Assembly: GCF_022832435.1 (NCBI RefSeq) | Contig: NZ_JALHLF010000008.1 | Location: 22,662 to 86,661 of the forward strand | Direction of reading: 5' to 3' | Length of the DNA: 64,000 nucleotides | DNA from: Novosphingobium organovorum | GTDB lineage: Bacteria > Pseudomonadota > Alphaproteobacteria > Sphingomonadales > Sphingomonadaceae | In this document: positions 1-64,000 of the stretch, piece by piece | Numbering within the stretch: the first letter of the stretch is position 1 | Layout: each line of letters begins with the position of its first letter | Program-made: the position numbers and the translations under genes | The notes under the pieces: generated by a model | The model's database searches: none | The model's input: only the letters and a program-made list of their open reading frames with translations | What the model was told of the DNA's origin: nothing

Positions 1-1
1 G

Positions 2-77
<76 letters not shown>

Positions 78-115
78 CCACGAATGGGATCATCCGCGAG
101 GGATGAAGTGGTGAA

Positions 116-191
116 TGGTGGACGCACTTGGGCTCGAACCAAGGACCCGCTGATTAAGAGTCAGCTGCTCTCCCAACTGAGCTATGCGTCC
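116..191 (-). tRNA. tRNA-Lys (anticodon CTT), middle copy
   Basis: Same 76-nt cloverleaf with CTT anticodon and encoded CCA as its neighbours. It differs by one base in the D loop, where the minus strand reads GGGAGAGC instead of GGTAGAGC. Both D-loop forms are compatible with a functional lysine tRNA. Confidence 0.96.
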
Positions 192-229
192 CCACGATTG
201 GGATCATCCGCGAGGGATGAAGTGGTGAC

Positions 230-305
<76 letters not shown>

Positions 306-418
306 ACTTTTCCACCGTGCTGCCATCTCTTCGAAGCCGTTTGACTTCGCCGATTCGGCGGCGGAGAGGCTCCTATAACGCCTCAATTCTGGATGGGAAG
401 AGGAAACTTTCAATTATT

Positions 419-1543
419 TTACGAAAGTGAGGAAGGGCCACGGTTCCAGCGGTTTACACCCAGCAGAATGCCCACGCAGATCATGTTGGTCATCATCGAG
501 GTGCCGCCGTGACTCATGAAGGGAAGGGGAATGCCGACCACCGGCGCGAGCCCCATGACCATCATCAGGTTGATCGCCACATAGAAGAAGATCGTCGTGC
601 TCATGCCGATCGCCAGCAGGCTCGAGAAGCGGTCCTGCGCCTTGAGCGAGACCCCGATGCCCCAGCCTAGGATGATCGCGAAGACACCGATCACGAAGAG
701 ACCGCCAAGCATGCCCCATTCTTCGGCCATGGTGGCAAAGACAAAGTCGGTATGCGCTTCGGGAAGGTACTGGAGGTGGCTTTGCGTGCCGTTGCCGAAG
801 CCCTTACCGAAGAAGCCGCCCGAGCCGATCGCGATCTTTGACTGGATGATGTGGTAGCCATCGCCGCGCGGGTCCGCTTCGGGATCGAACAGCGTGAGGA
901 TGCGCTTCCTCTGGTAGTCGTGGAGGACAAAGAAGAAGGCGGCGGGCACGATCGGGATCAGCGGGACGACCGCGCCGATGAACCAGCTGAGCGGCAGTCC
1001 GGCCAGATACATGATGACCACGCCGCCAAAGCAGATCGCCAGCGCGGTGCCAAGGTCGGGCTGGATCAGCACCAGCAGGGCGGGTGCGCCGATCAGCATG
1101 GCCGCCGGGATCAGCCCGCGCCAGCTGCGCGTGAGCGGGGCGGGCAGGGTCTCGTAGAACCGCGCAAGGACGAGCACGATGGCAGGCTTCATCAACTCGG
1201 AGGGTTGCAGCGTCATGAAACCAAGGTCCAGCCAGCGCTGGCTGCCCGCGCCCACGCCAATGCCAACGGCGCCGACCAGTTCGACCAGGATCAGCAGGAT
1301 CAGCACGGCGGCGTAAGTCGGATAGGCCATGACCCGGAAGAAGTTGCGGCTGAACGAGGAGATGACGAAGGCCATCGTCAGGAACACCGCGAACTGGATC
1401 AGGTGGGCCAGCGCATAGGGCTTCCAGCTGCCGCCCGAGACCGAATAGAGCACCAGCGTGCCCAGCGTCATCAGCGCGAAGAGCGGGATGAAGACGATCC
1501 AGGGCTGGCGGGCGAGGGCCGCTGGCACGCTTGGGCGGCTCAT
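419..1543 (-). CDS. rodA: Rod-shape-determining glycosyltransferase RodA
   Basis: RodA is the SEDS-family peptidoglycan polymerase that works with PBP2 in the elongasome at the inner membrane. The 374-residue product matches the family length. It has about ten hydrophobic segments and the SEDS signatures, including the stretch around GDGYHIIQSKIAIGSGG and the C-terminal PLPFMSHGG. The ATG at 1543 overlaps the mrdA stop codon in an ATGA motif, which fixes the start and indicates translational coupling. It is the last gene of the mreBCD-mrdA-rodA operon; the tRNA-Lys array follows on the same strand. Confidence 0.95.
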   Translation of the reverse strand: MSRPSVPAALARQPWIVFIPLFALMTLGTLVLYSVSGGSWKPYALAHLIQFAVFLTMAFVISSFSRNFFRVMAYPTYAAVLILLILVELVGAVGIGVGAGSQRWLDLGFMTLQPSELMKPAIVLVLARFYETLPAPLTRSWRGLIPAAMLIGAPALLVLIQPDLGTALAICFGGVVIMYLAGLPLSWFIGAVVPLIPIVPAAFFFVLHDYQRKRILTLFDPEADPRGDGYHIIQSKIAIGSGGFFGKGFGNGTQSHLQYLPEAHTDFVFATMAEEWGMLGGLFVIGVFAIILGWGIGVSLKAQDRFSSLLAIGMSTTIFFYVAINLMMVMGLAPVVGIPLPFMSHGGTSMMTNMICVGILLGVNRWNRGPSSLS

Positions 1544-3666
1544 GGGTTTTCGGGTCCTGTGCTGGTCGTGGAGCGCTGCGCGGGAGTGGTCGCGGGCGCA
1601 GCGGGTGTTTGCGCCGATCCGCCCGAGCCATCGTCGGCGGACGACGTATCGGGTCGCGGGGTCTGCGCGTCGCTGATGATGGGTTGGGGCGAGTTTTGCG
1701 TGTCATCGGCCGCGCTGACCGCCTGCGCTTCCTGCTCGGGGGTGACCTTGGGCGCGGTGACGCCGAATTCGCGCACGTAGGTCGCGTAGCGCGCCTCGGC
1801 GCGTTCCTGCGGCGTGCCGCCCCATCCCTTTTCCAGCGCCTCGAGCTGCTCCAGACCCTTATCCTTGTCCCACAGGTAGGTCATGATGTCGCGGGCAAGC
1901 GGGATTGCCGCGCCCGACCCGCCGCCATGCTCGATCGAGATCGCGCAGGCGTAGCGCGGCTTGTCCCACGGCGCGTAGCAGATGAAGTGGCCGTGATCCC
2001 GGTACTTGAACGGCCCTGACTTGCCGTTCGAGATGTTGAGGCTGACGACTTGCGCCGTACCGGACTTGCCCGCGATCTCGAGCCCCTCGATCGGGGGCCT
2101 GGCCGCGTGCCCTGTGCCCGGCCCGTTGACCATGTCGCGCATGGCCTGGTGGACATAGTCGAGATGGTCCTGTGGGATGCCGAGCGGTTCGGCGTCCTGC
2201 GGCTTTCCGGTGTAGAGCAGGCGCGGCATCAGCTGGCGCCCGCTGGCGATGCGCGAGGCCATGACTGCGAGCTGGAGCGGATTGACGAGGAAATAGCCCT
2301 GGCCGATCGTGGCGTTGACCGAATCGAAGGTCTGCCATTCCTTGCCGTACTTGCGCAGCTTCCATTCCGGGCTGGGCACCGTTCCGTAGGACTGGCCCGT
2401 GACCGGCAGGTCGAATTCCTGCCCCAGGCCAAGCTTCTTGGCCATTTTCGAAATGACGTCCATGCCCATGCGCTGAACCATGGCGTAGAAATAGACGTCG
2501 CAGCTCTGGTAGATGCCCTTGGCCATGTTGACCGTGCCGTGGCCGCTGCGCTTCCAGCAGTGGAAGACGCGGTTGCCCACGCGCAGGCCGCCGCCGCAGA
2601 ACACGGTTTCCTCAGGATCGAGCCCGGCTTCGCGGAAGGCCAGGCTGACCATCGGCTTGACCGTCGATCCGGGCGGATAGAGCCCGCGCAGGACCTTGTT
2701 GCGCAAGGGCACATGGTCGTCGTCCGACAGCATCTTCCATTCGAGCCGGCCGATGCCGTCCGAAAAGCTGTTGGGATCGAAGCTGGGCATCGAGGCCATC
2801 GTCAGCAGATCGCCGTTCTGCGCATCGATCACCACGACCGAGCCTGATTGCGTTCCCAGACGCCGCGCGCAGTAGTTCTGCAGGCCTGCATCGATGGTCA
2901 GCTTGACCGTCTCGCCCGGAATGTCGTCGCGCGTCTCGAGGTCGCGCACGACGCGGCCCGAGGCGGTCACTTCGGTGCGCCGGGCGCCGGGCGTGCCGCG
3001 CAGTTGCTTCTCGAACACCTTCTCGAGCGCGTCCTTGCCGACCTTGTAGCCGGGCGTGAGCAGCAGCGGATCGTGATCGCGCGCGTAATCCTCGGCCGAA
3101 GCCGCGCCGACGTAGCCGACCAGGTGGCCAACGTTGACGCTGTCGGGATAATAGCGCGAATAGCCACGCTGGGTGACCACGCCGGGCAGATCGGGCAGGC
3201 GTACGCTGACCGCCGAAAAGCGTTCGAGGTCAAGCCCGCTCGCCACTTCGACGGGGGCGAACCCGCGCGAGGAATCGAGGCTGTCCTGCAAGTCCTGACG
3301 CTTGACCGGATCGAGGTCGAGCAGTTCGCTCAGCCGCGTGATGGTCGCGTCCTTGTCCTGCAACCGTTCAGGGATGATGTCGACGCGGAAATCCGCGCGA
3401 TTGGACGCGAGCGGGGTGCCGTTGCGATCGAGGATCCAGCCGCGGCGCGGCGGAATGAGCGAGAGGTTGACGCGGTTGCTCTCGGCCTCGAGCTTGTACT
3501 TCTCGTTCTCGAAGATCGCGAGATAGCCCATGCGCGCGGCGAGCAGACAGGCCACGCCGCCCTGGACCGAGCCCAGCACCACGGCGCGTCGCTCGAAGCT
3601 GTTGCGCAGGATGCCTGAGGAAATGTGCCGCTGCGGCTTTTGCGCGCGCCGGAAACGGAATTTCAT
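1540..3666 (-). CDS. mrdA: Penicillin-binding protein 2 (elongation transpeptidase)
   Basis: PBP2 is the class B transpeptidase that cross-links new peptidoglycan during lateral growth. The 708-residue protein has one N-terminal membrane anchor (about residues 28-48), a pedestal domain, and a C-terminal transpeptidase domain. That domain carries the catalytic STVK box (Ser about 334) and the KSGT box (Lys about 534). The start chosen is the ATG at 3666 (MKFRFRRAQ), which overlaps the mreD stop in an ATGA motif; a longer reading to 3858 only covers mreD in another frame. The C-terminus is a long low-complexity tail rich in Asp, Ser, Thr, Ala and Pro. Confidence 0.95.
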   Translation of the reverse strand: MKFRFRRAQKPQRHISSGILRNSFERRAVVLGSVQGGVACLLAARMGYLAIFENEKYKLEAESNRVNLSLIPPRRGWILDRNGTPLASNRADFRVDIIPERLQDKDATITRLSELLDLDPVKRQDLQDSLDSSRGFAPVEVASGLDLERFSAVSVRLPDLPGVVTQRGYSRYYPDSVNVGHLVGYVGAASAEDYARDHDPLLLTPGYKVGKDALEKVFEKQLRGTPGARRTEVTASGRVVRDLETRDDIPGETVKLTIDAGLQNYCARRLGTQSGSVVVIDAQNGDLLTMASMPSFDPNSFSDGIGRLEWKMLSDDDHVPLRNKVLRGLYPPGSTVKPMVSLAFREAGLDPEETVFCGGGLRVGNRVFHCWKRSGHGTVNMAKGIYQSCDVYFYAMVQRMGMDVISKMAKKLGLGQEFDLPVTGQSYGTVPSPEWKLRKYGKEWQTFDSVNATIGQGYFLVNPLQLAVMASRIASGRQLMPRLLYTGKPQDAEPLGIPQDHLDYVHQAMRDMVNGPGTGHAARPPIEGLEIAGKSGTAQVVSLNISNGKSGPFKYRDHGHFICYAPWDKPRYACAISIEHGGGSGAAIPLARDIMTYLWDKDKGLEQLEALEKGWGGTPQERAEARYATYVREFGVTAPKVTPEQEAQAVSAADDTQNSPQPIISDAQTPRPDTSSADDGSGGSAQTPAAPATTPAQRSTTSTGPENP

Positions 3667-4217
3667 CGCAGGACCCGGAATGCGATGAGGCGCCAGCGGT
3701 CGAAATGGCCCACGAGGCGGCCGATGAGCGGATAGGCGAACACGGAAAGCACGAGCTGGGGCACGACAACGCTGACAGGGGCATGGGCTGCGACCAGGTT
3801 GGCCAGCAGGTAACACGCGAGAACATAAAGGATGATGAGGCTGGTTGCGACGAGCCATTCGATCGCGAAGTTGCGCCAGGGAAAGCGCTCCTCGAAATAG
3901 TCGATGGCGATCGCCGAGAACGACCAGAGCAGGACCGCCGAACCGAACGGCTGTCCCGAGAACAGGTCGTCGAACAGACCGAGCGGCAAGCCCGCCCAGA
4001 GCGGCAGGAGCCCCGGCCGCATCTGCTTCCAGGCCATGTAGGTAAGGAAACCGAAGGGCGGCAGCATCGGTGCGGAGGCGATCACCAGCCAGCCGGGCAC
4101 CAGCGAGGCGAACAGGATCGTCAGCCAGGGCACGACACGCGCGATGACAGGCGAGGGCGCACGGTTGATCCGCGTGCCCGCCGCCTTGTCGCGTCGGCCG
4201 GAATAGCCTTCGATCAC
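3663..4217 (-). CDS. mreD: Rod-shape-determining protein MreD
   Basis: MreD is a small polytopic membrane protein of the elongasome. The 184-residue product has a basic N-terminus followed by about five or six hydrophobic segments and the family-like LPLWAGLPLGLFDDLFSG stretch. The start is best placed at the GTG at 4217 (reads VIEGYSGRR): this GTG overlaps the mreC TGA by 4 bp, mirroring the overlap with mrdA at the other end. A longer in-frame reading upstream only shadows mreC. The product is inferred from hydropathy plus operon position, since MreD sequences are poorly conserved. Confidence 0.88.
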   Translation of the reverse strand: MIEGYSGRRDKAAGTRINRAPSPVIARVVPWLTILFASLVPGWLVIASAPMLPPFGFLTYMAWKQMRPGLLPLWAGLPLGLFDDLFSGQPFGSAVLLWSFSAIAIDYFEERFPWRNFAIEWLVATSLIILYVLACYLLANLVAAHAPVSVVVPQLVLSVFAYPLIGRLVGHFDRWRLIAFRVLR

Positions 4218-5098
4218 GGCTTGGCTCCGGTCGCCGCGGGCAAGGGCGGCGGTGGCGGCGGGGCCCAGACGTTTTCGATCATCACGAAGTCGGTGTCGCT
4301 GGGATGGCCGATGACGCGCGCGATCGCGCCATCGCGCAGGATTTCGGTGAGCACCGCCATCGGCGTGCCCGGACGGTAGAGCCCGCCCGAACCCGAACTG
4401 ACGATTACGTCGCCCTTCCTGAGCGGGTTGATCCCCAGATTGACCAGCCGCACGCGCAAGGTTCCGTCGCCCTGGCCTTGCGCGAAACCGGCGACGCCGT
4501 CGCTCGCCCGGCGCACCGGGACGAGGCTTTCGGTGTCGGTGATCAGCAGCACGCGCGAACTCGTGGCGCCCACCTCGAGTACCCGCCCGATCAGCCCGGT
4601 GGCCGAACGGACCGGCATGCCCTTGTGGATGCCCTTGTTGCTGCCCGCACCGATCGTCGCGAAGCGCCGCGTGCTCGACGGGGTCGAGGCGGTCAGCGTG
4701 GTCACCGCTACAACGTCGTCGCGCTGCTGAGTGATGCCCAGGATCTTCTTGAGGCGCTGGTTCTCGGCGTTGATCGCGCGCGCTTCGACCAGCTTGGTCT
4801 TGGCGATCGCAAGTTCCTTTTGCATGCGCGCGTTTTCGCCCCCGATCTTGAAGAAACCGGTGACGCTGGCGAGCACCTGCTGGCCCACGTTGCGGCTCTT
4901 CGCGGTGGCTTCGGCCGCAGGATCGGTGGCGTCGGCGGCAAGCGAGCGCAGGCTGGAGAAGCTGCTCGGGTTGATCGCGGAAATCGCGATCAGCACGAGG
5001 CCGATCAGCATGCTGACGACACCGGCCGTGTGGCTCAGGAACGAGGAAAGTTGCGCCCTGCGGGAATATCCGGAGCGCTTGTTTGTCGGCGGCGCCAT
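4214..5098 (-). CDS. mreC: Rod-shape-determining protein MreC
   Basis: MreC is the periplasmic scaffold that links MreB filaments to PBP2 and RodA. The 294-residue protein has a short cytoplasmic N-terminus, one membrane span (about residues 22-44), a helical coiled-coil stretch (about 80-115) and the beta-rich MreC core with VRSATGLIGRVLEVG. It ends with a poly-proline run near the C-terminus. The ATG at 5098 (MAPPTNKRS) is preferred over one five codons upstream. It lies 106 bp after mreB in the same operon. Confidence 0.94.
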   Translation of the reverse strand: MAPPTNKRSGYSRRAQLSSFLSHTAGVVSMLIGLVLIAISAINPSSFSSLRSLAADATDPAAEATAKSRNVGQQVLASVTGFFKIGGENARMQKELAIAKTKLVEARAINAENQRLKKILGITQQRDDVVAVTTLTASTPSSTRRFATIGAGSNKGIHKGMPVRSATGLIGRVLEVGATSSRVLLITDTESLVPVRRASDGVAGFAQGQGDGTLRVRLVNLGINPLRKGDVIVSSGSGGLYRPGTPMAVLTEILRDGAIARVIGHPSDTDFVMIENVWAPPPPPPLPAATGAKP

Positions 5099-5204
5099 GC
5101 GCCTGCACTCCAACTGGCGTCGGCCAGCCCGCGAAGGGCTCGGCCGAACGTTACATCCTTCTTCCGGGGGCGAGCGATCACGGCCCGCCCCGCGGGGCGA
5201 TGGT

Positions 5205-6269
<1,065 letters not shown>

Positions 6270-6517
6270 TCAATCGCTTTACCGCAGAATCATGCGGGGG
6301 GGCGATAGTCTGGTTTGCGTGGGAGACATGCCCTTAAACCATGGCATTGCGAAACGCCAAAAATTTGTGTCGAATTTCGGTGGGTTTTAACGGGTATCCG
6401 TCTCGAAATCGGGCCGTTTCGTCGTTAGCCTCGCTGGCGAAGGTGTCCAGACCCCCATGATGGCCTGGAACGGGCCGCAGGTGGCCCGCGCAACACCATG
6501 TTTGTTCAGGATTTTCA

Positions 6518-8359
6518 ATGCCTACGATTCGCCGTCTGCCCGAACATCTGGTCAACCGCATCGCCGCTGGCGAAGTGGTCGAGCGGCCAGCCTCGGCGCT
6601 CAAGGAGCTGGTCGAGAACGCGATCGACGCAGGGTCGACCCAGATCACCGTGCGGCTTGCCGCAGGCGGGCTCGACCTCATCGAAGTGACCGACGACGGC
6701 TGCGGTATGAGGCCCGACGAAATGGCGCTCGCGCTCGAACGTCACGCGACTTCCAAGCTGCCCGACGAACATATCGAACTGGTGGCAACGCTCGGGTTTC
6801 GGGGGGAGGCACTGCCCTCGATCGGCTCGGTCGCGCAGCTCACCATCGAGAGCCGTCCGCACGGCGCCCAGGAAGGCTGGAAGCGCGTCACCGACCATGG
6901 CGTGGTCACCGCGAACGGACCGGCCGCGCTGCCGCCCGGCACGCGCATCCGGGTCGAGGATCTGTTCGCCAAGGTCCCGGCGCGGCGCAAGTTCCTGCGC
7001 TCGGCGCGCAGCGAGTGGGCGGCCTGCCAGGACGTCGTGCGCCGCCTTGCGATGGCGCGGCCCGACATCGGCTTCGTGCTCGAACACGATGGACGGCGGG
7101 TCATCGCGGTGCAGCCGCGCGAGGAACTGGCGGCGCGCGTCGCGCGTCTCGTCGCGCGCGAACTGGCCGAGGACGGGGTGCTGATCGACGCAGAACGGGG
7201 CAGCGCGCATCTGACCGGCGTCGCGGGGCTGCCGACCTACAACCGTGGCGTCGCTGACCACCAGTACCTGTTCGTCAACGGACGCCCCGTGAAGGACCGC
7301 CTGCTGACAGGGGCGGTGCGCGGGGCCTACGCCGACATGTTGGCGCGCGATCGCCACGCGGTGCTTGCGCTGTTCCTCGAGATCCCGCCCGAGGATGTCG
7401 ACGTCAACGTTCACCCGGCCAAGACCGAAGTGCGCTTTCGCGATCCCACCTTCATTCGCGGCTTTCTTGTCGGGGCGCTGCGCCATGCGCTCGAAGGGGC
7501 CGGGCAGAAGAGCGCGCAGGCGCCCTCCGCGCAGGCCATGGGCAACTGGCAGGTCGAACCGATGGCGCCCGCACGGGCCGATCCCGCACCTTCGCTCGGC
7601 TCGCTTTTCGCGCGCGAATACGCACCCCAGCGCAGTTCGTTCGCCCCGGTCCGCCCCGCCGTCTCGGAAAGCGCCGCGGCCTGGCGTTCGTATGAAGCCG
7701 AGGTCATGGCGCAGCCGCAGGGGCGCGCCGAACCGCTGTCCGAGGAGGCCGATGCGGCCGAACAGGAAGCGCTACGCTATCCGCTGGGCGTTGCGCGCGG
7801 GCAGGTTTCGGACACCTACATCATCGCCGAAGCCGAAGATGGGCTGGTCATCGTCGACCAGCACGCGGCGCACGAGCGGCTCGTGCTGGAACGCCTGAAG
7901 GCGGCCGGGGCGGGCGACGCGATGACCCGCAGCCAGGCGCTGCTGCTGCCCGAAGTCGTCGAGCTCGAAGAAGCGGCGTGCGATGCGCTCGAGGACAAGA
8001 TCGAGGATATGGCGCGCTTCGGGCTGGTGCTCGAACGCTTCGGCCCGGGCGCCATGCTGGTGCGCGCGGTGCCTTCGGTGCTGGGCAAGTCGAACGCCGG
8101 GGCGCTGGTGCGCGACGTGGCGGACGATCTGGCCAAGAACGGCGACGCGCTGCTGCTCGGCGAAAAGCTCGACCTCGTGCTCGCGACGATGGCCTGCCAC
8201 GGCTCGGTGCGGGCCGGGCGATCGCTGTCTGTGGCCGAAATGAACGCGCTGCTGCGCGAGATGGAGCGCACCCCGCGTTCGGGCCAGTGCAACCACGGAC
8301 GTCCGACCTGGGTGAAGCTTGCGCATGGCGACATCGAGAAGCTGTTCGGGCGCAAGTGA
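6518..8359 (+). CDS. mutL: DNA mismatch repair protein MutL (endonuclease type)
   Basis: MutL couples MutS mismatch recognition to strand incision. The 613-residue protein has the GHKL ATPase motifs ELVENAIDAGS, DDGCGM and GFRGEALPSI, followed by a variable linker (about residues 325-420) and a C-terminal dimerisation domain. That domain contains DQHAAHERLVLE (from residue about 447), which fits the DQHAx2Ex4E metal site of nicking MutL proteins, and CNHGRPT near the end. It therefore resembles the self-nicking type used in bacteria without MutH, rather than E. coli MutL. The gene is divergent from mreB. Confidence 0.96.
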   Translation: MPTIRRLPEHLVNRIAAGEVVERPASALKELVENAIDAGSTQITVRLAAGGLDLIEVTDDGCGMRPDEMALALERHATSKLPDEHIELVATLGFRGEALPSIGSVAQLTIESRPHGAQEGWKRVTDHGVVTANGPAALPPGTRIRVEDLFAKVPARRKFLRSARSEWAACQDVVRRLAMARPDIGFVLEHDGRRVIAVQPREELAARVARLVARELAEDGVLIDAERGSAHLTGVAGLPTYNRGVADHQYLFVNGRPVKDRLLTGAVRGAYADMLARDRHAVLALFLEIPPEDVDVNVHPAKTEVRFRDPTFIRGFLVGALRHALEGAGQKSAQAPSAQAMGNWQVEPMAPARADPAPSLGSLFAREYAPQRSSFAPVRPAVSESAAAWRSYEAEVMAQPQGRAEPLSEEADAAEQEALRYPLGVARGQVSDTYIIAEAEDGLVIVDQHAAHERLVLERLKAAGAGDAMTRSQALLLPEVVELEEAACDALEDKIEDMARFGLVLERFGPGAMLVRAVPSVLGKSNAGALVRDVADDLAKNGDALLLGEKLDLVLATMACHGSVRAGRSLSVAEMNALLREMERTPRSGQCNHGRPTWVKLAHGDIEKLFGRK

Positions 8360-8468
8360 GCGGCCCGTTATAAGCCGCCACCGGACTACCCTTCTGCCCC
8401 TTCTGCGAGCCGGAGGGCTGGAGGGTCGTTATGAGGGGGCCTTTCGGAACCTCGCTTCCACGTGTTTG

Positions 8469-8522
8469 TTTTACCCGCGTTGAGCCTGCACGCGCAGGCA
8501 TCGCGAAACAGTTCGGGTAAAA
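8469..8522. promoter_or_regulatory. Nested inverted repeat abutting a start codon
   Basis: A perfect 9-bp inverted repeat, TTTTACCCG (8469-8477) and CGGGTAAAA (8514-8522), encloses a second hairpin GCCTGC-ACGC-GCAGGC (8484-8499). Its right arm ends at the base before the ATG of the lipoprotein gene at 8523. No purine-rich ribosome site separates the stem from the start. It could be a DNA operator or an RNA structure limiting translation. Confidence 0.45.
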
Positions 8523-9023
8523 ATGATGCGACGATTATGGCTGGGCTTGACGCTGGTTGCGCTTCTCACGGCGTGTGGGACGAAAACCCCCACCGAGAAG
8601 AAATCGGATGCCGCCAGGGACGTGGCCATGGTCGAACGGATGAGCAAGGCGCCGTTCAAGCCGATCCTGCCCAAGCCGATCACCAAGGTCGATCTGGTCC
8701 GCTATGGCCTGGCGCACCGCGGGTGCCTGTTCACGCCCAAGGGGAGCAAGGACCCGATCTTCGTGGCGGGACCGGACGAGGGCTTCATGCATGTCGGGCG
8801 CGACCTGGATCGCTATGCGGCCAAGACCGACAGCGCTGAGCTGCCGGGCAAGGCGCATTCGACCTACATCGGTCTGGAGAACTGGCTCGACATCGTGCGC
8901 CTGCCGGACGAGGGAGCCGACGGCACCGCGGTGCACTGGCCCGCGCGGTTGATCCTGCACGATTCGCAGGAGCGCGTCGCCTTCATGAACGATGGGATCA
9001 TGGATTGCAGCGCGGACGAGTGA
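8523..9023 (+). CDS. Putative small lipoprotein of unknown function
   Basis: The 166-residue product begins with a short basic, hydrophobic signal and a lipobox LTAC (Cys about 18), so it is probably lipidated and anchored in the envelope. The mature part is soluble, with two further cysteines (in HRGCLFTPKG and at the end, MDCSADE) that could form a disulfide. I do not recognise a family. Two adjacent ATGs (8523, 8526) are possible starts and neither has a clear ribosome site. It is convergent with ychF and about 160 bp after mutL, with a structured leader. Confidence 0.7.
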   Translation: MMRRLWLGLTLVALLTACGTKTPTEKKSDAARDVAMVERMSKAPFKPILPKPITKVDLVRYGLAHRGCLFTPKGSKDPIFVAGPDEGFMHVGRDLDRYAAKTDSAELPGKAHSTYIGLENWLDIVRLPDEGADGTAVHWPARLILHDSQERVAFMNDGIMDCSADE

Positions 9024-9060
9024 CGCCCGCGCTGCCGGTAGTCATGGTCGGAGCGGGCGC

Positions 9061-10161
9061 TCAGACGTTGAACTTGAAGTGCATGACGTCGCCGTCGTGG
9101 ACCACGTATTCCTTGCCTTCCTGGCGCAGCTTGCCCGCATCCTTGGCCGCGGTTTCGCCGCCAAGGCCGACGAAATCGTCGTAGGCGATGGTTTCGGCGC
9201 GGATGAAGCCGCGCTGCATGTCCGAGTGGATCGTGCCCGCCGCCTCAGGCGCCTTGGCGCCCTTGTGAATGGTCCAGGCGCGCGCTTCCTTGGGACCGAC
9301 GGTGAAGAAGGTGATCAGTTCGAGCAGATCGTAGCCTGCGCGGATGATCCGCGCGAGGCCCGCTTCGTGAAGGCCCATTTCCTCGAGAAAGACGAGGCGG
9401 TCTTCCATCTCCATGCCGACCAGTTCGGCTTCGATCGCGGCCGAGACGATGACGGCGGTGGCGCCTTCGGCGGCCGCTTTCTCGAACACGCGGGCCGAGA
9501 AGGCGTTGCCTTCGGCCGCGGCTTCTTCCTCGACGTTGCAGACGTAAAGCACGGGCTTGGCGGTGAGCAGCTGGGCCTGCGCGAAGACGCGGGCTTCGTC
9601 TTCGTCCCTGGGCTGGGTCAGGCGGGCGGGCTTGCCGTCGCGCAGCAGGTCGAGCGCCTGACCAAGCACCGAGGCGATGACCTTGGATTCCTTGTCGCCC
9701 TGTGCGGCCTTCTTCTGGGCTGCCGGAACGCGCTTTTCGAGGCTTTCGAGGTCGGACAGCAGCAGCTCGGTCTCGACCGTCTCGGCATCGGCGATCGGAT
9801 CGACCCTGTTGTCGACGTGCTGGATGTCGTCGTTCTCGAAGCAGCGCAGGACGTGGACGACCGCGTCGACCTCACGGATGTTGCCCAGGAACTGGTTGCC
9901 CAGGCCTTCCCCCTTCGAGGCGCCGCGCACGAGCCCGGCAATGTCGACGAAGGAAAGCTGGGTCGGGATGATCTTGGCCGAGCCGGCGATTTCGGCCAGC
10001 TTGTCGAGGCGCGGATCGGGCACGCCGACCTGGCCGACGTTCGGCTCGATCGTGCAGAAGGGATAGTTGGCGGCTTGCGCGGCCTGCGTCTCGGTGAGCG
10101 CATTGAACAAGGTTGACTTGCCGACATTGGGCAGGCCCACGATTCCGCAACGGAAACCCAT
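9061..10161 (-). CDS. ychF: Redox-regulated ATPase YchF (Obg-like)
   Basis: YchF is a ribosome-associated P-loop NTPase of the Obg family that prefers ATP. The 366-residue product has the P-loop GLPNVGKST near residue 9, switch region motifs, a helical insertion in the middle and a C-terminal TGS domain ending MHFKFNV. Two consecutive ATG codons exist. The second (10161) is preferred because a GGAG sits 6 nt before it and the product then begins MGFRCGIVG like its relatives. It is divergent from the TPR lipoprotein gene. Confidence 0.96.
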   Translation of the reverse strand: MGFRCGIVGLPNVGKSTLFNALTETQAAQAANYPFCTIEPNVGQVGVPDPRLDKLAEIAGSAKIIPTQLSFVDIAGLVRGASKGEGLGNQFLGNIREVDAVVHVLRCFENDDIQHVDNRVDPIADAETVETELLLSDLESLEKRVPAAQKKAAQGDKESKVIASVLGQALDLLRDGKPARLTQPRDEDEARVFAQAQLLTAKPVLYVCNVEEEAAAEGNAFSARVFEKAAAEGATAVIVSAAIEAELVGMEMEDRLVFLEEMGLHEAGLARIIRAGYDLLELITFFTVGPKEARAWTIHKGAKAPEAAGTIHSDMQRGFIRAETIAYDDFVGLGGETAAKDAGKLRQEGKEYVVHDGDVMHFKFNV

Positions 10162-10313
10162 CATCTACTCCGGTAAAGAAATTTGGCTGCCCATAGCGCC
10201 GCATCGCGCGCTTGACCAGACGCGCAAGGGGCAAGCGGGCACCGGGTGTGTCGACAAGAGCCGATTTATCCGCATAACCAAAACTTCAGCCCTTACCGCT
10301 AGGAGCCGGGTGC

Positions 10314-11852
10314 ATGAGATTTTCCCCCGTTCGCCCCGCTGGCATCCTGTTTCCCCTGCTTGTCCTTACGCTTGTCGCTGGCTGCGGGGACAGTCCCGAG
10401 ACGTTGTTCACGAAGGCGCAGAAGAGTTTCGCGCAGGAGGAATACGACACCGCGCGCATCGAAGTAGCCTCCGCGCTCAAGGACGATCCGAACAACCCCG
10501 CGATGCTTGCCCTGCTGGCGCGCTCGTACTTGCGCCTGGGCGATCCCGATGGCGCCGAGGGCGCGCTCAACCGGATGGAGCAGGCCGGGGGATCGGACAA
10601 GGGGCTGGCTGCGGTCCGGGCCGAGATCGCGCTGATCCGCGGGCGCCCGGCCCAAGCATTGCAGACGCTGGGCTCGGACACCAGCGCCGATGCCTGGCGG
10701 GTGCGCGCCGAGGCCAACCTTGCGCTCGACAACCGCAACGCGGCGATCGACGCCTTTGAAAAAGGGCTTGGGGCTGGCGGGGGCATTCGTCTGGCCGAAG
10801 CCTATGCCCGTTTTCGCCTCAATGCGGGCGATCTGGATCAGGTGGACACGATCTACCGCCGGATGGTTGCCATGGATGCCAAGGCCTACGAGACGATGAC
10901 GCTGGCGGGTGATCTGGCCGCCGCGCGCGGGCAGACCGATGCCGCGATCGCGGCGTTCGAGAAGGTGGTGAAGGCCTATCCGGACCGGATCGCGCCGCGT
11001 CTGGCACTGGCCAACCAGTACGACGCCAAGGGTCAGGTCGACAAGGCGATGCAGGTCGTCGAGGCGGCGGGCAAGCTGGGGCAGGACCCTGCGGCGGTCG
11101 AGGCGCTCAAGGTCCAGTTGATGTCCGAGAAGGGGGAGTGGACTGCGATCCGCGATCTCTTGCGCAACCGCGAATCGCAGCTCGATCCCGGCTCGGCGAT
11201 GAGCATGTCCTATGGCGAGGCGCTGTTGCACCTGGGGCAGGGGGATCAGGCCCGGCTGATTTTCAAGCGCGCCTCGCTGGCGCTGCCCGGCAACCCTTAC
11301 GCGCGCCTGATGCTGGGCATTTCCCTGATCGAAACGAACGACAACGCCGGAGCCTGGGCCACGCTCAAGCCGCTGGCGATGAGCCCGCTCGCTCGCCGCG
11401 AGGAAATCGATGCGGCCCGTCAGGCCGCCGAAGCGGTCGGAGCGCCCGAGGCGGCCGCGCTAAAGGCGCGCCTCCAGCCCGATCAGCTCAAGGCGGCGCA
11501 GGCGCGTATCGATGCGGGCGCTGCGGCCATGAGCACCGGGCAATGGGACAGGGCCATCGCGATCTACGCACCGATGCTGGCGGGCAGCCCCAACGATGTC
11601 GAACTGCTCAAGCGCCTGGCGCTGGCGCATTCGCATCTGGGGCAGGGCGATCAGGCGATCGGTTTTGCCGACCGCGCGGTCGCGATCGACGCGCACAATC
11701 CCGATTGTCTCTATGTCGCCGGGTACGTCCGGCTCGAGAGTGGGGCCGATGTGGCCAAGGCGCGCACGCTGCTCAAGGCGGCGGCCGATGCCGATCCCAA
11801 CAACGCGACGATCGCGCGTGAGCTTGTAAAGGCAAACGCCGCCCAGGGCTGA
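10314..11852 (+). CDS. TPR-repeat lipoprotein (PEP-CTERM system PrsT-like candidate)
   Basis: The 512-residue product has a signal peptide with lipobox LVAGC (Cys about 24) followed almost entirely by tetratricopeptide-like helical pairs, for example AFEKVVKAYPDRIAPRLALANQY and ADPNNATIAREL. It is probably an outer-membrane or periplasmic-side scaffold. A strong AGGAG lies 8 nt before the ATG. The gene converges on a PEP-CTERM protein gene. TPR lipoproteins (PrsT) accompany exosortase loci in other Gram-negatives, so a link is plausible, but no other exosortase gene is in the window and the TPR fold alone is not specific. Confidence 0.8.
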   Translation: MRFSPVRPAGILFPLLVLTLVAGCGDSPETLFTKAQKSFAQEEYDTARIEVASALKDDPNNPAMLALLARSYLRLGDPDGAEGALNRMEQAGGSDKGLAAVRAEIALIRGRPAQALQTLGSDTSADAWRVRAEANLALDNRNAAIDAFEKGLGAGGGIRLAEAYARFRLNAGDLDQVDTIYRRMVAMDAKAYETMTLAGDLAAARGQTDAAIAAFEKVVKAYPDRIAPRLALANQYDAKGQVDKAMQVVEAAGKLGQDPAAVEALKVQLMSEKGEWTAIRDLLRNRESQLDPGSAMSMSYGEALLHLGQGDQARLIFKRASLALPGNPYARLMLGISLIETNDNAGAWATLKPLAMSPLARREEIDAARQAAEAVGAPEAAALKARLQPDQLKAAQARIDAGAAAMSTGQWDRAIAIYAPMLAGSPNDVELLKRLALAHSHLGQGDQAIGFADRAVAIDAHNPDCLYVAGYVRLESGADVAKARTLLKAAADADPNNATIARELVKANAAQG

Positions 11853-11864
11853 CCCTGGACGGCG
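11837..11864 (+). terminator. Hairpin at the end of the TPR lipoprotein gene
   Basis: A GC-rich stem, CGCCG(C)CCAGGG / CCCTGG(A)CGGCG with CTGA loop, overlaps the stop codon at 11850-11852. There is no T-run after it, so intrinsic termination is only suggested. Confidence 0.45.
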
Positions 11865-11921
11865 TTGGAGCGTGTCGCCGCCGCTTCCGGTCAAGGGAGC
11901 GGGCCGGCTGATGGTCCCGGA

Positions 11922-11952
11922 CCAAGGCGCCTGGATGGGCTTGGCGCCTTGG
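11922..11952. terminator. Perfect 10-bp inverted repeat between convergent genes
   Basis: CCAAGGCGCC (11922-11931) pairs with GGCGCCTTGG (11943-11952). It sits between the converging TPR lipoprotein and PEP-CTERM genes, where a bidirectional terminator is expected. T-runs are weak on both strands. Confidence 0.45.
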
Positions 11953-11993
11953 TGGAGCTAACGGGTCCTGAAAGCGTCGGCGACCGGCTTTGC

Positions 11994-12431
11994 TCAGGCC
12001 GCGCGCGGCTTGCGGCGGCGGGCGTAGGCGAGGCCGAGCAGGCCCAGGCCCATCATGCCAAGCATGCCGGGTTCGGGAACATCGGTGCCGCCCGAGGACG
12101 AACCGCCCGAGGTGCCACCCGAAGTCGAGGTGGTCGTGCCACCCGAGGTCGAAGTGGTGGTGGTGCCGCCTGAAGTCGAGGTGGTCGTCGTGCCGCCCGA
12201 GGTTGACGACGTGGTGGTCCCGCCCGAAGTCGAGCTCGTCGAGGTGGTGGTGCCGCTGCACATCGATGCCCCCGAGGCGTGGCCGCAATCGCAGTAGTGG
12301 GTGTGCGTGCTTGTGCCGCCCGAGGACGAGCTGCTGCTGCCCCAGTTGAAGAAGGTCGCATGGGCCGGCGTGGCCATGGACAGGGCCATGGTCGCGGCGA
12401 AAGCGATCGAGCTGGCAGACTTACGGATCAT
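11994..12431 (-). CDS. PEP-CTERM sorting-domain protein, Ser/Thr/Gly repeat
   Basis: The 145-residue protein has an N-terminal signal peptide (cleavage likely after AHA, about residue 25) and a short segment with Cys and His. A repeated low-complexity region of STSGGTTTT units and a classic C-terminal PEP-CTERM tripartite signal follow: VPEP, a hydrophobic helix and ARRRKPR. PEP-CTERM proteins are processed by exosortase/EpsH and displayed or released, often with exopolysaccharide. The Ser/Thr-rich repeats would be good O-glycosylation substrates (inference). A sigma-54 promoter lies upstream, and AGGGG precedes the ATG. Confidence 0.9.
   Translation of the reverse strand: MIRKSASSIAFAATMALSMATPAHATFFNWGSSSSSSGGTSTHTHYCDCGHASGASMCSGTTTSTSSTSGGTTTSSTSGGTTTTSTSGGTTTTSTSGGTTTSTSGGTSGGSSSGGTDVPEPGMLGMMGLGLLGLAYARRRKPRAA
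12100..12245 (-). repeat. In-gene tandem repeat (27-30 bp units)
   Basis: Within the PEP-CTERM gene, units encoding roughly STSGGTTTT recur five or six times with small length changes in multiples of three. Reading frame is kept throughout, so the array is a coding repeat able to expand or contract without frameshift. Confidence 0.8.
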
Positions 12432-12471
12432 GATGACTACCCCTAGTTCCCTTGTGGTTGCCAGCTAACAA

Positions 12472-12487
12472 AGCAAACGACGTGCCA
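12472..12487 (-). promoter_or_regulatory. Sigma-54 (RpoN) promoter of the PEP-CTERM gene
   Basis: On the minus strand the sequence reads TTGGCACG-TCGT-TTGCT. This matches the RpoN consensus TGGCACG-N4-TTGCW at every key position, including the invariant GG and GC. It lies about 40 bp upstream of the PEP-CTERM start codon and predicts a transcription start near 12461. PEP-CTERM genes are known to be controlled by the NtrC-type regulator PrsR with RpoN in several bacteria. Confidence 0.85.
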
Positions 12488-12564
12488 AATACGAAATTAC
12501 GCGGCTTTGGTGGTTAATGAAATGCGATAGCGCTCCGATATGTAAGCTAACCTGACACCTGATT

Positions 12565-12577
12565 TCAGTTAACCTGA
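12565..12577. promoter_or_regulatory. Candidate upstream activator site for the sigma-54 promoter
   Basis: TCAGTTAACCTGA is an imperfect palindrome about 105 bp upstream of the predicted start, a typical enhancer distance for NtrC-family activators. Part of it, TAACCTGA, is repeated directly 22 bp away at 12548-12555. Assignment to a PrsR-type activator is inference. Confidence 0.4.
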
Positions 12578-12618
12578 ACTAACGAGGGGGCGCAAGGGGA
12601 GGGTGGCCGATGGGTCGG

Positions 12619-13194
12619 TCAGCCCTGCTGGCGCAGTGCGATTTCACTCATGAAGCGCGCGTCGTTGCCTTCGGCCAGCCATCCAGCCTCGGCCGCCAGC
12701 GCGCCAAGCATGTCGGCCAGCGGGTCCATTTCGGCCTTGGCGAAATTGCCCAGCACGTAGCCGGTCACCCGGTCCTTGTGCCCCGGATGGCCGATGCCCA
12801 GCCGAATTCGGCGGTAGTCTGGCCCCAGGTGCTGGCCGATCGAGCGCAGGCCGTTGTGGCCGGCGTGGCCGCCGCCGCGTTTCACCTTGACCTTGAACGG
12901 GGCCAGGTCGAGCTCGTCGTGGAACACGGTCAGCGCGTCGGGTTCGAGCTTGTAGAAGCGCATCGCCTCGCTCACCGAGCGGCCGCTTTCGTTCATGAAG
13001 GTCGCGGGCTTGAGCAGGAGCACCTTGTCGCGGCCGATCCGGCCTTCCTGCAGCCAGCCCTGAAACTTCTTTTGCACCGCGCCAAAGCCGTGCACGTCGG
13101 CCAGTGTGTCGAGCGCCATGAAGCCCACGTTGTGCCGCTGAAGCGCGTATTGCGGTCCGGGGTTGCCCAGGCCCACCCACAGTTGCGTTGCCAT
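12619..13194 (-). CDS. pth: Peptidyl-tRNA hydrolase
   Basis: Pth recycles peptidyl-tRNA released from stalled ribosomes by hydrolysing the ester bond. The 191-residue product has the family signature WVGLGNPGPQYALQRHNVGF with the catalytic His (about residue 21), plus KPATFMNESG, HDELD and GGGHAGHNGLRS, all expected for a bacterial Pth. It follows rplY on the same strand; the rplY terminator lies in the 132-bp gap, so pth is probably expressed by read-through or its own promoter. The rplY-pth pair is a common arrangement. Confidence 0.97.
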   Translation of the reverse strand: MATQLWVGLGNPGPQYALQRHNVGFMALDTLADVHGFGAVQKKFQGWLQEGRIGRDKVLLLKPATFMNESGRSVSEAMRFYKLEPDALTVFHDELDLAPFKVKVKRGGGHAGHNGLRSIGQHLGPDYRRIRLGIGHPGHKDRVTGYVLGNFAKAEMDPLADMLGALAAEAGWLAEGNDARFMSEIALRQQG

Positions 13195-13261
13195 CGCCTG
13201 TCCTTCTTGCCCTGATCGTTCGTGTCGCGGCGTCTCGAAAGGCGGCGGCCGCGAGGCAAAC

Positions 13262-13307
13262 GAAAAAGGCCCTTCCCGCGCGCCGAAAATCGGGGCGGGA
13301 AGGGCCT
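13262..13307 (-). terminator. Rho-independent terminator after rplY
   Basis: The minus strand reads AGGCCCTTCCCGC, a short loop, then GCGGGAAGGGCCT followed by TTTT. The 13-bp GC-rich stem with a T-run is a textbook intrinsic terminator between rplY and pth. Confidence 0.9.
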
Positions 13308-13326
13308 CAATTCCAGCCGGCGAAGC

Positions 13327-13944
13327 TTATTCGGCTTTGGCTTCGGCCTTGCTGTTGTCGCCTTCTTCGCTCTTCAGCGCCGAGGGAGCCGCGATCGTCG
13401 CGATGGTGAAGTCGCGGTCGGTGATCGCCTGGGCCGAACCGGCGGGCAGCGTGACGTGGCTGGCGTGGATCGATTCGCCCACGTCGAAGCCGGTGACGTC
13501 GATCACGACTTCGTCGGGGATCAGGTCAGCGGCGCAGACCAGCTCGAGCTCGTGGCGCACGATGTTGAGCACACCGCCGCGCTTGAGGCCCGGCGAAGCT
13601 TCTTCGTTGGCGAAGACGACGGGCACGTTGACGTGCACGGTCGCGTTCTTCGACAGACGCAGGAAGTCGGCGTGCAGCGGACGATCGTTGACGGGGTGGA
13701 AGGCAACGTCCTTGGGGAGCGTGCGAACCGTCTTGCCGTCGATCTCGATCTCGACGATCGAGTTGAAGAAGTGACCGGTGCCGAGCTGGCGCGAAAGTTC
13801 CTTGGCCTCGACGTGGATCGAGACGGGCTCTTCGTTGTTGCCATAGATGACGGCGGGGACACGACCTTCGCGACGCAGGGCACGGGAGGCTCCCTTGCCT
13901 GCCCGATCACGCGCCTCGGCCGGCAGGTTAAGCGTATCGCTCAT
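13327..13944 (-). CDS. rplY: 50S ribosomal protein L25/general stress protein Ctc
   Basis: L25 binds 5S rRNA in the large subunit. The 205-residue product is the long Ctc form: an N-terminal L25 domain (VRR-like [17 protein letters not shown]) and a C-terminal beta domain (about residues 95-185). An acidic Lys/Glu/Ala-rich tail ([13 protein letters not shown]) follows. The ATG at 13944 ([13 protein letters not shown]) is chosen; the longer in-frame reading upstream is a shadow of the TraB/GumN region. The leader contains a hairpin with a T-run 36 nt upstream. Confidence 0.96.
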
Positions 13945-13979
13945 GGTACTTGCCTTTCGAAAACTGGATTGAAATCCGG

Positions 13980-14005
13980 AAAAAACCGGGTCGACCACCG
14001 ACCCG
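13980..14005 (-). terminator. Intrinsic terminator or attenuator in the rplY leader
   Basis: On the minus strand CGGGTCG-GTGGT-CGACCCG is followed by GTTTTTT, a 7-bp stem plus six T. It lies only about 36 nt before the rplY start codon. It may end transcription from the TraB/GumN genes, or act as an attenuator if the rplY promoter lies upstream of it. Confidence 0.7.
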
Positions 14006-14134
14006 TCCGGTCCGTCACGCCTCCAGGGATGACCATGACGGAAGAGCGGCCCCATATGCGCAAACGCCCCCGAATGCAAGCGTGAATGCCGCCCGACATG
14101 CCACCTGGAATGCCATTGGACGTGGCGCTTCGCG

Positions 14135-15025
14135 CTACTGGACCCGCCGCACCGCGAACCCTTGCGCGCGCAGCAGCGCGACGAGACCGTCGGACCCGAC
14201 CATGTGCGCCGCGCCGACCGCCACGAAGGGGCGCTGGCCAGCGTGGACGGCTGAGGCGATCCGGGGTGCCCAGGCGCGGTTGCGCCCGGTGTAGAGCGCC
14301 GCGCGCAGTTCGGGGTCGGCGAGCAAGCCGGTGTGCGTCTGGGCCGCGATCGCGGCGACATCGCCCTTGCGCCAGGCCTGCGTCAGGTCGGTGTCGGAGA
14401 GCGCCTGCGCTTCGTGGACGATGGCGCTGAGCAAATCGCGCTGCTCGCGCTCGGGCAGCGCGGCGAACAGGCTGAGTTGCTTTTCGGCGCCTTCGAGCTC
14501 GACCACCGGGCGCGGCGGCGCGGCGGCGAGCACCGCGCGGTCCACGCCGTTCGCGGCGTTGTCGTCGGCGCTGGCCGCGTTGGCGAGCGTAAGCGCGGCG
14601 GCCCAGGTCTGCGTTTCGCCAAACTGGTTGTCGGAAAAACCCTCGCGGGCGAGCAGTGCGGCGAGCGCGGGGCGATCGCGGGCGGGCACGCGCTGGCTGA
14701 GTGGCGGCTGCCCGGAGGTGCGGGCGAGCCGGGCGAAAGTGGCGCTGAGAGCCGCATCGTCGCGCAGATTGGCGACTTCGACGAGCACTGTGCCGGCCTT
14801 GGCAAAGGCGGCGTCGAGTTTGGGCGAATGCCAGGCGAGCGGGGCAGGGGCCGAATGGATGGTGCCCAGCAGCCAACCCTCGTGCCCTTGTGCGTCGGAG
14901 ATCCGCCACAGGGCGGGGGTCGCGGGCAGCGGCTCGAGTCCGGTGACGAGCCGGTAGCCCAGCAGTCCTGCCGCCAGCGCCAGCGCGGTGCCCAGCACGG
15001 CAAGAAGGAGGTTGCGAATGGTCAT
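14135..15025 (-). CDS. TraB/GumN family protein (downstream paralogue)
   Basis: The 296-residue product has an N-terminal membrane anchor or uncleaved signal (about residues 5-25) and a TraB/PrgY/GumN domain. The two GxxH signatures, GTIHSAP and AVGAAHMVG, and an acidic LVEV motif between them are present; these are thought to form a metal site in this protease-like family. The physiological substrate is unknown. It begins 24 bp after its upstream paralogue, so the pair is probably co-transcribed and arose by tandem duplication. Confidence 0.88.
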
Positions 15026-15049
15026 GGCCGGAAAAAGGCGGCGCGCGCC

Positions 15050-15976
15050 CTACTGCACCCGAACGGCGCGCACGCCGTCCTTGGCCAGAAGCGCCTGCAC
15101 GCTGTCCTGTCCGGCGAGGTGCCCGGCGCCCACGGCCATGAACACGGTGCCTGGCTGCTTCAGGCGGGCCTCGATCCAGCGGGCCCAGTGCTGGTTGCGC
15201 GCGGTCAACAGCGTCTCGCGGATCAGCGGGTCGTTCTCCTGCTGATTGAGGATTTCGGCGAGATCCTTGGCCTTGCCCTGCTTCCAGGCATCGACCATCG
15301 CGGCGATGTCGCCATCGAGCGTGGGCAGGGCCTCTACCACATCGGCAAGGTAGGCGTCCTGGGTCGCGACCGGCAGGTCCTCGAACAGGCCGATCTGGTA
15401 GTCGGCGGTTTCAAGCGCTGCGTTGGTCAGTCCGAGTGCGCGGGCCTTGTCGGTGATCTGCTTGTCGATCCCGTTCGACAGGTCGTAACCTTGCATCTGG
15501 AGCGGGATGAGCGAGAGCATCAGCGCGGCAAACCAGGCGTCGTTGCCGTCGAACGCAGCGGGCGCAAGGCCAAGCTTGGTCATTGCGGCCTCGTAAGCAG
15601 CGCGGTTCTCGGGGGATAGTGTGTCGCGCAAGGCCCGCCCATCGGTGCGCGAGGCCTTTTCCAGCATGGCGCTCTGCGCAGCCTTATTGTCGTCCATGGG
15701 CACCTCGGTGACGAGGGTGCGCGAACTCTTCAGAGCCTTTGCGACGGGTCCGTTGAACCAGTCGACCGGCTTGGGCAGAACGTGGATGGTCCCGAACAGC
15801 CAGATGGTGGTGTCCTTGTCCGAGACCTTCCAGAGCGCGGGATGGACCCGCTCGGGGTTGCTGGCGGCGGTATCTGGCCGGGCGGGTCCGGCGGGCGCCT
15901 GCGCAAGCGTCGGGCTCGCCAGCAGGGCGAGCGCGAGAGTGGTGGCGCGGGTCACTCGAAACAGGAAGGGGTGCAT
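15050..15976 (-). CDS. TraB/GumN family protein (upstream paralogue)
   Basis: The 308-residue product has a cleavable signal peptide (cleavage likely after LAQA, about residue 26), so unlike its neighbour it is probably released into the periplasm. The TraB/GumN domain shows GTIHVLPKPVDW, an acidic TEVPMDD stretch and MAVGAGHLAGQDSV. The ATG at 15976 is chosen because the signal peptide starts there; a longer frame reaching 16084 adds 36 unlikely residues. The two copies share the domain but only moderate identity, so the duplication is not recent. Confidence 0.88.
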   Translation of the reverse strand: MHPFLFRVTRATTLALALLASPTLAQAPAGPARPDTAASNPERVHPALWKVSDKDTTIWLFGTIHVLPKPVDWFNGPVAKALKSSRTLVTEVPMDDNKAAQSAMLEKASRTDGRALRDTLSPENRAAYEAAMTKLGLAPAAFDGNDAWFAALMLSLIPLQMQGYDLSNGIDKQITDKARALGLTNAALETADYQIGLFEDLPVATQDAYLADVVEALPTLDGDIAAMVDAWKQGKAKDLAEILNQQENDPLIRETLLTARNQHWARWIEARLKQPGTVFMAVGAGHLAGQDSVQALLAKDGVRAVRVQ

Positions 15977-16189
15977 GGATGGAAGGCCTTGGTACGTGTC
16001 GCTGCGTAGCCGGCAAGGGTGAGCGCGGAGGACTCGCTCTTTGCGGGCCGGGGCTGAATGGGGGCTGAGGCGGGGGTGTGACAAGTCAAGAATGCGCTTT
16101 GTGAGCCCTTTGCGCGGTTGATTTGCCCCCGCGCATCCGCCAAAGGCGAGCCGTCACATTCGACACCGGACGAACAACACGGAAACCCC

Positions 16190-17095
16190 ATGCCGAACGC
16201 CGCCAAAGAGCCGCTCAGCTTTCAGGACATGATCCTCACGCTCCATAATTACTGGAGCAAGCAGGGTTGCCTGATCCTCCAGCCCTACGACATGCGCGTG
16301 GGCGCGGGGACCTTCCACCCCGCGACGACCTTGCGCTCGCTCGGTCCGGAGCCCTGGAAAGCGGCCTATGTGCAGCCTTCGCGCCGTCCGACCGACGGGC
16401 GTTATGGCGAAAATCCGAACCGTCTCCAGCACTATTACCAGTATCAGGTGGTGCTTAAGCCCAACCCGGAAAACCTTCAGGAACTCTATCTCGCCAGCCT
16501 CGCCGAGATCGGGATCGACCCGCTCGCGCACGATATCCGCTTCGTCGAGGATGACTGGGAAAGCCCGACGCTGGGCGCCTGGGGGCTGGGCTGGGAAGTG
16601 TGGTGCGATGGCATGGAAGTCACCCAGTTCACCTACTTCCAGCAGGTCGGCGGGTTTGACTGCAAGCCGGTTACCGGCGAGCTGACGTATGGCCTGGAAC
16701 GCCTCGCGATGTATATCCAGGGTGTCGACTGGGTTTACGATCTCAAGTTCAACAACGAGGGCGTGACCTACGGCGACGTCTTCCTTGCCAACGAACAGCA
16801 GCAGTCGAAGTACAACTTCGAGATTGCCGACACCGATGCGCTTTTCGCCGGGTTCAAGGCCGCCGAGGAAGAGAACCGGCGCTGCATCGAGGCGAAGATT
16901 CCGCTCGCCGCCTACGATCAGGCGATCGAGGCCAGCCATCTGTTCAACCTGCTCCAGGCGCGCGGCGTGATCTCGGTGCAGGAACGCGCCAGCTACATGG
17001 CGCGCGTGCGCGATCTCGCGAAGGGGGCGTGCCAGTCGTACATCGATGTCAATGCGGAGCGCTGGGAACGCGATTTTCCGGGGTGGAGTGCGTAA
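16190..17095 (+). CDS. glyQ: Glycyl-tRNA synthetase alpha subunit
   Basis: GlyQ is the catalytic class II subunit of the tetrameric alpha2-beta2 GlyRS. The 301-residue product begins [18 protein letters not shown] and carries [33 protein letters not shown] and [13 protein letters not shown], all near-invariant in the family. The ATG at 16190 gives the family length; an in-frame reading 24 codons longer is not supported. The glyS start follows the glyQ stop after one base, so the subunits are translationally coupled. Confidence 0.98.
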
Positions 17096-17096
17096 G

Positions 17097-19181
17097 ATGA
17101 CCGATTTTCTGCTCGAACTGCGCTCCGAGGAAATCCCCGCCCGCATGCAGGCCGGCGCGCGCGCCGATCTGGAAAAGCTGTTTCGCAAGGAACTGGCCGC
17201 CGCTGGCGTTACGCCCGGCGCGATCACCGTCTATTCGACCCCGCGCCGCCTTGCGCTGATCGCCCGCGATCTGCCGCTCGAGACGCAGGCCGTCCACGAG
17301 GAAACCAAGGGCCCGGCCATCAGCGCGCCCGAACAGGCGCTCGAAGGTTTCCTGCGCAAGACCGGGCTGAGCAAGGATCAGCTCGCAGTGCGCGACCTCA
17401 AGGGCAAGCCGACCTACTTCGCGGTCGTCGAAAAGCCGGGCCGTGCGGTCAAGGACGTGCTTGCCGAGGCGATCCCCGCCATCGTGCGCGCCTTCCCCTG
17501 GCCCAAGTCGCAGCGCTGGGGCGCCGCGTCGCTGAGCCCGGAAAGCCTGCGCTGGGTGCGTCCGCTCTCGGCCATCGTGGCGCTGCTGGGCGGCGAAGTG
17601 GTCGAATGCGAAGTGGGCGGCATCGTTTCGGGCGCGGTTACCAAAGGTCACCGCTTCCACGCGCCGGATGAAATCACGCTGACGGGCGCCGACAGCTACG
17701 TCGAGGCGCTGCGCGCCGCGTTCGTGCTGGTCAACCACGAAGAGCGCCAGGACCTCATCCGCGCCAAGGCCGCCGAGGCCGCCGAGGCCGCGGGCCTGAC
17801 GCTGGTCGAGGACGAGGGGCTGGTGATCGAGAACGCGGGGCTGACCGAATGGCCCGTGCCGCTGCTCGGCCGCTTTGACGAGGATTTCCTCGAAGTTCCG
17901 CCCGAGACCATCCAGCTCACCGCGCGCGTCAACCAGAAGTACTTCGTGTGCGAGAAGCAGGGCAAGCTGGCTGACGCCTTCGTGTGCACCGCGAACATCG
18001 CCGCGACCGACGGGGGCGAGGGCATTGTCGCGGGCAACCGCAAGGTGCTCGCCGCGCGCCTGTCCGACGCGCGTTTCTTCTGGCAGCAGGACCGCAAGAC
18101 GAAGCTTTCGGTCCAGGCCGAAAAGCTGGGCCGGATCACCTTTCACGAAAAGCTGGGCACCCTCGCCGACAAGGTCGAGCGTGTGGCGCAGCTGGCCGAA
18201 TGGCTGGCCGCCGAGGGCATCGTGCCTGGCTGCGACCCCGCGCTTGCGCGTCAGGCCGCCGAGCTGTGCAAGGCCGATCTCGTGACCGAAATGGTCGGCG
18301 AGTTTCCCGAGCTTCAGGGCCTGATGGGCGGCTACTACGCCCGCGCCGAGGGGCTGGGCGATGCCGTCGCCGATGCCATCCGCGATCACTACAAGCCGGT
18401 GGGCCAGGGCGACGACGTGCCGACCGCGCCGGTTTCGGTGGCCGTGGCGCTGGCGGACAAGCTCGATACCTTGCGCAGCTTCTTTGCCATCGAGGAAAAG
18501 CCGACCGGCTCGAAGGACCCCTTTGCGCTGCGCCGTGCCGCGCTGGGTGTCATTCGCCTGATTACCGACAACGGACTGCGCTTCGGGGTTGCTGAAGGTG
18601 ACCTGCTCGACTTCTTCGCCGATCGCCTCAAGGTCCAGCAGAAGGAAGCGGGCGTTCGCCACGACCTGATCGATGCGGTCTTCGCGCTCGGCGGTGAGGA
18701 CGATCTGGTGCGTCTGCTGGCGCGGGTCCACGCGTTGCAGGCCTTTGTCCAAACGGACGATGGCGCAAACCTGCTGGCGGGCTACAAGCGCGCCAACAAC
18801 ATCCTCAAGAAGGAAGGTTTCGTGGCCCGCGATATCGCCCGCACCGGGGACGAGGACCCGATGGAAAATGTCGACGATCCCGACATGCGCGCGATCTACG
18901 CGCAGCGCGGCGCGCTGCCCTACGCGCCCGAGCCGGCCGAACAGGCCCTGATCGACGCGCTCGACGCTGCTGCGCCGCAGGCAAGCCAGGCCATCGCGGC
19001 CGAGGACTTTGGTGGAGCGATGGCCGCACTGGCTTCGCTGCGCGCCCCGATCGACGCCTTCTTTGAAGATGTTACGGTGAACGACGCCGATCCCGCAAAG
19101 CGCACGCATCGTCTCGGTCTGCTCGATCGATTCCGTGCTGCGGTGCACAAAGTGGCTGACTTCTCGCGGATCGAGGGCTAG
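17097..19181 (+). CDS. glyS: Glycyl-tRNA synthetase beta subunit
   Basis: GlyS is the tRNA-binding partner of GlyQ. The 694-residue product has the conserved N-terminus DFLLELRSEEIPARM, the HD-like and central regions (for example FHEKLGTLADKVERV and YARAEGLGDAVADAI) and a C-terminal anticodon-binding domain near VNDADPAKRTHRLGLL. The ATG at 17097 lies one base after the glyQ stop. The length is normal, with no interruption. Confidence 0.97.
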   Translation: MTDFLLELRSEEIPARMQAGARADLEKLFRKELAAAGVTPGAITVYSTPRRLALIARDLPLETQAVHEETKGPAISAPEQALEGFLRKTGLSKDQLAVRDLKGKPTYFAVVEKPGRAVKDVLAEAIPAIVRAFPWPKSQRWGAASLSPESLRWVRPLSAIVALLGGEVVECEVGGIVSGAVTKGHRFHAPDEITLTGADSYVEALRAAFVLVNHEERQDLIRAKAAEAAEAAGLTLVEDEGLVIENAGLTEWPVPLLGRFDEDFLEVPPETIQLTARVNQKYFVCEKQGKLADAFVCTANIAATDGGEGIVAGNRKVLAARLSDARFFWQQDRKTKLSVQAEKLGRITFHEKLGTLADKVERVAQLAEWLAAEGIVPGCDPALARQAAELCKADLVTEMVGEFPELQGLMGGYYARAEGLGDAVADAIRDHYKPVGQGDDVPTAPVSVAVALADKLDTLRSFFAIEEKPTGSKDPFALRRAALGVIRLITDNGLRFGVAEGDLLDFFADRLKVQQKEAGVRHDLIDAVFALGGEDDLVRLLARVHALQAFVQTDDGANLLAGYKRANNILKKEGFVARDIARTGDEDPMENVDDPDMRAIYAQRGALPYAPEPAEQALIDALDAAAPQASQAIAAEDFGGAMAALASLRAPIDAFFEDVTVNDADPAKRTHRLGLLDRFRAAVHKVADFSRIEG

Positions 19182-19190
19182 GTACTTCAA

Positions 19191-19214
19191 CTCTGGTCTG
19201 GAGGAGGACCAGAG
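19191..19214 (+). promoter_or_regulatory. Hairpin with GGAGGAG loop before ppdK
   Basis: CTCTGGTC (19191-19198) pairs perfectly with GACCAGAG (19207-19214), leaving a TGGAGGAG loop. It sits between glyS and ppdK, 22 nt before the ppdK start, without a T-run. The exposed purine-rich loop resembles a ribosome or RNA-binding-protein site, while the apparent ppdK ribosome site (AGAGGAT) is separate. Confidence 0.45.
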
Positions 19215-19236
19215 GTAAAAAGAAAGTCAGAGGATA

Positions 19237-21900
19237 ATGACGACGCAAGTCTATACGTTCGGTGGTGGCGTTAAGCACGATGATCCACGCGCCAAAGACA
19301 AGATCATTACCGGTGGTAAGGGCGCCAATCTGGCCGAGATGGCGGGAATTGGTCTTCCCGTCCCTCCGGGCTTTACGATCACGACCGAAGAATGCGTCAA
19401 GTACCTCGCCGAAGGCGGTGATTTCTCGGAGGCGCTGCGCGCCGACGTGGCGCAGGCGCTGACCCATATCGAGAAGACGGTGGGCAAGAGCTTCGGCGCC
19501 AACGCCGACCCGCTGCTCGTCTCGGTGCGTTCGGGCGCGCGCGTCTCGATGCCGGGCATGATGGACACCGTGCTCAACCTGGGGCTCAACGACGAAACGG
19601 TCGAGGGACTCGCCACGATTTCGGGCGACGATCGTTTTGCGTGGGACTCCTACCGCCGCTTCATCCAGATGTATTCGGACGTGGTGCTTGGTCTCGACCA
19701 TGGCCGCTTCGAGGAAGCACTGGAAATCGTCAAGGAAGACAACGGCTTCCTCAATGACGTCGAACTGAGCGCGGACAACTGGCGCGCGATCGTGACCCAG
19801 TACAAGGCGATCGTCGCCGAGGAACTGGGCCGCCCGTTCCCGCAGGACGTCCACGAACAGCTCTGGGGCGCGATCCGCGCCGTGTTCGACAGCTGGGATT
19901 CGGACCGCGCCAAGGTCTATCGCCGTCTCAACGACATTCCGGGTGACTGGGGCACCGCGGTCAACGTGCAGGCCATGGTCTTTGGCAACATGGGCGAAAC
20001 CTCGGCCACCGGCGTTGCCTTCACCCGCGACCCGGCGACCGGCGAGAAGGCCTACTTTGGCGAATACCTCGTCAACGCGCAGGGCGAGGACGTCGTCGCC
20101 GGCATCCGCACCCCGCAGTACCTGACCAAGGCCGCGCGCGAGAATTCGGGAGCCACCGCACCCTCGATGGAAGAAGCCATGCCCGCCGCCTACGGCGAAC
20201 TGGCTGCGGTGTTCGAGCTGCTTGAAAAGCACTACGCCGACATGCAGGACATCGAATTCACCGTCCAGCAGGGCAAGCTGTGGATGCTCCAGACCCGTTC
20301 GGGCAAGCGCACCGCCAAGGCCGCGCTCAAGATGGCGGTCGACATGGTGGGCGAAGGCCTGATCGACGAGGCGACCGCGATCAAGCGCGTCGATCCTATG
20401 GCGCTCGACCAGCTGCTCCACCCCACGCTCGATCCCACCGCGCCGCGCGACATTCTGGGCAAGGGCCTGCCGGCCTCGCCGGGCGCCGCCTCGGGCCAGA
20501 TCGTGCTTGACGCGGACACCGCTGAAAAGCGCAGCGAACTGGGCGAAGCGGTCATCCTTGCACGCGTCGAAACCTCGCCCGAGGACATCCACGGCATGCA
20601 CGCGGCCAAGGGCATCCTGACCGCGCGCGGTGGCATGACCAGCCACGCGGCGGTCGTCGCGCGCGGCATGGGCCGTCCGTGTGTGTCGGGCGCGTCGAGC
20701 GTGTCGATCGACATGAAGACCCGCACCCTGCGCATCGGCAGCCGCGAGCTCAAGGAAGGCGACGTCATCACGCTCGACGGCGCGACCGGCGAGATCATGG
20801 CGGGCGAAGTCCCGACGATCGAGCCCGAGCTGGCCGGTGACTTCGGCACGCTGATGGAATGGGCCGACAAGCACCGCCGCATGAAGGTGCGCGCCAACGC
20901 CGAAACCCCGGCCGACTGCAAGATGGCGCGCCAGTTCGGTGCCGAGGGCGTGGGCCTGTGCCGTACCGAGCACATGTTCTTCGATGCCACCCGCATTTCG
21001 GCCGTGCGCCAGATGATCCTCGCCGAGGATGAGGCCGGTCGCCGCGCGGCGCTGGAAAAGCTGCTGCCCGAACAGCGTGCCGACTTCCAGGCCATCTTCG
21101 AGGAAATGGCCGGTCTTCCGGTTACCATCCGCCTGCTCGACCCGCCGCTGCACGAATTCCTGCCGCAGGGCGATGCCGAGTTCGCGGAACTCTCCGAAGC
21201 CATCGGCATCGGCGTTGATACGCTCAAGCGCCGCGCGGGCGAGCTGCACGAACTCAACCCGATGCTCGGCCACCGTGGCTGCCGTCTTGGCATTACCTTC
21301 CCCGAGATCTACGAGATGCAGGCGCGCGCCATCTTCGAGGCGGCCTGCGACGTGGCTTCGGCCTCGGGCGATGCTCCGGTCCCCGAAGTGATGATCCCGC
21401 TCGTCGCCACGCGCAAGGAGCTGGAAATCCTCAAGAAGGTCGTCGACGTCACGGCCGCCAAGGTGTTCGGGGAAAAGGGTCGTACGCTCGACTACATGGT
21501 CGGCACGATGATCGAACTGCCGCGTGCCGCGCTCATGGCGGGCGACATCGCGCATGAGGCGCGCTTCTTCTCGTTCGGTACCAATGACCTCACGCAGACC
21601 ACGCTGGGCGTCAGCCGTGACGATGCCGGCCGCTTCCTCAGCCCCTACGTCGAGAAGGGCATCTATCCGCGCGATCCGTTCGTGAGCATCGATGTCGAGG
21701 GCGTGGGCCAGCTCGTCGAGCTGGGCGCCGAGCGGGGCCGTGCGACGCGCCCCGACCTGAAGCTGGGCATCTGCGGCGAGCACGGCGGTGATCCGGCTTC
21801 GATCGCGTTTTGCGAGAAGGTCGGGCTCGACTACGTCAGCGCCTCGCCCTACCGCGTGCCGATCGCGCGTCTGGCCGCAGCGCAGGCCGCGCTGGGCTGA
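19237..21900 (+). CDS. ppdK: Pyruvate, phosphate dikinase
   Basis: PpdK interconverts pyruvate, ATP and phosphate with phosphoenolpyruvate, AMP and diphosphate; in heterotrophs it serves gluconeogenesis or glycolytic balance. The 887-residue enzyme has an N-terminal ATP-grasp domain (GGKGANLAEMAGIGLPVPPGF), a central swivelling domain with the phosphorylated His in GGMTSHAAVVARGMG (His about 470) and a C-terminal TIM barrel. The barrel ends with the catalytic Cys in GICGEHGGDP (Cys about 846). A ribosome site AGAGGAT precedes the ATG. It follows glyS on the same strand after 55 bp. Confidence 0.98.
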   Translation: MTTQVYTFGGGVKHDDPRAKDKIITGGKGANLAEMAGIGLPVPPGFTITTEECVKYLAEGGDFSEALRADVAQALTHIEKTVGKSFGANADPLLVSVRSGARVSMPGMMDTVLNLGLNDETVEGLATISGDDRFAWDSYRRFIQMYSDVVLGLDHGRFEEALEIVKEDNGFLNDVELSADNWRAIVTQYKAIVAEELGRPFPQDVHEQLWGAIRAVFDSWDSDRAKVYRRLNDIPGDWGTAVNVQAMVFGNMGETSATGVAFTRDPATGEKAYFGEYLVNAQGEDVVAGIRTPQYLTKAARENSGATAPSMEEAMPAAYGELAAVFELLEKHYADMQDIEFTVQQGKLWMLQTRSGKRTAKAALKMAVDMVGEGLIDEATAIKRVDPMALDQLLHPTLDPTAPRDILGKGLPASPGAASGQIVLDADTAEKRSELGEAVILARVETSPEDIHGMHAAKGILTARGGMTSHAAVVARGMGRPCVSGASSVSIDMKTRTLRIGSRELKEGDVITLDGATGEIMAGEVPTIEPELAGDFGTLMEWADKHRRMKVRANAETPADCKMARQFGAEGVGLCRTEHMFFDATRISAVRQMILAEDEAGRRAALEKLLPEQRADFQAIFEEMAGLPVTIRLLDPPLHEFLPQGDAEFAELSEAIGIGVDTLKRRAGELHELNPMLGHRGCRLGITFPEIYEMQARAIFEAACDVASASGDAPVPEVMIPLVATRKELEILKKVVDVTAAKVFGEKGRTLDYMVGTMIELPRAALMAGDIAHEARFFSFGTNDLTQTTLGVSRDDAGRFLSPYVEKGIYPRDPFVSIDVEGVGQLVELGAERGRATRPDLKLGICGEHGGDPASIAFCEKVGLDYVSASPYRVPIARLAAAQAALG

Positions 21901-21913
21901 TCCCGCAAAGCCT

Positions 21914-21948
21914 TGTCGGGTTGGAAGGTTACTTTTTCCAACCCGACA
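21914..21948. terminator. 13-bp inverted repeat between converging ppdK and methyltransferase genes
   Basis: TGTCGGGTTGGAA pairs exactly with TTCCAACCCGACA around a 9-nt loop. Because the methyltransferase stop codon is at 21929-21931, one arm is the last codons of that gene, an economical shared terminator. No long T-run follows on either strand. Confidence 0.6.
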
Positions 21949-22696
21949 GGGTCAGGATTTCGAAGGTTTCGACCGTTCGGCCGTCTTCGCCCATATGGGC
22001 AAAGGCGGCCGACGCGCGTTGGAAGGCTGCTTTGTCAAAGCGCGGTCCGGGATCGGCCAGCACGTTCGAGAGCCCTTGCGCGCGCAAGTCCCCGATCAGC
22101 CGGGTCAGGCTGCGAAAGCCCACTTTGACCGAGCGCTGGTCGATCACCGGATCGGCGAAGAAGGTGCGCTGAAGCAGCTGTCCACCGGCCCGCACGTCGA
22201 CCATCGGGTGCAGGCGGGGGGCAGGGCGCTCGCCATCGGCCGCCAGCATCACGTCGCGCAGCACGGGAAGGCTGCCTGAGGCGACGAAGCTGGCGATCAT
22301 CATGCCCCCTTCAGCCAGTGCCCTGCGGATGTGGATCAGCGCGCCGGGAAGGTCGTTGACCGTGTCGAGCGTGCCGAGGCTGACGATGAGGTCGAACCCC
22401 TCGAACGGGTAGGGCTGCTCCTCGTCGAAACCCTCGGCCGGGTCGATTTCGGTGACGTCGCGGCCCGCCGCGCGCATGGTTCGCCCTAGTTCGCCGGTAT
22501 AGTCGCCCACGATCAGGACCCTGGCCGCTTCGAAGCGCAGGAACGCCAGGCGTTCGAGGACGTCTTCGTGCATGTCCTCGATCAGATAGCGCGCGGCGTC
22601 GGGGCGGCGTTGCAGCGCGTAAAGGCGACGGCGCGCGGCGCGGCGACGTTCAGAGGAAAAGATACGGGGCGGGGCGGGTGGGGCGGATGTGGCCAT
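21929..22696 (-). CDS. SAM-dependent methyltransferase (BioC/NDUFAF5-like)
   Basis: The 255-residue product has a class I methyltransferase core: a glycine motif in VLIVGDYTGELGRTM (about residues 60-75), an acidic loop TEIDPAEGFDEE and the post-motif FDLIVSLGTLDTVNDLPG. The overall pattern, including IRRALAEGGMMIASFVASGSLPVLR, resembles the alphaproteobacterial relatives of BioC and mitochondrial NDUFAF5. Substrate is unassigned. It is divergent from comF by about 75 bp and converges on ppdK. Confidence 0.85.
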   Translation of the reverse strand: MATSAPPAPPRIFSSERRRAARRRLYALQRRPDAARYLIEDMHEDVLERLAFLRFEAARVLIVGDYTGELGRTMRAAGRDVTEIDPAEGFDEEQPYPFEGFDLIVSLGTLDTVNDLPGALIHIRRALAEGGMMIASFVASGSLPVLRDVMLAADGERPAPRLHPMVDVRAGGQLLQRTFFADPVIDQRSVKVGFRSLTRLIGDLRAQGLSNVLADPGPRFDKAAFQRASAAFAHMGEDGRTVETFEILTLSGWKK

Positions 22697-22771
22697 GGCG
22701 ATCCCTTGCGCCCTCGATTAATTCCTTGCAACCGCTTGTCGGCAAAAGCCGTGGAGCTAACCTTGGCCGCG

Positions 22772-23506
22772 ATGTCCATCGCCGCCACTCTCGCACCGAT
22801 CGTCGATCTGATGTTTCCACCGCGCTGTCCGCTGTGTGGGGCTGGTATCCAGTCACAGGCGGGGCTTTGCAGCGATTGCTGGAGCGAGCTGGCCTTTCCG
22901 GGCGAGCCGGCCTGCGGCGCCTGCGGGCGACCGTTTGCGCAGACGGTGACCCCTGGTGCCATTTGCGCGCCGTGCCTCGCCGAGCCCCCACAACACGACG
23001 GGATTGCGGCCGCCACGCTCTACAACCCGATTTCGCGCAAGCTGGTGCTGACCTTCAAGCACGGCAACCGCATCATGCTGGCCCCGATGCTTGCGCGGCT
23101 GATGCTGGCCAAACTTGGTTTCGTCGACGAAGGGTGGATCCTGGTGCCCGTGCCCTTGCACCGCTGGCGCCTGTGGAAGCGGGGCTACAACCAGTCGGCC
23201 GAACTCGCCCGCGCGCTTGCGCGGCACAAGGGCGCGCAGCTGATGGTGGACGCCCTCGTGCGCCACAAGGCCACCCGATCGCTCGGTGGGCTGGGCAAGG
23301 CAGCGCGCAAGCGCGCGCTAAGCGGGGCGATCCGTGTCGATCCGCGCCGCGCGCCGCGCCTGGCGGGCGCGCGGGTGGTGCTGGTGGACGATGTCTACAC
23401 CAGCGGGGCGACCGCCGCCGCCTGTGTTGCGGCGCTGAAACGGGCGGGCGCGCAAGTGGTTGTTATCGCGTGCTTCGCCCGTGTGCTTGAAGACGCGCCC
23501 AACTGA
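22772..23506 (+). CDS. comF: ComF family phosphoribosyltransferase-like protein
   Basis: The product (about 244 residues) has an N-terminal cysteine cluster (CPLCGAG, CSDCW, CGACGRPF, CAPC) likely to bind zinc. A type I phosphoribosyltransferase fold with PRPP loop VVLVDDVYTSGATAAA follows. ComF proteins function in DNA uptake in naturally competent species, though in alphaproteobacteria the role is unsettled. The ATG at 22772 is used. A TTG at 22763 in the same frame has GGAG 6 nt upstream and may be the true start, adding three residues. Confidence 0.92.
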   Translation: MSIAATLAPIVDLMFPPRCPLCGAGIQSQAGLCSDCWSELAFPGEPACGACGRPFAQTVTPGAICAPCLAEPPQHDGIAAATLYNPISRKLVLTFKHGNRIMLAPMLARLMLAKLGFVDEGWILVPVPLHRWRLWKRGYNQSAELARALARHKGAQLMVDALVRHKATRSLGGLGKAARKRALSGAIRVDPRRAPRLAGARVVLVDDVYTSGATAAACVAALKRAGAQVVVIACFARVLEDAPN

Positions 23507-23617
23507 AATAGCCCTGTCATGATTGTCGGGCATCAGGCGGCGGAGGCGAACCAACGCGGGAGCCCGTGCAGGCCGGAGCACGAAGACGCGTGAGCGCAAG
23601 AGCCTGTGGCGGAATCG

Positions 23618-23649
23618 AAAACGCCCGAAACGCTAGCGCATTTCGGGCG
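23618..23649 (-). terminator. Rho-independent terminator reading away from hisI
   Basis: On the minus strand the stem CGCCCGAAA ... TTTCGGGCG, with an internal CGCTAGCG palindrome in its loop, is followed by TTTT. On the plus strand no T-run follows. The polarity implies a minus-strand transcript ending here, although the nearest minus-strand gene upstream is beyond hisI. Confidence 0.75.
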
Positions 23650-23760
23650 TCCTCGTGACGAAACTAGTGGACCCTGCGAAGCAGAACAGCTTTCCCCAAA
23701 GCTGACTGGTCCGTCCCTCGAGGCGACACGTCCTGCTGCCACAGAAAGTGTCGGATAAGT
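23618..23760 (-). ncRNA. Candidate structured small RNA, identity unknown
   Basis: Upstream of the minus-strand terminator the sequence can fold into a three-way junction. GGACC pairs with GGTCC around two hairpins, CAGCTTT-GGGG-AAAGCTG and CTGC-TTC-GCAG, preceded by a hairpin closed by CGACAC/GTGTCG. No convincing reading frame or ribosome site accompanies it. I considered 6S, SRP, RNase P and tmRNA and found none of their hallmark motifs. The 5' end is not determined and may lie as far as about 23900. Confidence 0.4.
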
Positions 23761-23952
23761 CTCCCTGAACCGTGGCGCTTGTCATTCAGCGACCTATGGG
23801 TCAGAAGCAGCCCCCCAGCTGCCTTGCCTTTGTCTGTCACCGTGGCGAAATTGGAAAGAGATTTCGCGCGAGAGGGATGATTTTGGGTAGCCGCTGTTGT
23901 TATCGTGCAACAAACAGCGTCCTGACACGCGACTCGGAGGAATTTTCGGATA

Positions 23953-24330
23953 ATGGGAGACGCTTGCAACGCCGACAGGGAACTCGGTGGCGCATTTATG
24001 CCGCGCTTTGACAAGCAGGGACTGCTCATCGCGATCGCACTCGATTCGCAGAGCAAGGACGTGCTGATGGTCGCTTACATGGACGAGGAAGCGCTGGCCC
24101 GGACGCGCGAGACCGGCCTTGCCCATTTCCATTCGCGTTCGCGCGGAAAACTGTGGCTCAAGGGCGAAACCTCGGGTCATTTCCTGCGCGTGGAAGAGAT
24201 CCGGGTTGACTGCGATCAGGACGCGCTCACGCTTTTCGTCAAGCCGGAAGGCCCTGCCTGCCACACCGGCGCGCGCAGCTGCTTCTACCGCAAGCTCGAA
24301 GGCGATGCGTTGGTTCGCATTGAGGGCTGA
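23953..24330 (+). CDS. hisI: Phosphoribosyl-AMP cyclohydrolase
   Basis: HisI opens the adenine ring of phosphoribosyl-AMP in histidine synthesis. The 125-residue product is monofunctional, lacking the HisE domain. It carries the metal-binding motifs expected: [13 protein letters not shown] and [14 protein letters not shown], with the three conserved cysteines, and [16 protein letters not shown] lies 13 nt upstream of the ATG, a rather long spacing; the ATG at 23998 inside the frame is a less likely alternative. It is isolated from other his genes here. Confidence 0.96.
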
Positions 24331-24350
24331 GCCCGTCTTTTGAACGCATG

Positions 24351-24387
24351 AAGCCCCCGCTACGCGTCGCTCGCGTGGCGGGGGCTT
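24351..24387. terminator. Hairpin between converging hisI and hydrolase genes
   Basis: AAGCCCCCGC pairs with GCGGGGGCTT, with a further ACGCG/CGCGT stem inside. It lies 20 bp after the hisI stop and 43 bp before the end of the opposing gene. T-runs are absent, but position and strength suggest a shared terminator. Confidence 0.65.
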
Positions 24388-24430
24388 CGTCGTTTGGAGT
24401 AGGAGCGGGTTAGCTAAGCCACGCGGGCGA

Positions 24431-25132
24431 TCAGGCGCCCAGCGTTTCGTCGAAGAACGAGAGCATCGAGGCCCAGCTCTGCCGATCCGCGCTCTTGCTG
24501 TAGGCAAGGAATTCCTGCGTCTTGTGGTCGCTGTCGGGATCGGTGAAGCCGTGGCGAACCTGGCCGTAGGCATGGAAGTGCCAATCGGTGCCCGCCGCGT
24601 TCATCTCGTCCCAGAACGCCAGTACCTGTTCGTGCGGGACGAGCGGGTCGCCATCGCCGTGGCACACCAGGATGCGCGCCGTGACAACGCCCGCCTCGGC
24701 CTTGGCCTGCGTGTCGAGCGTGCCGTGGAAGCTGACCACGGCCTTGACGTCCTCACCCATGCGCGCGGCTTCGAGCGCGGCCTGGCCGCCCATGCAGTGG
24801 CCCATCGCCAGCATCGGCAATTCCGGTGCGAGCGCGCGCAGCGCGGCAAGGGCAGCGGCGATACGCGCGCGGTAGAACGCCCAGTCCTTGCGCAGCGCGG
24901 TGCCCAGAGGGAACGAGGCTTCGAAACTTTCGACCGGTTCGCCATAGAAGTCCGCGACCATCGCGAGATAGCCTTCGGCGGCGAGGCGGCGCGCGCGCTC
25001 TTCCATGAGCGGGATCATGTTGGCGATCGTCGGGAACACGACGACAGCGGCGCGCGGGGTGCCTTCGGGGCGGGCAAGCCAGCCGGTCAGGGCCTTGTCG
25101 CCATGCGAATAGGCCACGGTTTCAAGCGTCAT
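24431..25132 (-). CDS. Dienelactone hydrolase family protein
   Basis: A 233-residue alpha/beta hydrolase. The nucleophile is Cys in GHCMGG (about residue 113), with Asp in HGDGDP (about 160-162) and His in RHGF (about 194). This is the Cys-Asp-His triad of dienelactone hydrolases rather than the serine esterases. The natural substrate cannot be inferred, as no aromatic degradation genes adjoin it. The ATG at 25132 is chosen; an in-frame ATG three codons earlier is possible. It follows cysK on the same strand after about 78 bp. Confidence 0.9.
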   Translation of the reverse strand: MTLETVAYSHGDKALTGWLARPEGTPRAAVVVFPTIANMIPLMEERARRLAAEGYLAMVADFYGEPVESFEASFPLGTALRKDWAFYRARIAAALAALRALAPELPMLAMGHCMGGQAALEAARMGEDVKAVVSFHGTLDTQAKAEAGVVTARILVCHGDGDPLVPHEQVLAFWDEMNAAGTDWHFHAYGQVRHGFTDPDSDHKTQEFLAYSKSADRQSWASMLSFFDETLGA

Positions 25133-25210
25133 GGGGAGCATCCGTTGCTGTTGGGGAGGGGGTACGGCGGCGGAGGCGTGTCAGGCAGCCTCCGCCAAAG
25201 TGGGTGTAGG

Positions 25211-26128
25211 TTATTCAGGCAGGAAATCGGGCACCGAGAGATAGCGCTCGCCGGTGTCGTAGTTGAAGCCCAGGATGCGCGCGCCGGGAGCCAGGTCGGG
25301 CAGTTTCTGCGCGATCGCCGCGAGCGTTGCGCCCGAACTGATGCCAACGAGCAACCCTTCCTTGAGCGCGCAGGCGCGCGCCATTTCCTTGGCGGCCGCA
25401 CCATCGACCTTGATCGCGCCATCGATCGCCTGGGTGTGCAGGTTGCTGGGGATGAAGCCCGCACCGATGCCCTGGATCGGGTGCGGACCGGGCTGGCCGC
25501 CCGAAATGACCGGCGAAAGCTCCGGTTCGACCGCGTAGGCCTTCATCCCGCTCCAGCGCGCCTTGAGCGTCTCGGCGCAGCCGGTGAGGTGGCCGCCGGT
25601 GCCAACGCCCGAAATCAGCACGTCGATCGGAGTTTCGGCGAAGTCGGCGAGGATTTCCTGCGCCGTGGTGCGCGCGTGGATGGCGGGATTGGCGGCGTTG
25701 TCGAACTGCTGTGGCATCCAGGCGCCGGGCGTTGCCGCGACCAGTTCGGCAGCGCGGGTAATCGCGCCCTTCATGCCCTTGTCACGCGGGGTGAGATCGA
25801 ACGCCGCGCCATAGGCCAGCATCAGGCGCCGCCGCTCGATCGACATCGATTCGGGCATGACGAGGATCAGCTTGTAGCCCTTTACAGCGGCAACCATGGC
25901 CAGCCCGATCCCGGTGTTGCCCGAGGTTGGCTCGATGATCGTGCCGCCGGGCTTCAGGCTGCCGTCGGCCTCGGCGGCCTCGATCATGGCCAGCGCGATA
26001 CGGTCCTTGATCGATCCGCCGGGATTGGTCCGCTCGGACTTTACCCAGACCTCGTGATCGGGGAACAGGCGCGAAAGACGGATGTGCGCGGTGTTGCCGA
26101 TAGTCGCAAGAACGCTGTCTGCCTTCAT
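25211..26128 (-). CDS. cysK: Cysteine synthase A (O-acetylserine sulfhydrylase)
   Basis: CysK makes cysteine from O-acetylserine and sulfide with PLP. The 305-residue product has the Schiff-base Lys in NPGGSIKDR (Lys 41), the substrate loop PTSGNTGIG, the PLP phosphate loop [10 protein letters not shown] and the C-terminal [10 protein letters not shown] motif. The ATG at 26128 overlaps the stop of the upstream MFS gene in an ATGA motif, so cysK is translationally coupled to a transporter. That suggests joint sulfur or cysteine-related regulation, though the transported compound is unknown. Confidence 0.96.
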
Positions 26129-27429
26129 GACGTCGAAACCTCTCTTGTCGTTTCTTGTGTCTCAAAGGTGCGGGCGCGCCGGATCTCGGGAAACAGCACG
26201 GCCCACACCGCGGTGATCAATATGGCGCCCGCGCCGCCGAAAACAACGGCGCCCGTCGCGCCCAGGAACGCAGCGGCAACGCCCGACTGCATTTCGCCCA
26301 GTTCGTTCGAGGCCGAGATCGCCAGCCCCGAGATCGCCGAGACGCGCCCGCGCTTGTCGTCGGGCGTGCGCAGCTGGACGAGCGAGCCGCGCACGAACAT
26401 CGAGATCATGTCGGCGGCTCCCAGCACCGCGAGCGCGCCAAGCGAGAAGGCGAAATTGCGCGAAAGGCCAAAGGCCAGCGTCGCGGCGCCGTAAAGCGCC
26501 ACCGACAGCAGCATCTTCACGCCGACTTCCTTGCTCAGCGGCCGCCACGAGAGCATCAGCGCGACGACGGTGGCGCCCACGGCGGTGGCCGCACGCATCG
26601 CGCCAAGCCCCTCCGGGCCGACATGGAGAATATCGCGCGCGAAGACGGGCATCAGCGCGGTCGCGCCGCCAAGCAGCACGGCGAAGAGGTCCAGCGTGAT
26701 CGAGCCGAGCAGGAAACGCTCGTGCCAGATGAAATGAAACCCCTCGATCAGCTGGCGCACCGGATGCACCTTGCGGGCATCCTCGGCCATCGGGGGCAGG
26801 GTGCGGATCGCCAGAATACCCACGGCCGAGATGATCTGCGCCAGCGCCGAGACCGAATAGGGTAGCGGACGGTCCCAGGCAAAGAGGTAGCCCGCCGCTG
26901 CCGGGCCGACGATCACCCCGATCTGCATGGCCATCGAATTGAGTGCGATGGCCTTGGGAATGAGCTGGGGGGGCACGATGTTGGGGGCGATCGCGCCCAT
27001 CGCCGGGCGGATGAATACGCGCACCACGCCGTGCAGGACGGCAAAGCCGTAAAGCACTGGCAGGTTGCGAAAATGGAGCGCGGTGATCACCGCAAGGCCG
27101 ATCGCGACGAGGCAGTCCAGCACGGCGGCGCTTCCGGCAAGCTTTCGCCGGTCCATGCGGTCCGCCAGGACACCCGCGACCGGGGTGAGGAAAAACACCG
27201 GAATGAACTGCGCAAAGCCCAGGAGGCCGAGCTGGAAGGAAGCCTGCGCGATCGTCATGCCGTATTCGTCGCGCGCGATGTCGTAGAGCTGGTAGCCGAT
27301 GATCACCACCATGCCGGTCGAGGCGAGCGTGGTGCAGAAGCGGGCAAGCCAGAACTTGCGATAGTCGGCGATGGCCAGCGGCGATGTCGGGGCGGGGGAT
27401 GGAGCGGGCGTGTTCACGCCATGCTGCAT
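26125..27429 (-). CDS. MFS transporter (EntS-like exporter family)
   Basis: The 434-residue product has about twelve hydrophobic segments. It begins its fold at [19 protein letters not shown] and has the inter-helix motif [12 protein letters not shown], typical of the MFS_3/EntS drug and siderophore exporters. The ATG at 27429 ([10 protein letters not shown]) is preferred; an extra 34 codons upstream are in frame but look non-coding. Its stop overlaps the cysK start by 4 bp. The substrate is unknown; coupling to cysK raises the possibility of a sulfur metabolite. Confidence 0.88.
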
Positions 27430-27579
27430 GGCAGCGTGCCAGCGAAATGCCAAGCCATGCAGTGTTTTATCGCGGCGAAGGCAAACTTGTGCCGCGCGCG
27501 CATCGAGCGTCAGCCGGATATCCGGTGCCATGCGCGGTTCAACGGTTCCCTTTCGGGGCGATATTTAAGGTTCGGAGCC

Positions 27580-27918
27580 TTAACGGCGCGGGCGAAGGCG
27601 CGGGTTGGGCTGGAGGTTGTCGACCAGCTTGAGGAAATCGTCGATGCGGATGATCCGCTCGAACTGGAAGCCTGCGCGGCCTTCGTGCGCCCAGATCATG
27701 TGCGATTCGATGCGTCCGATCACCGGCAGGCGCATCACGAGGCGCTCACCGCGTTCGAGCGCGACATCCCCTTGCGCCATGAAACCCTGCGCCGAGATGT
27801 TCACGATGTGCAGTTGCACGTCACCCAGTTGCCGGTGCTCGGCAATCACGTTGTAGTCGACCGGGTGACGCGCCGCACGTCGCTTGTCGGTGACAGTGAG
27901 CTGTGCTCCTGCGCTCAT
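27580..27918 (-). CDS. PilZ domain protein
   Basis: A 112-residue stand-alone PilZ domain. It has the c-di-GMP-binding arginine cluster KRRAARHPV near residue 12 and the second motif NISAQGF (NxSxxG) about thirty residues later, so it should bind c-di-GMP. No effector domain is fused. The ATG at 27918 gives a typical start (MSAGAQLTVTDKRR). It lies 119 bp downstream of tyrS on the same strand and 150 bp upstream of the MFS-cysK pair. Confidence 0.9.
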   Translation of the reverse strand: MSAGAQLTVTDKRRAARHPVDYNVIAEHRQLGDVQLHIVNISAQGFMAQGDVALERGERLVMRLPVIGRIESHMIWAHEGRAGFQFERIIRIDDFLKLVDNLQPNPRLRPRR

Positions 27919-28037
27919 GGGGCCTAGCCTTCCGCTTGTGGATGTCAGAGGCGAGCTTTGCCGCAAATTGGCAAATAATGCGTTAAGGCCGCCGGGCCCC
28001 ACGCCCGGTTTTCGTCGGTATTTTGCGTTAGTTCCTG

Positions 28038-29270
28038 TTATATACCCTTGATAACGCCATGCTTTTTCTTACCCACGCTGAGCTTTACGGTGGTGCCGGG
28101 GGCGACCTGGAGCAGCTCTGCGGGGTCGGTCATGACCACGTCGTCCAGACGCACCGCGCCTTCTGTAACCTTGCGTTTTGCCTCGCCATTCGAGGCCGTG
28201 AAGCCGAGCGCCGTGCAGGCTGCGCCAAGGCGGATACCGTCCGCGCCGACTTCGATGGAGGGCAGGTCTTCCCCAAGCCCACCGCCCGCGAAAGTCTGTG
28301 CGGCGGTGGCCTGTGCGGCAAGGGCCGCTTCCTCGCCGCGGCAAAGACGGGTTGCTTCGTTGGCGAGCACGACCTTGGCGTCGTTGATGGCGCTGCCTTC
28401 GAGCGCTTCGAGTCGCGCGATCTCGTCGAGCGGCAGGTCGGTGAACAGGCGCAGGAACTTGCCGACATCGCGGTCGTCGCAATTGCGCCAGAACTGCCAG
28501 TAATCGTACGAGGGGAGCGAGGCTTCGTTGAGCCACACCGCGCCCGAGACCGACTTGCCCATCTTGGTGCCGTCGGCCTTGGTGATGAGCGGCGTGGTAA
28601 GCCCGAAGACCTCGGTGCCGTCCATCCGGCGCGCGAGTTCGACGCCGTTGACGATGTTGCCCCACTGGTCCGAACCGCCCATCTGCAGGCGCACGCCCTG
28701 GTCCAGCGAAAGGTGACGGAAGTCGTAGCCCTGCAGGATCATGTAGTTGAATTCGAGGAAGGTCATCGGCTGTTCGCGCTCGAGGCGCAGCTTGACCGAA
28801 TCGAAGCTCAACATGCGGTTGACGGTGAAGTGCGTGCCCACCTTCTGGAGCATCTCGATGTAGCCGATCTTGCCCAGCCAATCGTGGTTGTTGACCATGA
28901 CCGCGTCGGTCGGGCCGTCGCCGAAAGTCAGGAAACGCTCGAAGGCGGTGCGGATCGAGGCGATGTTGCCTTCGATCGCCTCGTCCGAGAGCATCTTGCG
29001 CACTTCGTCCTTGCCGGTGGGATCGCCGATGCGGGTGGTGCCCCCGCCCATCAGGACGACCGGCTTGTGCCCGGCCTGCTGAAGACGGCGCAGCAGCATG
29101 ATCGAGACCAGATTGCCGACGTGGAGCGAGGGCGCGGTGGCATCGAAGCCCACATAACCCGGTACGATCTGCCTGGACGCAAGGGCATCAAGCGCGTGAG
29201 CGTCGGTTACCTGATGGATGTAACCGCGCTCTTCGAGCAGGCGAAGCAGGTCAGAGGTGTACTGAGTCAT
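28038..29270 (-). CDS. tyrS: Tyrosyl-tRNA synthetase
   Basis: TyrRS charges tRNA-Tyr. The 410-residue class I enzyme has the HIGH-equivalent PSLHVGNL (about residue 47), the tyrosine pocket region MGGSDQWGNI, the KMSKS-equivalent KMGKS and a C-terminal S4 RNA-binding domain (EAKRKVTEGAVRLDD). It is divergent from the DOMON-like gene across about 108 bp. Confidence 0.98.
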   Translation of the reverse strand: MTQYTSDLLRLLEERGYIHQVTDAHALDALASRQIVPGYVGFDATAPSLHVGNLVSIMLLRRLQQAGHKPVVLMGGGTTRIGDPTGKDEVRKMLSDEAIEGNIASIRTAFERFLTFGDGPTDAVMVNNHDWLGKIGYIEMLQKVGTHFTVNRMLSFDSVKLRLEREQPMTFLEFNYMILQGYDFRHLSLDQGVRLQMGGSDQWGNIVNGVELARRMDGTEVFGLTTPLITKADGTKMGKSVSGAVWLNEASLPSYDYWQFWRNCDDRDVGKFLRLFTDLPLDEIARLEALEGSAINDAKVVLANEATRLCRGEEAALAAQATAAQTFAGGGLGEDLPSIEVGADGIRLGAACTALGFTASNGEAKRKVTEGAVRLDDVVMTDPAELLQVAPGTTVKLSVGKKKHGVIKGI

Positions 29271-29378
29271 AGTGCGCGTGCGCTTAGCACAGCTTGGGAG
29301 GGAGACAAGCGTCTCGCGCCCTCTCGACCCGCGGATGTCCCACGGCTAGACCCACGGGCGTAACGAGAAGGAGCTTCC

Positions 29379-29930
29379 ATGGCCTTTGCGCCCACCGCGT
29401 TCACGCTGTCGTGCCATTCCTCCTCGCCCGCGCGGCGGGTCGAGGCGGTGAGCGGGCGGATCACGCCCGATGGCGACGGGTTGCGGCTGCGCTGGCGGAT
29501 CGACGGGGCGCAGGAACTCGTCGTGCCCGCGTTCGCGGGCAAGGGGCGGGCGGACAACCTGTGGCAGACCACCTGTTTCGAGCTGTTCATCGGCCACGAC
29601 GGGCGTGAGGGTTACAGCGAGTTCAATCTCTCCCCGTCCGAACGCTGGGCGGCCTACGATTTTACCGCGAGGCGTGTCGGCATGTGCGAACGGCCCATGC
29701 CGCACGAGCCGACCTGCACGATGCGGGTGGGCGAATCGATGGCGATCTTCGATGCCTGCGTGCCGCTTGCGGGGCTGCCCGAATGGCCCTGGCTCTGCGG
29801 GGTCAGCGCGGTGATCGAGGAAAGGGACGGACAGCGCAGCTACTGGGCGCTCGAACACTTCGGTGCGGCGCCCGACTTTCACGATCCGGCTTGCTTCACG
29901 CTGGCGCTTGCGGCACCGCAGCGCCCATGA
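29379..29930 (+). CDS. DOMON-like domain protein
   Basis: The 183-residue product matches the DOMON-like family seen in sphingomonads: a beta-rich sandwich with WQTTCFELFIG, YSEFNLSPSERWAAYDF and SYWALEHFGAAPDFHDPACF. DOMON folds in other proteins bind haem or sugars, but the residues used here cannot be judged and no signal peptide is visible, so a cytoplasmic role is likely. AAGGAG lies 5 nt before the ATG. The stop overlaps the start of the DUF1343 gene in ATGA, indicating that the two work together. Confidence 0.85.
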   Translation: MAFAPTAFTLSCHSSSPARRVEAVSGRITPDGDGLRLRWRIDGAQELVVPAFAGKGRADNLWQTTCFELFIGHDGREGYSEFNLSPSERWAAYDFTARRVGMCERPMPHEPTCTMRVGESMAIFDACVPLAGLPEWPWLCGVSAVIEERDGQRSYWALEHFGAAPDFHDPACFTLALAAPQRP

Positions 29931-31132
29931 ACTTCGGTATCGATCGCCTGCTGGCAGACCCCGACCTGCGCCGCCCGCTCGAGGGCAAGCGCGTCGCTCT
30001 CATCGCGCATCCCGCCTCGGTCACGGCGGACCTGACCCATTCGCTCGACGCGCTGATCGCGGCCGGGGTCAACGTGACGTCGGCTTTCGGGCCGCAGCAC
30101 GGGCTCAAGGGTGACAAGCAGGACAACATGATCGAGACCGCGGACGAGCGCGATCCGGTTTACGGCATTCCCGTGTTCAGTCTCTACGGCGAAGTGCGCC
30201 GCCCCAGCCCCGCGATGATGGACACCGCCGACGTGTTCCTGTTCGACCTGCAGGACCTGGGCTGCCGCATCTACACCTTCACCACCACGTTGCTTTACCT
30301 CCTCGAAGCCGCCGCCGAACAGGGCAAGAGCGTGTGGGTGCTCGACCGTCCCAACCCCGCCGGGCGGCCGGTCGAAGGGACGCGGCTGATCGAAGGGCAG
30401 GAAAGCTTCGTGGGCGCAGGCCCCATGCCGATGCGCCACGGCCTGACGCTGGGCGAGATGGGGCACTGGTTCGTGCGCCACTTCGGGCTCGAGGTCGATT
30501 ATCAGGTCATCGCGATGGACGACTGGCAGCCCTCGCGCGCGCCGGGCTTTGGCTGGCCCGAGGAACGCATCTGGATCAACCCAAGCCCCAACGCGGCCAA
30601 TCTCAACATGGCGCGCGCCTATGCCGGTACGGTGATGATCGAAGGCGCGACGCTGTCCGAAGGGCGCGGCACGACGCGCCCGCTCGAAGTGCTGTTCGGC
30701 GCGCCGGATATCGACGCCAAGGCGGTCCTTGCCGAAATGGAGCGCTTTGCGCCACAGTGGCTGGCGGGCTGCGCCTTGCGCGAGTGCTGGTTCGAGCCGA
30801 CCTTCCACAAGCACCAGGGCCAGTTGTGCAGCGCGATCATGGTTCACGCGGAAGGCGCGTTCTACGACCACACCGCGTTCCGGCCCTGGCGGCTTCAGGC
30901 GCTGGCGTTCAAGGCGATCCGCACGCTCTACCCCGATTACCCGATCTGGCGCGATTTTCCCTATGAATACGAGTTCGAGCGGCTCGCCATTGACGTCATC
31001 AACGGCGGGCCAGCGCTGCGCAACTGGGTCGACGACCCCGCCGCGACGCCTGAGGATCTCGACGCGCTGGCCGGGGCCGACGAAGCGAGCTGGAGCGCGG
31101 AAGTCGCCGATCTCCTGCTCTACGGCGGCTGA
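29927..31132 (+). CDS. DUF1343 protein, NamZ-type exo-beta-N-acetylmuramidase
   Basis: The 401-residue product belongs to DUF1343, whose founding characterised member NamZ removes N-acetylmuramic acid from the non-reducing ends of peptidoglycan fragments. It shows GPQHGLKGDKQDNM, VFLFDLQDLGCRIYTF, RPNPAGRPVEG and EGATLSEGRGTTRP, all strongly conserved. No export signal is evident, so it would act on cytoplasmic cell-wall fragments. The ATG at 29927 overlaps the DOMON-like stop; a longer frame to 29684 is only a shadow of that gene. Confidence 0.9.
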   Translation: MNFGIDRLLADPDLRRPLEGKRVALIAHPASVTADLTHSLDALIAAGVNVTSAFGPQHGLKGDKQDNMIETADERDPVYGIPVFSLYGEVRRPSPAMMDTADVFLFDLQDLGCRIYTFTTTLLYLLEAAAEQGKSVWVLDRPNPAGRPVEGTRLIEGQESFVGAGPMPMRHGLTLGEMGHWFVRHFGLEVDYQVIAMDDWQPSRAPGFGWPEERIWINPSPNAANLNMARAYAGTVMIEGATLSEGRGTTRPLEVLFGAPDIDAKAVLAEMERFAPQWLAGCALRECWFEPTFHKHQGQLCSAIMVHAEGAFYDHTAFRPWRLQALAFKAIRTLYPDYPIWRDFPYEYEFERLAIDVINGGPALRNWVDDPAATPEDLDALAGADEASWSAEVADLLLYGG

Positions 31133-31144
31133 CGCCGACAGACC

Positions 31145-31960
31145 TCAGGCCGCGAGGCTGGCGGTTGCCTCCGCGAGCACGCGGGTATCGCCGAGCAGAT
31201 AGGAGGTCATCGACAGCGCGCCGTCGATGCTGTCGTTGAACACCCCGGCCTGGTCTTCGGGCAGCCTTGCGCCCACCGCATAGAACAGCGGAAGATAGTG
31301 CTCGCCCGAATTGATCGCGTTTGCCGCCGCCGTGTCGCCGGGGCTGAAGCGCGTCAGCGCGGCCCGATCGTCCGCCAGCACGGCAGCGTTGATGCGCTGC
31401 TGGAAGGCGCTGGCCCAGTCCGGCCGGGTGCCCCGGCTTGCGTGGTAGAGCCTCAGGTTGTGCACCACGTTGCCGCTGCCCACGATCATCACCCCTTCAC
31501 GGCGCAGCGGGGCGAGCCGTCCGGCGAGTTCGAGGTGCTGGTCGGGGGTGAGCGAATGGTTGACGCTCATCGCCACGACCGGAATGTCGGCCGCGGGAAA
31601 CATCGGCAGCAGCACGCCCCAGACGCCATGGTCGAAGCCCCAGGTCGCGTCGCGCCGCAGCGGGAGATCACCGGCGAGCGCTTCGATCCGGTCCTGCAGT
31701 TCGGGGGCATTGGGAGCGGGGTAGCGCATGTCGTAAAGCGCTTGAGGAAACCCTCGGAAGTCATGGATAGTGCGGGGAAATTCACCGTCAGTTATGCGTG
31801 TTGAACCTTGCGTTTCCCAATGCGCGGTTACCGCCAGGATGGCCTTGGGCCGGGGCAGGCGCGCGCCAAGCGCGGCCATGAACCGGCGTTCCGGATTGTC
31901 GGAGATCATGGTCATGGGCGAGCCGTGACCAACGAAGAGGGCGGGCATGGTCTGTGTCAT
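31145..31960 (-). CDS. DODA-type extradiol ring-opening dioxygenase (YgiD-like)
   Basis: The 271-residue product belongs to the class III extradiol dioxygenases related to YgiD/DODA, which use a mononuclear metal to split catechol rings. It has MPALFVGHGSPM, AVTAHWET, FDHGVWGVLLPMFP and GSGNVVHNL, supplying the conserved histidines. The ATG at 31960 (MTQTMPALF) is used, though the one at 31948 would give the commonest family start. It converges on the DUF1343 gene 12 bp away. Its natural substrate is unknown. Confidence 0.9.
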   Translation of the reverse strand: MTQTMPALFVGHGSPMTMISDNPERRFMAALGARLPRPKAILAVTAHWETQGSTRITDGEFPRTIHDFRGFPQALYDMRYPAPNAPELQDRIEALAGDLPLRRDATWGFDHGVWGVLLPMFPAADIPVVAMSVNHSLTPDQHLELAGRLAPLRREGVMIVGSGNVVHNLRLYHASRGTRPDWASAFQQRINAAVLADDRAALTRFSPGDTAAANAINSGEHYLPLFYAVGARLPEDQAGVFNDSIDGALSMTSYLLGDTRVLAEATASLAA

Positions 31961-32038
31961 GCCCCTTGAAATGGGCCAGCGCGTCTGCGCGATCAATCCC
32001 GCGTCGGCGCATACCGATCATCCCTTTTTGCGCAAGGG

Positions 32039-32073
32039 AGCGTCCGGGGGCAGTGTTGCGGCCCCCGGACGCT
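32039..32073 (-). terminator. 13-bp hairpin after the DUF817 gene
   Basis: AGCGTCCGGGGGC pairs perfectly with GCCCCCGGACGCT around a 9-nt loop, one base beyond the stop codon of the DUF817 gene. It separates that operon from the dioxygenase gene downstream. No strong T-run follows on the minus strand. Confidence 0.65.
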
Positions 32074-32074
32074 G

Positions 32075-32971
32075 TCATGCCGTCGGGACGGAGCCGCTGA
32101 GCCGCCCTGTGGGCGATGCAGCGCGGAGCTTCGGGCGGTGCAGGGCAGCGACGAGGACGAAGGAGATATACATCAAGAGGTACCACGCGCCGAGCTTGGC
32201 GGCGTGGACCGGCGTCCAGCCATGGCGCTGGCTGGGGTAGACCCAGGCGTGCGAAAACGTCGCGAGGTTTTCCGCCATCCAGATGAACGCGGCGACGAGA
32301 AACCAGCCCAGCAAGAGCGGCATCCAGCGATCCTTACGCCAGACCCGAAACCAGATCCGGGTTCGGCAAAAGGCCAGACCCAGCCCGGCGAAGAGCGCGA
32401 GGCGCATGTCGGGCAGCCAATGGTGGGCAAAGAAATTGACGTAGATCGCAGCGGCGAGGAACCCGGTCAGGGCGCGCGGCGGATAGCCGGTGAAAGAAAA
32501 ATCGAAAATACGCCAGATACGCGCGATGTAGCTGCCTACCGAGGCATAGAGAAACCCCGAAAACAGCGGTACGGCGCCGATGTGCAGCACGCTGCCCTCG
32601 GAATATTCCCAGGAGCCGACCTGCGTCTTGAACAGCTCCATCACCGTACCGACCGCATGGAAGGCGAGGATGACTTTGGCCTCGTCGCGTGTTTCGAGCC
32701 GAAAGGCCAGCATCAGCAGCTGGATCGCCAGCGCGGCCAGGGTCAGGAAATCGTAGCGGGCGAGCGCCGCTGCGGGGGGATAGAACAGGTGTGTCGCCAG
32801 CAGCAGGGCAAGCAGCAGCGCGCCGAACAGGCAGGCCCAGCCCTGCTTGAAGCCGAACAGGATGAATTCGTAGAGCGCGCTGCGCCAGCCAGGGCGGGGC
32901 GAGAAGGCCTCCATCCGGGCCCGGATCCTGGCAAAGCGGGTATGGTCCAGCCTCGGCGTTGCGGGCTCCAT
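32075..32971 (-). CDS. DUF817 integral membrane protein
   Basis: The 298-residue product has about seven or eight hydrophobic segments. It matches the DUF817 pattern, notably FGFKQGWACLFG, AFHAVGTVMELFKTQVGSWEY and GAVPLFSGFLYASVGSYIAR, with charged and aromatic residues inside helices that hint at a catalytic or cofactor role. Function is unknown for the family. It starts 4 bp after the GFA gene and ends before a strong hairpin, making it the last gene of a three-gene unit. Confidence 0.88.
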   Translation of the reverse strand: MEPATPRLDHTRFARIRARMEAFSPRPGWRSALYEFILFGFKQGWACLFGALLLALLLATHLFYPPAAALARYDFLTLAALAIQLLMLAFRLETRDEAKVILAFHAVGTVMELFKTQVGSWEYSEGSVLHIGAVPLFSGFLYASVGSYIARIWRIFDFSFTGYPPRALTGFLAAAIYVNFFAHHWLPDMRLALFAGLGLAFCRTRIWFRVWRKDRWMPLLLGWFLVAAFIWMAENLATFSHAWVYPSQRHGWTPVHAAKLGAWYLLMYISFVLVAALHRPKLRAASPTGRLSGSVPTA

Positions 32972-32975
32972 GCGA

Positions 32976-33404
32976 TCAATCGACCTTGGCTGGCGGCGGG
33001 GGCTGGCGCGGCCAGTTCTCGAGCGCGGGATCGATCATGGCCCATGCGGGCGCTTCCTCGGTCCAGATCGCGCCGGTGGGGGCCAGGGCGTGTCCTGCGT
33101 CCAGCACCCCGAGCCGCACGACCCAGCTATCGGGACGCGAGGAATTGCGTCCGAACAGCGGCGTGCCACAATCGGCGCAGAACCCGTGCTCGATGGTATT
33201 TCCGCTGGCCGCACGGTAGCCCTTCCAGCCCGGCGTGCCGGTGATCGTCATCGCGGCGGTGGTGAACAGCGCGTTCACCGTCGCGTTACCCGAGGCGGCC
33301 TTCTGGCACTGGCGGCACCAGCACTGGCGCACCCAGAGCGGCTCGGCCGCGATGGTCAGCGATACGGCGCCGCAAGTGCAGCGTCCGTGGTAGGGGGTGG
33401 TCAT
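32976..33404 (-). CDS. GFA family protein (Mss4-like zinc fold)
   Basis: The 142-residue product has the cysteine pattern of the glutathione-dependent formaldehyde-activating (GFA) fold: CTCG near residue 9, CWCRQC near 28 and CADCGTPLF near 77, which bind zinc. Many GFA proteins do not act on formaldehyde and remain uncharacterised. The ATG at 33404 overlaps the stop of the upstream secreted-protein gene (ATGA), and DUF817 follows after 4 bp. Confidence 0.9.
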   Translation of the reverse strand: MTTPYHGRCTCGAVSLTIAAEPLWVRQCWCRQCQKAASGNATVNALFTTAAMTITGTPGWKGYRAASGNTIEHGFCADCGTPLFGRNSSRPDSWVVRLGVLDAGHALAPTGAIWTEEAPAWAMIDPALENWPRQPPPPAKVD

Positions 33405-34576
33405 GGCTTGGCCTCTGCTACGCTGTCAGGATCGAGGACATCGGGGTTTATTGCGATATCGCGCTGGGTCTTGGGCGTGCGCCCGACCGAGGCGATTGGG
33501 CTTTCGTTCGATACGACCGCAATCATCTGCGCGAACGAGGGGCTGGCCGTAAACCCCCGAAACAGGCGCGTCGTTTCCGCCGTGCGCAAGGTCGGGGTGA
33601 AGATCAGCCCGCCATCCGGCGCGCTCAGGTCGGCCGGGCCGCTCTGGAGCATCACCGCGCTTCCCGCATCGTCGAGCGCGATGACGTGTTCGTTGCGGGC
33701 GGCAAGGTTGGAATAGACGCTGTAATTGGGGCCGTCGGCGTCTTCGCGGCAATAGCGGCGGGCGCCGGAACTCGCACCGGCGGCGGGGTCATCCGCGACC
33801 TCGAGCGTGTCGGCCTTGTGGTCCTGCGCGAGGCTCGCCATCAAGGCCACGGCGATCGCTTCGCCCTGCGCGCCGATCGAACGGGGCGCATCGGCCTGCG
33901 GCGGCGTCTGCGGGCACGGCTCGATCACGTAGGAGGGGCCAATAGGCGCAGTCGCGGCGGCGGCGGGCAGGGGGAGCGCGGCGATGGCATCAAGCAGGTG
34001 GTTGGTCAGTTGGCTTTGCGTGAAGCGACGCGAGGTCATGCGCAGGGCCAGCAGCCAGGTGCCGTCGGATAGAATGGCCGAGCCCGTGGCGTAGGCCTGG
34101 CTGCCGTCGAGCGCGACGGTAAGCAGCGCACCGCTGTCCGGCACGCCATTGACTGGCGAGAAGCTCGCGCGCTGGGCCGGCTCCTCCCCCACCTTGCCCC
34201 AACCGCCCATGTTGCGGGCGATCGTGGTGAGAATGCGGTCCTGCCAGATCGACACATCGGGCAAGCCTGCGCGGAAGTAGAAGACCGAGAGCAGGGCACT
34301 GCCACTCTCGTCACGGTATACCACCGCGATGTCCGAGCGGCTTTCGCTCAGATCGCGCACCTCGCGCAGGGTGAACCCGGCAAGCATCGGTGGGAAGACC
34401 TGCCCGGTCTCGGGGTGTTTCCAGCTCTTGCCCGGCTTGAAGGCGATGGCCCCTTTGGAAGCCGCCTTGTCCGGCGTCGAAGCCGGTTTCGCCGTGGCCA
34501 TCGGCACGCCGCAAGTCGCGCCCAGGAGAACCACGCCGCCAAGCGCCCCCAGTAGCCGCCGCGAAATGGCGCCCAT
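33401..34576 (-). CDS. Putative exported protein of unknown function
   Basis: The 391-residue product has a signal peptide (about residues 1-29, cleavage likely after ATA) and a soluble mature region with no membrane helices. It contains a few cysteines (EPCPQTPPQ, RRYCREDADG). I do not recognise a domain. It heads a tightly packed unit with GFA and DUF817, overlapping GFA by 4 bp, so its role is probably tied to theirs. It is divergent from the GT87 gene across about 150 bp. Confidence 0.75.
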   Translation of the reverse strand: MGAISRRLLGALGGVVLLGATCGVPMATAKPASTPDKAASKGAIAFKPGKSWKHPETGQVFPPMLAGFTLREVRDLSESRSDIAVVYRDESGSALLSVFYFRAGLPDVSIWQDRILTTIARNMGGWGKVGEEPAQRASFSPVNGVPDSGALLTVALDGSQAYATGSAILSDGTWLLALRMTSRRFTQSQLTNHLLDAIAALPLPAAAATAPIGPSYVIEPCPQTPPQADAPRSIGAQGEAIAVALMASLAQDHKADTLEVADDPAAGASSGARRYCREDADGPNYSVYSNLAARNEHVIALDDAGSAVMLQSGPADLSAPDGGLIFTPTLRTAETTRLFRGFTASPSFAQMIAVVSNESPIASVGRTPKTQRDIAINPDVLDPDSVAEAKP

Positions 34577-34729
34577 GTCTGCGTTCCCCCCTCATCGCTT
34601 ACCGCGCGCGCCGATCGCTCGCCTGACCCGAGCCTATGGTTTGCCCATCAGTGTGGCAAGGCTCGTGCGAGGCTTGTGCGCGGCTTGGTCACGGTGGACA
34701 AACCCGCCCGTTCGCGGCACACCGTGCCG

Positions 34730-35935
34730 ATGGAGCCTTTGCCGAGACGTCCGATTGTCTTGGGGCCTGCCCGCGCGCTGGCTTACCTGCGTGTCTTTGC
34801 CGTCGTTAACCTTGCATCACTGCTCTGGCTGCTGATCGGATCGCATGGCGGGATCGATCGCAACGGCTTCCTCGTGGGCACCGATTTCCTCAGCTTCTGG
34901 ACAACGGGACGGATGCTGCACGGCCATCACGATCCCTATGACCTGGCCGCGCACATCGCGGCGCAGCGCGCCTTTTTCGCGCCTCCCGACGGCTTTACCG
35001 CGTTCTTCTACCCGCCGGTGTTCCTGCCGCTATGCTGGCTGCTGGGCTGGCCGGGGTACTTTGCCGCGCTGGGAGGGTGGCTGGCGATCACGGGTTCGAT
35101 TTGTTTCGCTGCGCTGCAGGCGTGGTGGCGGCGGGCGGGGCTTGGCCGCCACGCCGCCCTGGCCGCCCTGGCCTTTCCCCCGGTGGTGATCGTGTGCACC
35201 CATGGCCAGAGCGCGTTCCTGGTTGCGGGGCTCCTCGCACTGGGCCTGATCCTGGTGCCCGAACGAAAGGCCATCGCGGGTATTCTGCTGGGCCTGGCCA
35301 CGATCAAGCCGCAGTTCGGGCTGCTTGTTCCGATAGCGCTTCTGGCAAGCCGTGAAGGGCAGGTGATCGGGTTTGCCGTGCTTGGCGCACTGGCGCTTTG
35401 CGCGCTGACCACGCTCGCTTTCGGGGCCATGGTCTGGCCGCACTGGCTGACACTGTCGGACGAGGCGCGCACGGTGCTTGATGCGGGCGCGGTCGGCTAT
35501 GCCAAGATGGCCAGCCCTTTTGCCGCGATGCGCCTGCTTGGGGCGTCGTTGGGCCTCGCCTATGGCATTCAGGCGATCGTCAGCCTGGCGGTGGCGGGGG
35601 CCGTTGGTTGGACGGCGTGGCGCGGGGGCTACACCCAGGGACTTGCCGCTCTGGTGCTGGCTGGGGCGCCGCTCGCCACGCCCTTCGTGTTCGACTACGA
35701 TCTCGTTCTGCTCGGCTTTCCGCTGGTGTGGCTCGTCGGACAGGGGCTTGCCAGGGGGTGGGCGGACTGGGAGAAGCCGGGCGTGGCCATGGCCTTCGCG
35801 GTGCCCGCATTTGCGCGGGGCTTGGCCATGCACCTGCCGGTGCCGCTTCTGGCGCCGGTGCTCATGGGCCTTTTCGCGCTCGTCTGGCGCAGAGCCCTTT
35901 CGCAGATCCCCCGTTCGCAGATGCAAGGAACCTGA
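34730..35935 (+). CDS. Glycosyltransferase family 87 (DUF2029) membrane protein
   Basis: The 401-residue product has about ten hydrophobic segments. It matches the GT-C type GT87 family: the early acidic region GTDFLSFWTTGRMLHGHHDPYDL, FFYPPVFLPLCWLL and ATIKPQFGLLVP. GT87 enzymes use polyprenol-linked mannose in actinobacteria; the donor here is unknown. The ATG at 34730 is chosen, with a GTG 18 codons earlier possible. The NYN gene follows after 5 bp on the same strand. Confidence 0.87.
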   Translation: MEPLPRRPIVLGPARALAYLRVFAVVNLASLLWLLIGSHGGIDRNGFLVGTDFLSFWTTGRMLHGHHDPYDLAAHIAAQRAFFAPPDGFTAFFYPPVFLPLCWLLGWPGYFAALGGWLAITGSICFAALQAWWRRAGLGRHAALAALAFPPVVIVCTHGQSAFLVAGLLALGLILVPERKAIAGILLGLATIKPQFGLLVPIALLASREGQVIGFAVLGALALCALTTLAFGAMVWPHWLTLSDEARTVLDAGAVGYAKMASPFAAMRLLGASLGLAYGIQAIVSLAVAGAVGWTAWRGGYTQGLAALVLAGAPLATPFVFDYDLVLLGFPLVWLVGQGLARGWADWEKPGVAMAFAVPAFARGLAMHLPVPLLAPVLMGLFALVWRRALSQIPRSQMQGT

Positions 35936-35940
35936 TCCCC

Positions 35941-36669
35941 GTGGCGACCAAATTTTCCAGACCTGCCCGTAACATCGCCCTGCTGATCGACGCGGACAAT
36001 GCGTCGCCCGCCAATCTGGAAAGCGCGCTGACGATCCTGGGCGATCTGGGCACTGTCAACATCCGCCGGGTCTATGGCAACTGGAGCAAGCAGGGGCTCA
36101 AGGGCTGGTCGAACCTCGTCCACCGCTATGCGCTCGAGCCCCAGCAGCAGTTCGACCTGACCAAGGGCAAGAACGCGACCGACATGAAGATGACGATCGA
36201 TGCGATGGACCTGCTCTACGGCGGCCATGTCGACGGGTTCGGGCTGATGACCAGCGACAGCGACTTCATGCCGCTTGCCATCCGTATCCGTCAGAATGGC
36301 ACTCCGGTCTACGGTTTCGGCACCGAGCGCACGCCCGAGGCCTTTCGGGAAGCCTGCACCCGCTTCATCGATCTCAACGCGGTTTCCTCGAGCGCGCAGG
36401 CCAGCGTCCAGCCTGACGCGCCGTCGCAAACGCCGCCGCCGGTGGTCGACGAAGCGCTGGTCAAGCTGCTCGGCGATGCCTGGCGCGCCAGCAGGCGCGA
36501 TGACGAGGGGTTTGCCAGCCTGTCCGAAATCGGCCAACGCGTGGCCAACCGGTCGAGCTTCGATGCCCGCAGCTACGGCTTTTCGCGGCTGTCCGAACTG
36601 GTCCAGAGCCTGCCCCAGTTCGCCAGCGAGAAACGCGAGGGTGGGCTTTACGTGAAGCGCCTGCGCTAG
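35941..36669 (+). CDS. NYN domain-LOTUS (OST-HTH) protein
   Basis: The 242-residue product has an N-terminal NYN (PIN-like) ribonuclease domain with acidic motifs IALLIDADNAS, TKGKNATDMKMTIDAMD and LMTSDSDFMPLA, followed by a linker. A C-terminal LOTUS/OST-HTH domain lies at about residues 165-242 (VKLLGDAWRASRRDDEGF ... GGLYVKRLR). The combination predicts an RNA-binding nuclease. The start is a GTG at 35941, since no ATG in this frame precedes LLIDADN without running into GT87. It is 5 bp downstream of GT87. Confidence 0.88.
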   Translation: MATKFSRPARNIALLIDADNASPANLESALTILGDLGTVNIRRVYGNWSKQGLKGWSNLVHRYALEPQQQFDLTKGKNATDMKMTIDAMDLLYGGHVDGFGLMTSDSDFMPLAIRIRQNGTPVYGFGTERTPEAFREACTRFIDLNAVSSSAQASVQPDAPSQTPPPVVDEALVKLLGDAWRASRRDDEGFASLSEIGQRVANRSSFDARSYGFSRLSELVQSLPQFASEKREGGLYVKRLR

Positions 36670-36692
36670 GCGTCAAACGCCTGCGCTAGGCG
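36658..36692. repeat. Two direct copies of a 15-bp palindromic unit at a gene end
   Basis: CGCCTGCGCTAGGCG occurs at 36658-36672 and again at 36678-36692, a 20-bp period. Each unit is itself nearly palindromic (CGCCT/AGGCG). The first copy contains the NYN stop codon, so the second looks like a local duplication of the gene's end. Confidence 0.8.
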
Positions 36693-36711
36693 CTTCCGCC
36701 AGGGCGCCGGA

Positions 36712-38721
36712 TCAGGCGTCGATCAGATCGCGATCGACGTCGCCAGCGCGGTTCTGGATGAACTGGAAGCGGTGTTCGGGGTTGCGGCCCATGAGGCGGT
36801 CGACGAGGTCCTTGACCACCGCACGGTCTTCATACTCCTGGGGCAGGGTAATGCGCACCAGCGAGCGGCTGGCGGGGGCCATCGTTGTTTCGCGCAGTTG
36901 CTGCGGGTTCATCTCGCCAAGGCCCTTGAAGCGGCCGACTTCGACCTTCTTGCCCTTGAACACTGTCTTCTCGAGTTCGGCGCGGTGCGCGTCGTCGCGC
37001 GCGTAAGCCGAGGTCGAGCCCGAGACGAGGCGGTAAAGCGGCGGCTGGGCAAGGTAGAGATGCCCCTTGCGCACGATGTCGGGCATCTCCTGGAAGAAGA
37101 AGGTCATCAGCAAGGTGGCGATGTGCGCGCCGTCGACGTCGGCGTCGGTCATGATGATCACGCGGTCGTAGCGCAGGTTGTCGGCGTTGCAGTCCTTGCG
37201 CACGCCGCAGCCCAGCGCCAGCATGAGGTCAGCGATTTCCTGGTTGGCGCGGATCTTGTCCGCGCTGGCCGACGCGACGTTGAGGATCTTGCCGCGGATC
37301 GGCAGGATGGCCTGGGTCTTGCGCTCGCGCGCCTGCTTGGCCGAACCGCCCGCCGAATCGCCTTCGACGATGAACAGTTCGGTCTCGCCCTCGCCATCGC
37401 CCGAACAGTCGGTCAGCTTGCCGGGCAGGCGCACCTTCTTGGCGTTGGTCGCGGTCTTGCGTTTGACCTCGCGTTCGGCCTTGCGGCGCAGGCGGTCCTC
37501 GACCCGCTCGAGCACCGAGCCCAGCAGCGCCTTGCCGCGATCGAGGTTGTGCGAGAGGAACAGGTCGAAATGGTCACGCACCGCGTTTTCGACGAGGCGG
37601 GTCGCCTCGGTGCTGGTCAGGCGGTCCTTGGTCTGGCTCTGGAACTGGGGATCGCGGATGAACACCGAGAGCATGATCTCGCTGCCGGTCACCACGTCGT
37701 CGGGTGTGATGTCCTTGGCTTTCTTCTTTTCGCCGATCAGCTCGGCAAAGGCGCGGATGCCCTTGGTCAGCGCGGCGCGCAGGCCCTGTTCATGGGTGCC
37801 GCCATCGGGTGTGGGAATAGTGTTGCAGTACCAGGAATAGGACCCGTCCGAATAGAGCGGCCAGGCGATCGCCCATTCGACGCGGCCCTGCTGGAGGCCC
37901 TGGTCATTTTCGGGAAAGTCCTGGCTGCCCGAAAAGAACTCGGCCGTGACGCATTCGCGGCCCTTGACCTGTTCGGCAAGGTGATCGGCAAGTCCGCCGG
38001 GGAACTGGAAGGTGGCCTCGGTCGGAACGTCCTCACCGGCGAGCGCCTCGGCGCACTTCCAGCGGATCTCGACGCCGGCGAAGAGGTAGGCCTTCGAGCG
38101 CACCAGCTTGAACAGGCGCGCCGGCTTGAACTTCAGTTCCCCGAAAATCTCGGTGTCGGGCGTGAAGGTGACCGCGGTGCCGCGCCGGTTGGGAGCCGCA
38201 CCGACCTTCTGGATCGGGCCCAGGGTCACCCCACGCGAGAATTCCTGCGCGTAGAGTTCCTTGTTGCGCGCCACTTCGACGCGGGTCTTCGAGGACAGCG
38301 CGTTGACCACCGAGATGCCAACGCCGTGCAGACCGCCCGAGGTGGCGTAGGCCTTGCCCGAAAACTTGCCGCCCGAGTGCAGCGTCGAGAGGATCACCTC
38401 GAGCGCGGACTTGCCGGGGTACTTGGGATGCTCGTCGACCGGGATGCCGCGCCCGTTGTCGGTGATCGTGATGCGCCCGGCCGTGCCCGGTTCTTCCTCG
38501 AGCGTGACCTCGATGCGGTTGGCGTGGCCGGCGACCGCTTCGTCCATCGCGTTGTCGAGCACTTCGGCAGCGAGGTGGTGGAGCGCGCGCTCATCCGTGC
38601 CGCCGATGTACATACCGGGGCGGCGGCGGACCGGTTCGAGCCCCTCCAGCACCTCGATAGCGGAACCGTCATAGGTTTCAGGGCCGGAGCTGGGGAGGTT
38701 CTCGAACAGGTTATCGGTCAT
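36712..38721 (-). CDS. parE: DNA topoisomerase IV subunit B
   Basis: ParE is the ATPase subunit of topoisomerase IV, which decatenates daughter chromosomes. The 669-residue product has the GHKL ATPase domain (LDNAMDEAV, DNGRGIPVDEHP, SGGLHGVGISVVNALS) and the Toprim domain with EGDSAGGSA and the DTDxD-like TDADVDGAHI. The C-terminal region has GEMNPQQLRETTM. Length and the opening EGLEPVRRRPGMYIGGTDERALHH favour ParE over the longer GyrB. ParC is not in the window. Confidence 0.94.
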   Translation of the reverse strand: MTDNLFENLPSSGPETYDGSAIEVLEGLEPVRRRPGMYIGGTDERALHHLAAEVLDNAMDEAVAGHANRIEVTLEEEPGTAGRITITDNGRGIPVDEHPKYPGKSALEVILSTLHSGGKFSGKAYATSGGLHGVGISVVNALSSKTRVEVARNKELYAQEFSRGVTLGPIQKVGAAPNRRGTAVTFTPDTEIFGELKFKPARLFKLVRSKAYLFAGVEIRWKCAEALAGEDVPTEATFQFPGGLADHLAEQVKGRECVTAEFFSGSQDFPENDQGLQQGRVEWAIAWPLYSDGSYSWYCNTIPTPDGGTHEQGLRAALTKGIRAFAELIGEKKKAKDITPDDVVTGSEIMLSVFIRDPQFQSQTKDRLTSTEATRLVENAVRDHFDLFLSHNLDRGKALLGSVLERVEDRLRRKAEREVKRKTATNAKKVRLPGKLTDCSGDGEGETELFIVEGDSAGGSAKQARERKTQAILPIRGKILNVASASADKIRANQEIADLMLALGCGVRKDCNADNLRYDRVIIMTDADVDGAHIATLLMTFFFQEMPDIVRKGHLYLAQPPLYRLVSGSTSAYARDDAHRAELEKTVFKGKKVEVGRFKGLGEMNPQQLRETTMAPASRSLVRITLPQEYEDRAVVKDLVDRLMGRNPEHRFQFIQNRAGDVDRDLIDA

Positions 38722-38813
38722 GTTCTGTTCTATAAGGCGCAGGCGCGCGCGCGATCAAGCGGGATCGCACCGCTTTTGCGCAAGATCGCGCGCCTGACGC
38801 TTTATCGGCGCGG

Positions 38814-39983
38814 TTACTTTCCGAAACGCGTGGGGGCGGGGCTGATTACGCGCACCGCACCCGCCTGGACCTCGCGCACTTCGAGCGCGCGTTCGACGAC
38901 CCCGCCTCGGGTGAAGCGGAACGGACCGTCGAGGCCGAGGAAACCCTCCGGCGAGGTCAGCGAAGCGGTGGGAAAGCGCGTGCCCTGCTTCCAGTCGCGC
39001 GTGACGCGCAGGGTCAGCAGCACCGCGTCGTAGCCAAGCGTCGCGATACGATAGGGCTGCTTGCCGAAGCGGTTGCGGTAACTGGTCGAGAACTGGCCGA
39101 AGCGCTGGTCCGAAACGGTCGAGAACCAGGCCCCGCGCAGCGCCGGCGTGCTCGTCAGGGCCTTTTCTCCGCCCCACAGCTCGGTGCCGAGAATATGCAC
39201 TTGCGCGCCGTCGCCCCCGGCGCGGAACTGGCTGGCGCCCACCGCCGATAGCGAACCGCTGTCCGCGATCAGCAGCGCGCCATAACCGGTCCGGGTCTTG
39301 ATCCGGTCGGCGGCGGCGCGGATCGAGGCGGGGCTGCGGTCGTAGCTCTCCATGGCGATCACCACGCCGCCATCGGCGCGCACCGCGTCCATCAGCGCGG
39401 TACTGGTGCGCTCGCCATAGTCGCCGCGCGGGACCAGCGCGGCAAAGGCGGAAACGCCCTTGGAGGCCGCGTAAGCCACCGTCCGGGTGATCGACTGTCC
39501 GGGCAGGTTGCCCATCACGAAGACGTTGTCGCTCGCCGCCTTTTCGTCGTTCGAGAACGAGATGATCGGCACGTGGGCCTTGGCCGCAACCGCGTTGACG
39601 GCGTTGATGTTGTCCGACAGCAGCGGCCCCAGGATCAGGCGGTTGCCATCGGCGAGCGCCTTGCGCGCGGCGCCGGCCGGATCGGTCGCGGTGTCGTAGG
39701 TGGTGATGCGAAGGTTGGTCGCGTTGGTGTCGAGCAGGGCCATCGTCGCGGCGTTGGCGATCGACTGGCCGACCTCTCCATTGCTGCCGGTGGTCGGCAC
39801 CAGCAGCGCGACGCGGTGGTGTTCGGTATCGGTGGGAATGACGCTTTGGGTGGGCTTGGGCTCGGGCGGGCGTTCGGTCACCGGAGCCTTGGGCACCACC
39901 GCGCAACCGGCGATCAGCGTCATGGCCGCAGCGGCGAGCAGGTTGCGTCGGTTGATCTGCCTTTTCAGGCGCTTGTCGAACAT
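38814..39983 (-). CDS. Penicillin-binding protein activator, LpoA-like lipoprotein
   Basis: The 389-residue product has a signal with lipobox LIAGC (Cys about 27) and a type 1 periplasmic-binding-protein fold (VALLVPTTGSNGEVGQSIANAA, LILGPLLSDNINAVNAVA, VFVMGNLPGQSITRTVAYA). This is the C-terminal LpoA domain that activates PBP1A in gammaproteobacteria; the N-terminal TPR domain of E. coli LpoA is absent. Position supports the call: it is divergent from rsmI-yraN, echoing the E. coli order rsmI-lpoA-yraN. The ATG at 39983 opens the signal peptide. Confidence 0.85.
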   Translation of the reverse strand: MFDKRLKRQINRRNLLAAAAMTLIAGCAVVPKAPVTERPPEPKPTQSVIPTDTEHHRVALLVPTTGSNGEVGQSIANAATMALLDTNATNLRITTYDTATDPAGAARKALADGNRLILGPLLSDNINAVNAVAAKAHVPIISFSNDEKAASDNVFVMGNLPGQSITRTVAYAASKGVSAFAALVPRGDYGERTSTALMDAVRADGGVVIAMESYDRSPASIRAAADRIKTRTGYGALLIADSGSLSAVGASQFRAGGDGAQVHILGTELWGGEKALTSTPALRGAWFSTVSDQRFGQFSTSYRNRFGKQPYRIATLGYDAVLLTLRVTRDWKQGTRFPTASLTSPEGFLGLDGPFRFTRGGVVERALEVREVQAGAVRVISPAPTRFGK

Positions 39984-40023
39984 GGCTTGCCGCTCCCGTA
40001 GTGCTTGGGCATGAGTGCGCGCA

Positions 40024-40851
40024 ATGGAACACACTCTTTCTCCCGGCCTCTATATAGTCGCAACCCCGATTGGCAACCTGGGCGATATCACCCGGCGCGC
40101 GGTCGAGGTGCTGCAACAGGTCGAGGCGGTCGCCTGCGAGGATACCCGCGTGACCGGCAAGCTGCTGCACCATCTGGGCTTCAAGACCCGGCTCATGCGC
40201 TATGACGATCACGCCGGGGAAGGGGACCGCGAACGCCTGCTCGCGCTCATGGCCGAGCACCCGGTCGCGCTCGTCAGCGATGCCGGAACCCCGCTGATTT
40301 CCGACCCCGGCTACCGTCTGGTGCGCGAGGCGCGGGCGCGTGGGATCGCGGTGACCAGTCTGCCCGGACCCAACGCCGCCGTGGTCGGCCTGACGCTCTC
40401 GGGCCTGCCCAACGACCGCTTCCTGTTCGCGGGGTTTCTTCCCAACAAGGCCAAGGCGCGCGAGGATGTTCTCGATGAGCTGAGCCGTGTACCAGCTACG
40501 CTGATTTTCTATGAAACCGCGCCCCGGCTCGAGGCCGCACTGGGCGCGATCGCGGCGGTCCTTCCCGGACGCGAGGTCGCGGTCGGGCGCGAGCTGACCA
40601 AGAAGTTCGAGGAATGCCGCACCGGCACGCCCGAGGACCTGATCGCGCATTTCACCCTGCATCCGCCCAAGGGCGAGATCGTGCTGATGATCGCCCCGCC
40701 GGGCGAGACCCCGGTGGACGCGATCGACGTCGAGGCGCTGCTGCGCGCCGAACTGGCGACATCAAAGGCCTCGCAGGCGGCGGCCAGGGTGGCCAGGGCG
40801 ACCGGGCTCGACCGCAAGGAGCTCTATGCGCGGGCGCTCGCGCTCAAATGA
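40024..40851 (+). CDS. rsmI: 16S rRNA (cytidine(1402)-2'-O)-methyltransferase
   Basis: RsmI methylates the ribose of C1402 in the decoding centre. The 275-residue product has the tetrapyrrole-methylase fold with GLYIVATPIGNLGDITRRA, ACEDTRVTGKLL, VALVSDAGTPLISDPGYRLV and VTSLPGPNAAVVGLTLSGLP, all diagnostic. The ATG at 40024 (MEHTLSPG) is preferred over a GTG three codons earlier. Its TGA overlaps the yraN ATG. Confidence 0.97.
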   Translation: MEHTLSPGLYIVATPIGNLGDITRRAVEVLQQVEAVACEDTRVTGKLLHHLGFKTRLMRYDDHAGEGDRERLLALMAEHPVALVSDAGTPLISDPGYRLVREARARGIAVTSLPGPNAAVVGLTLSGLPNDRFLFAGFLPNKAKAREDVLDELSRVPATLIFYETAPRLEAALGAIAAVLPGREVAVGRELTKKFEECRTGTPEDLIAHFTLHPPKGEIVLMIAPPGETPVDAIDVEALLRAELATSKASQAAARVARATGLDRKELYARALALK

Positions 40852-41204
40852 ACGAGCGCCGCGTCCGGGCCGAACGGCGGGGCCGGCGCGGCGAGACCTG
40901 GGCGGCGTGGTATCTGCGCCTCAAGGGCTGGCGCATTGTCGACCGGCGGGTGAAGACGCGCCGGGGCGAGATCGATCTGGTCGCGCGCAAAGGACGCACG
41001 CTGTGTTTCGTGGAGGTCAAGTGGCGGGCGCGGGCCGAGGATCTTGACCATGCGATCGATGCCTGGCGTCTGCGCCGGGTGATCGATGCGGCAACCCTTC
41101 TGGCCCCCCGCTACGAAAAGCCCGGCGACAGCCTGCGGATCGATGTCCTGCTGCTGTCGCCGGGCCGTTGGCCGCGGGTGATCGAGAACGCCGGGATGGG
41201 GTGA
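40848..41204 (+). CDS. yraN: YraN family (UPF0102) endonuclease-like protein
   Basis: The 118-residue product matches UPF0102/YraN, a restriction-endonuclease-like fold of unproven role. It shows GETWAAWYLRLKGWRIVDRRVKTRRGEIDLVAR and FVEVKWRA, supplying the E...D...ExK catalytic pattern. It overlaps rsmI by ATGA, a conserved pairing across proteobacteria. Confidence 0.92.
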   Translation: MNERRVRAERRGRRGETWAAWYLRLKGWRIVDRRVKTRRGEIDLVARKGRTLCFVEVKWRARAEDLDHAIDAWRLRRVIDAATLLAPRYEKPGDSLRIDVLLLSPGRWPRVIENAGMG

Positions 41205-41243
41205 ATTCAGCCCCCCGCGCACTCGCCATGTCGCGGAATTGCG

Positions 41244-41465
41244 TTAACTTTCGTGCTTGGGCTGGGCGTGGTGATCGTCGCTCTTTTCGTCGTGATGTTC
41301 ACCCTTTTCGTGGTGTTCGCCCTTGTCCTCGTGGTGGCCCTCGTCATGATGATCCTTGTCGGCCGGATGCTCTGCGGGGTGCTCGGGCTCGGCGGCAAGC
41401 GTCGGGGCGGCAACGCCGGACAGCGCGAAAAGGCCCGCCAGAAGCGTGATGCTGGTCTTGTTCAT
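41244..41465 (-). CDS. Small exported histidine-rich protein
   Basis: The 73-residue product has a signal peptide (MNKTSITLLAGLFALSG..., cleavage likely after LAA, about residue 24). The mature peptide of about 49 residues has some 13 His, mostly as HH pairs spaced by Asp, Glu and Lys (for example DHHDEGHHEDKGEHHEKGEHH). It is almost purely polar and probably disordered. Such composition suggests periplasmic binding of Zn, Ni or Cu; no known family is recognised. It lies between yraN (convergent) and gshB (divergent). The ATG at 41465 fits the signal peptide. Confidence 0.75.
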   Translation of the reverse strand: MNKTSITLLAGLFALSGVAAPTLAAEPEHPAEHPADKDHHDEGHHEDKGEHHEKGEHHDEKSDDHHAQPKHES

Positions 41466-41591
41466 GAGATCCGATACTCCCAGATGGTGCGTGACTGCGG
41501 GCGGATAACTACTCGCCATGACGCCCGATTCGCTTTAAGCGGCCTCCCTGTAAGAACCCCAAGCGTTCAAGAACTCCCAGGACACTACACC

Positions 41592-42578
41592 ATGACCCTG
41601 CGCATTGCCGTCCAGATGGACCCGATCGAAACCGTCAACATCGCGGGCGATTCCTCGTTCGCGCTGATGCTTTCGGCCCAGGCGCGCGGGCATGAACTGT
41701 TCCATTACGACGTGCGCACGCTGGCGTTCGACACCAGTGAGGGCGCGGGGGGCAAACTGACTTGCTGGGGCGCGCCGATCAGCGTGCAGCGCGTGCCGGG
41801 CGCGCATTTCACGCGCGGCGAATACCGCCTGATCGATCTGGTCAAGGACATCGACGTGGTGCTCATGCGCCAGGACCCGCCGTTCGACCTGGGCTACATC
41901 ACCGCGACGCACCTGCTCGAGCGGCTCGAAGGCCAGACGCTGGTCGTCAACGATCCCGCCTCGGTGCGCAACGCCCCCGAGAAGGTCTTCGTGCTCGACT
42001 ACGCGCGGTTCATGCCGCCCACCTTCATCGCCCGACGGATCGAGGATGTGCGCCGCTTCCAGGCGCGCATGGTCGATCAGGGGCTGCCCGGTGATCTCGT
42101 CGTCAAGCCGCTCCACGGCAACGGCGGCAAGGCGATCTTCCGCGTACCCGAAGACGGCAGCAACCTGGGCGCGCTGGTCGAGATGTTCCAGAACGCCTGG
42201 GTCGAGCCGTTCATGGTCCAGCCCTTCCTTCCCGACGTGAGCGCGGGCGACAAGCGCATCGTGCTGGTCGACGGGGTGGTGGCGGGCGCCATCAACCGCA
42301 AGCCGGGGGCGGGCGAGTTTCGCTCCAACCTCGCCGTCGGCGGCTCGGCCGAGGCGACCAGCCTGACGATCGAGGAAGAAGAGATCTGCGCCGCGATGGG
42401 CCCTGAACTCAAGGCACGCGGGCTGGTCTTCGTGGGGATCGACGTGATCGGCGGCAAGTGGCTGACCGAGATCAACGTCACCTCGCCGACCGGGATCGTG
42501 GCCATCGACAAGTTCAACGGAACCGACACCGGCGCGATGATCTGGGATGCCATCGAGGCGCGCCACGCCGCCATGTAG
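41592..42578 (+). CDS. gshB: Glutathione synthase
   Basis: GshB joins gamma-glutamylcysteine and glycine using ATP. The 328-residue product has the prokaryotic GshB fold: IAVQMDPIETVNIAGDSSFALM at the N-terminus, the ATP-grasp region VVKPLHGNGGKAIFRV and QPFLPDVSAGDKRIVLVDG. The metal-binding end is GIDVIGGKWLTEINVTSPTG. The ATG at 41592 gives the family start; the longer upstream reading is antisense to the His-rich gene. A compact hairpin (42583-42600) follows the stop. Confidence 0.97.
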   Translation: MTLRIAVQMDPIETVNIAGDSSFALMLSAQARGHELFHYDVRTLAFDTSEGAGGKLTCWGAPISVQRVPGAHFTRGEYRLIDLVKDIDVVLMRQDPPFDLGYITATHLLERLEGQTLVVNDPASVRNAPEKVFVLDYARFMPPTFIARRIEDVRRFQARMVDQGLPGDLVVKPLHGNGGKAIFRVPEDGSNLGALVEMFQNAWVEPFMVQPFLPDVSAGDKRIVLVDGVVAGAINRKPGAGEFRSNLAVGGSAEATSLTIEEEEICAAMGPELKARGLVFVGIDVIGGKWLTEINVTSPTGIVAIDKFNGTDTGAMIWDAIEARHAAM

Positions 42579-42633
42579 AGCCGCGCGGCAAAGGCCGCGC
42601 ACACGCCACGGGGAAGGGCGAGAGATTACGAGT

Positions 42634-43236
42634 ATGAGTGCCTGGATCTACGAGGTGGTCCGGGATGGAGGATACTGGGGCATCGTCTTCCTGATGACGC
42701 TCGAGAACATCATTCCGCCCATACCTTCCGAACTCATCATGGGACTCGGCGGCCTGGCCGTCGCGCGCGGCGACATGGCGTTCTGGCCGCTGCTGGGCTG
42801 GGGGACGTTCGGGGCGACGCTGGGCAACTACATCCTGTTCCTGGCCTCCGATAGACTGGGGTATGAGCGCATGGAGCCGCTGGTCGAGCGCTGGGGGCGC
42901 TGGCTTACCCTCAACTGGGACGAGGTCGAGGCGCTGAGCGGCTTCCTGCGCCGCCATGGCCACTGGATGGTCCTGCTGCTGCGCTTTGCCCCGATGTTCC
43001 GCACGGTGATTTCGATCCCCGCCGGGCTCGCGCACATGAAGCATGGGCGCTTCCTGGTCTTCACCGCGATCGGCACCGGGATCTGGAACGCGCTGCTGAT
43101 CGGTGCCGGGCAATGGCTGGGGCGTAGTCTCAAGGACGCCGGGATGTGGCTGGGCTATGCGGGGATCGCGCTGATCGCCGGGGCCGCGGTGTGGTATGTC
43201 TGGCGCGTGCTGCGTTGGAAGAAGCCACAGGACTAG
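42634..43236 (+). CDS. DedA family membrane protein
   Basis: The 200-residue product has about four or five hydrophobic segments and the DedA/VTT signature: FLMTLENIIPPIPSELIMGLGG, GATLGNYILFLASDRLG and RFAPMFRTVISIPAGLAHM. DedA proteins are proposed undecaprenyl-phosphate or phospholipid flippases and affect envelope stability. It starts 55 bp after gshB on the same strand. The substrate of this member is not determinable. Confidence 0.9.
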   Translation: MSAWIYEVVRDGGYWGIVFLMTLENIIPPIPSELIMGLGGLAVARGDMAFWPLLGWGTFGATLGNYILFLASDRLGYERMEPLVERWGRWLTLNWDEVEALSGFLRRHGHWMVLLLRFAPMFRTVISIPAGLAHMKHGRFLVFTAIGTGIWNALLIGAGQWLGRSLKDAGMWLGYAGIALIAGAAVWYVWRVLRWKKPQD

Positions 43237-43534
43237 GCGGCGCGGACAAATCGGGCGTTGATCGCAGGGAGAGAATGGGGTCGTTGCAGCCCACCCCGTT
43301 CGGCTAGGTCACTGCGTTCCCAAGCCTTCCGGCCCTCCCCGCGTAAGCGAGACTAGCAGCGCCCGCAGGCGATGCTAGTCGCAGTGGGGGCGGCGGAGCA
43401 CGCTGTCCGCAAGCGAACGTTTGAATCCGGCCAAAAGGGAGTGGACCAATTCCCGGCTTACATCTGTTTACACCGCCTCACGGCGATCCGCGTCTGAACG
43501 CCCTGCTCGGGTGTTTGGCAAAGGAGAGTGGATC
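43237..43534. other. Intergenic region with a long palindromic hairpin
   Basis: This 298-bp interval before the decayed aqpZ has no supported gene. It contains GACTAGCA(G)CGCC-CGCA-GGCG(A)TGCTAGTC at 43351-43380, an almost perfect 13-bp stem, with flanking CCCC/GGGG (around 43337 and 43386) able to extend it. The form resembles REP-type palindromes, but only one copy is in the window. A ribosome site AAGGAG for the pseudogene lies at 43521-43526. Confidence 0.7.
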
Positions 43535-43900
43535 GTGTTGAGGAAACTGGGGGCAGAATTGCTCGGAGCGTTCTGGCTGGTGTTCGGGGGATGCGGCGCG
43601 GCGGTGCTGGCCGCGACTTTTCCGCAGCTGGGAACGGCTTTGCCGGGGATCCGCTGGCCTTTGGTCTGACAGTGCTGGCGATGGCCTATGCGGTGGGCGG
43701 TATTTCGGGCGGGCATTTCAACCCGGCGGTGTCGCTCGGAATAGCGATCGCGGGGCGCTTTGCCTGGAAGGACGTGGTGCCCTACTGGATCGCGCAAGTG
43801 GCAGGAGCGGTGCTGGCCGTCGCCGCGCTCTATACGATCGCTTCGGTCAATCCGGCCCGTTTGACCGGCGTCGTCTTGTTCGCGCAGACCGCCGTGCGCC
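43535..43900 (+). pseudogene. aqpZ: Decayed aquaporin Z
   Basis: Translation in one frame gives [19 protein letters not shown] and [18 protein letters not shown], the AqpZ N-terminus, then stops at 43669. The homology continues in another frame from about 43655 ([20 protein letters not shown], then [11 protein letters not shown] with the first NPA box). At about 43850 the end of the first repeat (LYTIAS) runs straight into the second NPA box, [14 protein letters not shown], then homology ends. About 100 residues between the repeats and the C-terminal helices are missing. A good ribosome site survives, so the decay is probably recent. A single-base error could explain the frameshift but not the deletion. 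Confidence 0.88.
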
Positions 43901-43951
43901 ATCAACCTTGTCCACTTTGCCGTGTGAGTCATGGCGCGGAGTGTCCGGTTT

Positions 43952-44866
43952 CTACGTCTCCTGCTCGCGCGGATGGGCGTGCCGGTAAACGTCGAGCAAG
44001 GTGGCCGCATCGACCTTGGTGTAGATCTGGGTCGAGCCGAGCGAGGCGTGGCCGAGCAGTTCCTGAAGCGAACGCAGGTCCGCGCCCGCACCCAGCAGGT
44101 GCGTGGCAAAACTGTGGCGCAGCGCGTGCGGGGTCGCGCTTTGCGGCAGGCCAAGCGCGGTGCGCGCGCGCGCCATCGCCTTCTGGACGAGGCCGGGAGC
44201 CAGCGGCCCGCCCTTGGCGCCGCGAAACAGCGCCCCCTCGCGCTCGATCGGCCAGGGGCATTTCGCGAGGTAATCCTCGATCGCGGCGCGCACGATCGGC
44301 AGGATGGGCACCACGCGTGGCTTGCCGCCCTTGCCGGTGACGCGCAGCGTCTCGCCCAGTGGATGGTCCGCGCCGGTCAGCGACAGGGCTTCGGCAATGC
44401 GCAGGCCCGCCCCGTAGAGCAGCACCAGCACTGCGCGGTCGCGCGCGCCGATCCAGTCCTCGCGCGCAAGCCCATCGACCATGTCGGCCAGGCCCGCCGC
44501 CTCATCGGGCGTGACCGGACGGGGCAGGCCCTTCTTGACGCGCGGGCCCCGCAGGCGCGGTGCGGCGGGGGCGGCATCCCCCGCCTGATCGCGGGCAAAG
44601 ATGAGGAACGCCTTGAGCGCGGAAAGCTCGCGCGCGGCCGAGACATTGGAGAGCCCGTCCTCACGCCGCGCGGCCAGCTGGCGGCGCAGGTCGGCGGTGT
44701 CGAGCCGGGCGAGGGTGGGCCAGTCGGTTTCCACCCCGATCGTCACGCCCTGACGGTCAAGCAGGCGCGCCGCCGCGGCGCGATAGGCGCGAACGGTGTG
44801 CGGGCTGCGGCGGCGGTTGTGTTCCAGATGATGGCCCCAGGCCTCCAGAACGTCGCTGCGTTTCAC
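43952..44866 (-). CDS. xerC: Tyrosine recombinase XerC
   Basis: XerC with XerD resolves chromosome dimers at dif. The 304-residue product has an N-terminal SAM-like core-binding domain and the catalytic residues Arg (GAGLRIAE, about 156), Lys (VTGKGGKPR, about 179), His-x-x-Arg (HALR, 247/250), His (LGHASL, 273) and Tyr (QIYTKV, 282). The start is a GTG at 44866 overlapping the hemW stop (GTGA). It is the last gene of rph-rdgB-hemW-xerC. Position in this housekeeping operon argues for XerC rather than a mobile-element integrase. Confidence 0.93.
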
Positions 44867-46041
44867 GCCTGCGCGTTCCCACCCGAAACGAGGTTTTCGG
44901 GCACCAGTTCGCCGAGCAGCCCGTCGAGCAGCGCCATACCCGCCTCGGCGATGCCGATCCGGGCGCCCTCACGCCAGACGAGCCCCTGATCTTCGTAGAA
45001 CGCGGCCTTGGCATCATGGCACAGGTCCGTAGGCGCAAGACCGAAACGCGCCGCCAGCGCCGCGAGATCGACGCCTTCGCGTAGCCGCAGTCCCATCAGC
45101 ATCGCCTCGGACGCCTGCTCGCACCGGTCGAGGGCACGGGTTTCGACGATGCCGTGGTCCGTCTTCTCGAACGCGGCAAGCCAGTTCTCGGGCTTGCGAT
45201 GGCGCACGGTGGCTGCGTTGGCGCGCCGGCCATGCGCGCCGGGGCCGATCCCGCAATAGTCCTGGTAGCGCCAGTAGGTAAGGTTGTGGCGGCTTTCCTC
45301 GCCGGGGCGGGCGTGGTTGCTGATTTCGTAGGCGGGAAGGCCAGCGGCCGCAGTGCGCTCGCGCGTCAGCGCGAACATGTCGGCGCAGCTGTCCTCGTCG
45401 AGCGGGAGAAAATCGCCTTTGCGCACCATCGTTTCAAAACGCGTGCCGGGCTCGATGGTCAGCTGGTAGAGCGAGAGGTGGCCGGTCCCATAAGCGAGCG
45501 CGCGCGCCAGTTCGGCGTCCCACTGCTCCAGTGTCTGCCCTGGGCGGGCGTAGATCAGGTCGAAGCTCACGCGGTCGAAATGGGTCTGCGCGACCTCGAG
45601 CGCGGCAAGGCCTTCCGACGCGTCGTGCAGGCGCCCCAGAAACCGCAGCGTGGCATCGTCGAGCGCCTGCAGTCCGAGCGAAACCCGGTTGATCCCCGCG
45701 CTTGCGAGCGCCGCGTAGTTCGCCGCCTCGACTGAGGAGGGATTGCCTTCCAGCGTGATTTCGATGCCCGGTTCGAAGCCCCACAGCCGCTCGGCTTCCT
45801 CGAGCAGCCGCGCAACGAGCGCGGGCGGCATCAGCGAGGGCGTGCCGCCACCAAAGAAGATCGAGCCGAGCGCCTCGTCCGGCGCGCCGCGGGAAACGGC
45901 GGCGTGTTCGTGGCGCATGTCGGCGCGCATCGCGGCTTCCATCCCGGCCATGTCCACGCGCTCGCGGACATGGCTGTTGAAGTCGCAATAGGGGCACTTT
46001 GCGAGGCAGAAGGGCCAATGGATGTAAAGCGCGCGGGCCAT
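44863..46041 (-). CDS. hemW: Radical SAM haem chaperone HemW
   Basis: HemW, formerly called HemN-like coproporphyrinogen oxidase, inserts haem into respiratory proteins. The 392-residue product has the radical-SAM cluster motif CLAKCPYC (Cys 12, 16, 19), FFGGGTPSLM, VSLGLQALDDATLRFLGR and a C-terminal HemN-like domain with WRYQDYCGIGPGAHG. It lacks the extra N-terminal Cys typical of true HemN. It is packed 9 bp after rdgB and overlaps xerC. Confidence 0.94.
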   Translation of the reverse strand: MARALYIHWPFCLAKCPYCDFNSHVRERVDMAGMEAAMRADMRHEHAAVSRGAPDEALGSIFFGGGTPSLMPPALVARLLEEAERLWGFEPGIEITLEGNPSSVEAANYAALASAGINRVSLGLQALDDATLRFLGRLHDASEGLAALEVAQTHFDRVSFDLIYARPGQTLEQWDAELARALAYGTGHLSLYQLTIEPGTRFETMVRKGDFLPLDEDSCADMFALTRERTAAAGLPAYEISNHARPGEESRHNLTYWRYQDYCGIGPGAHGRRANAATVRHRKPENWLAAFEKTDHGIVETRALDRCEQASEAMLMGLRLREGVDLAALAARFGLAPTDLCHDAKAAFYEDQGLVWREGARIGIAEAGMALLDGLLGELVPENLVSGGNAQA

Positions 46042-46050
46042 GGCCGCAGT

Positions 46051-46680
46051 CTAGCCCTCGAACTGCTCCGCGACCAGCTTGGCAAACGCGTCGGCGCGGT
46101 GGCTCATCACCTGCTTTTGCGCCGGGTCAAGCTGGGCGAACGTGACATCCTTGCCGTTGGGCACGAACACGGGGTCATAGCCGAACCCCAGCGTGCCGCG
46201 CGGCGGCCACGAGAAGGTGCCCTCGACGCGGCCTTCGTAGACGACTTCCTCGCCATCGGGCCAGGCGATCGCCAGCGTACAGGAAAACCAGCACGAACGG
46301 TCGACGTCAGGGCCCTGTTCGGCGAGCAGGCCTTCAACCTTGCCCATCGCCATGTACCAGTCGCGCCCCTCGGGGCCTTCGAACCACTGCCGCTCGGCCC
46401 AGTCGGCAGTGTAGACACCGGGGCGACCGCCGAGTGCGGTGACCGAAAGCCCGCTGTCATCCGACAGCGCGGGCAGGTTGGCGGCCTTGGCCGCCGCGTG
46501 CGCCTTGAGCAGCGCGTTTTGCGCAAAGGTGGTGCCGGTCTCCTCGGGCTCGGGCAGGCCGAGCTGCCCGGCGGAAACGCATTCCAGTCCGTAAGGGGCA
46601 AGGAGGGCGCTGATTTCTTTCAGCTTGCCCGCATTGTGCGTGGCGATGACGAGTTTGCCGTGATCGAGCTTGCGGGTCAT
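46051..46680 (-). CDS. rdgB: XTP/dITP diphosphatase RdgB (HAM1)
   Basis: RdgB removes deaminated purine nucleotides (dITP, XTP) from the pool. The 209-residue product has VIATHNAGKLKEISALL, the metal-binding EETGTTFAQNALLKA, SDDSGLSVTALGG and GFGYDPVFVP followed by SHRADAF, matching the Ham1 family throughout. It lies 29 bp after rph. Confidence 0.97.
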   Translation of the reverse strand: MTRKLDHGKLVIATHNAGKLKEISALLAPYGLECVSAGQLGLPEPEETGTTFAQNALLKAHAAAKAANLPALSDDSGLSVTALGGRPGVYTADWAERQWFEGPEGRDWYMAMGKVEGLLAEQGPDVDRSCWFSCTLAIAWPDGEEVVYEGRVEGTFSWPPRGTLGFGYDPVFVPNGKDVTFAQLDPAQKQVMSHRADAFAKLVAEQFEG

Positions 46681-46709
46681 GGAGCCCTCCTCTGGTCCTC
46701 TTGCGCGGC

Positions 46710-47426
46710 TTACTTGCCGGTGGCCTTGGCCTGCTCGGCGAAGATCCGCTCGCAGCCGATGCGGGCGAGACGCAGGAGGCGCAGCAGCCCTTCCTCGTCG
46801 TACGTCGCGCCCTCGGCGGTGGCCTGGACTTCGGCGATCTTGCCGCCTTCGATCAGCACGAAGTTGGCGTCGGCATCGGCCGAGCTGTCCTCGATGTAGT
46901 CGAGGTCGAGCACCGGAGTGCCGTCACAGATGCCGCAGGAGATCGCGGCAACGCGCCCGGTGATCGGGTCTTCCTTGATCTTGCCTTCGGCCATCAGCTT
47001 GTCGACCGCGAGACGAAGCGCGATCCAAGCACCCGAGATCGAGGCGGTGCGGGTGCCACCATCGGCCTGGAGCACGTCGCAATCGAGCACGATCTGGCGC
47101 TCGCCCAGCTTCTTCATGTCGACCACGGCGCGCAAGCTACGGCCGATCAGGCGCTGGATTTCCTGCGTGCGCCCCGACTGCTTGCCCTTGGCGGCCTCAC
47201 GGCTGCCACGGGTGTGCGTGGCGCGGGGCAGCATCGAGTATTCGCCCGTGACCCAGCCTTCACCCTTGCCGCGCAGGAACGGGGGCACCTTTTCCTCGAC
47301 CGAGGCGGTGACGAGGACGCGCGTGTCGCCAAAGGCGATCAGCACCGATCCCTCGGCGTGCTTGGTGAAACCGGTCTGGATTTCGATGGCGCGCATCTCG
47401 TCGGGCGCACGGCCGGAAGGTCGCAT
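46710..47426 (-). CDS. rph: Ribonuclease PH
   Basis: RNase PH trims tRNA 3' ends phosphorolytically. The 238-residue product begins [20 protein letters not shown] and carries [34 protein letters not shown] and [16 protein letters not shown], all diagnostic. The ATG at 47426 has AGG 8 nt upstream; longer in-frame readings are shadows of hrcA. It is divergent from hrcA across 73 bp, the usual alphaproteobacterial arrangement. Confidence 0.97.
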
Positions 47427-47467
47427 GAAAAATACCTTTCGTGATTTTGTGCCGCCCCCTACGCGCA

Positions 47468-47498
47468 TTAGGCTTGAGGCTGCAAGAGCAGAGCCTAA
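47468..47498. promoter_or_regulatory. Inverted repeat directly before hrcA (candidate HrcA operator)
   Basis: TTAGGCT (47468-47474) and AGCCTAA (47492-47498) are perfect inverted arms two bases before the hrcA start, with CTGC-AAGA-GCAG inside. The outer TTAG...CTAA resembles the ends of the CIRCE element, but the rest differs and the spacing is longer. A CTTG 17 bp before CCTAAAAT overlaps it and weakly resembles a heat-shock promoter. Confidence 0.4.
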
Positions 47499-47499
47499 A

Positions 47500-48555
47500 A
47501 TGTCGCCCATCATGCCCGTCCCGCCGATCCACGAATTGACCACCCGCGCCCGCGATATCTTTCGCCTCGTCGTTGAAGGGTATCTCGAAACCGGCACGCC
47601 CGTGGGCTCCAAGGCGCTGGCGGGATCGGGCGGGGTGAACCTGTCGCCCGCCTCGATCCGCTCGGTGCTGGCCGATCTCGAATCGCTTGGGCTGCTGGCC
47701 GCGCCGCACACCAGCGCGGGCCGCCTGCCGACCGAGGCGGGCCTGAGGCTCTTCGTCGACGGGATCATGCAGATGGCCGAACCCAGCGCACAGGAACGTC
47801 AGGCGATCGAGGCGCAGTTGTCCGCGCCCGGCCCGATCGAGGCCGCGCTTGAGGCGACCAGCATGCTGCTTTCCAGCCTGACCTCGAGCGCAGGGCTGGT
47901 CATGGTGCCGCGCCGCGAACCGCGCCTCAGCCATCTCCAGTTCGTGCCGCTGGGGCCGGGCCGGGCGCTGGCGGTGGTGGTGGGCGATGACGGCGCGGTG
48001 GAGAACCGCGTGCTCGACCTGCCCGAAGCGCTGGGCACGGGGAGCCTCGAGGCTGCCTCGAATTTCATCAGCGCGCACTTGTGTGGTCGCACCTTCGGTG
48101 AGGCAGCGGGGCTGATGCAGGCCGAGATCGCCTCGGGCAAGAGCGCGCTCGACGATGCGAGCCGCGAACTGGTCGAACGCGGCATCGCGGTGTGGAGCGC
48201 GGACGCCATGGCACGTCCGGTGCTGATCGTGCGCGGGCAGGCCAACCTGCTCGACGAAAGCACCTTGGTCGACCTTGAACGCGTGCGCTCGCTGCTCGAC
48301 GATCTGGAGAACAAGCAGTCGGTCGCCCAGCTTCTGGAGACCGCGCGCGAGGCGAAGTCGACGCGCATCTTCATCGGCTCGGAAAACCGGCTTTTTGCGT
48401 TGTCCGGGTCCTCGGTGATCGCCTCACCCTACCGCGACCGTGAGGGCCGGGTGGTCGGAGTGGTGGGGGTTATCGGCCCGACGCGGTTGAATTATGCGCG
48501 AGTCGTCCCCATGGTGGATTTCACTGCCCGTAGCCTGGGCAAGCTTATCGGATAG
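47500..48555 (+). CDS. hrcA: Heat-inducible transcription repressor HrcA
   Basis: HrcA represses groESL and related heat-shock genes by binding CIRCE. The 351-residue product has an N-terminal winged helix ([27 protein letters not shown], then [18 protein letters not shown]) with [14 protein letters not shown] after it, and a C-terminal GAF-like domain ending [16 protein letters not shown]. The ATG at 47500 is used; ATG 47512 (MPVPP) is an alternative. grpE follows after 17 bp. Confidence 0.96.
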
Positions 48556-48572
48556 CTGGAACCAAAGACGAA

Positions 48573-49151
48573 ATGACGGACAACAAGACACAGCCGCCCC
48601 TGGACGCTGAAATCGCGAAGGAGCTGGACGGCGTGCCCGAGGAATTGCTCGACAACGGCGAGACGGATGGCAACGGCATGGAAGACGAACTGGCCCGGTT
48701 GCGTGAACAGCTCGAGGCCTCGCGCCAGGAAACGCTTTACGCCCGCGCCGAGATGCAGAACGTGCGCCGCCGGCTCGAAAAGGACATCGTCGACGCGCGC
48801 AACTACGCCGCGACCGGGTTTGCCCGCGACATCCTCTCGGTCGCCGACAATCTTGCCCGCGCGCTTTCGGCGATCCCCGCCGACCAGCGCGAGGATGAGA
48901 AGGTCAAGGTCATCGTGACCGGTATCGAGGCGACCAACCGCGAGATCGAGAAGGCCTTCACCAACAACGGGATCACGCGCATCGCCTCGCTCGGCCTGCC
49001 GCTCGACCCCAACCAGCACCAGGCGATGATCGAGGTTCCCTCGGCCGACGCCGAGCCCGGCACCGTCGTGCAGGAGCTTCAGGCCGGTTACATGATCAAG
49101 GACCGCCTGCTGCGCCCGGCAATGGTCGCGGTCGCCAAGAAGCCCGACTGA
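48573..49151 (+). CDS. grpE: Nucleotide exchange factor GrpE
   Basis: GrpE releases ADP from DnaK. The 192-residue product has an acidic, disordered N-terminus, a long helical region (LARLREQLEASRQETLYARAEMQN) and a C-terminal beta domain with NQHQAMIEVPSADAEPGTVVQELQ. That domain ends in the family pattern GYMIKDRLLRPAMVAVAK. It is co-transcribed with hrcA and followed by an intrinsic terminator. Confidence 0.97.
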   Translation: MTDNKTQPPLDAEIAKELDGVPEELLDNGETDGNGMEDELARLREQLEASRQETLYARAEMQNVRRRLEKDIVDARNYAATGFARDILSVADNLARALSAIPADQREDEKVKVIVTGIEATNREIEKAFTNNGITRIASLGLPLDPNQHQAMIEVPSADAEPGTVVQELQAGYMIKDRLLRPAMVAVAKKPD

Positions 49152-49203
49152 GGTCGGATCACCCTTACAGGGCGCAGCTGCGATGGCCGCGGCGCCCGGC
49201 AAG

Positions 49204-49230
49204 ACGGCGCTCCCGCTGGGGGCGCCGTTT
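49204..49230 (+). terminator. Terminator of hrcA-grpE
   Basis: ACGGCGC(T)CCC-GCT-GGG(G)GCGCCGT followed by TT forms a GC-rich stem 52 bp after the grpE stop. The T-run is short. Confidence 0.65.
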
Positions 49231-49346
49231 CGCGTTTCAAGAGCCTTCGTCGCGGGCCCGGACCAGCTTGCCTCGCGCCTTTTCCCGGAACCACCCGGCC
49301 GAGGGGCCGTTAGCTTTGGTAACACGAAGACAACGGAGACATTGGG

Positions 49347-49616
49347 ATGCGACAGGTTTCGAAATGGGTGCTGCCCGCCTTGACGGTGTTTTCTTTCGCG
49401 ATGGCGGGCTGCGCGAGCAACTATGCCGGCGAAGGCGCACTGGCGGGCGGCGCGGTCGGCGCCGGTATTGGCGCGGCGACCGGCGGTGATGTCGGCACGG
49501 GCGCCGCAATCGGGGCTGCGGCCGGTGCGGTCGCTGGCTCGCAGGTCAACAAGAAAGAGAAGGGCTGCTACAAGGTAGACCGGTACGGCGAACGTTACTG
49601 GGATCGCGATTGCTGA
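49347..49616 (+). CDS. Small glycine-zipper lipoprotein
   Basis: The 89-residue product has a signal with lipobox AMAGC (Cys about 22). A Gly/Ala-rich stretch of GxxxG repeats (GGAVGAGIGAATGG, GAAIGAAAGAVAGS) typical of glycine-zipper outer-membrane lipoproteins follows. The short charged tail YKVDRYGERYWDRDC includes two Cys. Related small proteins are common in proteobacterial envelopes but their role is unclear. It is flanked by terminators on both sides and so forms a single-gene unit. Confidence 0.85.
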   Translation: MRQVSKWVLPALTVFSFAMAGCASNYAGEGALAGGAVGAGIGAATGGDVGTGAAIGAAAGAVAGSQVNKKEKGCYKVDRYGERYWDRDC

Positions 49617-49659
49617 TCTTCGGCGTTGCCGTTTAGCCGGTGGCGGCCGGCGAACCAGC

Positions 49660-49693
49660 AGGGCGTGGTATCTCGCGGATACCGCGCCCTTTT
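49660..49693 (+). terminator. Rho-independent terminator of the glycine-zipper gene
   Basis: AGGGCGTGGTATC pairs with GATACCGCGCCCT (one G-T wobble) around TCGCG and is followed by TTT. A 13-bp stem with T-run, 44 bp after the stop codon. Confidence 0.85.
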
Positions 49694-49713
49694 GCGCTTG
49701 CGCGCCTCACCCG

Positions 49714-50160
49714 TCATTTCCGAAAGGGGAGGATCGCCTCATAAGCGGCAAGCGGCGGCGCCCCGGCCACCGCGATGCCCCGGCCCAGGAGGAACGTGTG
49801 GCGCACGATCTCGGCCTGCTGTTCGAGCCCGTAGCGCGCCAATGGCCAGCCCGGATGCAACGCATAGGCATAGCGGCAAAACGGATGGCGCCGCGTTGGC
49901 AGATAGAAGCGCCCCTTGCTTTGCGCCTGCCAGACATGCGTCATCTCGTGGATGAACAGCCCTTGCAGGTCGATCGACGCCGTCGCGAAATCATCGCGGT
50001 AGAGCGGTGAGTGCGGGTGAAAGTGGAGGTGCCCGCACGGAGCCATGACGGTGTTGGCGGGCTGGGCGAAGAACCACCGGCTGCGGCGTATTCGAACGAT
50101 GTCATAGGCGATGGCCGCACCGAACACCGAGGTGGCGAGCGCAACCTCGCCCGCGCTCAA
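49714..50160 (-). CDS. Vgr-related protein with HExxH metallopeptidase-like motif
   Basis: The product contains GEVALATSVFGAAIAYDIVRI, HLHFHPHSPLYRDDF, LFIHEMTHVWQAQ with an HExxH zinc-type motif, and ARYGLEQQAEIVRHTFLL. This pattern is shared by sphingomonad proteins annotated as vgr-related; a third zinc ligand may be the Glu in EQQAE. No signal peptide is seen. The start is uncertain: a TTG at 50160 gives 148 residues, while the frame stays open to a CTG at 50235 that overlaps the copper-chaperone stop. The catalytic role is unproven. Confidence 0.75.
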   Translation of the reverse strand: MSAGEVALATSVFGAAIAYDIVRIRRSRWFFAQPANTVMAPCGHLHFHPHSPLYRDDFATASIDLQGLFIHEMTHVWQAQSKGRFYLPTRRHPFCRYAYALHPGWPLARYGLEQQAEIVRHTFLLGRGIAVAGAPPLAAYEAILPFRK

Positions 50161-50231
50161 CCCGCGCTCGCCGCCGGGCGGGCAGGAGGGCGCATCAGAT
50201 CGCGCTGGCGCCGCCGGTCCGGGGGGCTGCG

Positions 50232-50843
50232 TCAGGTGTGCATACCTTCCATGGACCCATGATCCATCGAGCCGTGGTCCATCGAGCCGTGATCCATGAT
50301 GGGCTCGCTGCCCGACGGCATTCCTTTGCCCATCGTCTCGATCGTGAGCGGGAGGGAGAGCTTGTCGCCCCCGGCGAACGTCAGCGTCATTTCGGTCGTG
50401 CCGCCGCTCTTGAGGCTCTTGTCGAGCCCGAACGCCATTACGTGGTAGCCGCCGGGTGCGAAAGTGATCGTGGCGCCGGGCGCGACGGGCAGGCTCTTGA
50501 CCGAGGCCATCGTGCCCCCCCTGGTCTCGTGCATCTGGGCTTCGCTTGCCCCTTCGATGTGGACGCCAACCAGCTCGACCGGGGCCGTGCCGGTGTTGGT
50601 GAAGCGGAAATAGACCCCGGCGGGACGGCCAGGAATGACCGGCAGGACGAGCCGTCCGGCCTGGGCGCTGGTGCCCGGCTTGGCGTCGGGTCCCATCGCC
50701 TCGCCGGTCATCGCGCCCATCGGCGCCATGGCCGCCGCGCCGGCGCTCGCTTCGGGGGTGGGCGTGTCCTTCTGCTGGCATCCGCCAAGCGCCGCAAGCA
50801 CCAGCGGCAGGGCGGAAAAGGCTGCAATTTGGCGGATATGCAT
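50232..50843 (-). CDS. PCu(A)C-type copper chaperone lipoprotein with Met/His-rich tail
   Basis: The 203-residue product has a signal with lipobox ALGGC (Cys about 22), then a Met/Ala-rich linker. A PCu(A)C domain follows whose copper ligands are visible as MHETRGGTM and, further on, GGYHVM (the HxnMx21-22HxM pattern). Such periplasmic proteins deliver Cu(I) to cytochrome oxidase. Unusually, the C-terminus is an extra tail of three MDHGS repeats ending MEGMHT, likely a second copper site. The ATG at 50843 opens the signal peptide. It is divergent from dnaK. Confidence 0.9.
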   Translation of the reverse strand: MHIRQIAAFSALPLVLAALGGCQQKDTPTPEASAGAAAMAPMGAMTGEAMGPDAKPGTSAQAGRLVLPVIPGRPAGVYFRFTNTGTAPVELVGVHIEGASEAQMHETRGGTMASVKSLPVAPGATITFAPGGYHVMAFGLDKSLKSGGTTEMTLTFAGGDKLSLPLTIETMGKGMPSGSEPIMDHGSMDHGSMDHGSMEGMHT

Positions 50844-50905
50844 GGTCGATCGGTCCTTCTTTGCATCCGGTTCGGGCGCGGTTTGGCTAATGCCATCGCA
50901 ATGGT

Positions 50906-50937
50906 CTTGTTCCAAGAAAAACCGCACCTATATCCCG
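50906..50937 (+). promoter_or_regulatory. Heat-shock (sigma-32) promoter of dnaK
   Basis: CTTG (50906-50909), a 17-bp spacer and CCTATATCCCG (50927-50937) match the alphaproteobacterial RpoH consensus CTTG-N17/18-CYTATNTNNG. It lies about 100 bp upstream of the dnaK start and predicts a leader of about 90 nt. Confidence 0.8.
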
Positions 50938-50961
50938 CTTCGACGACGTGAACGTCACGAG

Positions 50962-51006
50962 CCGCACAAGCCGCCTTGCCTCCAATCAGGGAGGCGATCC
51001 GTGCGG
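50962..51006 (+). promoter_or_regulatory. Hairpin in the dnaK leader
   Basis: CCGCAC (50962-50967) pairs with GTGCGG (51001-51006), and inside it GCCTCC (50978-50983) pairs with GGAGGC (50990-50995). The structure lies between the heat-shock promoter and the dnaK ribosome site (GAGG, 51023-51026) without covering it. Confidence 0.55.
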
Positions 51007-51036
51007 TGTCAACCTTTGACGTGAGGATTGGGGATA

Positions 51037-52950
51037 ATGGGTAAAGTAATTGGTATCGACCTTGGCACCACCAACAGCTGCGTTGCTGTCATGGACGGCG
51101 GTAAGCCCAAGGTCATCGAAAACTCCGAGGGCGCGCGTACCACGCCGTCCATCGTCGCCTTCACCAAGGACGGCGAACGCCTGATCGGACAGCCGGCGAA
51201 GCGCCAGGCGGTCACGAACGGCGACAACACGATTTTCGCGGTGAAGCGCCTCATCGGCCGCCGCTTCGACGACCCGGTGACCAAGAAGGACACCGAGCTC
51301 GTGCCGTACACCATCGTCAAGGGCAAGAACGGCGATGCCTGGGTCAACGCGGGTGGTGAAGACTACTCCCCCTCGCAGATCTCGGCTTTCACCCTTCAGA
51401 AGATGAAGGAAACCGCCGAGAGCTATCTGGGCGAGACCGTCACGCAGGCCGTCATCACCGTGCCCGCCTACTTCAACGACGCGCAGCGCCAGGCGACCAA
51501 GGACGCCGGGCAGATCGCGGGTCTCGAAGTGCTGCGCATCATCAACGAGCCGACCGCCGCGGCGCTGGCCTATGGCCTCGACAAGAACGACGGCAAGACG
51601 ATCGCGGTCTACGACCTTGGTGGCGGCACCTTCGACGTCTCGATCCTCGAGATCGGCGACGGCGTGTTCGAGGTCAAGTCGACCAACGGCGACACGTTCC
51701 TGGGCGGTGAAGACTTCGACACCAAGCTCGTCGAGTGGCTGGCCGACAAGTTCAAGGCCAAGGAGAACATGGATCTGCGCACCGACAAGCTGGCCCTTCA
51801 GCGTCTGAAGGAAGCGGCTGAAAAGGCGAAGATCGAACTCTCCTCGACCGCGTCGACCGAAGTCAACCTGCCGTTCATCACCGCACGCATGGAAGGTGGG
51901 GCGACCACCCCGCTGCACCTCGTCGAGACGGTGACCCGCGCCGACCTTGAAAAGATGGTCGCGGACCTCATCAAGCGCACGCTCGAGCCCTGCAAGAAGG
52001 CGCTCGCCGATGCGGGCGTCTCGGCCTCGGAGATCGACGACGTGGTGCTCGTGGGCGGCATGACCCGCATGCCCAAGGTGCGCGACACCGTGAAGGAATT
52101 CTTCGGCAAGGAACCGCACACTGGCGTCAACCCGGATGAAGTCGTCGCCATGGGCGCGGCGATCCAGGCCGGCGTGCTGCAGGGTGACGTCAAGGACGTG
52201 CTGCTGCTCGACGTGACCCCGCTTTCGCTGGGCATCGAGACGCTGGGCGGCATCATGACCAAGATGATCGACCGCAACACGACGATCCCGACCAAGAAAA
52301 GCCAGGTCTACTCGACCGCCGAGGACAACCAGCAGGCGGTGACGATCCGCGTGTTCCAGGGCGAGCGCGAGATGGCGCAGGACAACAAGCTGCTCGGCCA
52401 GTTCGACCTCGTGGGCATTCCGCCCGCACGTCGCGGCGTCCCGCAGATCGAGGTGACCTTCGACATCGACGCCAACGGCATCGTGAACGTGTCCGCCAAG
52501 GACAAGGGCACGGGCAAGGAACAGCAGATCCGCATCCAGGCTTCGGGTGGTCTGTCGGATTCGGACATCGACCAGATGGTCAAGGATGCCGAAAAGTTCG
52601 CCGAAGAGGATAAGAAGCGTCGCGAGGCCGCCGAGGCCAAGAACAACGCCGAAAGCCTCGTCCACGCGACCGAGCAGCAGCTCTCGGAGAATGGCGACAA
52701 GATCGACGCCGGGCTCAAGGGTGAAGTCGAAGCCGCGATCGCCGCAGCCAAGACCGCGCTTGAAGGTGGCGATGCCGCTGAAATCACCGCCAAGACCCAG
52801 GCTCTGACCGAGGTGGCGATGAAGATGGGCCAGGCCATCTACGAGAAGGAACAGGCTGCGGGCGGTGCCGAAGGCGCCAGCGCGGCTCCGGCCGAGGACG
52901 ATGTTGTCGACGCCGAGTTCTCGGAAGTCGACGAAAACAACAAGGGCTGA
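51037..52950 (+). CDS. dnaK: Molecular chaperone DnaK (Hsp70)
   Basis: DnaK binds exposed hydrophobic segments under ATP control. The 637-residue product has the Hsp70 signatures [30 protein letters not shown] and [13 protein letters not shown], the linker [16 protein letters not shown], a substrate-binding domain and a helical lid. It ends in an acidic tail [18 protein letters not shown]. The ATG at 51037 has GAGG and GGGGAT upstream; a TTG three codons earlier is less likely. dnaJ follows after about 80 bp. Confidence 0.99.
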
Positions 52951-53031
52951 CAGTCCTGATGAAAACCGGGAAGGCGTCGTCGGTGCTTCGCATCGATGGC
53001 GCCTTGCCGTTATCGATGGGGTGAGACCACA

Positions 53032-54183
53032 GTGTCAGCAACCGAGATAGACTACTACGAACTGCTCGAAGTCGCGCGCGATGCCGACGACAAGACCATC
53101 AAGTCGGCCTATCGCCGCATGGCCATGCGCTTCCACCCGGACAAGAACCCGGGCGATGCTGAGGCCGAAGCGCGCTTCAAGCAGTGCAGCGAGGCGTACG
53201 ACTGCCTCAAGGACCCGCAGAAGCGCGCGGCCTACGATCGCTTCGGCCACGCGGCGTTCCAGCAGGGCATGGGCGGTGGCGGTCCGGGCGGGGGCGCCGG
53301 AATGGGCGCCGAGTTCGGCGACATCGGCGATATCTTCGAATCGATCTTCGGCAGCGCCTTTGGCGGCGGCGCGGGCGGCGGGCGCCAGCAGGCCCGTCGC
53401 GGCGCGGATCTTCCGTTCGACATGGAGATCTCGCTCGAGGACGCCTTCAACGGCAAGACCACCGAAATCACCATCGAGGTGAGCCAGGTCTGCGAGCCGT
53501 GCGAGGGTTCGGGCGCCGAGCCGGGCACCGGCAAGCGCGGCTGTTCGATGTGCAACGGCCACGGCAAGGTGCGCGCGCAGCAAGGCTTCTTCATCGTCGA
53601 GCGCACCTGCCCGACCTGCCATGGTCGCGGCGAGGTGATCGAAAAGCCGTGCCGCGCCTGCGGCGGCGAAGGTCGCGTCGACAAGCCGCAGACGATCGCG
53701 GTGGACATTCCGCCGGGCGTCGACAACGGCACGCGTATCCGCCTTGCCGGAAAGGGCGAGGCCGGGCCGTTCGGCGCGCCCCCGGGCGACCTTTACATCT
53801 TCCTTCACGTCAAGCGCCACAAGGTGTTCGAGCGCGAGGGCACGACGCTGCTCACCCGCGTGCCGATCACGTTCACCACCGCAGCGCTGGGCGGCTCGAT
53901 CGAAATCCCCGGTATCGACGGGGCGATGATCCCGGTCGACATTCCGGCGGGCATCCAGTCGGGCAAGCAGTTGCGCAAGCGCGGAGCAGGGATGCCCGTG
54001 CTGCAGGGGCGCGGCCGGGGCGATCTGGTGATCGAGATCCTGGTCGAGACCCCGACCAAGCTCACCGCCCGCCAGAAGGAAATCCTGCGCGAACTGCAGG
54101 AAACCGAGACCGGCGAGGAGTGCCCGCAGTCGAAAGGCTTCTTCGACCGCATCAAGGACGCCTGGAACGATCTGACCGAATAA
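53032..54183 (+). CDS. dnaJ: Molecular chaperone DnaJ (Hsp40)
   Basis: DnaJ delivers substrates to DnaK and stimulates its ATPase. The 383-residue class A protein has an N-terminal J domain with HPD (RFHPDKNPG) and a Gly-rich linker. Four zinc repeats follow (CEPCEGSG, CSMCNGHG, CPTCHGRG, CRACGGEG), then two C-terminal beta domains. The likely start is the GTG at 53032 (VSATEIDYYELLEV), giving the usual N-terminus; an ATG 12 codons upstream is in frame but adds an unlikely extension. Confidence 0.96.
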   Translation: MSATEIDYYELLEVARDADDKTIKSAYRRMAMRFHPDKNPGDAEAEARFKQCSEAYDCLKDPQKRAAYDRFGHAAFQQGMGGGGPGGGAGMGAEFGDIGDIFESIFGSAFGGGAGGGRQQARRGADLPFDMEISLEDAFNGKTTEITIEVSQVCEPCEGSGAEPGTGKRGCSMCNGHGKVRAQQGFFIVERTCPTCHGRGEVIEKPCRACGGEGRVDKPQTIAVDIPPGVDNGTRIRLAGKGEAGPFGAPPGDLYIFLHVKRHKVFEREGTTLLTRVPITFTTAALGGSIEIPGIDGAMIPVDIPAGIQSGKQLRKRGAGMPVLQGRGRGDLVIEILVETPTKLTARQKEILRELQETETGEECPQSKGFFDRIKDAWNDLTE

Positions 54184-54195
54184 TCGGGGCAGGGT

Positions 54196-56547
54196 TCAGG
54201 CCCCGCGCAAAATCTGCTCGCGGATACGCGATAGAAGCAAGGGATCGGCCCGCAGCCGGTCCCTTTCTTCGTCGAGCACGGCGAGGAACGCCTCGCGGCG
54301 AAAGCGGGTGAGGTCCTCGGGCGCAAGCGCGGCACCGTCGGGCAGGGTCGAGGCGATGAGGTCGATCATCCGCTCCGCGCCGTGCAGGCGCCCCCACAGA
54401 TAGTCGTTCTCGCGATAGGCCCGGCTGAAGAAGGCACCGAAGGTGTAGAATTCGGTGCCGCGCAAGGGCGAACCGGGATGGTCGCGGTGGATCGCGGTGC
54501 AGTCTTCGGGCGAGATGCGATCGACGCGGATTGGATCGAACTCGTTGAGCCCTTCGCCGCGCAGCATGGGCAGGGTCGCGGTGTCGTAGAAGGGAAAGCC
54601 GAGATAGGCCAGCAACATGCGCCGGCGCAGCGTGCGCGGCATCTTTTCGAGTGCCTCGGCGAGATGGGCATCGACGATGGCGTCGGTCTGCGCGAGCGCG
54701 GCGGCGTTCCCCAGGTATTCCAGCACGCGCGCCGGGTCCTCGAAGACGTTTTGCGCCACCTCGGCAAAACCGGCATCGGGCGCGATCATCCCGCCCGGCC
54801 GGTTGTAGAGGGCAAGCGCTTCGTAAATTGCATCGCGTGCCCTGTCGCGATCAAGCTCGCTGACATCGACGTCTTCCTCGCGCTCCTGCGTCACCCGCCG
54901 GGCGAGGAAACGCAGCCTGCGGGTGCGGAACGCGATGTCGAAGCGGCGCAGGAAATCGACCAGTTCGGGCGAGCCGATGCTGCGCAGCGCCTTGGTGTGA
55001 TCAAGCCCGGTCTGGGCGAGATGGTAGAGCAGGTGGCGCACCACCGCGCGGCTCGAGGATTGCTCGATCTGCGGCGCGGCTTCGAGCACGCGCTGGGCGA
55101 TCATGTCGAGAATGCCCGCAAGCTTGACTTGCGCGTAGCTGTGGTAGGCGAAACCGGCCTGCTCGGCCGCCGCCTTCTGGGCCTTGGCGCGCCAGGCGGT
55201 CAGCCGCGCGGGGGTGGGATGGTCGAGGAAGAAGGTGTGGCCGAACAGGCGCTCGACCGTTTCCTCGATCTCGGGGCGCAGCGCGATGATGATTTCGCGC
55301 AGCATCGCGGTTTCGCGCGAATCGCGCTCGATCGCCTCGAGGTTGTCGCGGATCGGCTGCTCGCGCGGGATCGAGGAGAGCGAGCCGAAGATCACCGAGA
55401 AGAAGCCCGGCACATGCGCATCGCGCCGCACATCCTCGCCGATCGCATCGGGGGTGGGTTCGATATAGACGATGCGCCGGTCGACTTCGCGCGCGGCGGG
55501 TCGGTTGCGCAGCACGCTCATCGCATCGCGGAAAGGCGCGTTGACCAGCACCGAGCCATCGATCAGCGCCACCGAATCGCGATCGCCACGCCGGGTGTGC
55601 TCGGGCATGATCCGCGCCAGAAACGCCTCGCGTCCGGACCATTCGAGCTTGCGGCGCCGGGCCAGCGCGTCGATCTCGGCCAGCTGGAGCGGGGGAAAGG
55701 CGCCCGGAAAGCTCGACGTGGCGCGCGCCGCGAGAACGAGTTCGGGGATCGCCGAAAGCGGCTGCCCGGAAATGGCCGGAGTGCGGGCGTGAAAGTCGAT
55801 CGTCAGGCGGTGTTCGCTTTCGAGCACGAGCGGGGGCGAGTGCAGGTGCAGGCTTTCCAGGTGGCCCTTGAAGTCGGTTGCGGTGACGAACAGGTCGAGC
55901 GGGTGCCGCTCGGGCAGGAGCGGGGGGCCGGCCGGGGCGCGGGCCATGGCCTCGAACGCGCTGGCCAGCGTATCGGACAGGCCGCGCCCGCTGAAGGGCG
56001 GTTCGAACCAGCGCGAGCGGATCAGGCGCGAGAGCTTTTCGCGCACTTCGCTGCGCGTTTCGGGCGAGACGCTGGCGCTGATCGCGTTGTCGGGGCGAGT
56101 GAGCAGGAACGATACGATCGGGCGCGCCCAGAACTTGGTCGCCGAAGACCAGGGCCGCGCGTCGGGATCGAGCAGGTTGTCGATGTCGGCGCATTCGAGC
56201 CACAGTTCGGTCAGGGCGTCGAGCGACTGGCCCGAATGGATCGCCTGGGCCAGAAAGATGCTGTTGATTCCCCCCGCGCTGGCCCCGGCGACGACATCGG
56301 CCATGACCCGCAGCTTCAGCGCGCCCTTGTCCGCGATGTGTTCGAGCAGGCGCTTGTAGACCGCCACGCTGCCGCGCACCGCGTGGGGCGAGGAGGGCGG
56401 CGCGGCGGGGGCGGCCGGATCGTGCGACCAGAACGCCTGGCTGGCCGTCAGGGCCTTCCACAGCTCTTTGGTGACGCCATGCATGTAGACCGCGAGGCTG
56501 ACGCCGCCGTAGCACACAAGGGCAATCCGCAGTTCCTTCTGCCGCAT
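54196..56547 (-). CDS. Patatin-like phospholipase (patatin-related family, DUF3376)
   Basis: The 783-residue product has an N-terminal patatin domain: the oxyanion-type CYGGVSLAVYMHG near residue 12, the nucleophile Ser in GASAG (about 90) and the catalytic Asp in ALIDGSVLVNAPF. A large C-terminal region typical of the long bacterial patatin-related proteins follows. It should be a lipid acyl hydrolase; no signal peptide is seen, so it is probably cytoplasmic or membrane-associated. It converges on dnaJ (12 bp apart) and is divergent from radA. Confidence 0.9.
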   Translation of the reverse strand: MRQKELRIALVCYGGVSLAVYMHGVTKELWKALTASQAFWSHDPAAPAAPPSSPHAVRGSVAVYKRLLEHIADKGALKLRVMADVVAGASAGGINSIFLAQAIHSGQSLDALTELWLECADIDNLLDPDARPWSSATKFWARPIVSFLLTRPDNAISASVSPETRSEVREKLSRLIRSRWFEPPFSGRGLSDTLASAFEAMARAPAGPPLLPERHPLDLFVTATDFKGHLESLHLHSPPLVLESEHRLTIDFHARTPAISGQPLSAIPELVLAARATSSFPGAFPPLQLAEIDALARRRKLEWSGREAFLARIMPEHTRRGDRDSVALIDGSVLVNAPFRDAMSVLRNRPAAREVDRRIVYIEPTPDAIGEDVRRDAHVPGFFSVIFGSLSSIPREQPIRDNLEAIERDSRETAMLREIIIALRPEIEETVERLFGHTFFLDHPTPARLTAWRAKAQKAAAEQAGFAYHSYAQVKLAGILDMIAQRVLEAAPQIEQSSSRAVVRHLLYHLAQTGLDHTKALRSIGSPELVDFLRRFDIAFRTRRLRFLARRVTQEREEDVDVSELDRDRARDAIYEALALYNRPGGMIAPDAGFAEVAQNVFEDPARVLEYLGNAAALAQTDAIVDAHLAEALEKMPRTLRRRMLLAYLGFPFYDTATLPMLRGEGLNEFDPIRVDRISPEDCTAIHRDHPGSPLRGTEFYTFGAFFSRAYRENDYLWGRLHGAERMIDLIASTLPDGAALAPEDLTRFRREAFLAVLDEERDRLRADPLLLSRIREQILRGA

Positions 56548-56617
56548 GGGCTTAGCTTGGACCTGCGCGCGCGCAAAGGCAATTGCGTTCTTGCTCCGTT
56601 CCGGTTACGCCCGTCGC

Positions 56618-58027
56618 ATGGCAAAGCCCAAACGTCGATATGTCTGCCAGGCCTGCGGGGCCATCGCGTCACGCTGGCAAGGCCAGTGCGCCGATTGCGG
56701 CGAGTGGAACACGCTGACCGAGGAAGCGCCCCAGACGGTGTTCTCCTCCAAGCACGACCTGTCTTCGGGCGGGCGGCCGATCATCTTCACCCCGCTCGAT
56801 GCGCCGGGCGAGCTTCCGGTGCGCCGCGCGAGCGGCCTTGCCGAATTCGACCGGGCGCTGGGCGGCGGTCTCGTGCCCGGTTCGGCGATCCTGATGGGCG
56901 GCGATCCGGGCATCGGCAAATCGACCCTGCTGCTCCAGGTCGCCGCGCATATCGCGATGGCCGGGGCCAGGCCCCCCGGTTCGGGCAGCGCGGTCTACGT
57001 CAGCGGTGAGGAGGCGGCAGGGCAGGTGCGCCTGCGGGCCGAGCGGCTCGGCGTGTCCAAGGCGCCGATCCAGATGGCCTCGTCGACTTCGGTGCGCGAC
57101 ATCCTGACGACGCTGGGCGCGATGGAGCCGCCGGCGCTGCTGGTCATCGATTCGATCCAGACCATGCATTCCGATCAGATCGAAGGGGCGCCGGGCACCG
57201 TCAGCCAGGTGCGTGGCTGCGCCTTCGAACTGATCCGCTACGCCAAGGAAAACGGCGTCACGCTGATCCTTGTCGGCCATGTTACCAAGGATGGCAGCAT
57301 CGCGGGGCCGCGCGTGCTCGAACACATGGTCGACGTGGTCATGGCGTTCGAGGGCGAACGCAGCCACCAGTACCGCATCCTGCGTTCGCTCAAGAACCGC
57401 TTCGGCCCAGTCGACGAGATCGGTGTCTTCGCGATGGAAGGGGCAGGGCTCGCCGAAGTCGGCAACCCGTCGATGCTGTTTCTTTCCGGCCGCGAGGAGC
57501 CGATGGCGGGCAGCGCGGTGTTCCCCGCGATGGAGGGCACGCGCCCGGTCCTGATCGAAATCCAGGCGCTGATCGTGCGGCTGCAGAGCGGGGCCACGCC
57601 GCGCCGCGCGGTAGTGGGCTGGGACAACGGGCGCATGGCCATGCTGCTTGCCGTGCTCGAGGCGCGGTGCGGGCTCAACTTTTCCAGCGCCGAAGTCTAT
57701 CTCAACGTCGCGGGCGGATACCGCCTGTCCGATCCGGCGGCCGATCTGGCGGTGGCGGCCGCGCTCGTCTCCGCGCTCGGCGACAAGCCGCTGTCGAGCA
57801 GCGCGGTGTGGTTCGGCGAGGTTTCGCTGGCCGGGGAGATCCGCCCCGTCGCGCATTCATCGATCCGACAGCGCGAATCGGCCAAGCTCGGCTTCGCCAA
57901 GGCCTTCGGCCCGGCACAGGGGCGCGAGGGCGCCGGGAAGGGCGGAGAACCGGGGGAAAAGGGGCTCTCCTTCACCGGTCTTTCGATGCTCCCCAATCTC
58001 GTTGACCGCATCCTGAGCGATGCCTAG
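56618..58027 (+). CDS. radA: DNA repair protein RadA (Sms)
   Basis: RadA is a RecA-like helicase that promotes branch migration in recombination. The 469-residue product has the N-terminal C4 zinc finger (CQACG ... CADCGEWNT), Walker A GGDPGIGKST, Walker B LLVIDSIQT and the RadA-specific KNRFGPVDEIGVF. A C-terminal Lon-like domain follows. It begins at the ATG 56618 and lies 11 bp before cvpA. Confidence 0.97.
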   Translation: MAKPKRRYVCQACGAIASRWQGQCADCGEWNTLTEEAPQTVFSSKHDLSSGGRPIIFTPLDAPGELPVRRASGLAEFDRALGGGLVPGSAILMGGDPGIGKSTLLLQVAAHIAMAGARPPGSGSAVYVSGEEAAGQVRLRAERLGVSKAPIQMASSTSVRDILTTLGAMEPPALLVIDSIQTMHSDQIEGAPGTVSQVRGCAFELIRYAKENGVTLILVGHVTKDGSIAGPRVLEHMVDVVMAFEGERSHQYRILRSLKNRFGPVDEIGVFAMEGAGLAEVGNPSMLFLSGREEPMAGSAVFPAMEGTRPVLIEIQALIVRLQSGATPRRAVVGWDNGRMAMLLAVLEARCGLNFSSAEVYLNVAGGYRLSDPAADLAVAAALVSALGDKPLSSSAVWFGEVSLAGEIRPVAHSSIRQRESAKLGFAKAFGPAQGREGAGKGGEPGEKGLSFTGLSMLPNLVDRILSDA

Positions 58028-58038
58028 GAACGTGCGCC

Positions 58039-58554
58039 ATGACTGGTTTCGACATTGCCGCGCTGCTGTTCGTTGGATTGGGTGCGGTGACGGGTTTTCT
58101 GCGCGGTTTCGTGCAGGAAGTCCTCTCGCTTTCGGCCTGGATCTTCGCGCTCTTCGCGATCCGGATGCTGCACACCCCGCTCACGCTCCAGCTTGAGGAC
58201 TACCTTGGCACCGGGTCGAGCGCGGGCATCCTTGCCTTCGCGCTGCTGCTGCTGGTGCCTTACGCGGTGGTCAAGCTGGTGGCGCGCTGGGCGGGCTCGC
58301 AAAGCCGCAAGTCGGTGCTGGGGCCGATCGATCGCGTGCTCGGCTTCGGGTTTGGCGCGATGAAGGGGATCATCATCATCGTGCTCGCCTTTTCGGTGCT
58401 CATGCTTGGCTACGACACCGTCTGGGGCGTTTCGGGACGGCCTGACTGGATCACCCAGTCGCGCACCTATCCCTTCATCAACGCCAGCAGCGACGCGCTC
58501 GTCAAGATGATCGCCGAACGACGCCAGGCGATGCGCGAAGAAGACGGCGCGTGA
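58039..58554 (+). CDS. cvpA: CvpA family membrane protein
   Basis: The 171-residue product has four hydrophobic segments and the family opening FDIAALLFVGLGAVTGFLRGFVQEVLSL, with SVLGPIDRVLGFGFGAMKG in the middle. CvpA was named for colicin V production and is tied to envelope homeostasis; its biochemical role is unclear. It is closely spaced after radA and before an Fe-S scaffold gene, suggesting one transcript. Confidence 0.92.
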   Translation: MTGFDIAALLFVGLGAVTGFLRGFVQEVLSLSAWIFALFAIRMLHTPLTLQLEDYLGTGSSAGILAFALLLLVPYAVVKLVARWAGSQSRKSVLGPIDRVLGFGFGAMKGIIIIVLAFSVLMLGYDTVWGVSGRPDWITQSRTYPFINASSDALVKMIAERRQAMREEDGA

Positions 58555-58561
58555 GCTTCGC

Positions 58562-58993
58562 ATGAGCGCGACGGTTCTCTATACGCCCGAAATTCTGGGG
58601 CTGGCGGTCGAACTCGCGGCGCTTTCCCTGGACGAGGGGCTCGCGCTCACCGGAGAGGCGCGTTCGCCCACCTGCGGCAGCCAGTTGCGCCTCGGGCTCG
58701 CCTGCGATGACGCGGGTCGGATCGAGCGGGTGGGTGTGGCCTGCCAGGCCTGCGCGATCGGTCAGGCTTCGGCGGCGGTCTTTGCACGCGGCGCGATCGG
58801 CCGCGGTCAGGCCGCCATCGCCGAGGCGCGCGGGGCGATCACTGCATGGCTGGGCGGCGCGGGCGATTTGCCCGAATGGCCGGGCTTCGCGGCGCTGGCG
58901 GCGGTCAAGGACTATCCCGGCCGCCACGGCGCGCTCGTCCTGGCCTGGGACGCGGCGCTCAAGGCTCTTTCCAGCGCGGCGCCTGCACGCTAA
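58562..58993 (+). CDS. Iron-sulfur cluster assembly scaffold protein (NifU/SufU N-terminal type)
   Basis: The 143-residue product has the NifU/IscU-like fold with its three cysteine positions: SPTCGS (about residue 38) and the pair in GVACQACAIGQASA (about 60-63). The family places transient Fe-S clusters on these residues. The usual acidic residue after the first Cys is replaced (CGSQL rather than CGD), so activity as a scaffold needs proof. It lies 7 bp after cvpA. Confidence 0.82.
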   Translation: MSATVLYTPEILGLAVELAALSLDEGLALTGEARSPTCGSQLRLGLACDDAGRIERVGVACQACAIGQASAAVFARGAIGRGQAAIAEARGAITAWLGGAGDLPEWPGFAALAAVKDYPGRHGALVLAWDAALKALSSAAPAR

Positions 58994-59067
58994 TCTTGCC
59001 CCCAACAAGCCTTGTAAAAACAAGCGCGCCCGCAAACGCCGGGTTTCTGGGGGAGAACACGTCGATC

Positions 59068-60696
59068 ATGGCCAAGGCCGATCCGCAACCTAGCCGGGCG
59101 GAGCCCAGCGTCTCCGACATTCGCCTCGTCATCGTCGCCTCCTCGATGGGCACGGTGTTCGAGTGGTACGATTTCTTCATCTACGGCACGCTTGCCGCGA
59201 TCATCGGCAAGACGTTCTTTCCTTCGGGCAACGCCACGCTCGAAACCTTGCTGGTCTGGGCCGGGTTCGCGGTCGGCTTCGGGTTCCGCCCGCTCGGTGC
59301 GATGCTGTTCGGCTTCCTGGGCGACCGGCTCGGCCGCAAGTACACGTTCCTGGTGACGGTGACGCTGATGGGCATCGCCACGGCCGGGGTTGGGCTTATT
59401 CCATCGGCGCAGACCCTGGGGCTGGCCGCGCCCGCGATCGTCCTCTTGCTGCGCGTGCTGCAGGGCCTCGCGCTCGGCGGCGAATATGGCGGCGCGGCGA
59501 TCTATGTTGCCGAGCATAGCGCACCGTCGCGGCGCGGCTTCTTCACCGGCTTTATCCAGGCAAGCGTGGTGGGCGGCTTCGTGCTCAGCCTGATCGTGGT
59601 GCTGGGTTGCAAGACGCTGATGAGCGAGGCGCTCTGGCACGACTGGGGCTGGCGTGTCCCTTTCCTGCTTTCGCTGGTGCTGCTCGCCGTGTCGCTGTGG
59701 ATGCGCCTGAAGCTGTCCGAAAGTCCGGTATTCAGGGCCATGCGCGAGGAAGGCGAGGTGGCGGCGAACCCCTTCCTTGAAAGCTTCACTTATCCGGGCA
59801 ATCCCAGGCGCATCTTCATCGCGCTGTTCGGGATTTCCGCAGGGCTGACCGTGATCTGGTATACCGCGATGTTCTCCGCGCTTGGCTTCCTGCGGGGCGC
59901 GATGCGGGTGGAGAGCACCTCGGCCGAAATCATCATCGGCACCGCGGCGGCGCTGGGCATGGTGTTCTTCGTTCTGTTCGGCGCACTGTCGGACCGGATC
60001 GGGCGCAAGAAGCCGATCGTGTGGGGCTATGCGATCACCTTGATCGCGCTGTTCCCCGCGTTCTGGATCATCGGCGAGAACGCCAATCCCGCGCTGGTCA
60101 AGACCAACCGCGAGGTGCCCGTGGTCGTGGCCGGTTCGGCCTGCGACTACAGCCCGCTGCGCGCCGAGCAGGCGACCCCGTGCGCCCGCCTGCTGGGAGA
60201 CCTCAGCGAACTGGGCATTCGCTATTCGCGCCTGCCCAGCACCCGCCTGGCGATCCATATCGGTACCCGCACGCACGATCTTTCGCACGCGGCACCGGCG
60301 TCGGCCGCGCAGCGCAAGGCCTGGCTGCGCGCCACGCTCGAGGAGGCGGGATATACCTTTGCGGCGGTACCGCTGTCGTGGCCCCGAGCGCTTGCGATCG
60401 GGGCGGTGCTGATGGTGCTCATGGCGCTGTCGGGCGCGACGTATGGGCCGGTGGCGGCCTTGCTGAGCGAGATGTTCCCGCCTCGCATCCGCTACAGCTC
60501 GATGTCGATCCCCTACCACATCGGTACGGGCTATTTCGGCGGGTTCCTGCCCCTCATCTCGAGCTACATGGTGGCGAGCAGCGGCAATCCGTTCGAGGGG
60601 CTGTGGTACACCTGGGGGGTGGTCGCGGTGGCTCTGGTGATATCGCTCTGGGGACTGCCTTCGGGGCCGCCGCGCGACTTCGCGCACGAAGGGTGA
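59068..60696 (+). CDS. MHS-family MFS transporter with extra soluble insertion
   Basis: The 542-residue product has twelve hydrophobic segments in the metabolite:H+ symporter pattern: SSMGTVFEWYDFFIYG, FGFLGDRLGRKYTF, RVLQGLALGGEYGGAAIYVAEH and GALSDRIGRKKP. Between helices of the second half it carries an insertion of about 90 residues (NPALVKTNREVPVVVAGSAC onward) rich in polar residues and Cys, probably a periplasmic loop. MHS members usually carry organic acids, osmolytes or aromatic acids; the substrate here is unknown. The ATG at 59068 is preceded by GGGGGAG at long spacing. Confidence 0.9.
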   Translation: MAKADPQPSRAEPSVSDIRLVIVASSMGTVFEWYDFFIYGTLAAIIGKTFFPSGNATLETLLVWAGFAVGFGFRPLGAMLFGFLGDRLGRKYTFLVTVTLMGIATAGVGLIPSAQTLGLAAPAIVLLLRVLQGLALGGEYGGAAIYVAEHSAPSRRGFFTGFIQASVVGGFVLSLIVVLGCKTLMSEALWHDWGWRVPFLLSLVLLAVSLWMRLKLSESPVFRAMREEGEVAANPFLESFTYPGNPRRIFIALFGISAGLTVIWYTAMFSALGFLRGAMRVESTSAEIIIGTAAALGMVFFVLFGALSDRIGRKKPIVWGYAITLIALFPAFWIIGENANPALVKTNREVPVVVAGSACDYSPLRAEQATPCARLLGDLSELGIRYSRLPSTRLAIHIGTRTHDLSHAAPASAAQRKAWLRATLEEAGYTFAAVPLSWPRALAIGAVLMVLMALSGATYGPVAALLSEMFPPRIRYSSMSIPYHIGTGYFGGFLPLISSYMVASSGNPFEGLWYTWGVVAVALVISLWGLPSGPPRDFAHEG

Positions 60697-60777
60697 TGAT
60701 CGCGACACAGCGAGCCGCGTCGCCGTATGAACACCTAACGCGTCGCCTGCGAGGTTAAACTGTGTTAAACTGAGCTG

Positions 60778-60804
60778 TTGCTGCGCAGCAAATCCTGTTG
60801 CAAC
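60778..60804. promoter_or_regulatory. Palindromes before phaR (candidate PhaR operator)
   Basis: TTGCTGCGCAGCAA (60778-60791) is a perfect 14-bp palindrome, followed by GTTGCAAC (60797-60804). Just upstream GTTAAACTG occurs twice in an 11-bp period. PhaR repressors bind TGC/GCA-rich palindromes and often control their own gene, so autoregulation is a reasonable inference. Confidence 0.5.
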
Positions 60805-60855
60805 GCGACATACGCAGATGGTACGGGTTGCCATAAATCACATAGAGGGATTGGC

Positions 60856-61416
60856 ATGTCGGATAAGTCTTCCAAGGACGACAATACGGTCATCATCAAG
60901 AAGTACGCCAACCGGCGGCTCTACAACACCCGTTCGTCGAGCTACATCACGCTGGAGCACCTTGCTGCGATGACGCGCGAGGGCGTGGACTACAAGGTGA
61001 TCGACGCCAAGTCGGGCAATGACATCACGCACACGATCCTGACGCAGATCATCATGGAAGAAGAATCGAACGGCGAGCAGATGCTCCCGGTCAACTTCCT
61101 ACGCGAACTGATCGGTATGTACGGCAACCAGATGCAGTCGCTGATCCCGCACTACCTCGAAGCCTCGATGGAAAACTTCCGCGCCAACCAGTCCAAGCTC
61201 GCCAAGGCGTTCGAGGATAGCCTGGGCAACAACCCGCTGGCCAAGCTGGCCGAACAGAACATGGCGATGTTCCGGGCCGCCTCGGCCGCCTTCATGCCAG
61301 GGGCCGAAAAACCCGAAGCTGCGGCACCGCGCAGCGAAGATGGGGACAAGGACCTTGCCGCGCTGCGCGATCAGATGGCCGAAATGCAAAAGAGGCTTGA
61401 CGCACTCGGCAAATAA
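60856..61416 (+). CDS. phaR: Polyhydroxyalkanoate synthesis repressor PhaR
   Basis: PhaR represses phasin genes and senses polyhydroxyalkanoate granules. The 186-residue product has the PHB/PHA accumulation regulator DNA-binding domain (IIKKYANRRLYNTRSSSYITLEHL), the PHA-binding segment (LLP-like MLPVNFLRELIGMYGNQMQSLIPHYLEASM) and a short C-terminal coiled coil (LAALRDQMAEMQKRLDALGK). GAGGGA lies 5 nt before the ATG. No pha biosynthesis genes lie in the window. Confidence 0.95.
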   Translation: MSDKSSKDDNTVIIKKYANRRLYNTRSSSYITLEHLAAMTREGVDYKVIDAKSGNDITHTILTQIIMEEESNGEQMLPVNFLRELIGMYGNQMQSLIPHYLEASMENFRANQSKLAKAFEDSLGNNPLAKLAEQNMAMFRAASAAFMPGAEKPEAAAPRSEDGDKDLAALRDQMAEMQKRLDALGK

Positions 61417-61434
61417 GTATCTGCGCAAGGGCTT

Positions 61435-61463
61435 GGCGCCGGTGATTCCGGCGCCTTGTTTTT
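61435..61463 (+). terminator. Rho-independent terminator of phaR
   Basis: GGCGCCGG-TGATT-CCGGCGCC followed by TTGTTTTT is an 8-bp perfect GC stem with T-run, 18 bp after the phaR stop. Confidence 0.92.
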
Positions 61464-61515
61464 CCACCTTGCCGGCGGCTTCGACCGCCTGAATGCAGAT
61501 ACAGAAAGTGCGCCC

Positions 61516-63054
61516 GTGTCCGCTATCCGCCATGCCCTGAACACCAAGCGCGAGAACGATTTCGCCCAATGGTATCAGGAGGTTATCGCCGAGGCCGAGA
61601 TGGCCGAGGAATCCGGTGTCCGTGGCTGCATGGTGATCAAGCCGTGGGGCTATGGTATCTGGGAGCGCATGCAGCGCCTGATGGATGACCGCATCAAGGA
61701 TGCCGGCGTCTCCAACTGTTACTTCCCGCTGTTCATCCCGCTGTCCTATTTCGCCAAGGAAGCCGAACACGTCGACGGCTTTGCCAAGGAAATGGCGGTC
61801 GTTACCCACCACCGTCTCGTCTCGGACGGCAAGGGCGGGCTGGTGCCCGATCCCGAAGCCAAGCTCGAAGAACCGCTGATCGTTCGCCCGACCTCGGAAA
61901 CGGTGATCGGCCAGGCGATGGGCCGCTGGGTGCAGTCCTGGCGCGACCTGCCGCTGATGACCAACCAGTGGGCCAACGTCGTGCGTTGGGAAATGCGCAC
62001 ACGCATGTTCCTGCGCACCAGCGAGTTTCTCTGGCAGGAAGGCCACACCGCGCACGCCGATCGCGCCGACGCGCTGGAGGAAACGCTGCGCGCGCTCGAG
62101 ATGTACCGCGAATTTTCCGAGAACGTGCTCGCCATGCCGGTGATCGCGGGCGAAAAGCCCGAGAACGAGCGTTTTCCCGGCGCCGTCGCGACTTATTCGA
62201 TCGAAGCGATGATGCAGGACGGCAAGGCGCTCCAGGCGGGCACCTCGCACTATCTGGGCACGGGCTTTGCCAAGGCGGCGGGGATTTCCTACCAGGACAA
62301 GGAGGGCGTCCAGCAGCTGTGCCACACGACCTCGTGGGGCACTTCGACCCGCATGGTCGGCGGTCTCATCATGACCCACGGCGATGACGATGGCCTGCGC
62401 GTGCCGCCCGCCGTCGCGCCGCACCAGATCGTGATCCTGCCGATGCTGCGCGACAAGCCCGAGGATGTCGAGCTGCTGGCCTACTGCGAAGACCTGCGCA
62501 AGGCGCTGGCCGGGCAACAGGCGCTGGGCGAGAAGGTCCGCGTGCTGCTTGACAAGCGTTCGGGCAAGGCGGCGGTCAAGCGTTGGGGCTGGGTCAAGAA
62601 GGGCGTTCCGCTGATCCTCGAAATCGGTGGCCGCGATGCCGAGAACGGCCAGATCACCGTGGTTCGCCGCGACCAGCTTTGGAACGAGGCGGGCAAGGTC
62701 AACTTCAAGGCCATGACGCGCGAAGTTTTCGTGGACATTGCCGCGAGCGAGCTGGAAGACCTCCAGGTCGCGCTGTTCGACCAAGCCAAGGCCAAGCGAG
62801 ACGCCGCCATTACTCCGGTGGCCAGCTTCGAGGACCTCGCGGCTTTCTTTGCCGAGAGCAAGAAGTACCCGGGCTGGGCCGAAGTGCAGTGGTCGCGCCC
62901 GACCGGGGCCGCGCTCGAAGAGGTGGTCCAGCGTTTGAAGGCGCTCAAGCTGACGATGCGCAACACCCCGCTCGATCCCGCGCCGGTGGAGGGTGCCTGC
63001 ATCTTTACCGGCGAGCCGGCGGTCGAGCGTATCTACGTCGCGCGCGCGTACTGA
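61516..63054 (+). CDS. proS: Prolyl-tRNA synthetase (eukaryote/archaeal-type)
   Basis: ProRS charges tRNA-Pro. The 512-residue class II product has the type 3 (eukaryote/archaeal-style) order: KPWGYGIWERMQRLMD near the N-terminus, motif 2 region TNQWANVVRWEMRTRMFLRTSEFLWQEGHTAHA and TSWGTSTRMVGGLIMTHGDDDGL. An anticodon domain follows, then a C-terminal extension ending in Tyr (VARAY). It lacks the bacterial INS editing insertion. The start is a GTG at 61516 (VSAIRHALNTKRE); the frame stays open upstream through the phaR terminator, which is not coding. Confidence 0.96.
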   Translation: MSAIRHALNTKRENDFAQWYQEVIAEAEMAEESGVRGCMVIKPWGYGIWERMQRLMDDRIKDAGVSNCYFPLFIPLSYFAKEAEHVDGFAKEMAVVTHHRLVSDGKGGLVPDPEAKLEEPLIVRPTSETVIGQAMGRWVQSWRDLPLMTNQWANVVRWEMRTRMFLRTSEFLWQEGHTAHADRADALEETLRALEMYREFSENVLAMPVIAGEKPENERFPGAVATYSIEAMMQDGKALQAGTSHYLGTGFAKAAGISYQDKEGVQQLCHTTSWGTSTRMVGGLIMTHGDDDGLRVPPAVAPHQIVILPMLRDKPEDVELLAYCEDLRKALAGQQALGEKVRVLLDKRSGKAAVKRWGWVKKGVPLILEIGGRDAENGQITVVRRDQLWNEAGKVNFKAMTREVFVDIAASELEDLQVALFDQAKAKRDAAITPVASFEDLAAFFAESKKYPGWAEVQWSRPTGAALEEVVQRLKALKLTMRNTPLDPAPVEGACIFTGEPAVERIYVARAY

Positions 63055-63065
63055 TCGTCTACCAG

Positions 63066-63110
63066 CGCCCGCCGAGCCGATCCGCCATCAGGACCGGCTC
63101 GGCGGGCGTT
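63066..63110 (+). terminator. Terminator of proS
   Basis: CGCCCGCCGAGCC pairs perfectly with GGCTCGGCGGGCG around a 17-nt loop, 12 bp after the proS stop, followed by TT. Strong stem, short T-run. Confidence 0.75.
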
Positions 63111-63189
63111 CGTGTGCCCATGAACCGGAGAAGCGCGGCTTGTTCGGCAGGGCTTGCCAAGAGGGATCGCAGCCTCAAGACTGGCGGGC

Positions 63190-64000
63190 ATGACATCGAA
63201 CCTTGCTCGCCGGGGCCTTGCCCTTGGCTTCGTCACCTCCAGTTTCCTCGCGCTGATCCCGGCGTCGCCCGCCCTGGCCGAGCCGGTCGCTCCCGCGTCG
63301 CAGGCGCATCTGCGCGCCGACGTGGAAAAGCTCGTCTCGTTCGGCACCCGGCACACGCTGTCCTCGGCCACGGACCCCCGGCGTGGGATCGGTGCGGCAA
63401 GGGCCTGGGCCGCGGCGGAGTTCGCCAGGACCGGCAAGGCCTGCGGCAACTGCCTCGAGGTGGTCCAGCCCGAGCAGACCGTGACCGGCACGCGCATCCC
63501 GGCGCCCACGCGCATCGTCGACGTCGTGGCCATCCAGAAGGGCACGCAGCGCCCCGATGAAGTGGTCATCGTCCAGGGACACATCGACAGCCGCGTGAGC
63601 GACGTGATGGACACCACCCACGATGCGCCGGGTGCCAACGACGATGCCTCGGGCGTCGCGCTGGTGCTTGAGGCTGCCCGCGTCCTCTCGCAGCATCGCT
63701 ATCCGGTGACGATCGTCTACGCCGCGCTCTCGGGCGAGGAGCAGGGGCTCTACGGGGGCAAGGTGCTGGCCGACTACGCCAAGGCGCGAGGCTGGACCGT
63801 CAAGGGGGTGCTCAACAACGACATCGTGGGCGGCTCGTGCGGGTCGGATGGCTATTGCGACGATGCGCATGTGCGAGTCTTCTCCGAAGGCCCGCGCGCC
63901 GACGAGGGCGATGCGACGCGCGCCGCCGTGCGCCGGTTCGGCGGCGAGAACGACAGCCCGGCGCGCAACCTCTCGCGCTACATCGCAGCGTTGGCAGGCG
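63190..64000 (+). CDS. Exported M28-family zinc aminopeptidase (partial, runs off the window)
   Basis: From the ATG at 63190 the frame stays open to the window end (270 codons). A signal peptide (cleavage likely after ALA, about residue 31) precedes an M28 peptidase domain. Its zinc ligands and catalytic acid are visible: GHIDSR, DAPGANDDASG, SGEEQGLYGG and NNDIVGG. Two Cys pairs (CGNC, CGSDGYC) may form disulfides in the periplasm. The C-terminal part, including the last zinc ligand, lies beyond the window. Confidence 0.93.
   Translation, partial: MTSNLARRGLALGFVTSSFLALIPASPALAEPVAPASQAHLRADVEKLVSFGTRHTLSSATDPRRGIGAARAWAAAEFARTGKACGNCLEVVQPEQTVTGTRIPAPTRIVDVVAIQKGTQRPDEVVIVQGHIDSRVSDVMDTTHDAPGANDDASGVALVLEAARVLSQHRYPVTIVYAALSGEEQGLYGGKVLADYAKARGWTVKGVLNNDIVGGSCGSDGYCDDAHVRVFSEGPRADEGDATRAAVRRFGGENDSPARNLSRYIAALAG

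Follow-up and report, generated by a model that had tools for sequence, protein, structure and literature searches.

The 64-kb stretch of Novosphingobium DNA analyzed here, referred to as the window, contains what is probably a PrsR/sigma-54 promoter of a substrate gene of the XrtA exosortase system, in which a TTAACCA box would serve as a third input or as an element of promoter geometry. The promoter kind itself, a PrsR/sigma-54 PEP-CTERM promoter, is already known. What appears to be new, judging from sequence comparisons, is the near-fixed TTAACCA element, the existence of two phased PrsR registers, and a small-protein target gene shared with the PEP-CTERM genes. The features on which this reading is built are as follows.

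12487..12473, minus strand: sigma-54 -24/-12 element TGGCACG-TCGT-TTGC, an exact sequence match
12461, minus strand: predicted transcription start, inferred from the -12 C at 12473 and sigma-54 geometry
12462..12455, minus strand: GGCAACCA at the predicted transcription start, matching the position of GT(C/T)AACCA in PEP-CTERM promoters of the genus
12517..12511, minus strand: TTAACCA box, at about -56 to -50 and 23 bp upstream of TGGCAC, with near-fixed spacing in relatives
12557..12541, minus strand: motif 1, the PrsR-type enhancer TGTCAGGTTAGCTTACA, at about -96 to -80 (consensus TGTCGG-N5-TTTACA)
12577..12565, minus strand: palindrome TCAGGTTAACTGA, present, not conserved
11994..12431, minus strand: PEP-CTERM protein gene, 145 aa, with a signal-peptide-like start, a Ser/Thr/Gly-rich middle, and the C terminus VPEPGMLGMMGLGLLGLAYARRRK
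12619..13194, minus strand: upstream neighbor, which we take from its sequence to be pth (peptidyl-tRNA hydrolase), used for finding syntenic relatives
10314..11852, plus strand: PrsT-like TPR protein gene, convergent with the PEP-CTERM gene; TIGR02917 is its best family, below cutoff
C230:10954, minus strand, elsewhere in the same genome: small membrane protein of about 95 aa (L063), with its sigma-54 site from 2955 down to 2941

On the minus strand, the region between the pth stop (12619) and the start of the 145-aa open reading frame (12431) contains TTGGCACG-TCGT-TTGCT, with 41 nt separating the final C of the sigma-54 core from the ATG at 12431. The initial annotation had proposed a near-perfect RpoN promoter about 40 bp ahead of the start codon, and the sequence bears this out: the -24 GG and -12 GC of PEP-CTERM promoters are both present in an exact match at 12487..12473, the only exact occurrence of TGGCACG-N4-TTGC in the window. 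Shuffled versions of the window contained 0.05 exact matches on average (5 of 100 shuffles had one), and the 4.6-Mb genome, assembled in 284 contigs, contains 9 where base composition predicts about 3.3. Once mismatches were allowed there was no excess, with 144 genomic matches at up to one mismatch versus 138 for the reversed pattern, and 27 matches in the window at up to two mismatches versus 32.7 expected. The sigma-54 motif taken alone is therefore weak evidence, and its context matters. Exact genomic matches other than the one in the window precede flagellar-, hydrogenase-, and IscA-like genes (identified by eye) or a small membrane protein gene, or sit inside a gene. The flagged site looks like a genuine on-switch of an already known kind.

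Conservation among relatives points to the 17-mer TGTCAGGTTAGCTTACA as the activator site, a sequence that the initial annotation overlooked, along with the TTAACCA box, and that matches the PrsR box of Haft et al. 2006 (PMC1569441). The copy in the window ends in CTTACA and departs at 2 of 12 positions from a consensus built here from relatives. Its 53-nt spacer to the sigma-54 motif and the 41 nt from there to the start codon lie inside the published ranges of 32 to 92 and 23 to 221 nt. The enhancer had originally been placed farther upstream, in the palindrome TCAGGTTAACTGA. The palindrome and its repeated half are indeed in the sequence, with TCAGGTTA recurring 22 bp on, where the second copy is overlapped by the 17-mer, and a genome-wide count of exact TCAGGTTANC gave 8 (2 of them in the flagged promoter) versus 4 for the control. 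The enhancer role was rejected, as the palindrome is not conserved and the conserved site is a different sequence. That TCAGTTAACCTGA is the activator site is very improbable, even with part of it repeated nearby, given that the palindrome is exact in only 1 of 16 pth-linked regions, the window itself (next best, two mismatches; the slice taken for L122 missed its promoter), and that the conserved box is the downstream 17-mer. At most it may represent a decayed tandem repeat of motif 1 at 12577, an idea that gained no support.

The gene downstream had been called a PEP-CTERM gene, and its C-terminal motif exceeds the cutoffs of both Pfam (33.6 versus 20.7 bits) and NCBIfam (TIGR02595, 25.8 versus 16). 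A motif above cutoff and an XrtA in the same genome together mark the product as a predicted exosortase A substrate, and the protein is probably sorted to the cell exterior together with surface sugars; its regulation and any role in biofilms are putative. Components of the system were looked for in the genome. It has one RpoN (PF04552, 225.5 bits) and, above cutoffs, one exosortase, which is of type A (XrtA, 318 versus 208 bits), PrsK (499.2 versus 300 bits, NCBIfam), and PrsR (668.6 versus 502.6 bits, NCBIfam). A single contig carries PrsR, PrsK, XrtA, the XrtA chain-length determinant, and the XrtA-linked decarboxylase and amidotransferase, each above its NCBIfam cutoff. With rpoN, XrtA, PrsK, and PrsR in place, the core of the initial reading holds; it had named a lack of exosortase, PrsR, or RpoN genes as a ground for refutation, and all three are there. 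TIGR02917 (PrsT, cutoff 312.2) was the best family of two TPR proteins, one in the window (145.9) and one encoded after prsR (125.2). As to the other neighbors, the closest named Pth in one scan was that of Novosphingobium profundi, at 92% identity, and positions 14135-16084 (minus strand) encode a tandem pair from the TraB/PrgY/GumN family (192 and 249 bits).

In the pth-linked PEP-CTERM intergenic regions of relatives, TTAACCA lies about 24 bp before TGGCAC, beside motif 1 and the sigma-54 site. A composite pattern, TTAACCA-N17..27-TGGCRC-N6-TGC, was used to survey this arrangement with 11 spacings allowed and the reversed pattern as control. Across 99 genomes of the genus, the composite matched 59 times in 45 genomes, versus 2 matches for the control, and the spacing was N24 in 54 cases, N23 in 4, and N25 in 1. 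The gene that follows encodes a PEP-CTERM protein in 42 cases and a small membrane protein in 13; the remaining 4 comprise a glnK-like gene, an apparently intragenic match, a contig end, and a locus designated L195. At the glnK-like gene (by eye; L166, G008:C12:149547), TTAACCA-N23-sigma-54 is found with neither TTTACA nor CTTACA in the preceding 75 bp. L195 (G043:C23:559700-561700) keeps a PrsR box, TTAACCA, and the sigma-54 site with no PEP-CTERM open reading frame seen behind them, and is followed by a YchF-like gene (by eye), as in the neighborhood of the window; it looks like a promoter left behind after gene loss.

A logo was made from 50 of the 59 promoters, leaving out one of odd length, L184, and near-duplicates. 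In the consensus of these 50 nonredundant promoters, the sequence AAATC begins 11 bp before TGGCAC, and the PEP-CTERM class has GT(C/T)AACCA at the predicted transcription start. In the genus set, 25 of 42 PEP-CTERM promoters carry AACC at the predicted start and none of the 13 small-protein promoters does; another 11 occurrences of AACC cluster about 10 bp further on. Motif 1 is also phased with respect to the box. When motif 1 was allowed to fall at any of 54 places, with up to 3 of 12 mismatches, its best match began -28/-29 or -18/-19 relative to TTAACCA for all but one of the 55 regulon promoters; the consensus used had been built from these same promoters. The PrsR box accordingly takes one of two registers, one helical turn (10 to 11 bp) apart. 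Neither a description of the TTAACCA box nor a paper containing both PEP-CTERM and TTAACC was found in the open-access papers searched, which were covered as text without figures.

Because the 59 promoters had been chosen by the box, pth-linked PEP-CTERM genes were checked independently of it, by taking PEP-CTERM genes solely by their position within 1.4 kb after pth in 80 loci. Three loci with pattern matches near pth (L102, L126, and L136) were left out because, on inspection by eye, they did not look like PEP-CTERM genes. Relatives yielded 19 pth-linked PEP-CTERM genes, 13 of which carry exact TTAACCA at N24. Another two (L094 and L108) keep the sigma-54 site and motif 1 with the box absent, and four (L109, L120, L123, and L124) are without a sigma-54 site. 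Within the window's own genome, TTAAC, GTTAA, and TTTACA were absent within 105 bp of all 7 other exact sigma-54 matches, and TTAACCA was accordingly rejected as a general feature of sigma-54 promoters for those seven sites.

Whether the same motif precedes other PEP-CTERM genes of this genome, as the initial annotation suggested looking for, was borne out in part. There are 5 PEP-CTERM matches above cutoff, and 2 of them have such a promoter: the window gene and a gene on contig C230, where the site is weaker; the remaining 3 of the 4 others have none. A composite matrix trained on 52 promoters, leaving the window out, gave the window site a score of 55.9, compared with 4.1 for the next best site in the 64 kb and 9.8 for the best of 20 Markov windows. 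In the same genome, the small-protein promoter scored 43.6 (TTAGGCA at N24), the C230 PEP-CTERM promoter scored 18.7, and the other three PEP-CTERM stretches (C88, C13, and C240) were at background. Since orthologues of the window gene are among the training promoters, these scores measure fit and are no independent proof.

Departures from the standard layout can be seen at two of these genes. At the C230 PEP-CTERM promoter (C230:63066; gene at C230:63037-63108, L068), TTAAC, GTTAA, and TTTACA are all present within 105 bp. Its upstream box is inverted (TGGTTAAC), with TTAAC shifted by 5 bp and reading TGGTTAA, and the distance from PrsR box to sigma-54 site is the same as in the window. Upstream of a choice-of-anchor A PEP-CTERM gene (PEP-CTERM motif at C88:950-1021; L065), a spacer of 24 bp separates TTAACCT from a degenerate AGGCGCG...ATCT; GTTAACCA is found near the matching start position, and inspection by eye showed no PrsR box. 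The boxes at C88 may act independently of sigma-54, or this promoter may be a decayed one.

A second target of the same promoter layout is a family of small membrane proteins. The member in the window's own genome (C230:10954) is preceded by CTTACA, a degenerate box TTAGGCA at N24, and an exact sigma-54 site; TTAAC, GTTAA, and TTTACA do not occur there as exact words. Relatives of this protein with an intact TTAACCA are found in many genera. The 26 distinct sequences collected from the family have two hydrophobic stretches by eye and the consensus Ml.Ki.RLFvIKTr.EAfliIYALaLGA..RG..Yl.qyPG.gGklLFlActgAVF.aGAKILD, and the one member scanned (C230:10954) had no Pfam or NCBIfam match. Given the PrsR box and TTAACCA that these genes have in common with the PEP-CTERM genes, the small membrane protein could be a further component of the exosortase system.

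In the genus, the exact composite is present in only 45 of 99 genomes. PrsR is above cutoff in 89 of the 99 (43 of 45 with the composite and 46 of 54 without), so nearly universal that it proved uninformative as a marker of composite-bearing genomes. For Sphingomonadaceae, 249 genomes from 96 genera were sampled, and the composite was found in 57 genomes and 31 genera, with 68 matches versus 3 for controls and spacings, by coordinates, of N24 in 55, N23 in 9, and N26 in 4. Of 29 family loci that were read, 17 encode the small membrane protein, 10 a PEP-CTERM protein, and 2 an enoyl-CoA-hydratase-like protein (by eye) without motif 1; the last two, L239 and L240, belong to another genus and have TTAACCA-N23-sigma-54 without a PrsR box. 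A search of the class covered 385 genomes, 5 of them from the window's family. Beyond the window and one same-family genome (2 matches), it returned 11 composites versus 7 controls, which on these counts alone was taken as chance.

The observed elements, their spacing and conservation, their association with one gene set, and the presence of RpoN, PrsK, PrsR, and XrtA would fit together in the following scheme, in which binding, activation, the start site, the signal, and the role of TTAACCA are all predicted. PrsK would sense an envelope or exopolysaccharide cue and phosphorylate PrsR, which would bind the 17-bp dyad TGTCAGGTTAGCTTACA centered near -88 and remodel a sigma-54 polymerase poised at -24/-12, after which XrtA would process the secreted Ser/Thr-rich product. 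In Sphingomonadaceae the promoter includes a third part, TTAACCA at about -56, 24 bp (±1) from TGGCAC, and the PrsR dyad occupies either of two registers. A protein on TTAACCA may join PrsR or may set the path of the DNA between PrsR and the polymerase, and the related AACCA box near the predicted start marks many PEP-CTERM genes and no small-protein gene of the genus set.

In its fullest form, this becomes a tentative model, possible but short of probable: exosortase A promoters of Sphingomonadaceae would be three-part, with a sequence-specific factor, besides RpoN and PrsR, reading TTAACCA, fixed at -56 and found again near the start of substrate genes. The box layout would separate substrate genes from the genes for two-helix membrane proteins of about 80 aa, and the small protein would be a new part of the exosortase system. 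That the reader of TTAACCA is a sequence-specific partner protein is held with modest confidence. Bending or plain geometry could account for the spacing but hardly for which letters are conserved, and the observations that speak against CtrA weaken the leading named factor; on these two points the sequence-specific partner is favored.

The spacing can also be read in purely structural terms. TTAACCA and the AT-rich AAATC could form an architectural site, contributing no regulatory information of its own, at which the loop between PrsR and polymerase is set by intrinsic curvature or by a protein of the IHF/HU type. IHF sites are common between enhancers and sigma-54 promoters, and both the near-fixed 24 bp to TGGCAC and the PrsR registers 10 to 11 bp apart fit a geometry element. 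The conserved letters, however, are ones that we take to be unlike the IHF consensus, the box is present at 0 of the 7 other exact sigma-54 matches of the genome, and the conservation of seven bases suggests that the sequence itself is read. This account is rather unlikely.

The best named candidate for a protein reading TTAACCA is CtrA, because one report (PMC6180460) gives TTAACCAT as an ungapped form of the CtrA motif in Caulobacter and because EPS synthesis in Sphingomonas melonis is reportedly under CtrA control (PMC8921679, citing another paper). CtrA would then gate the promoters of exosortase substrates, with the start-site box as a repressor site. The window carries TTAACCAC where the ungapped variant is TTAACCAT, and across 55 regulon promoters the eighth base, the one following TTAACCA, is free (C in 17, T in 15, G in 14, and A in 9). 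The consensus has no TTAA-N7-TTAA partner, and the window reads CCACCAAAGCC after the TTAA at 12517. In the window's own genome, GTTAACCA occurs 19 times, less often than its reversed control (31), and PEP-CTERM promoters account for 3 of these sites. Among the 80 pth loci, which are no fair sample of CtrA targets, 5 of 20 intergenic TTAACCA occurrences lie outside the 15 loci counted with a PEP-CTERM gene. Finally, CtrA is widespread in the alphaproteobacterial class, whereas outside the family the composite is at about the control level. The idea of TTAACCA as a common genome-wide site such as that of CtrA is weakened by these findings, and CtrA control of these promoters is unlikely. One of the 19 genomic GTTAACCA sites (C241:18452, L280) is inside the exosortase cluster, on the opposite strand, in the interval separating the XrtA-type amidotransferase gene from the next one.

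That the promoter is a relic or out of use in the source strain, as might be argued from PEP-CTERM genes that have no such promoter and from L195, where the promoter has no PEP-CTERM gene seen behind it, is highly doubtful, since the three elements and the open reading frame show no damage and the composite scores far higher than background.

Among the papers searched, the pepA promoter of Aquincola tertiaricarbonis (PMC9850573) was the only one of an exosortase substrate gene to have been studied by experiment. A precisely spaced third element and a second target gene family present in many genera would offer a definite handle on exosortase regulation. A near-fixed intermediate site at a sigma-54 promoter with no resemblance to an IHF site would also be of interest for enhancer looping.

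Aquincola is a betaproteobacterium. Transcription of its pepA is described in the available text as RpoN1-dependent, from a mapped TGGCAC/CTGCTT promoter with its start at G (PMC9850573). An enhancer upstream of it is predicted, and pepA is beside a prsT gene, much as the PEP-CTERM gene of the window is near a PrsT-like TPR gene; prsT lies downstream of pepA in Aquincola, whereas the TPR gene of the window is convergent and below the PrsT cutoff. Promoters controlled by CtrA offer another comparison, in that the window's TTAACCA resembles the ungapped variant TTAACCAT (PMC6180460, available text). Unlike those promoters, the window has no gapped TTAA-N7-TTAA, and its box is near-fixed to a sigma-54 promoter and, in the searches made, clearly above control solely in Sphingomonadaceae.

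The closest known system is the one described by Haft et al. 2006 (PMC1569441), whose available text assigns to PEP-CTERM genes of proteobacteria a motif 1 of 17 nt that ends in TTTACA, a spacer of 32 to 92 nt, and a sigma-54 motif 2 at 23 to 221 nt from the start codon, links both motifs to PrsR, PrsK, and PrsT by phylogenetic profile, and calls the PrsK stimulus obscure. That text, logo figure aside, mentions no third element, no TTAACC, and neither Novosphingobium nor Erythrobacter. The window shares with those promoters a 17-nt motif 1 (ending in CTTACA), the -24/-12 element, a spacer and start-codon distance in range, a PEP-CTERM gene, and the PrsR/PrsK/exosortase set. It differs from them in having TTAACCA at a near-fixed distance and an AACCA box at the predicted start, and its relatives show two discrete PrsR registers.
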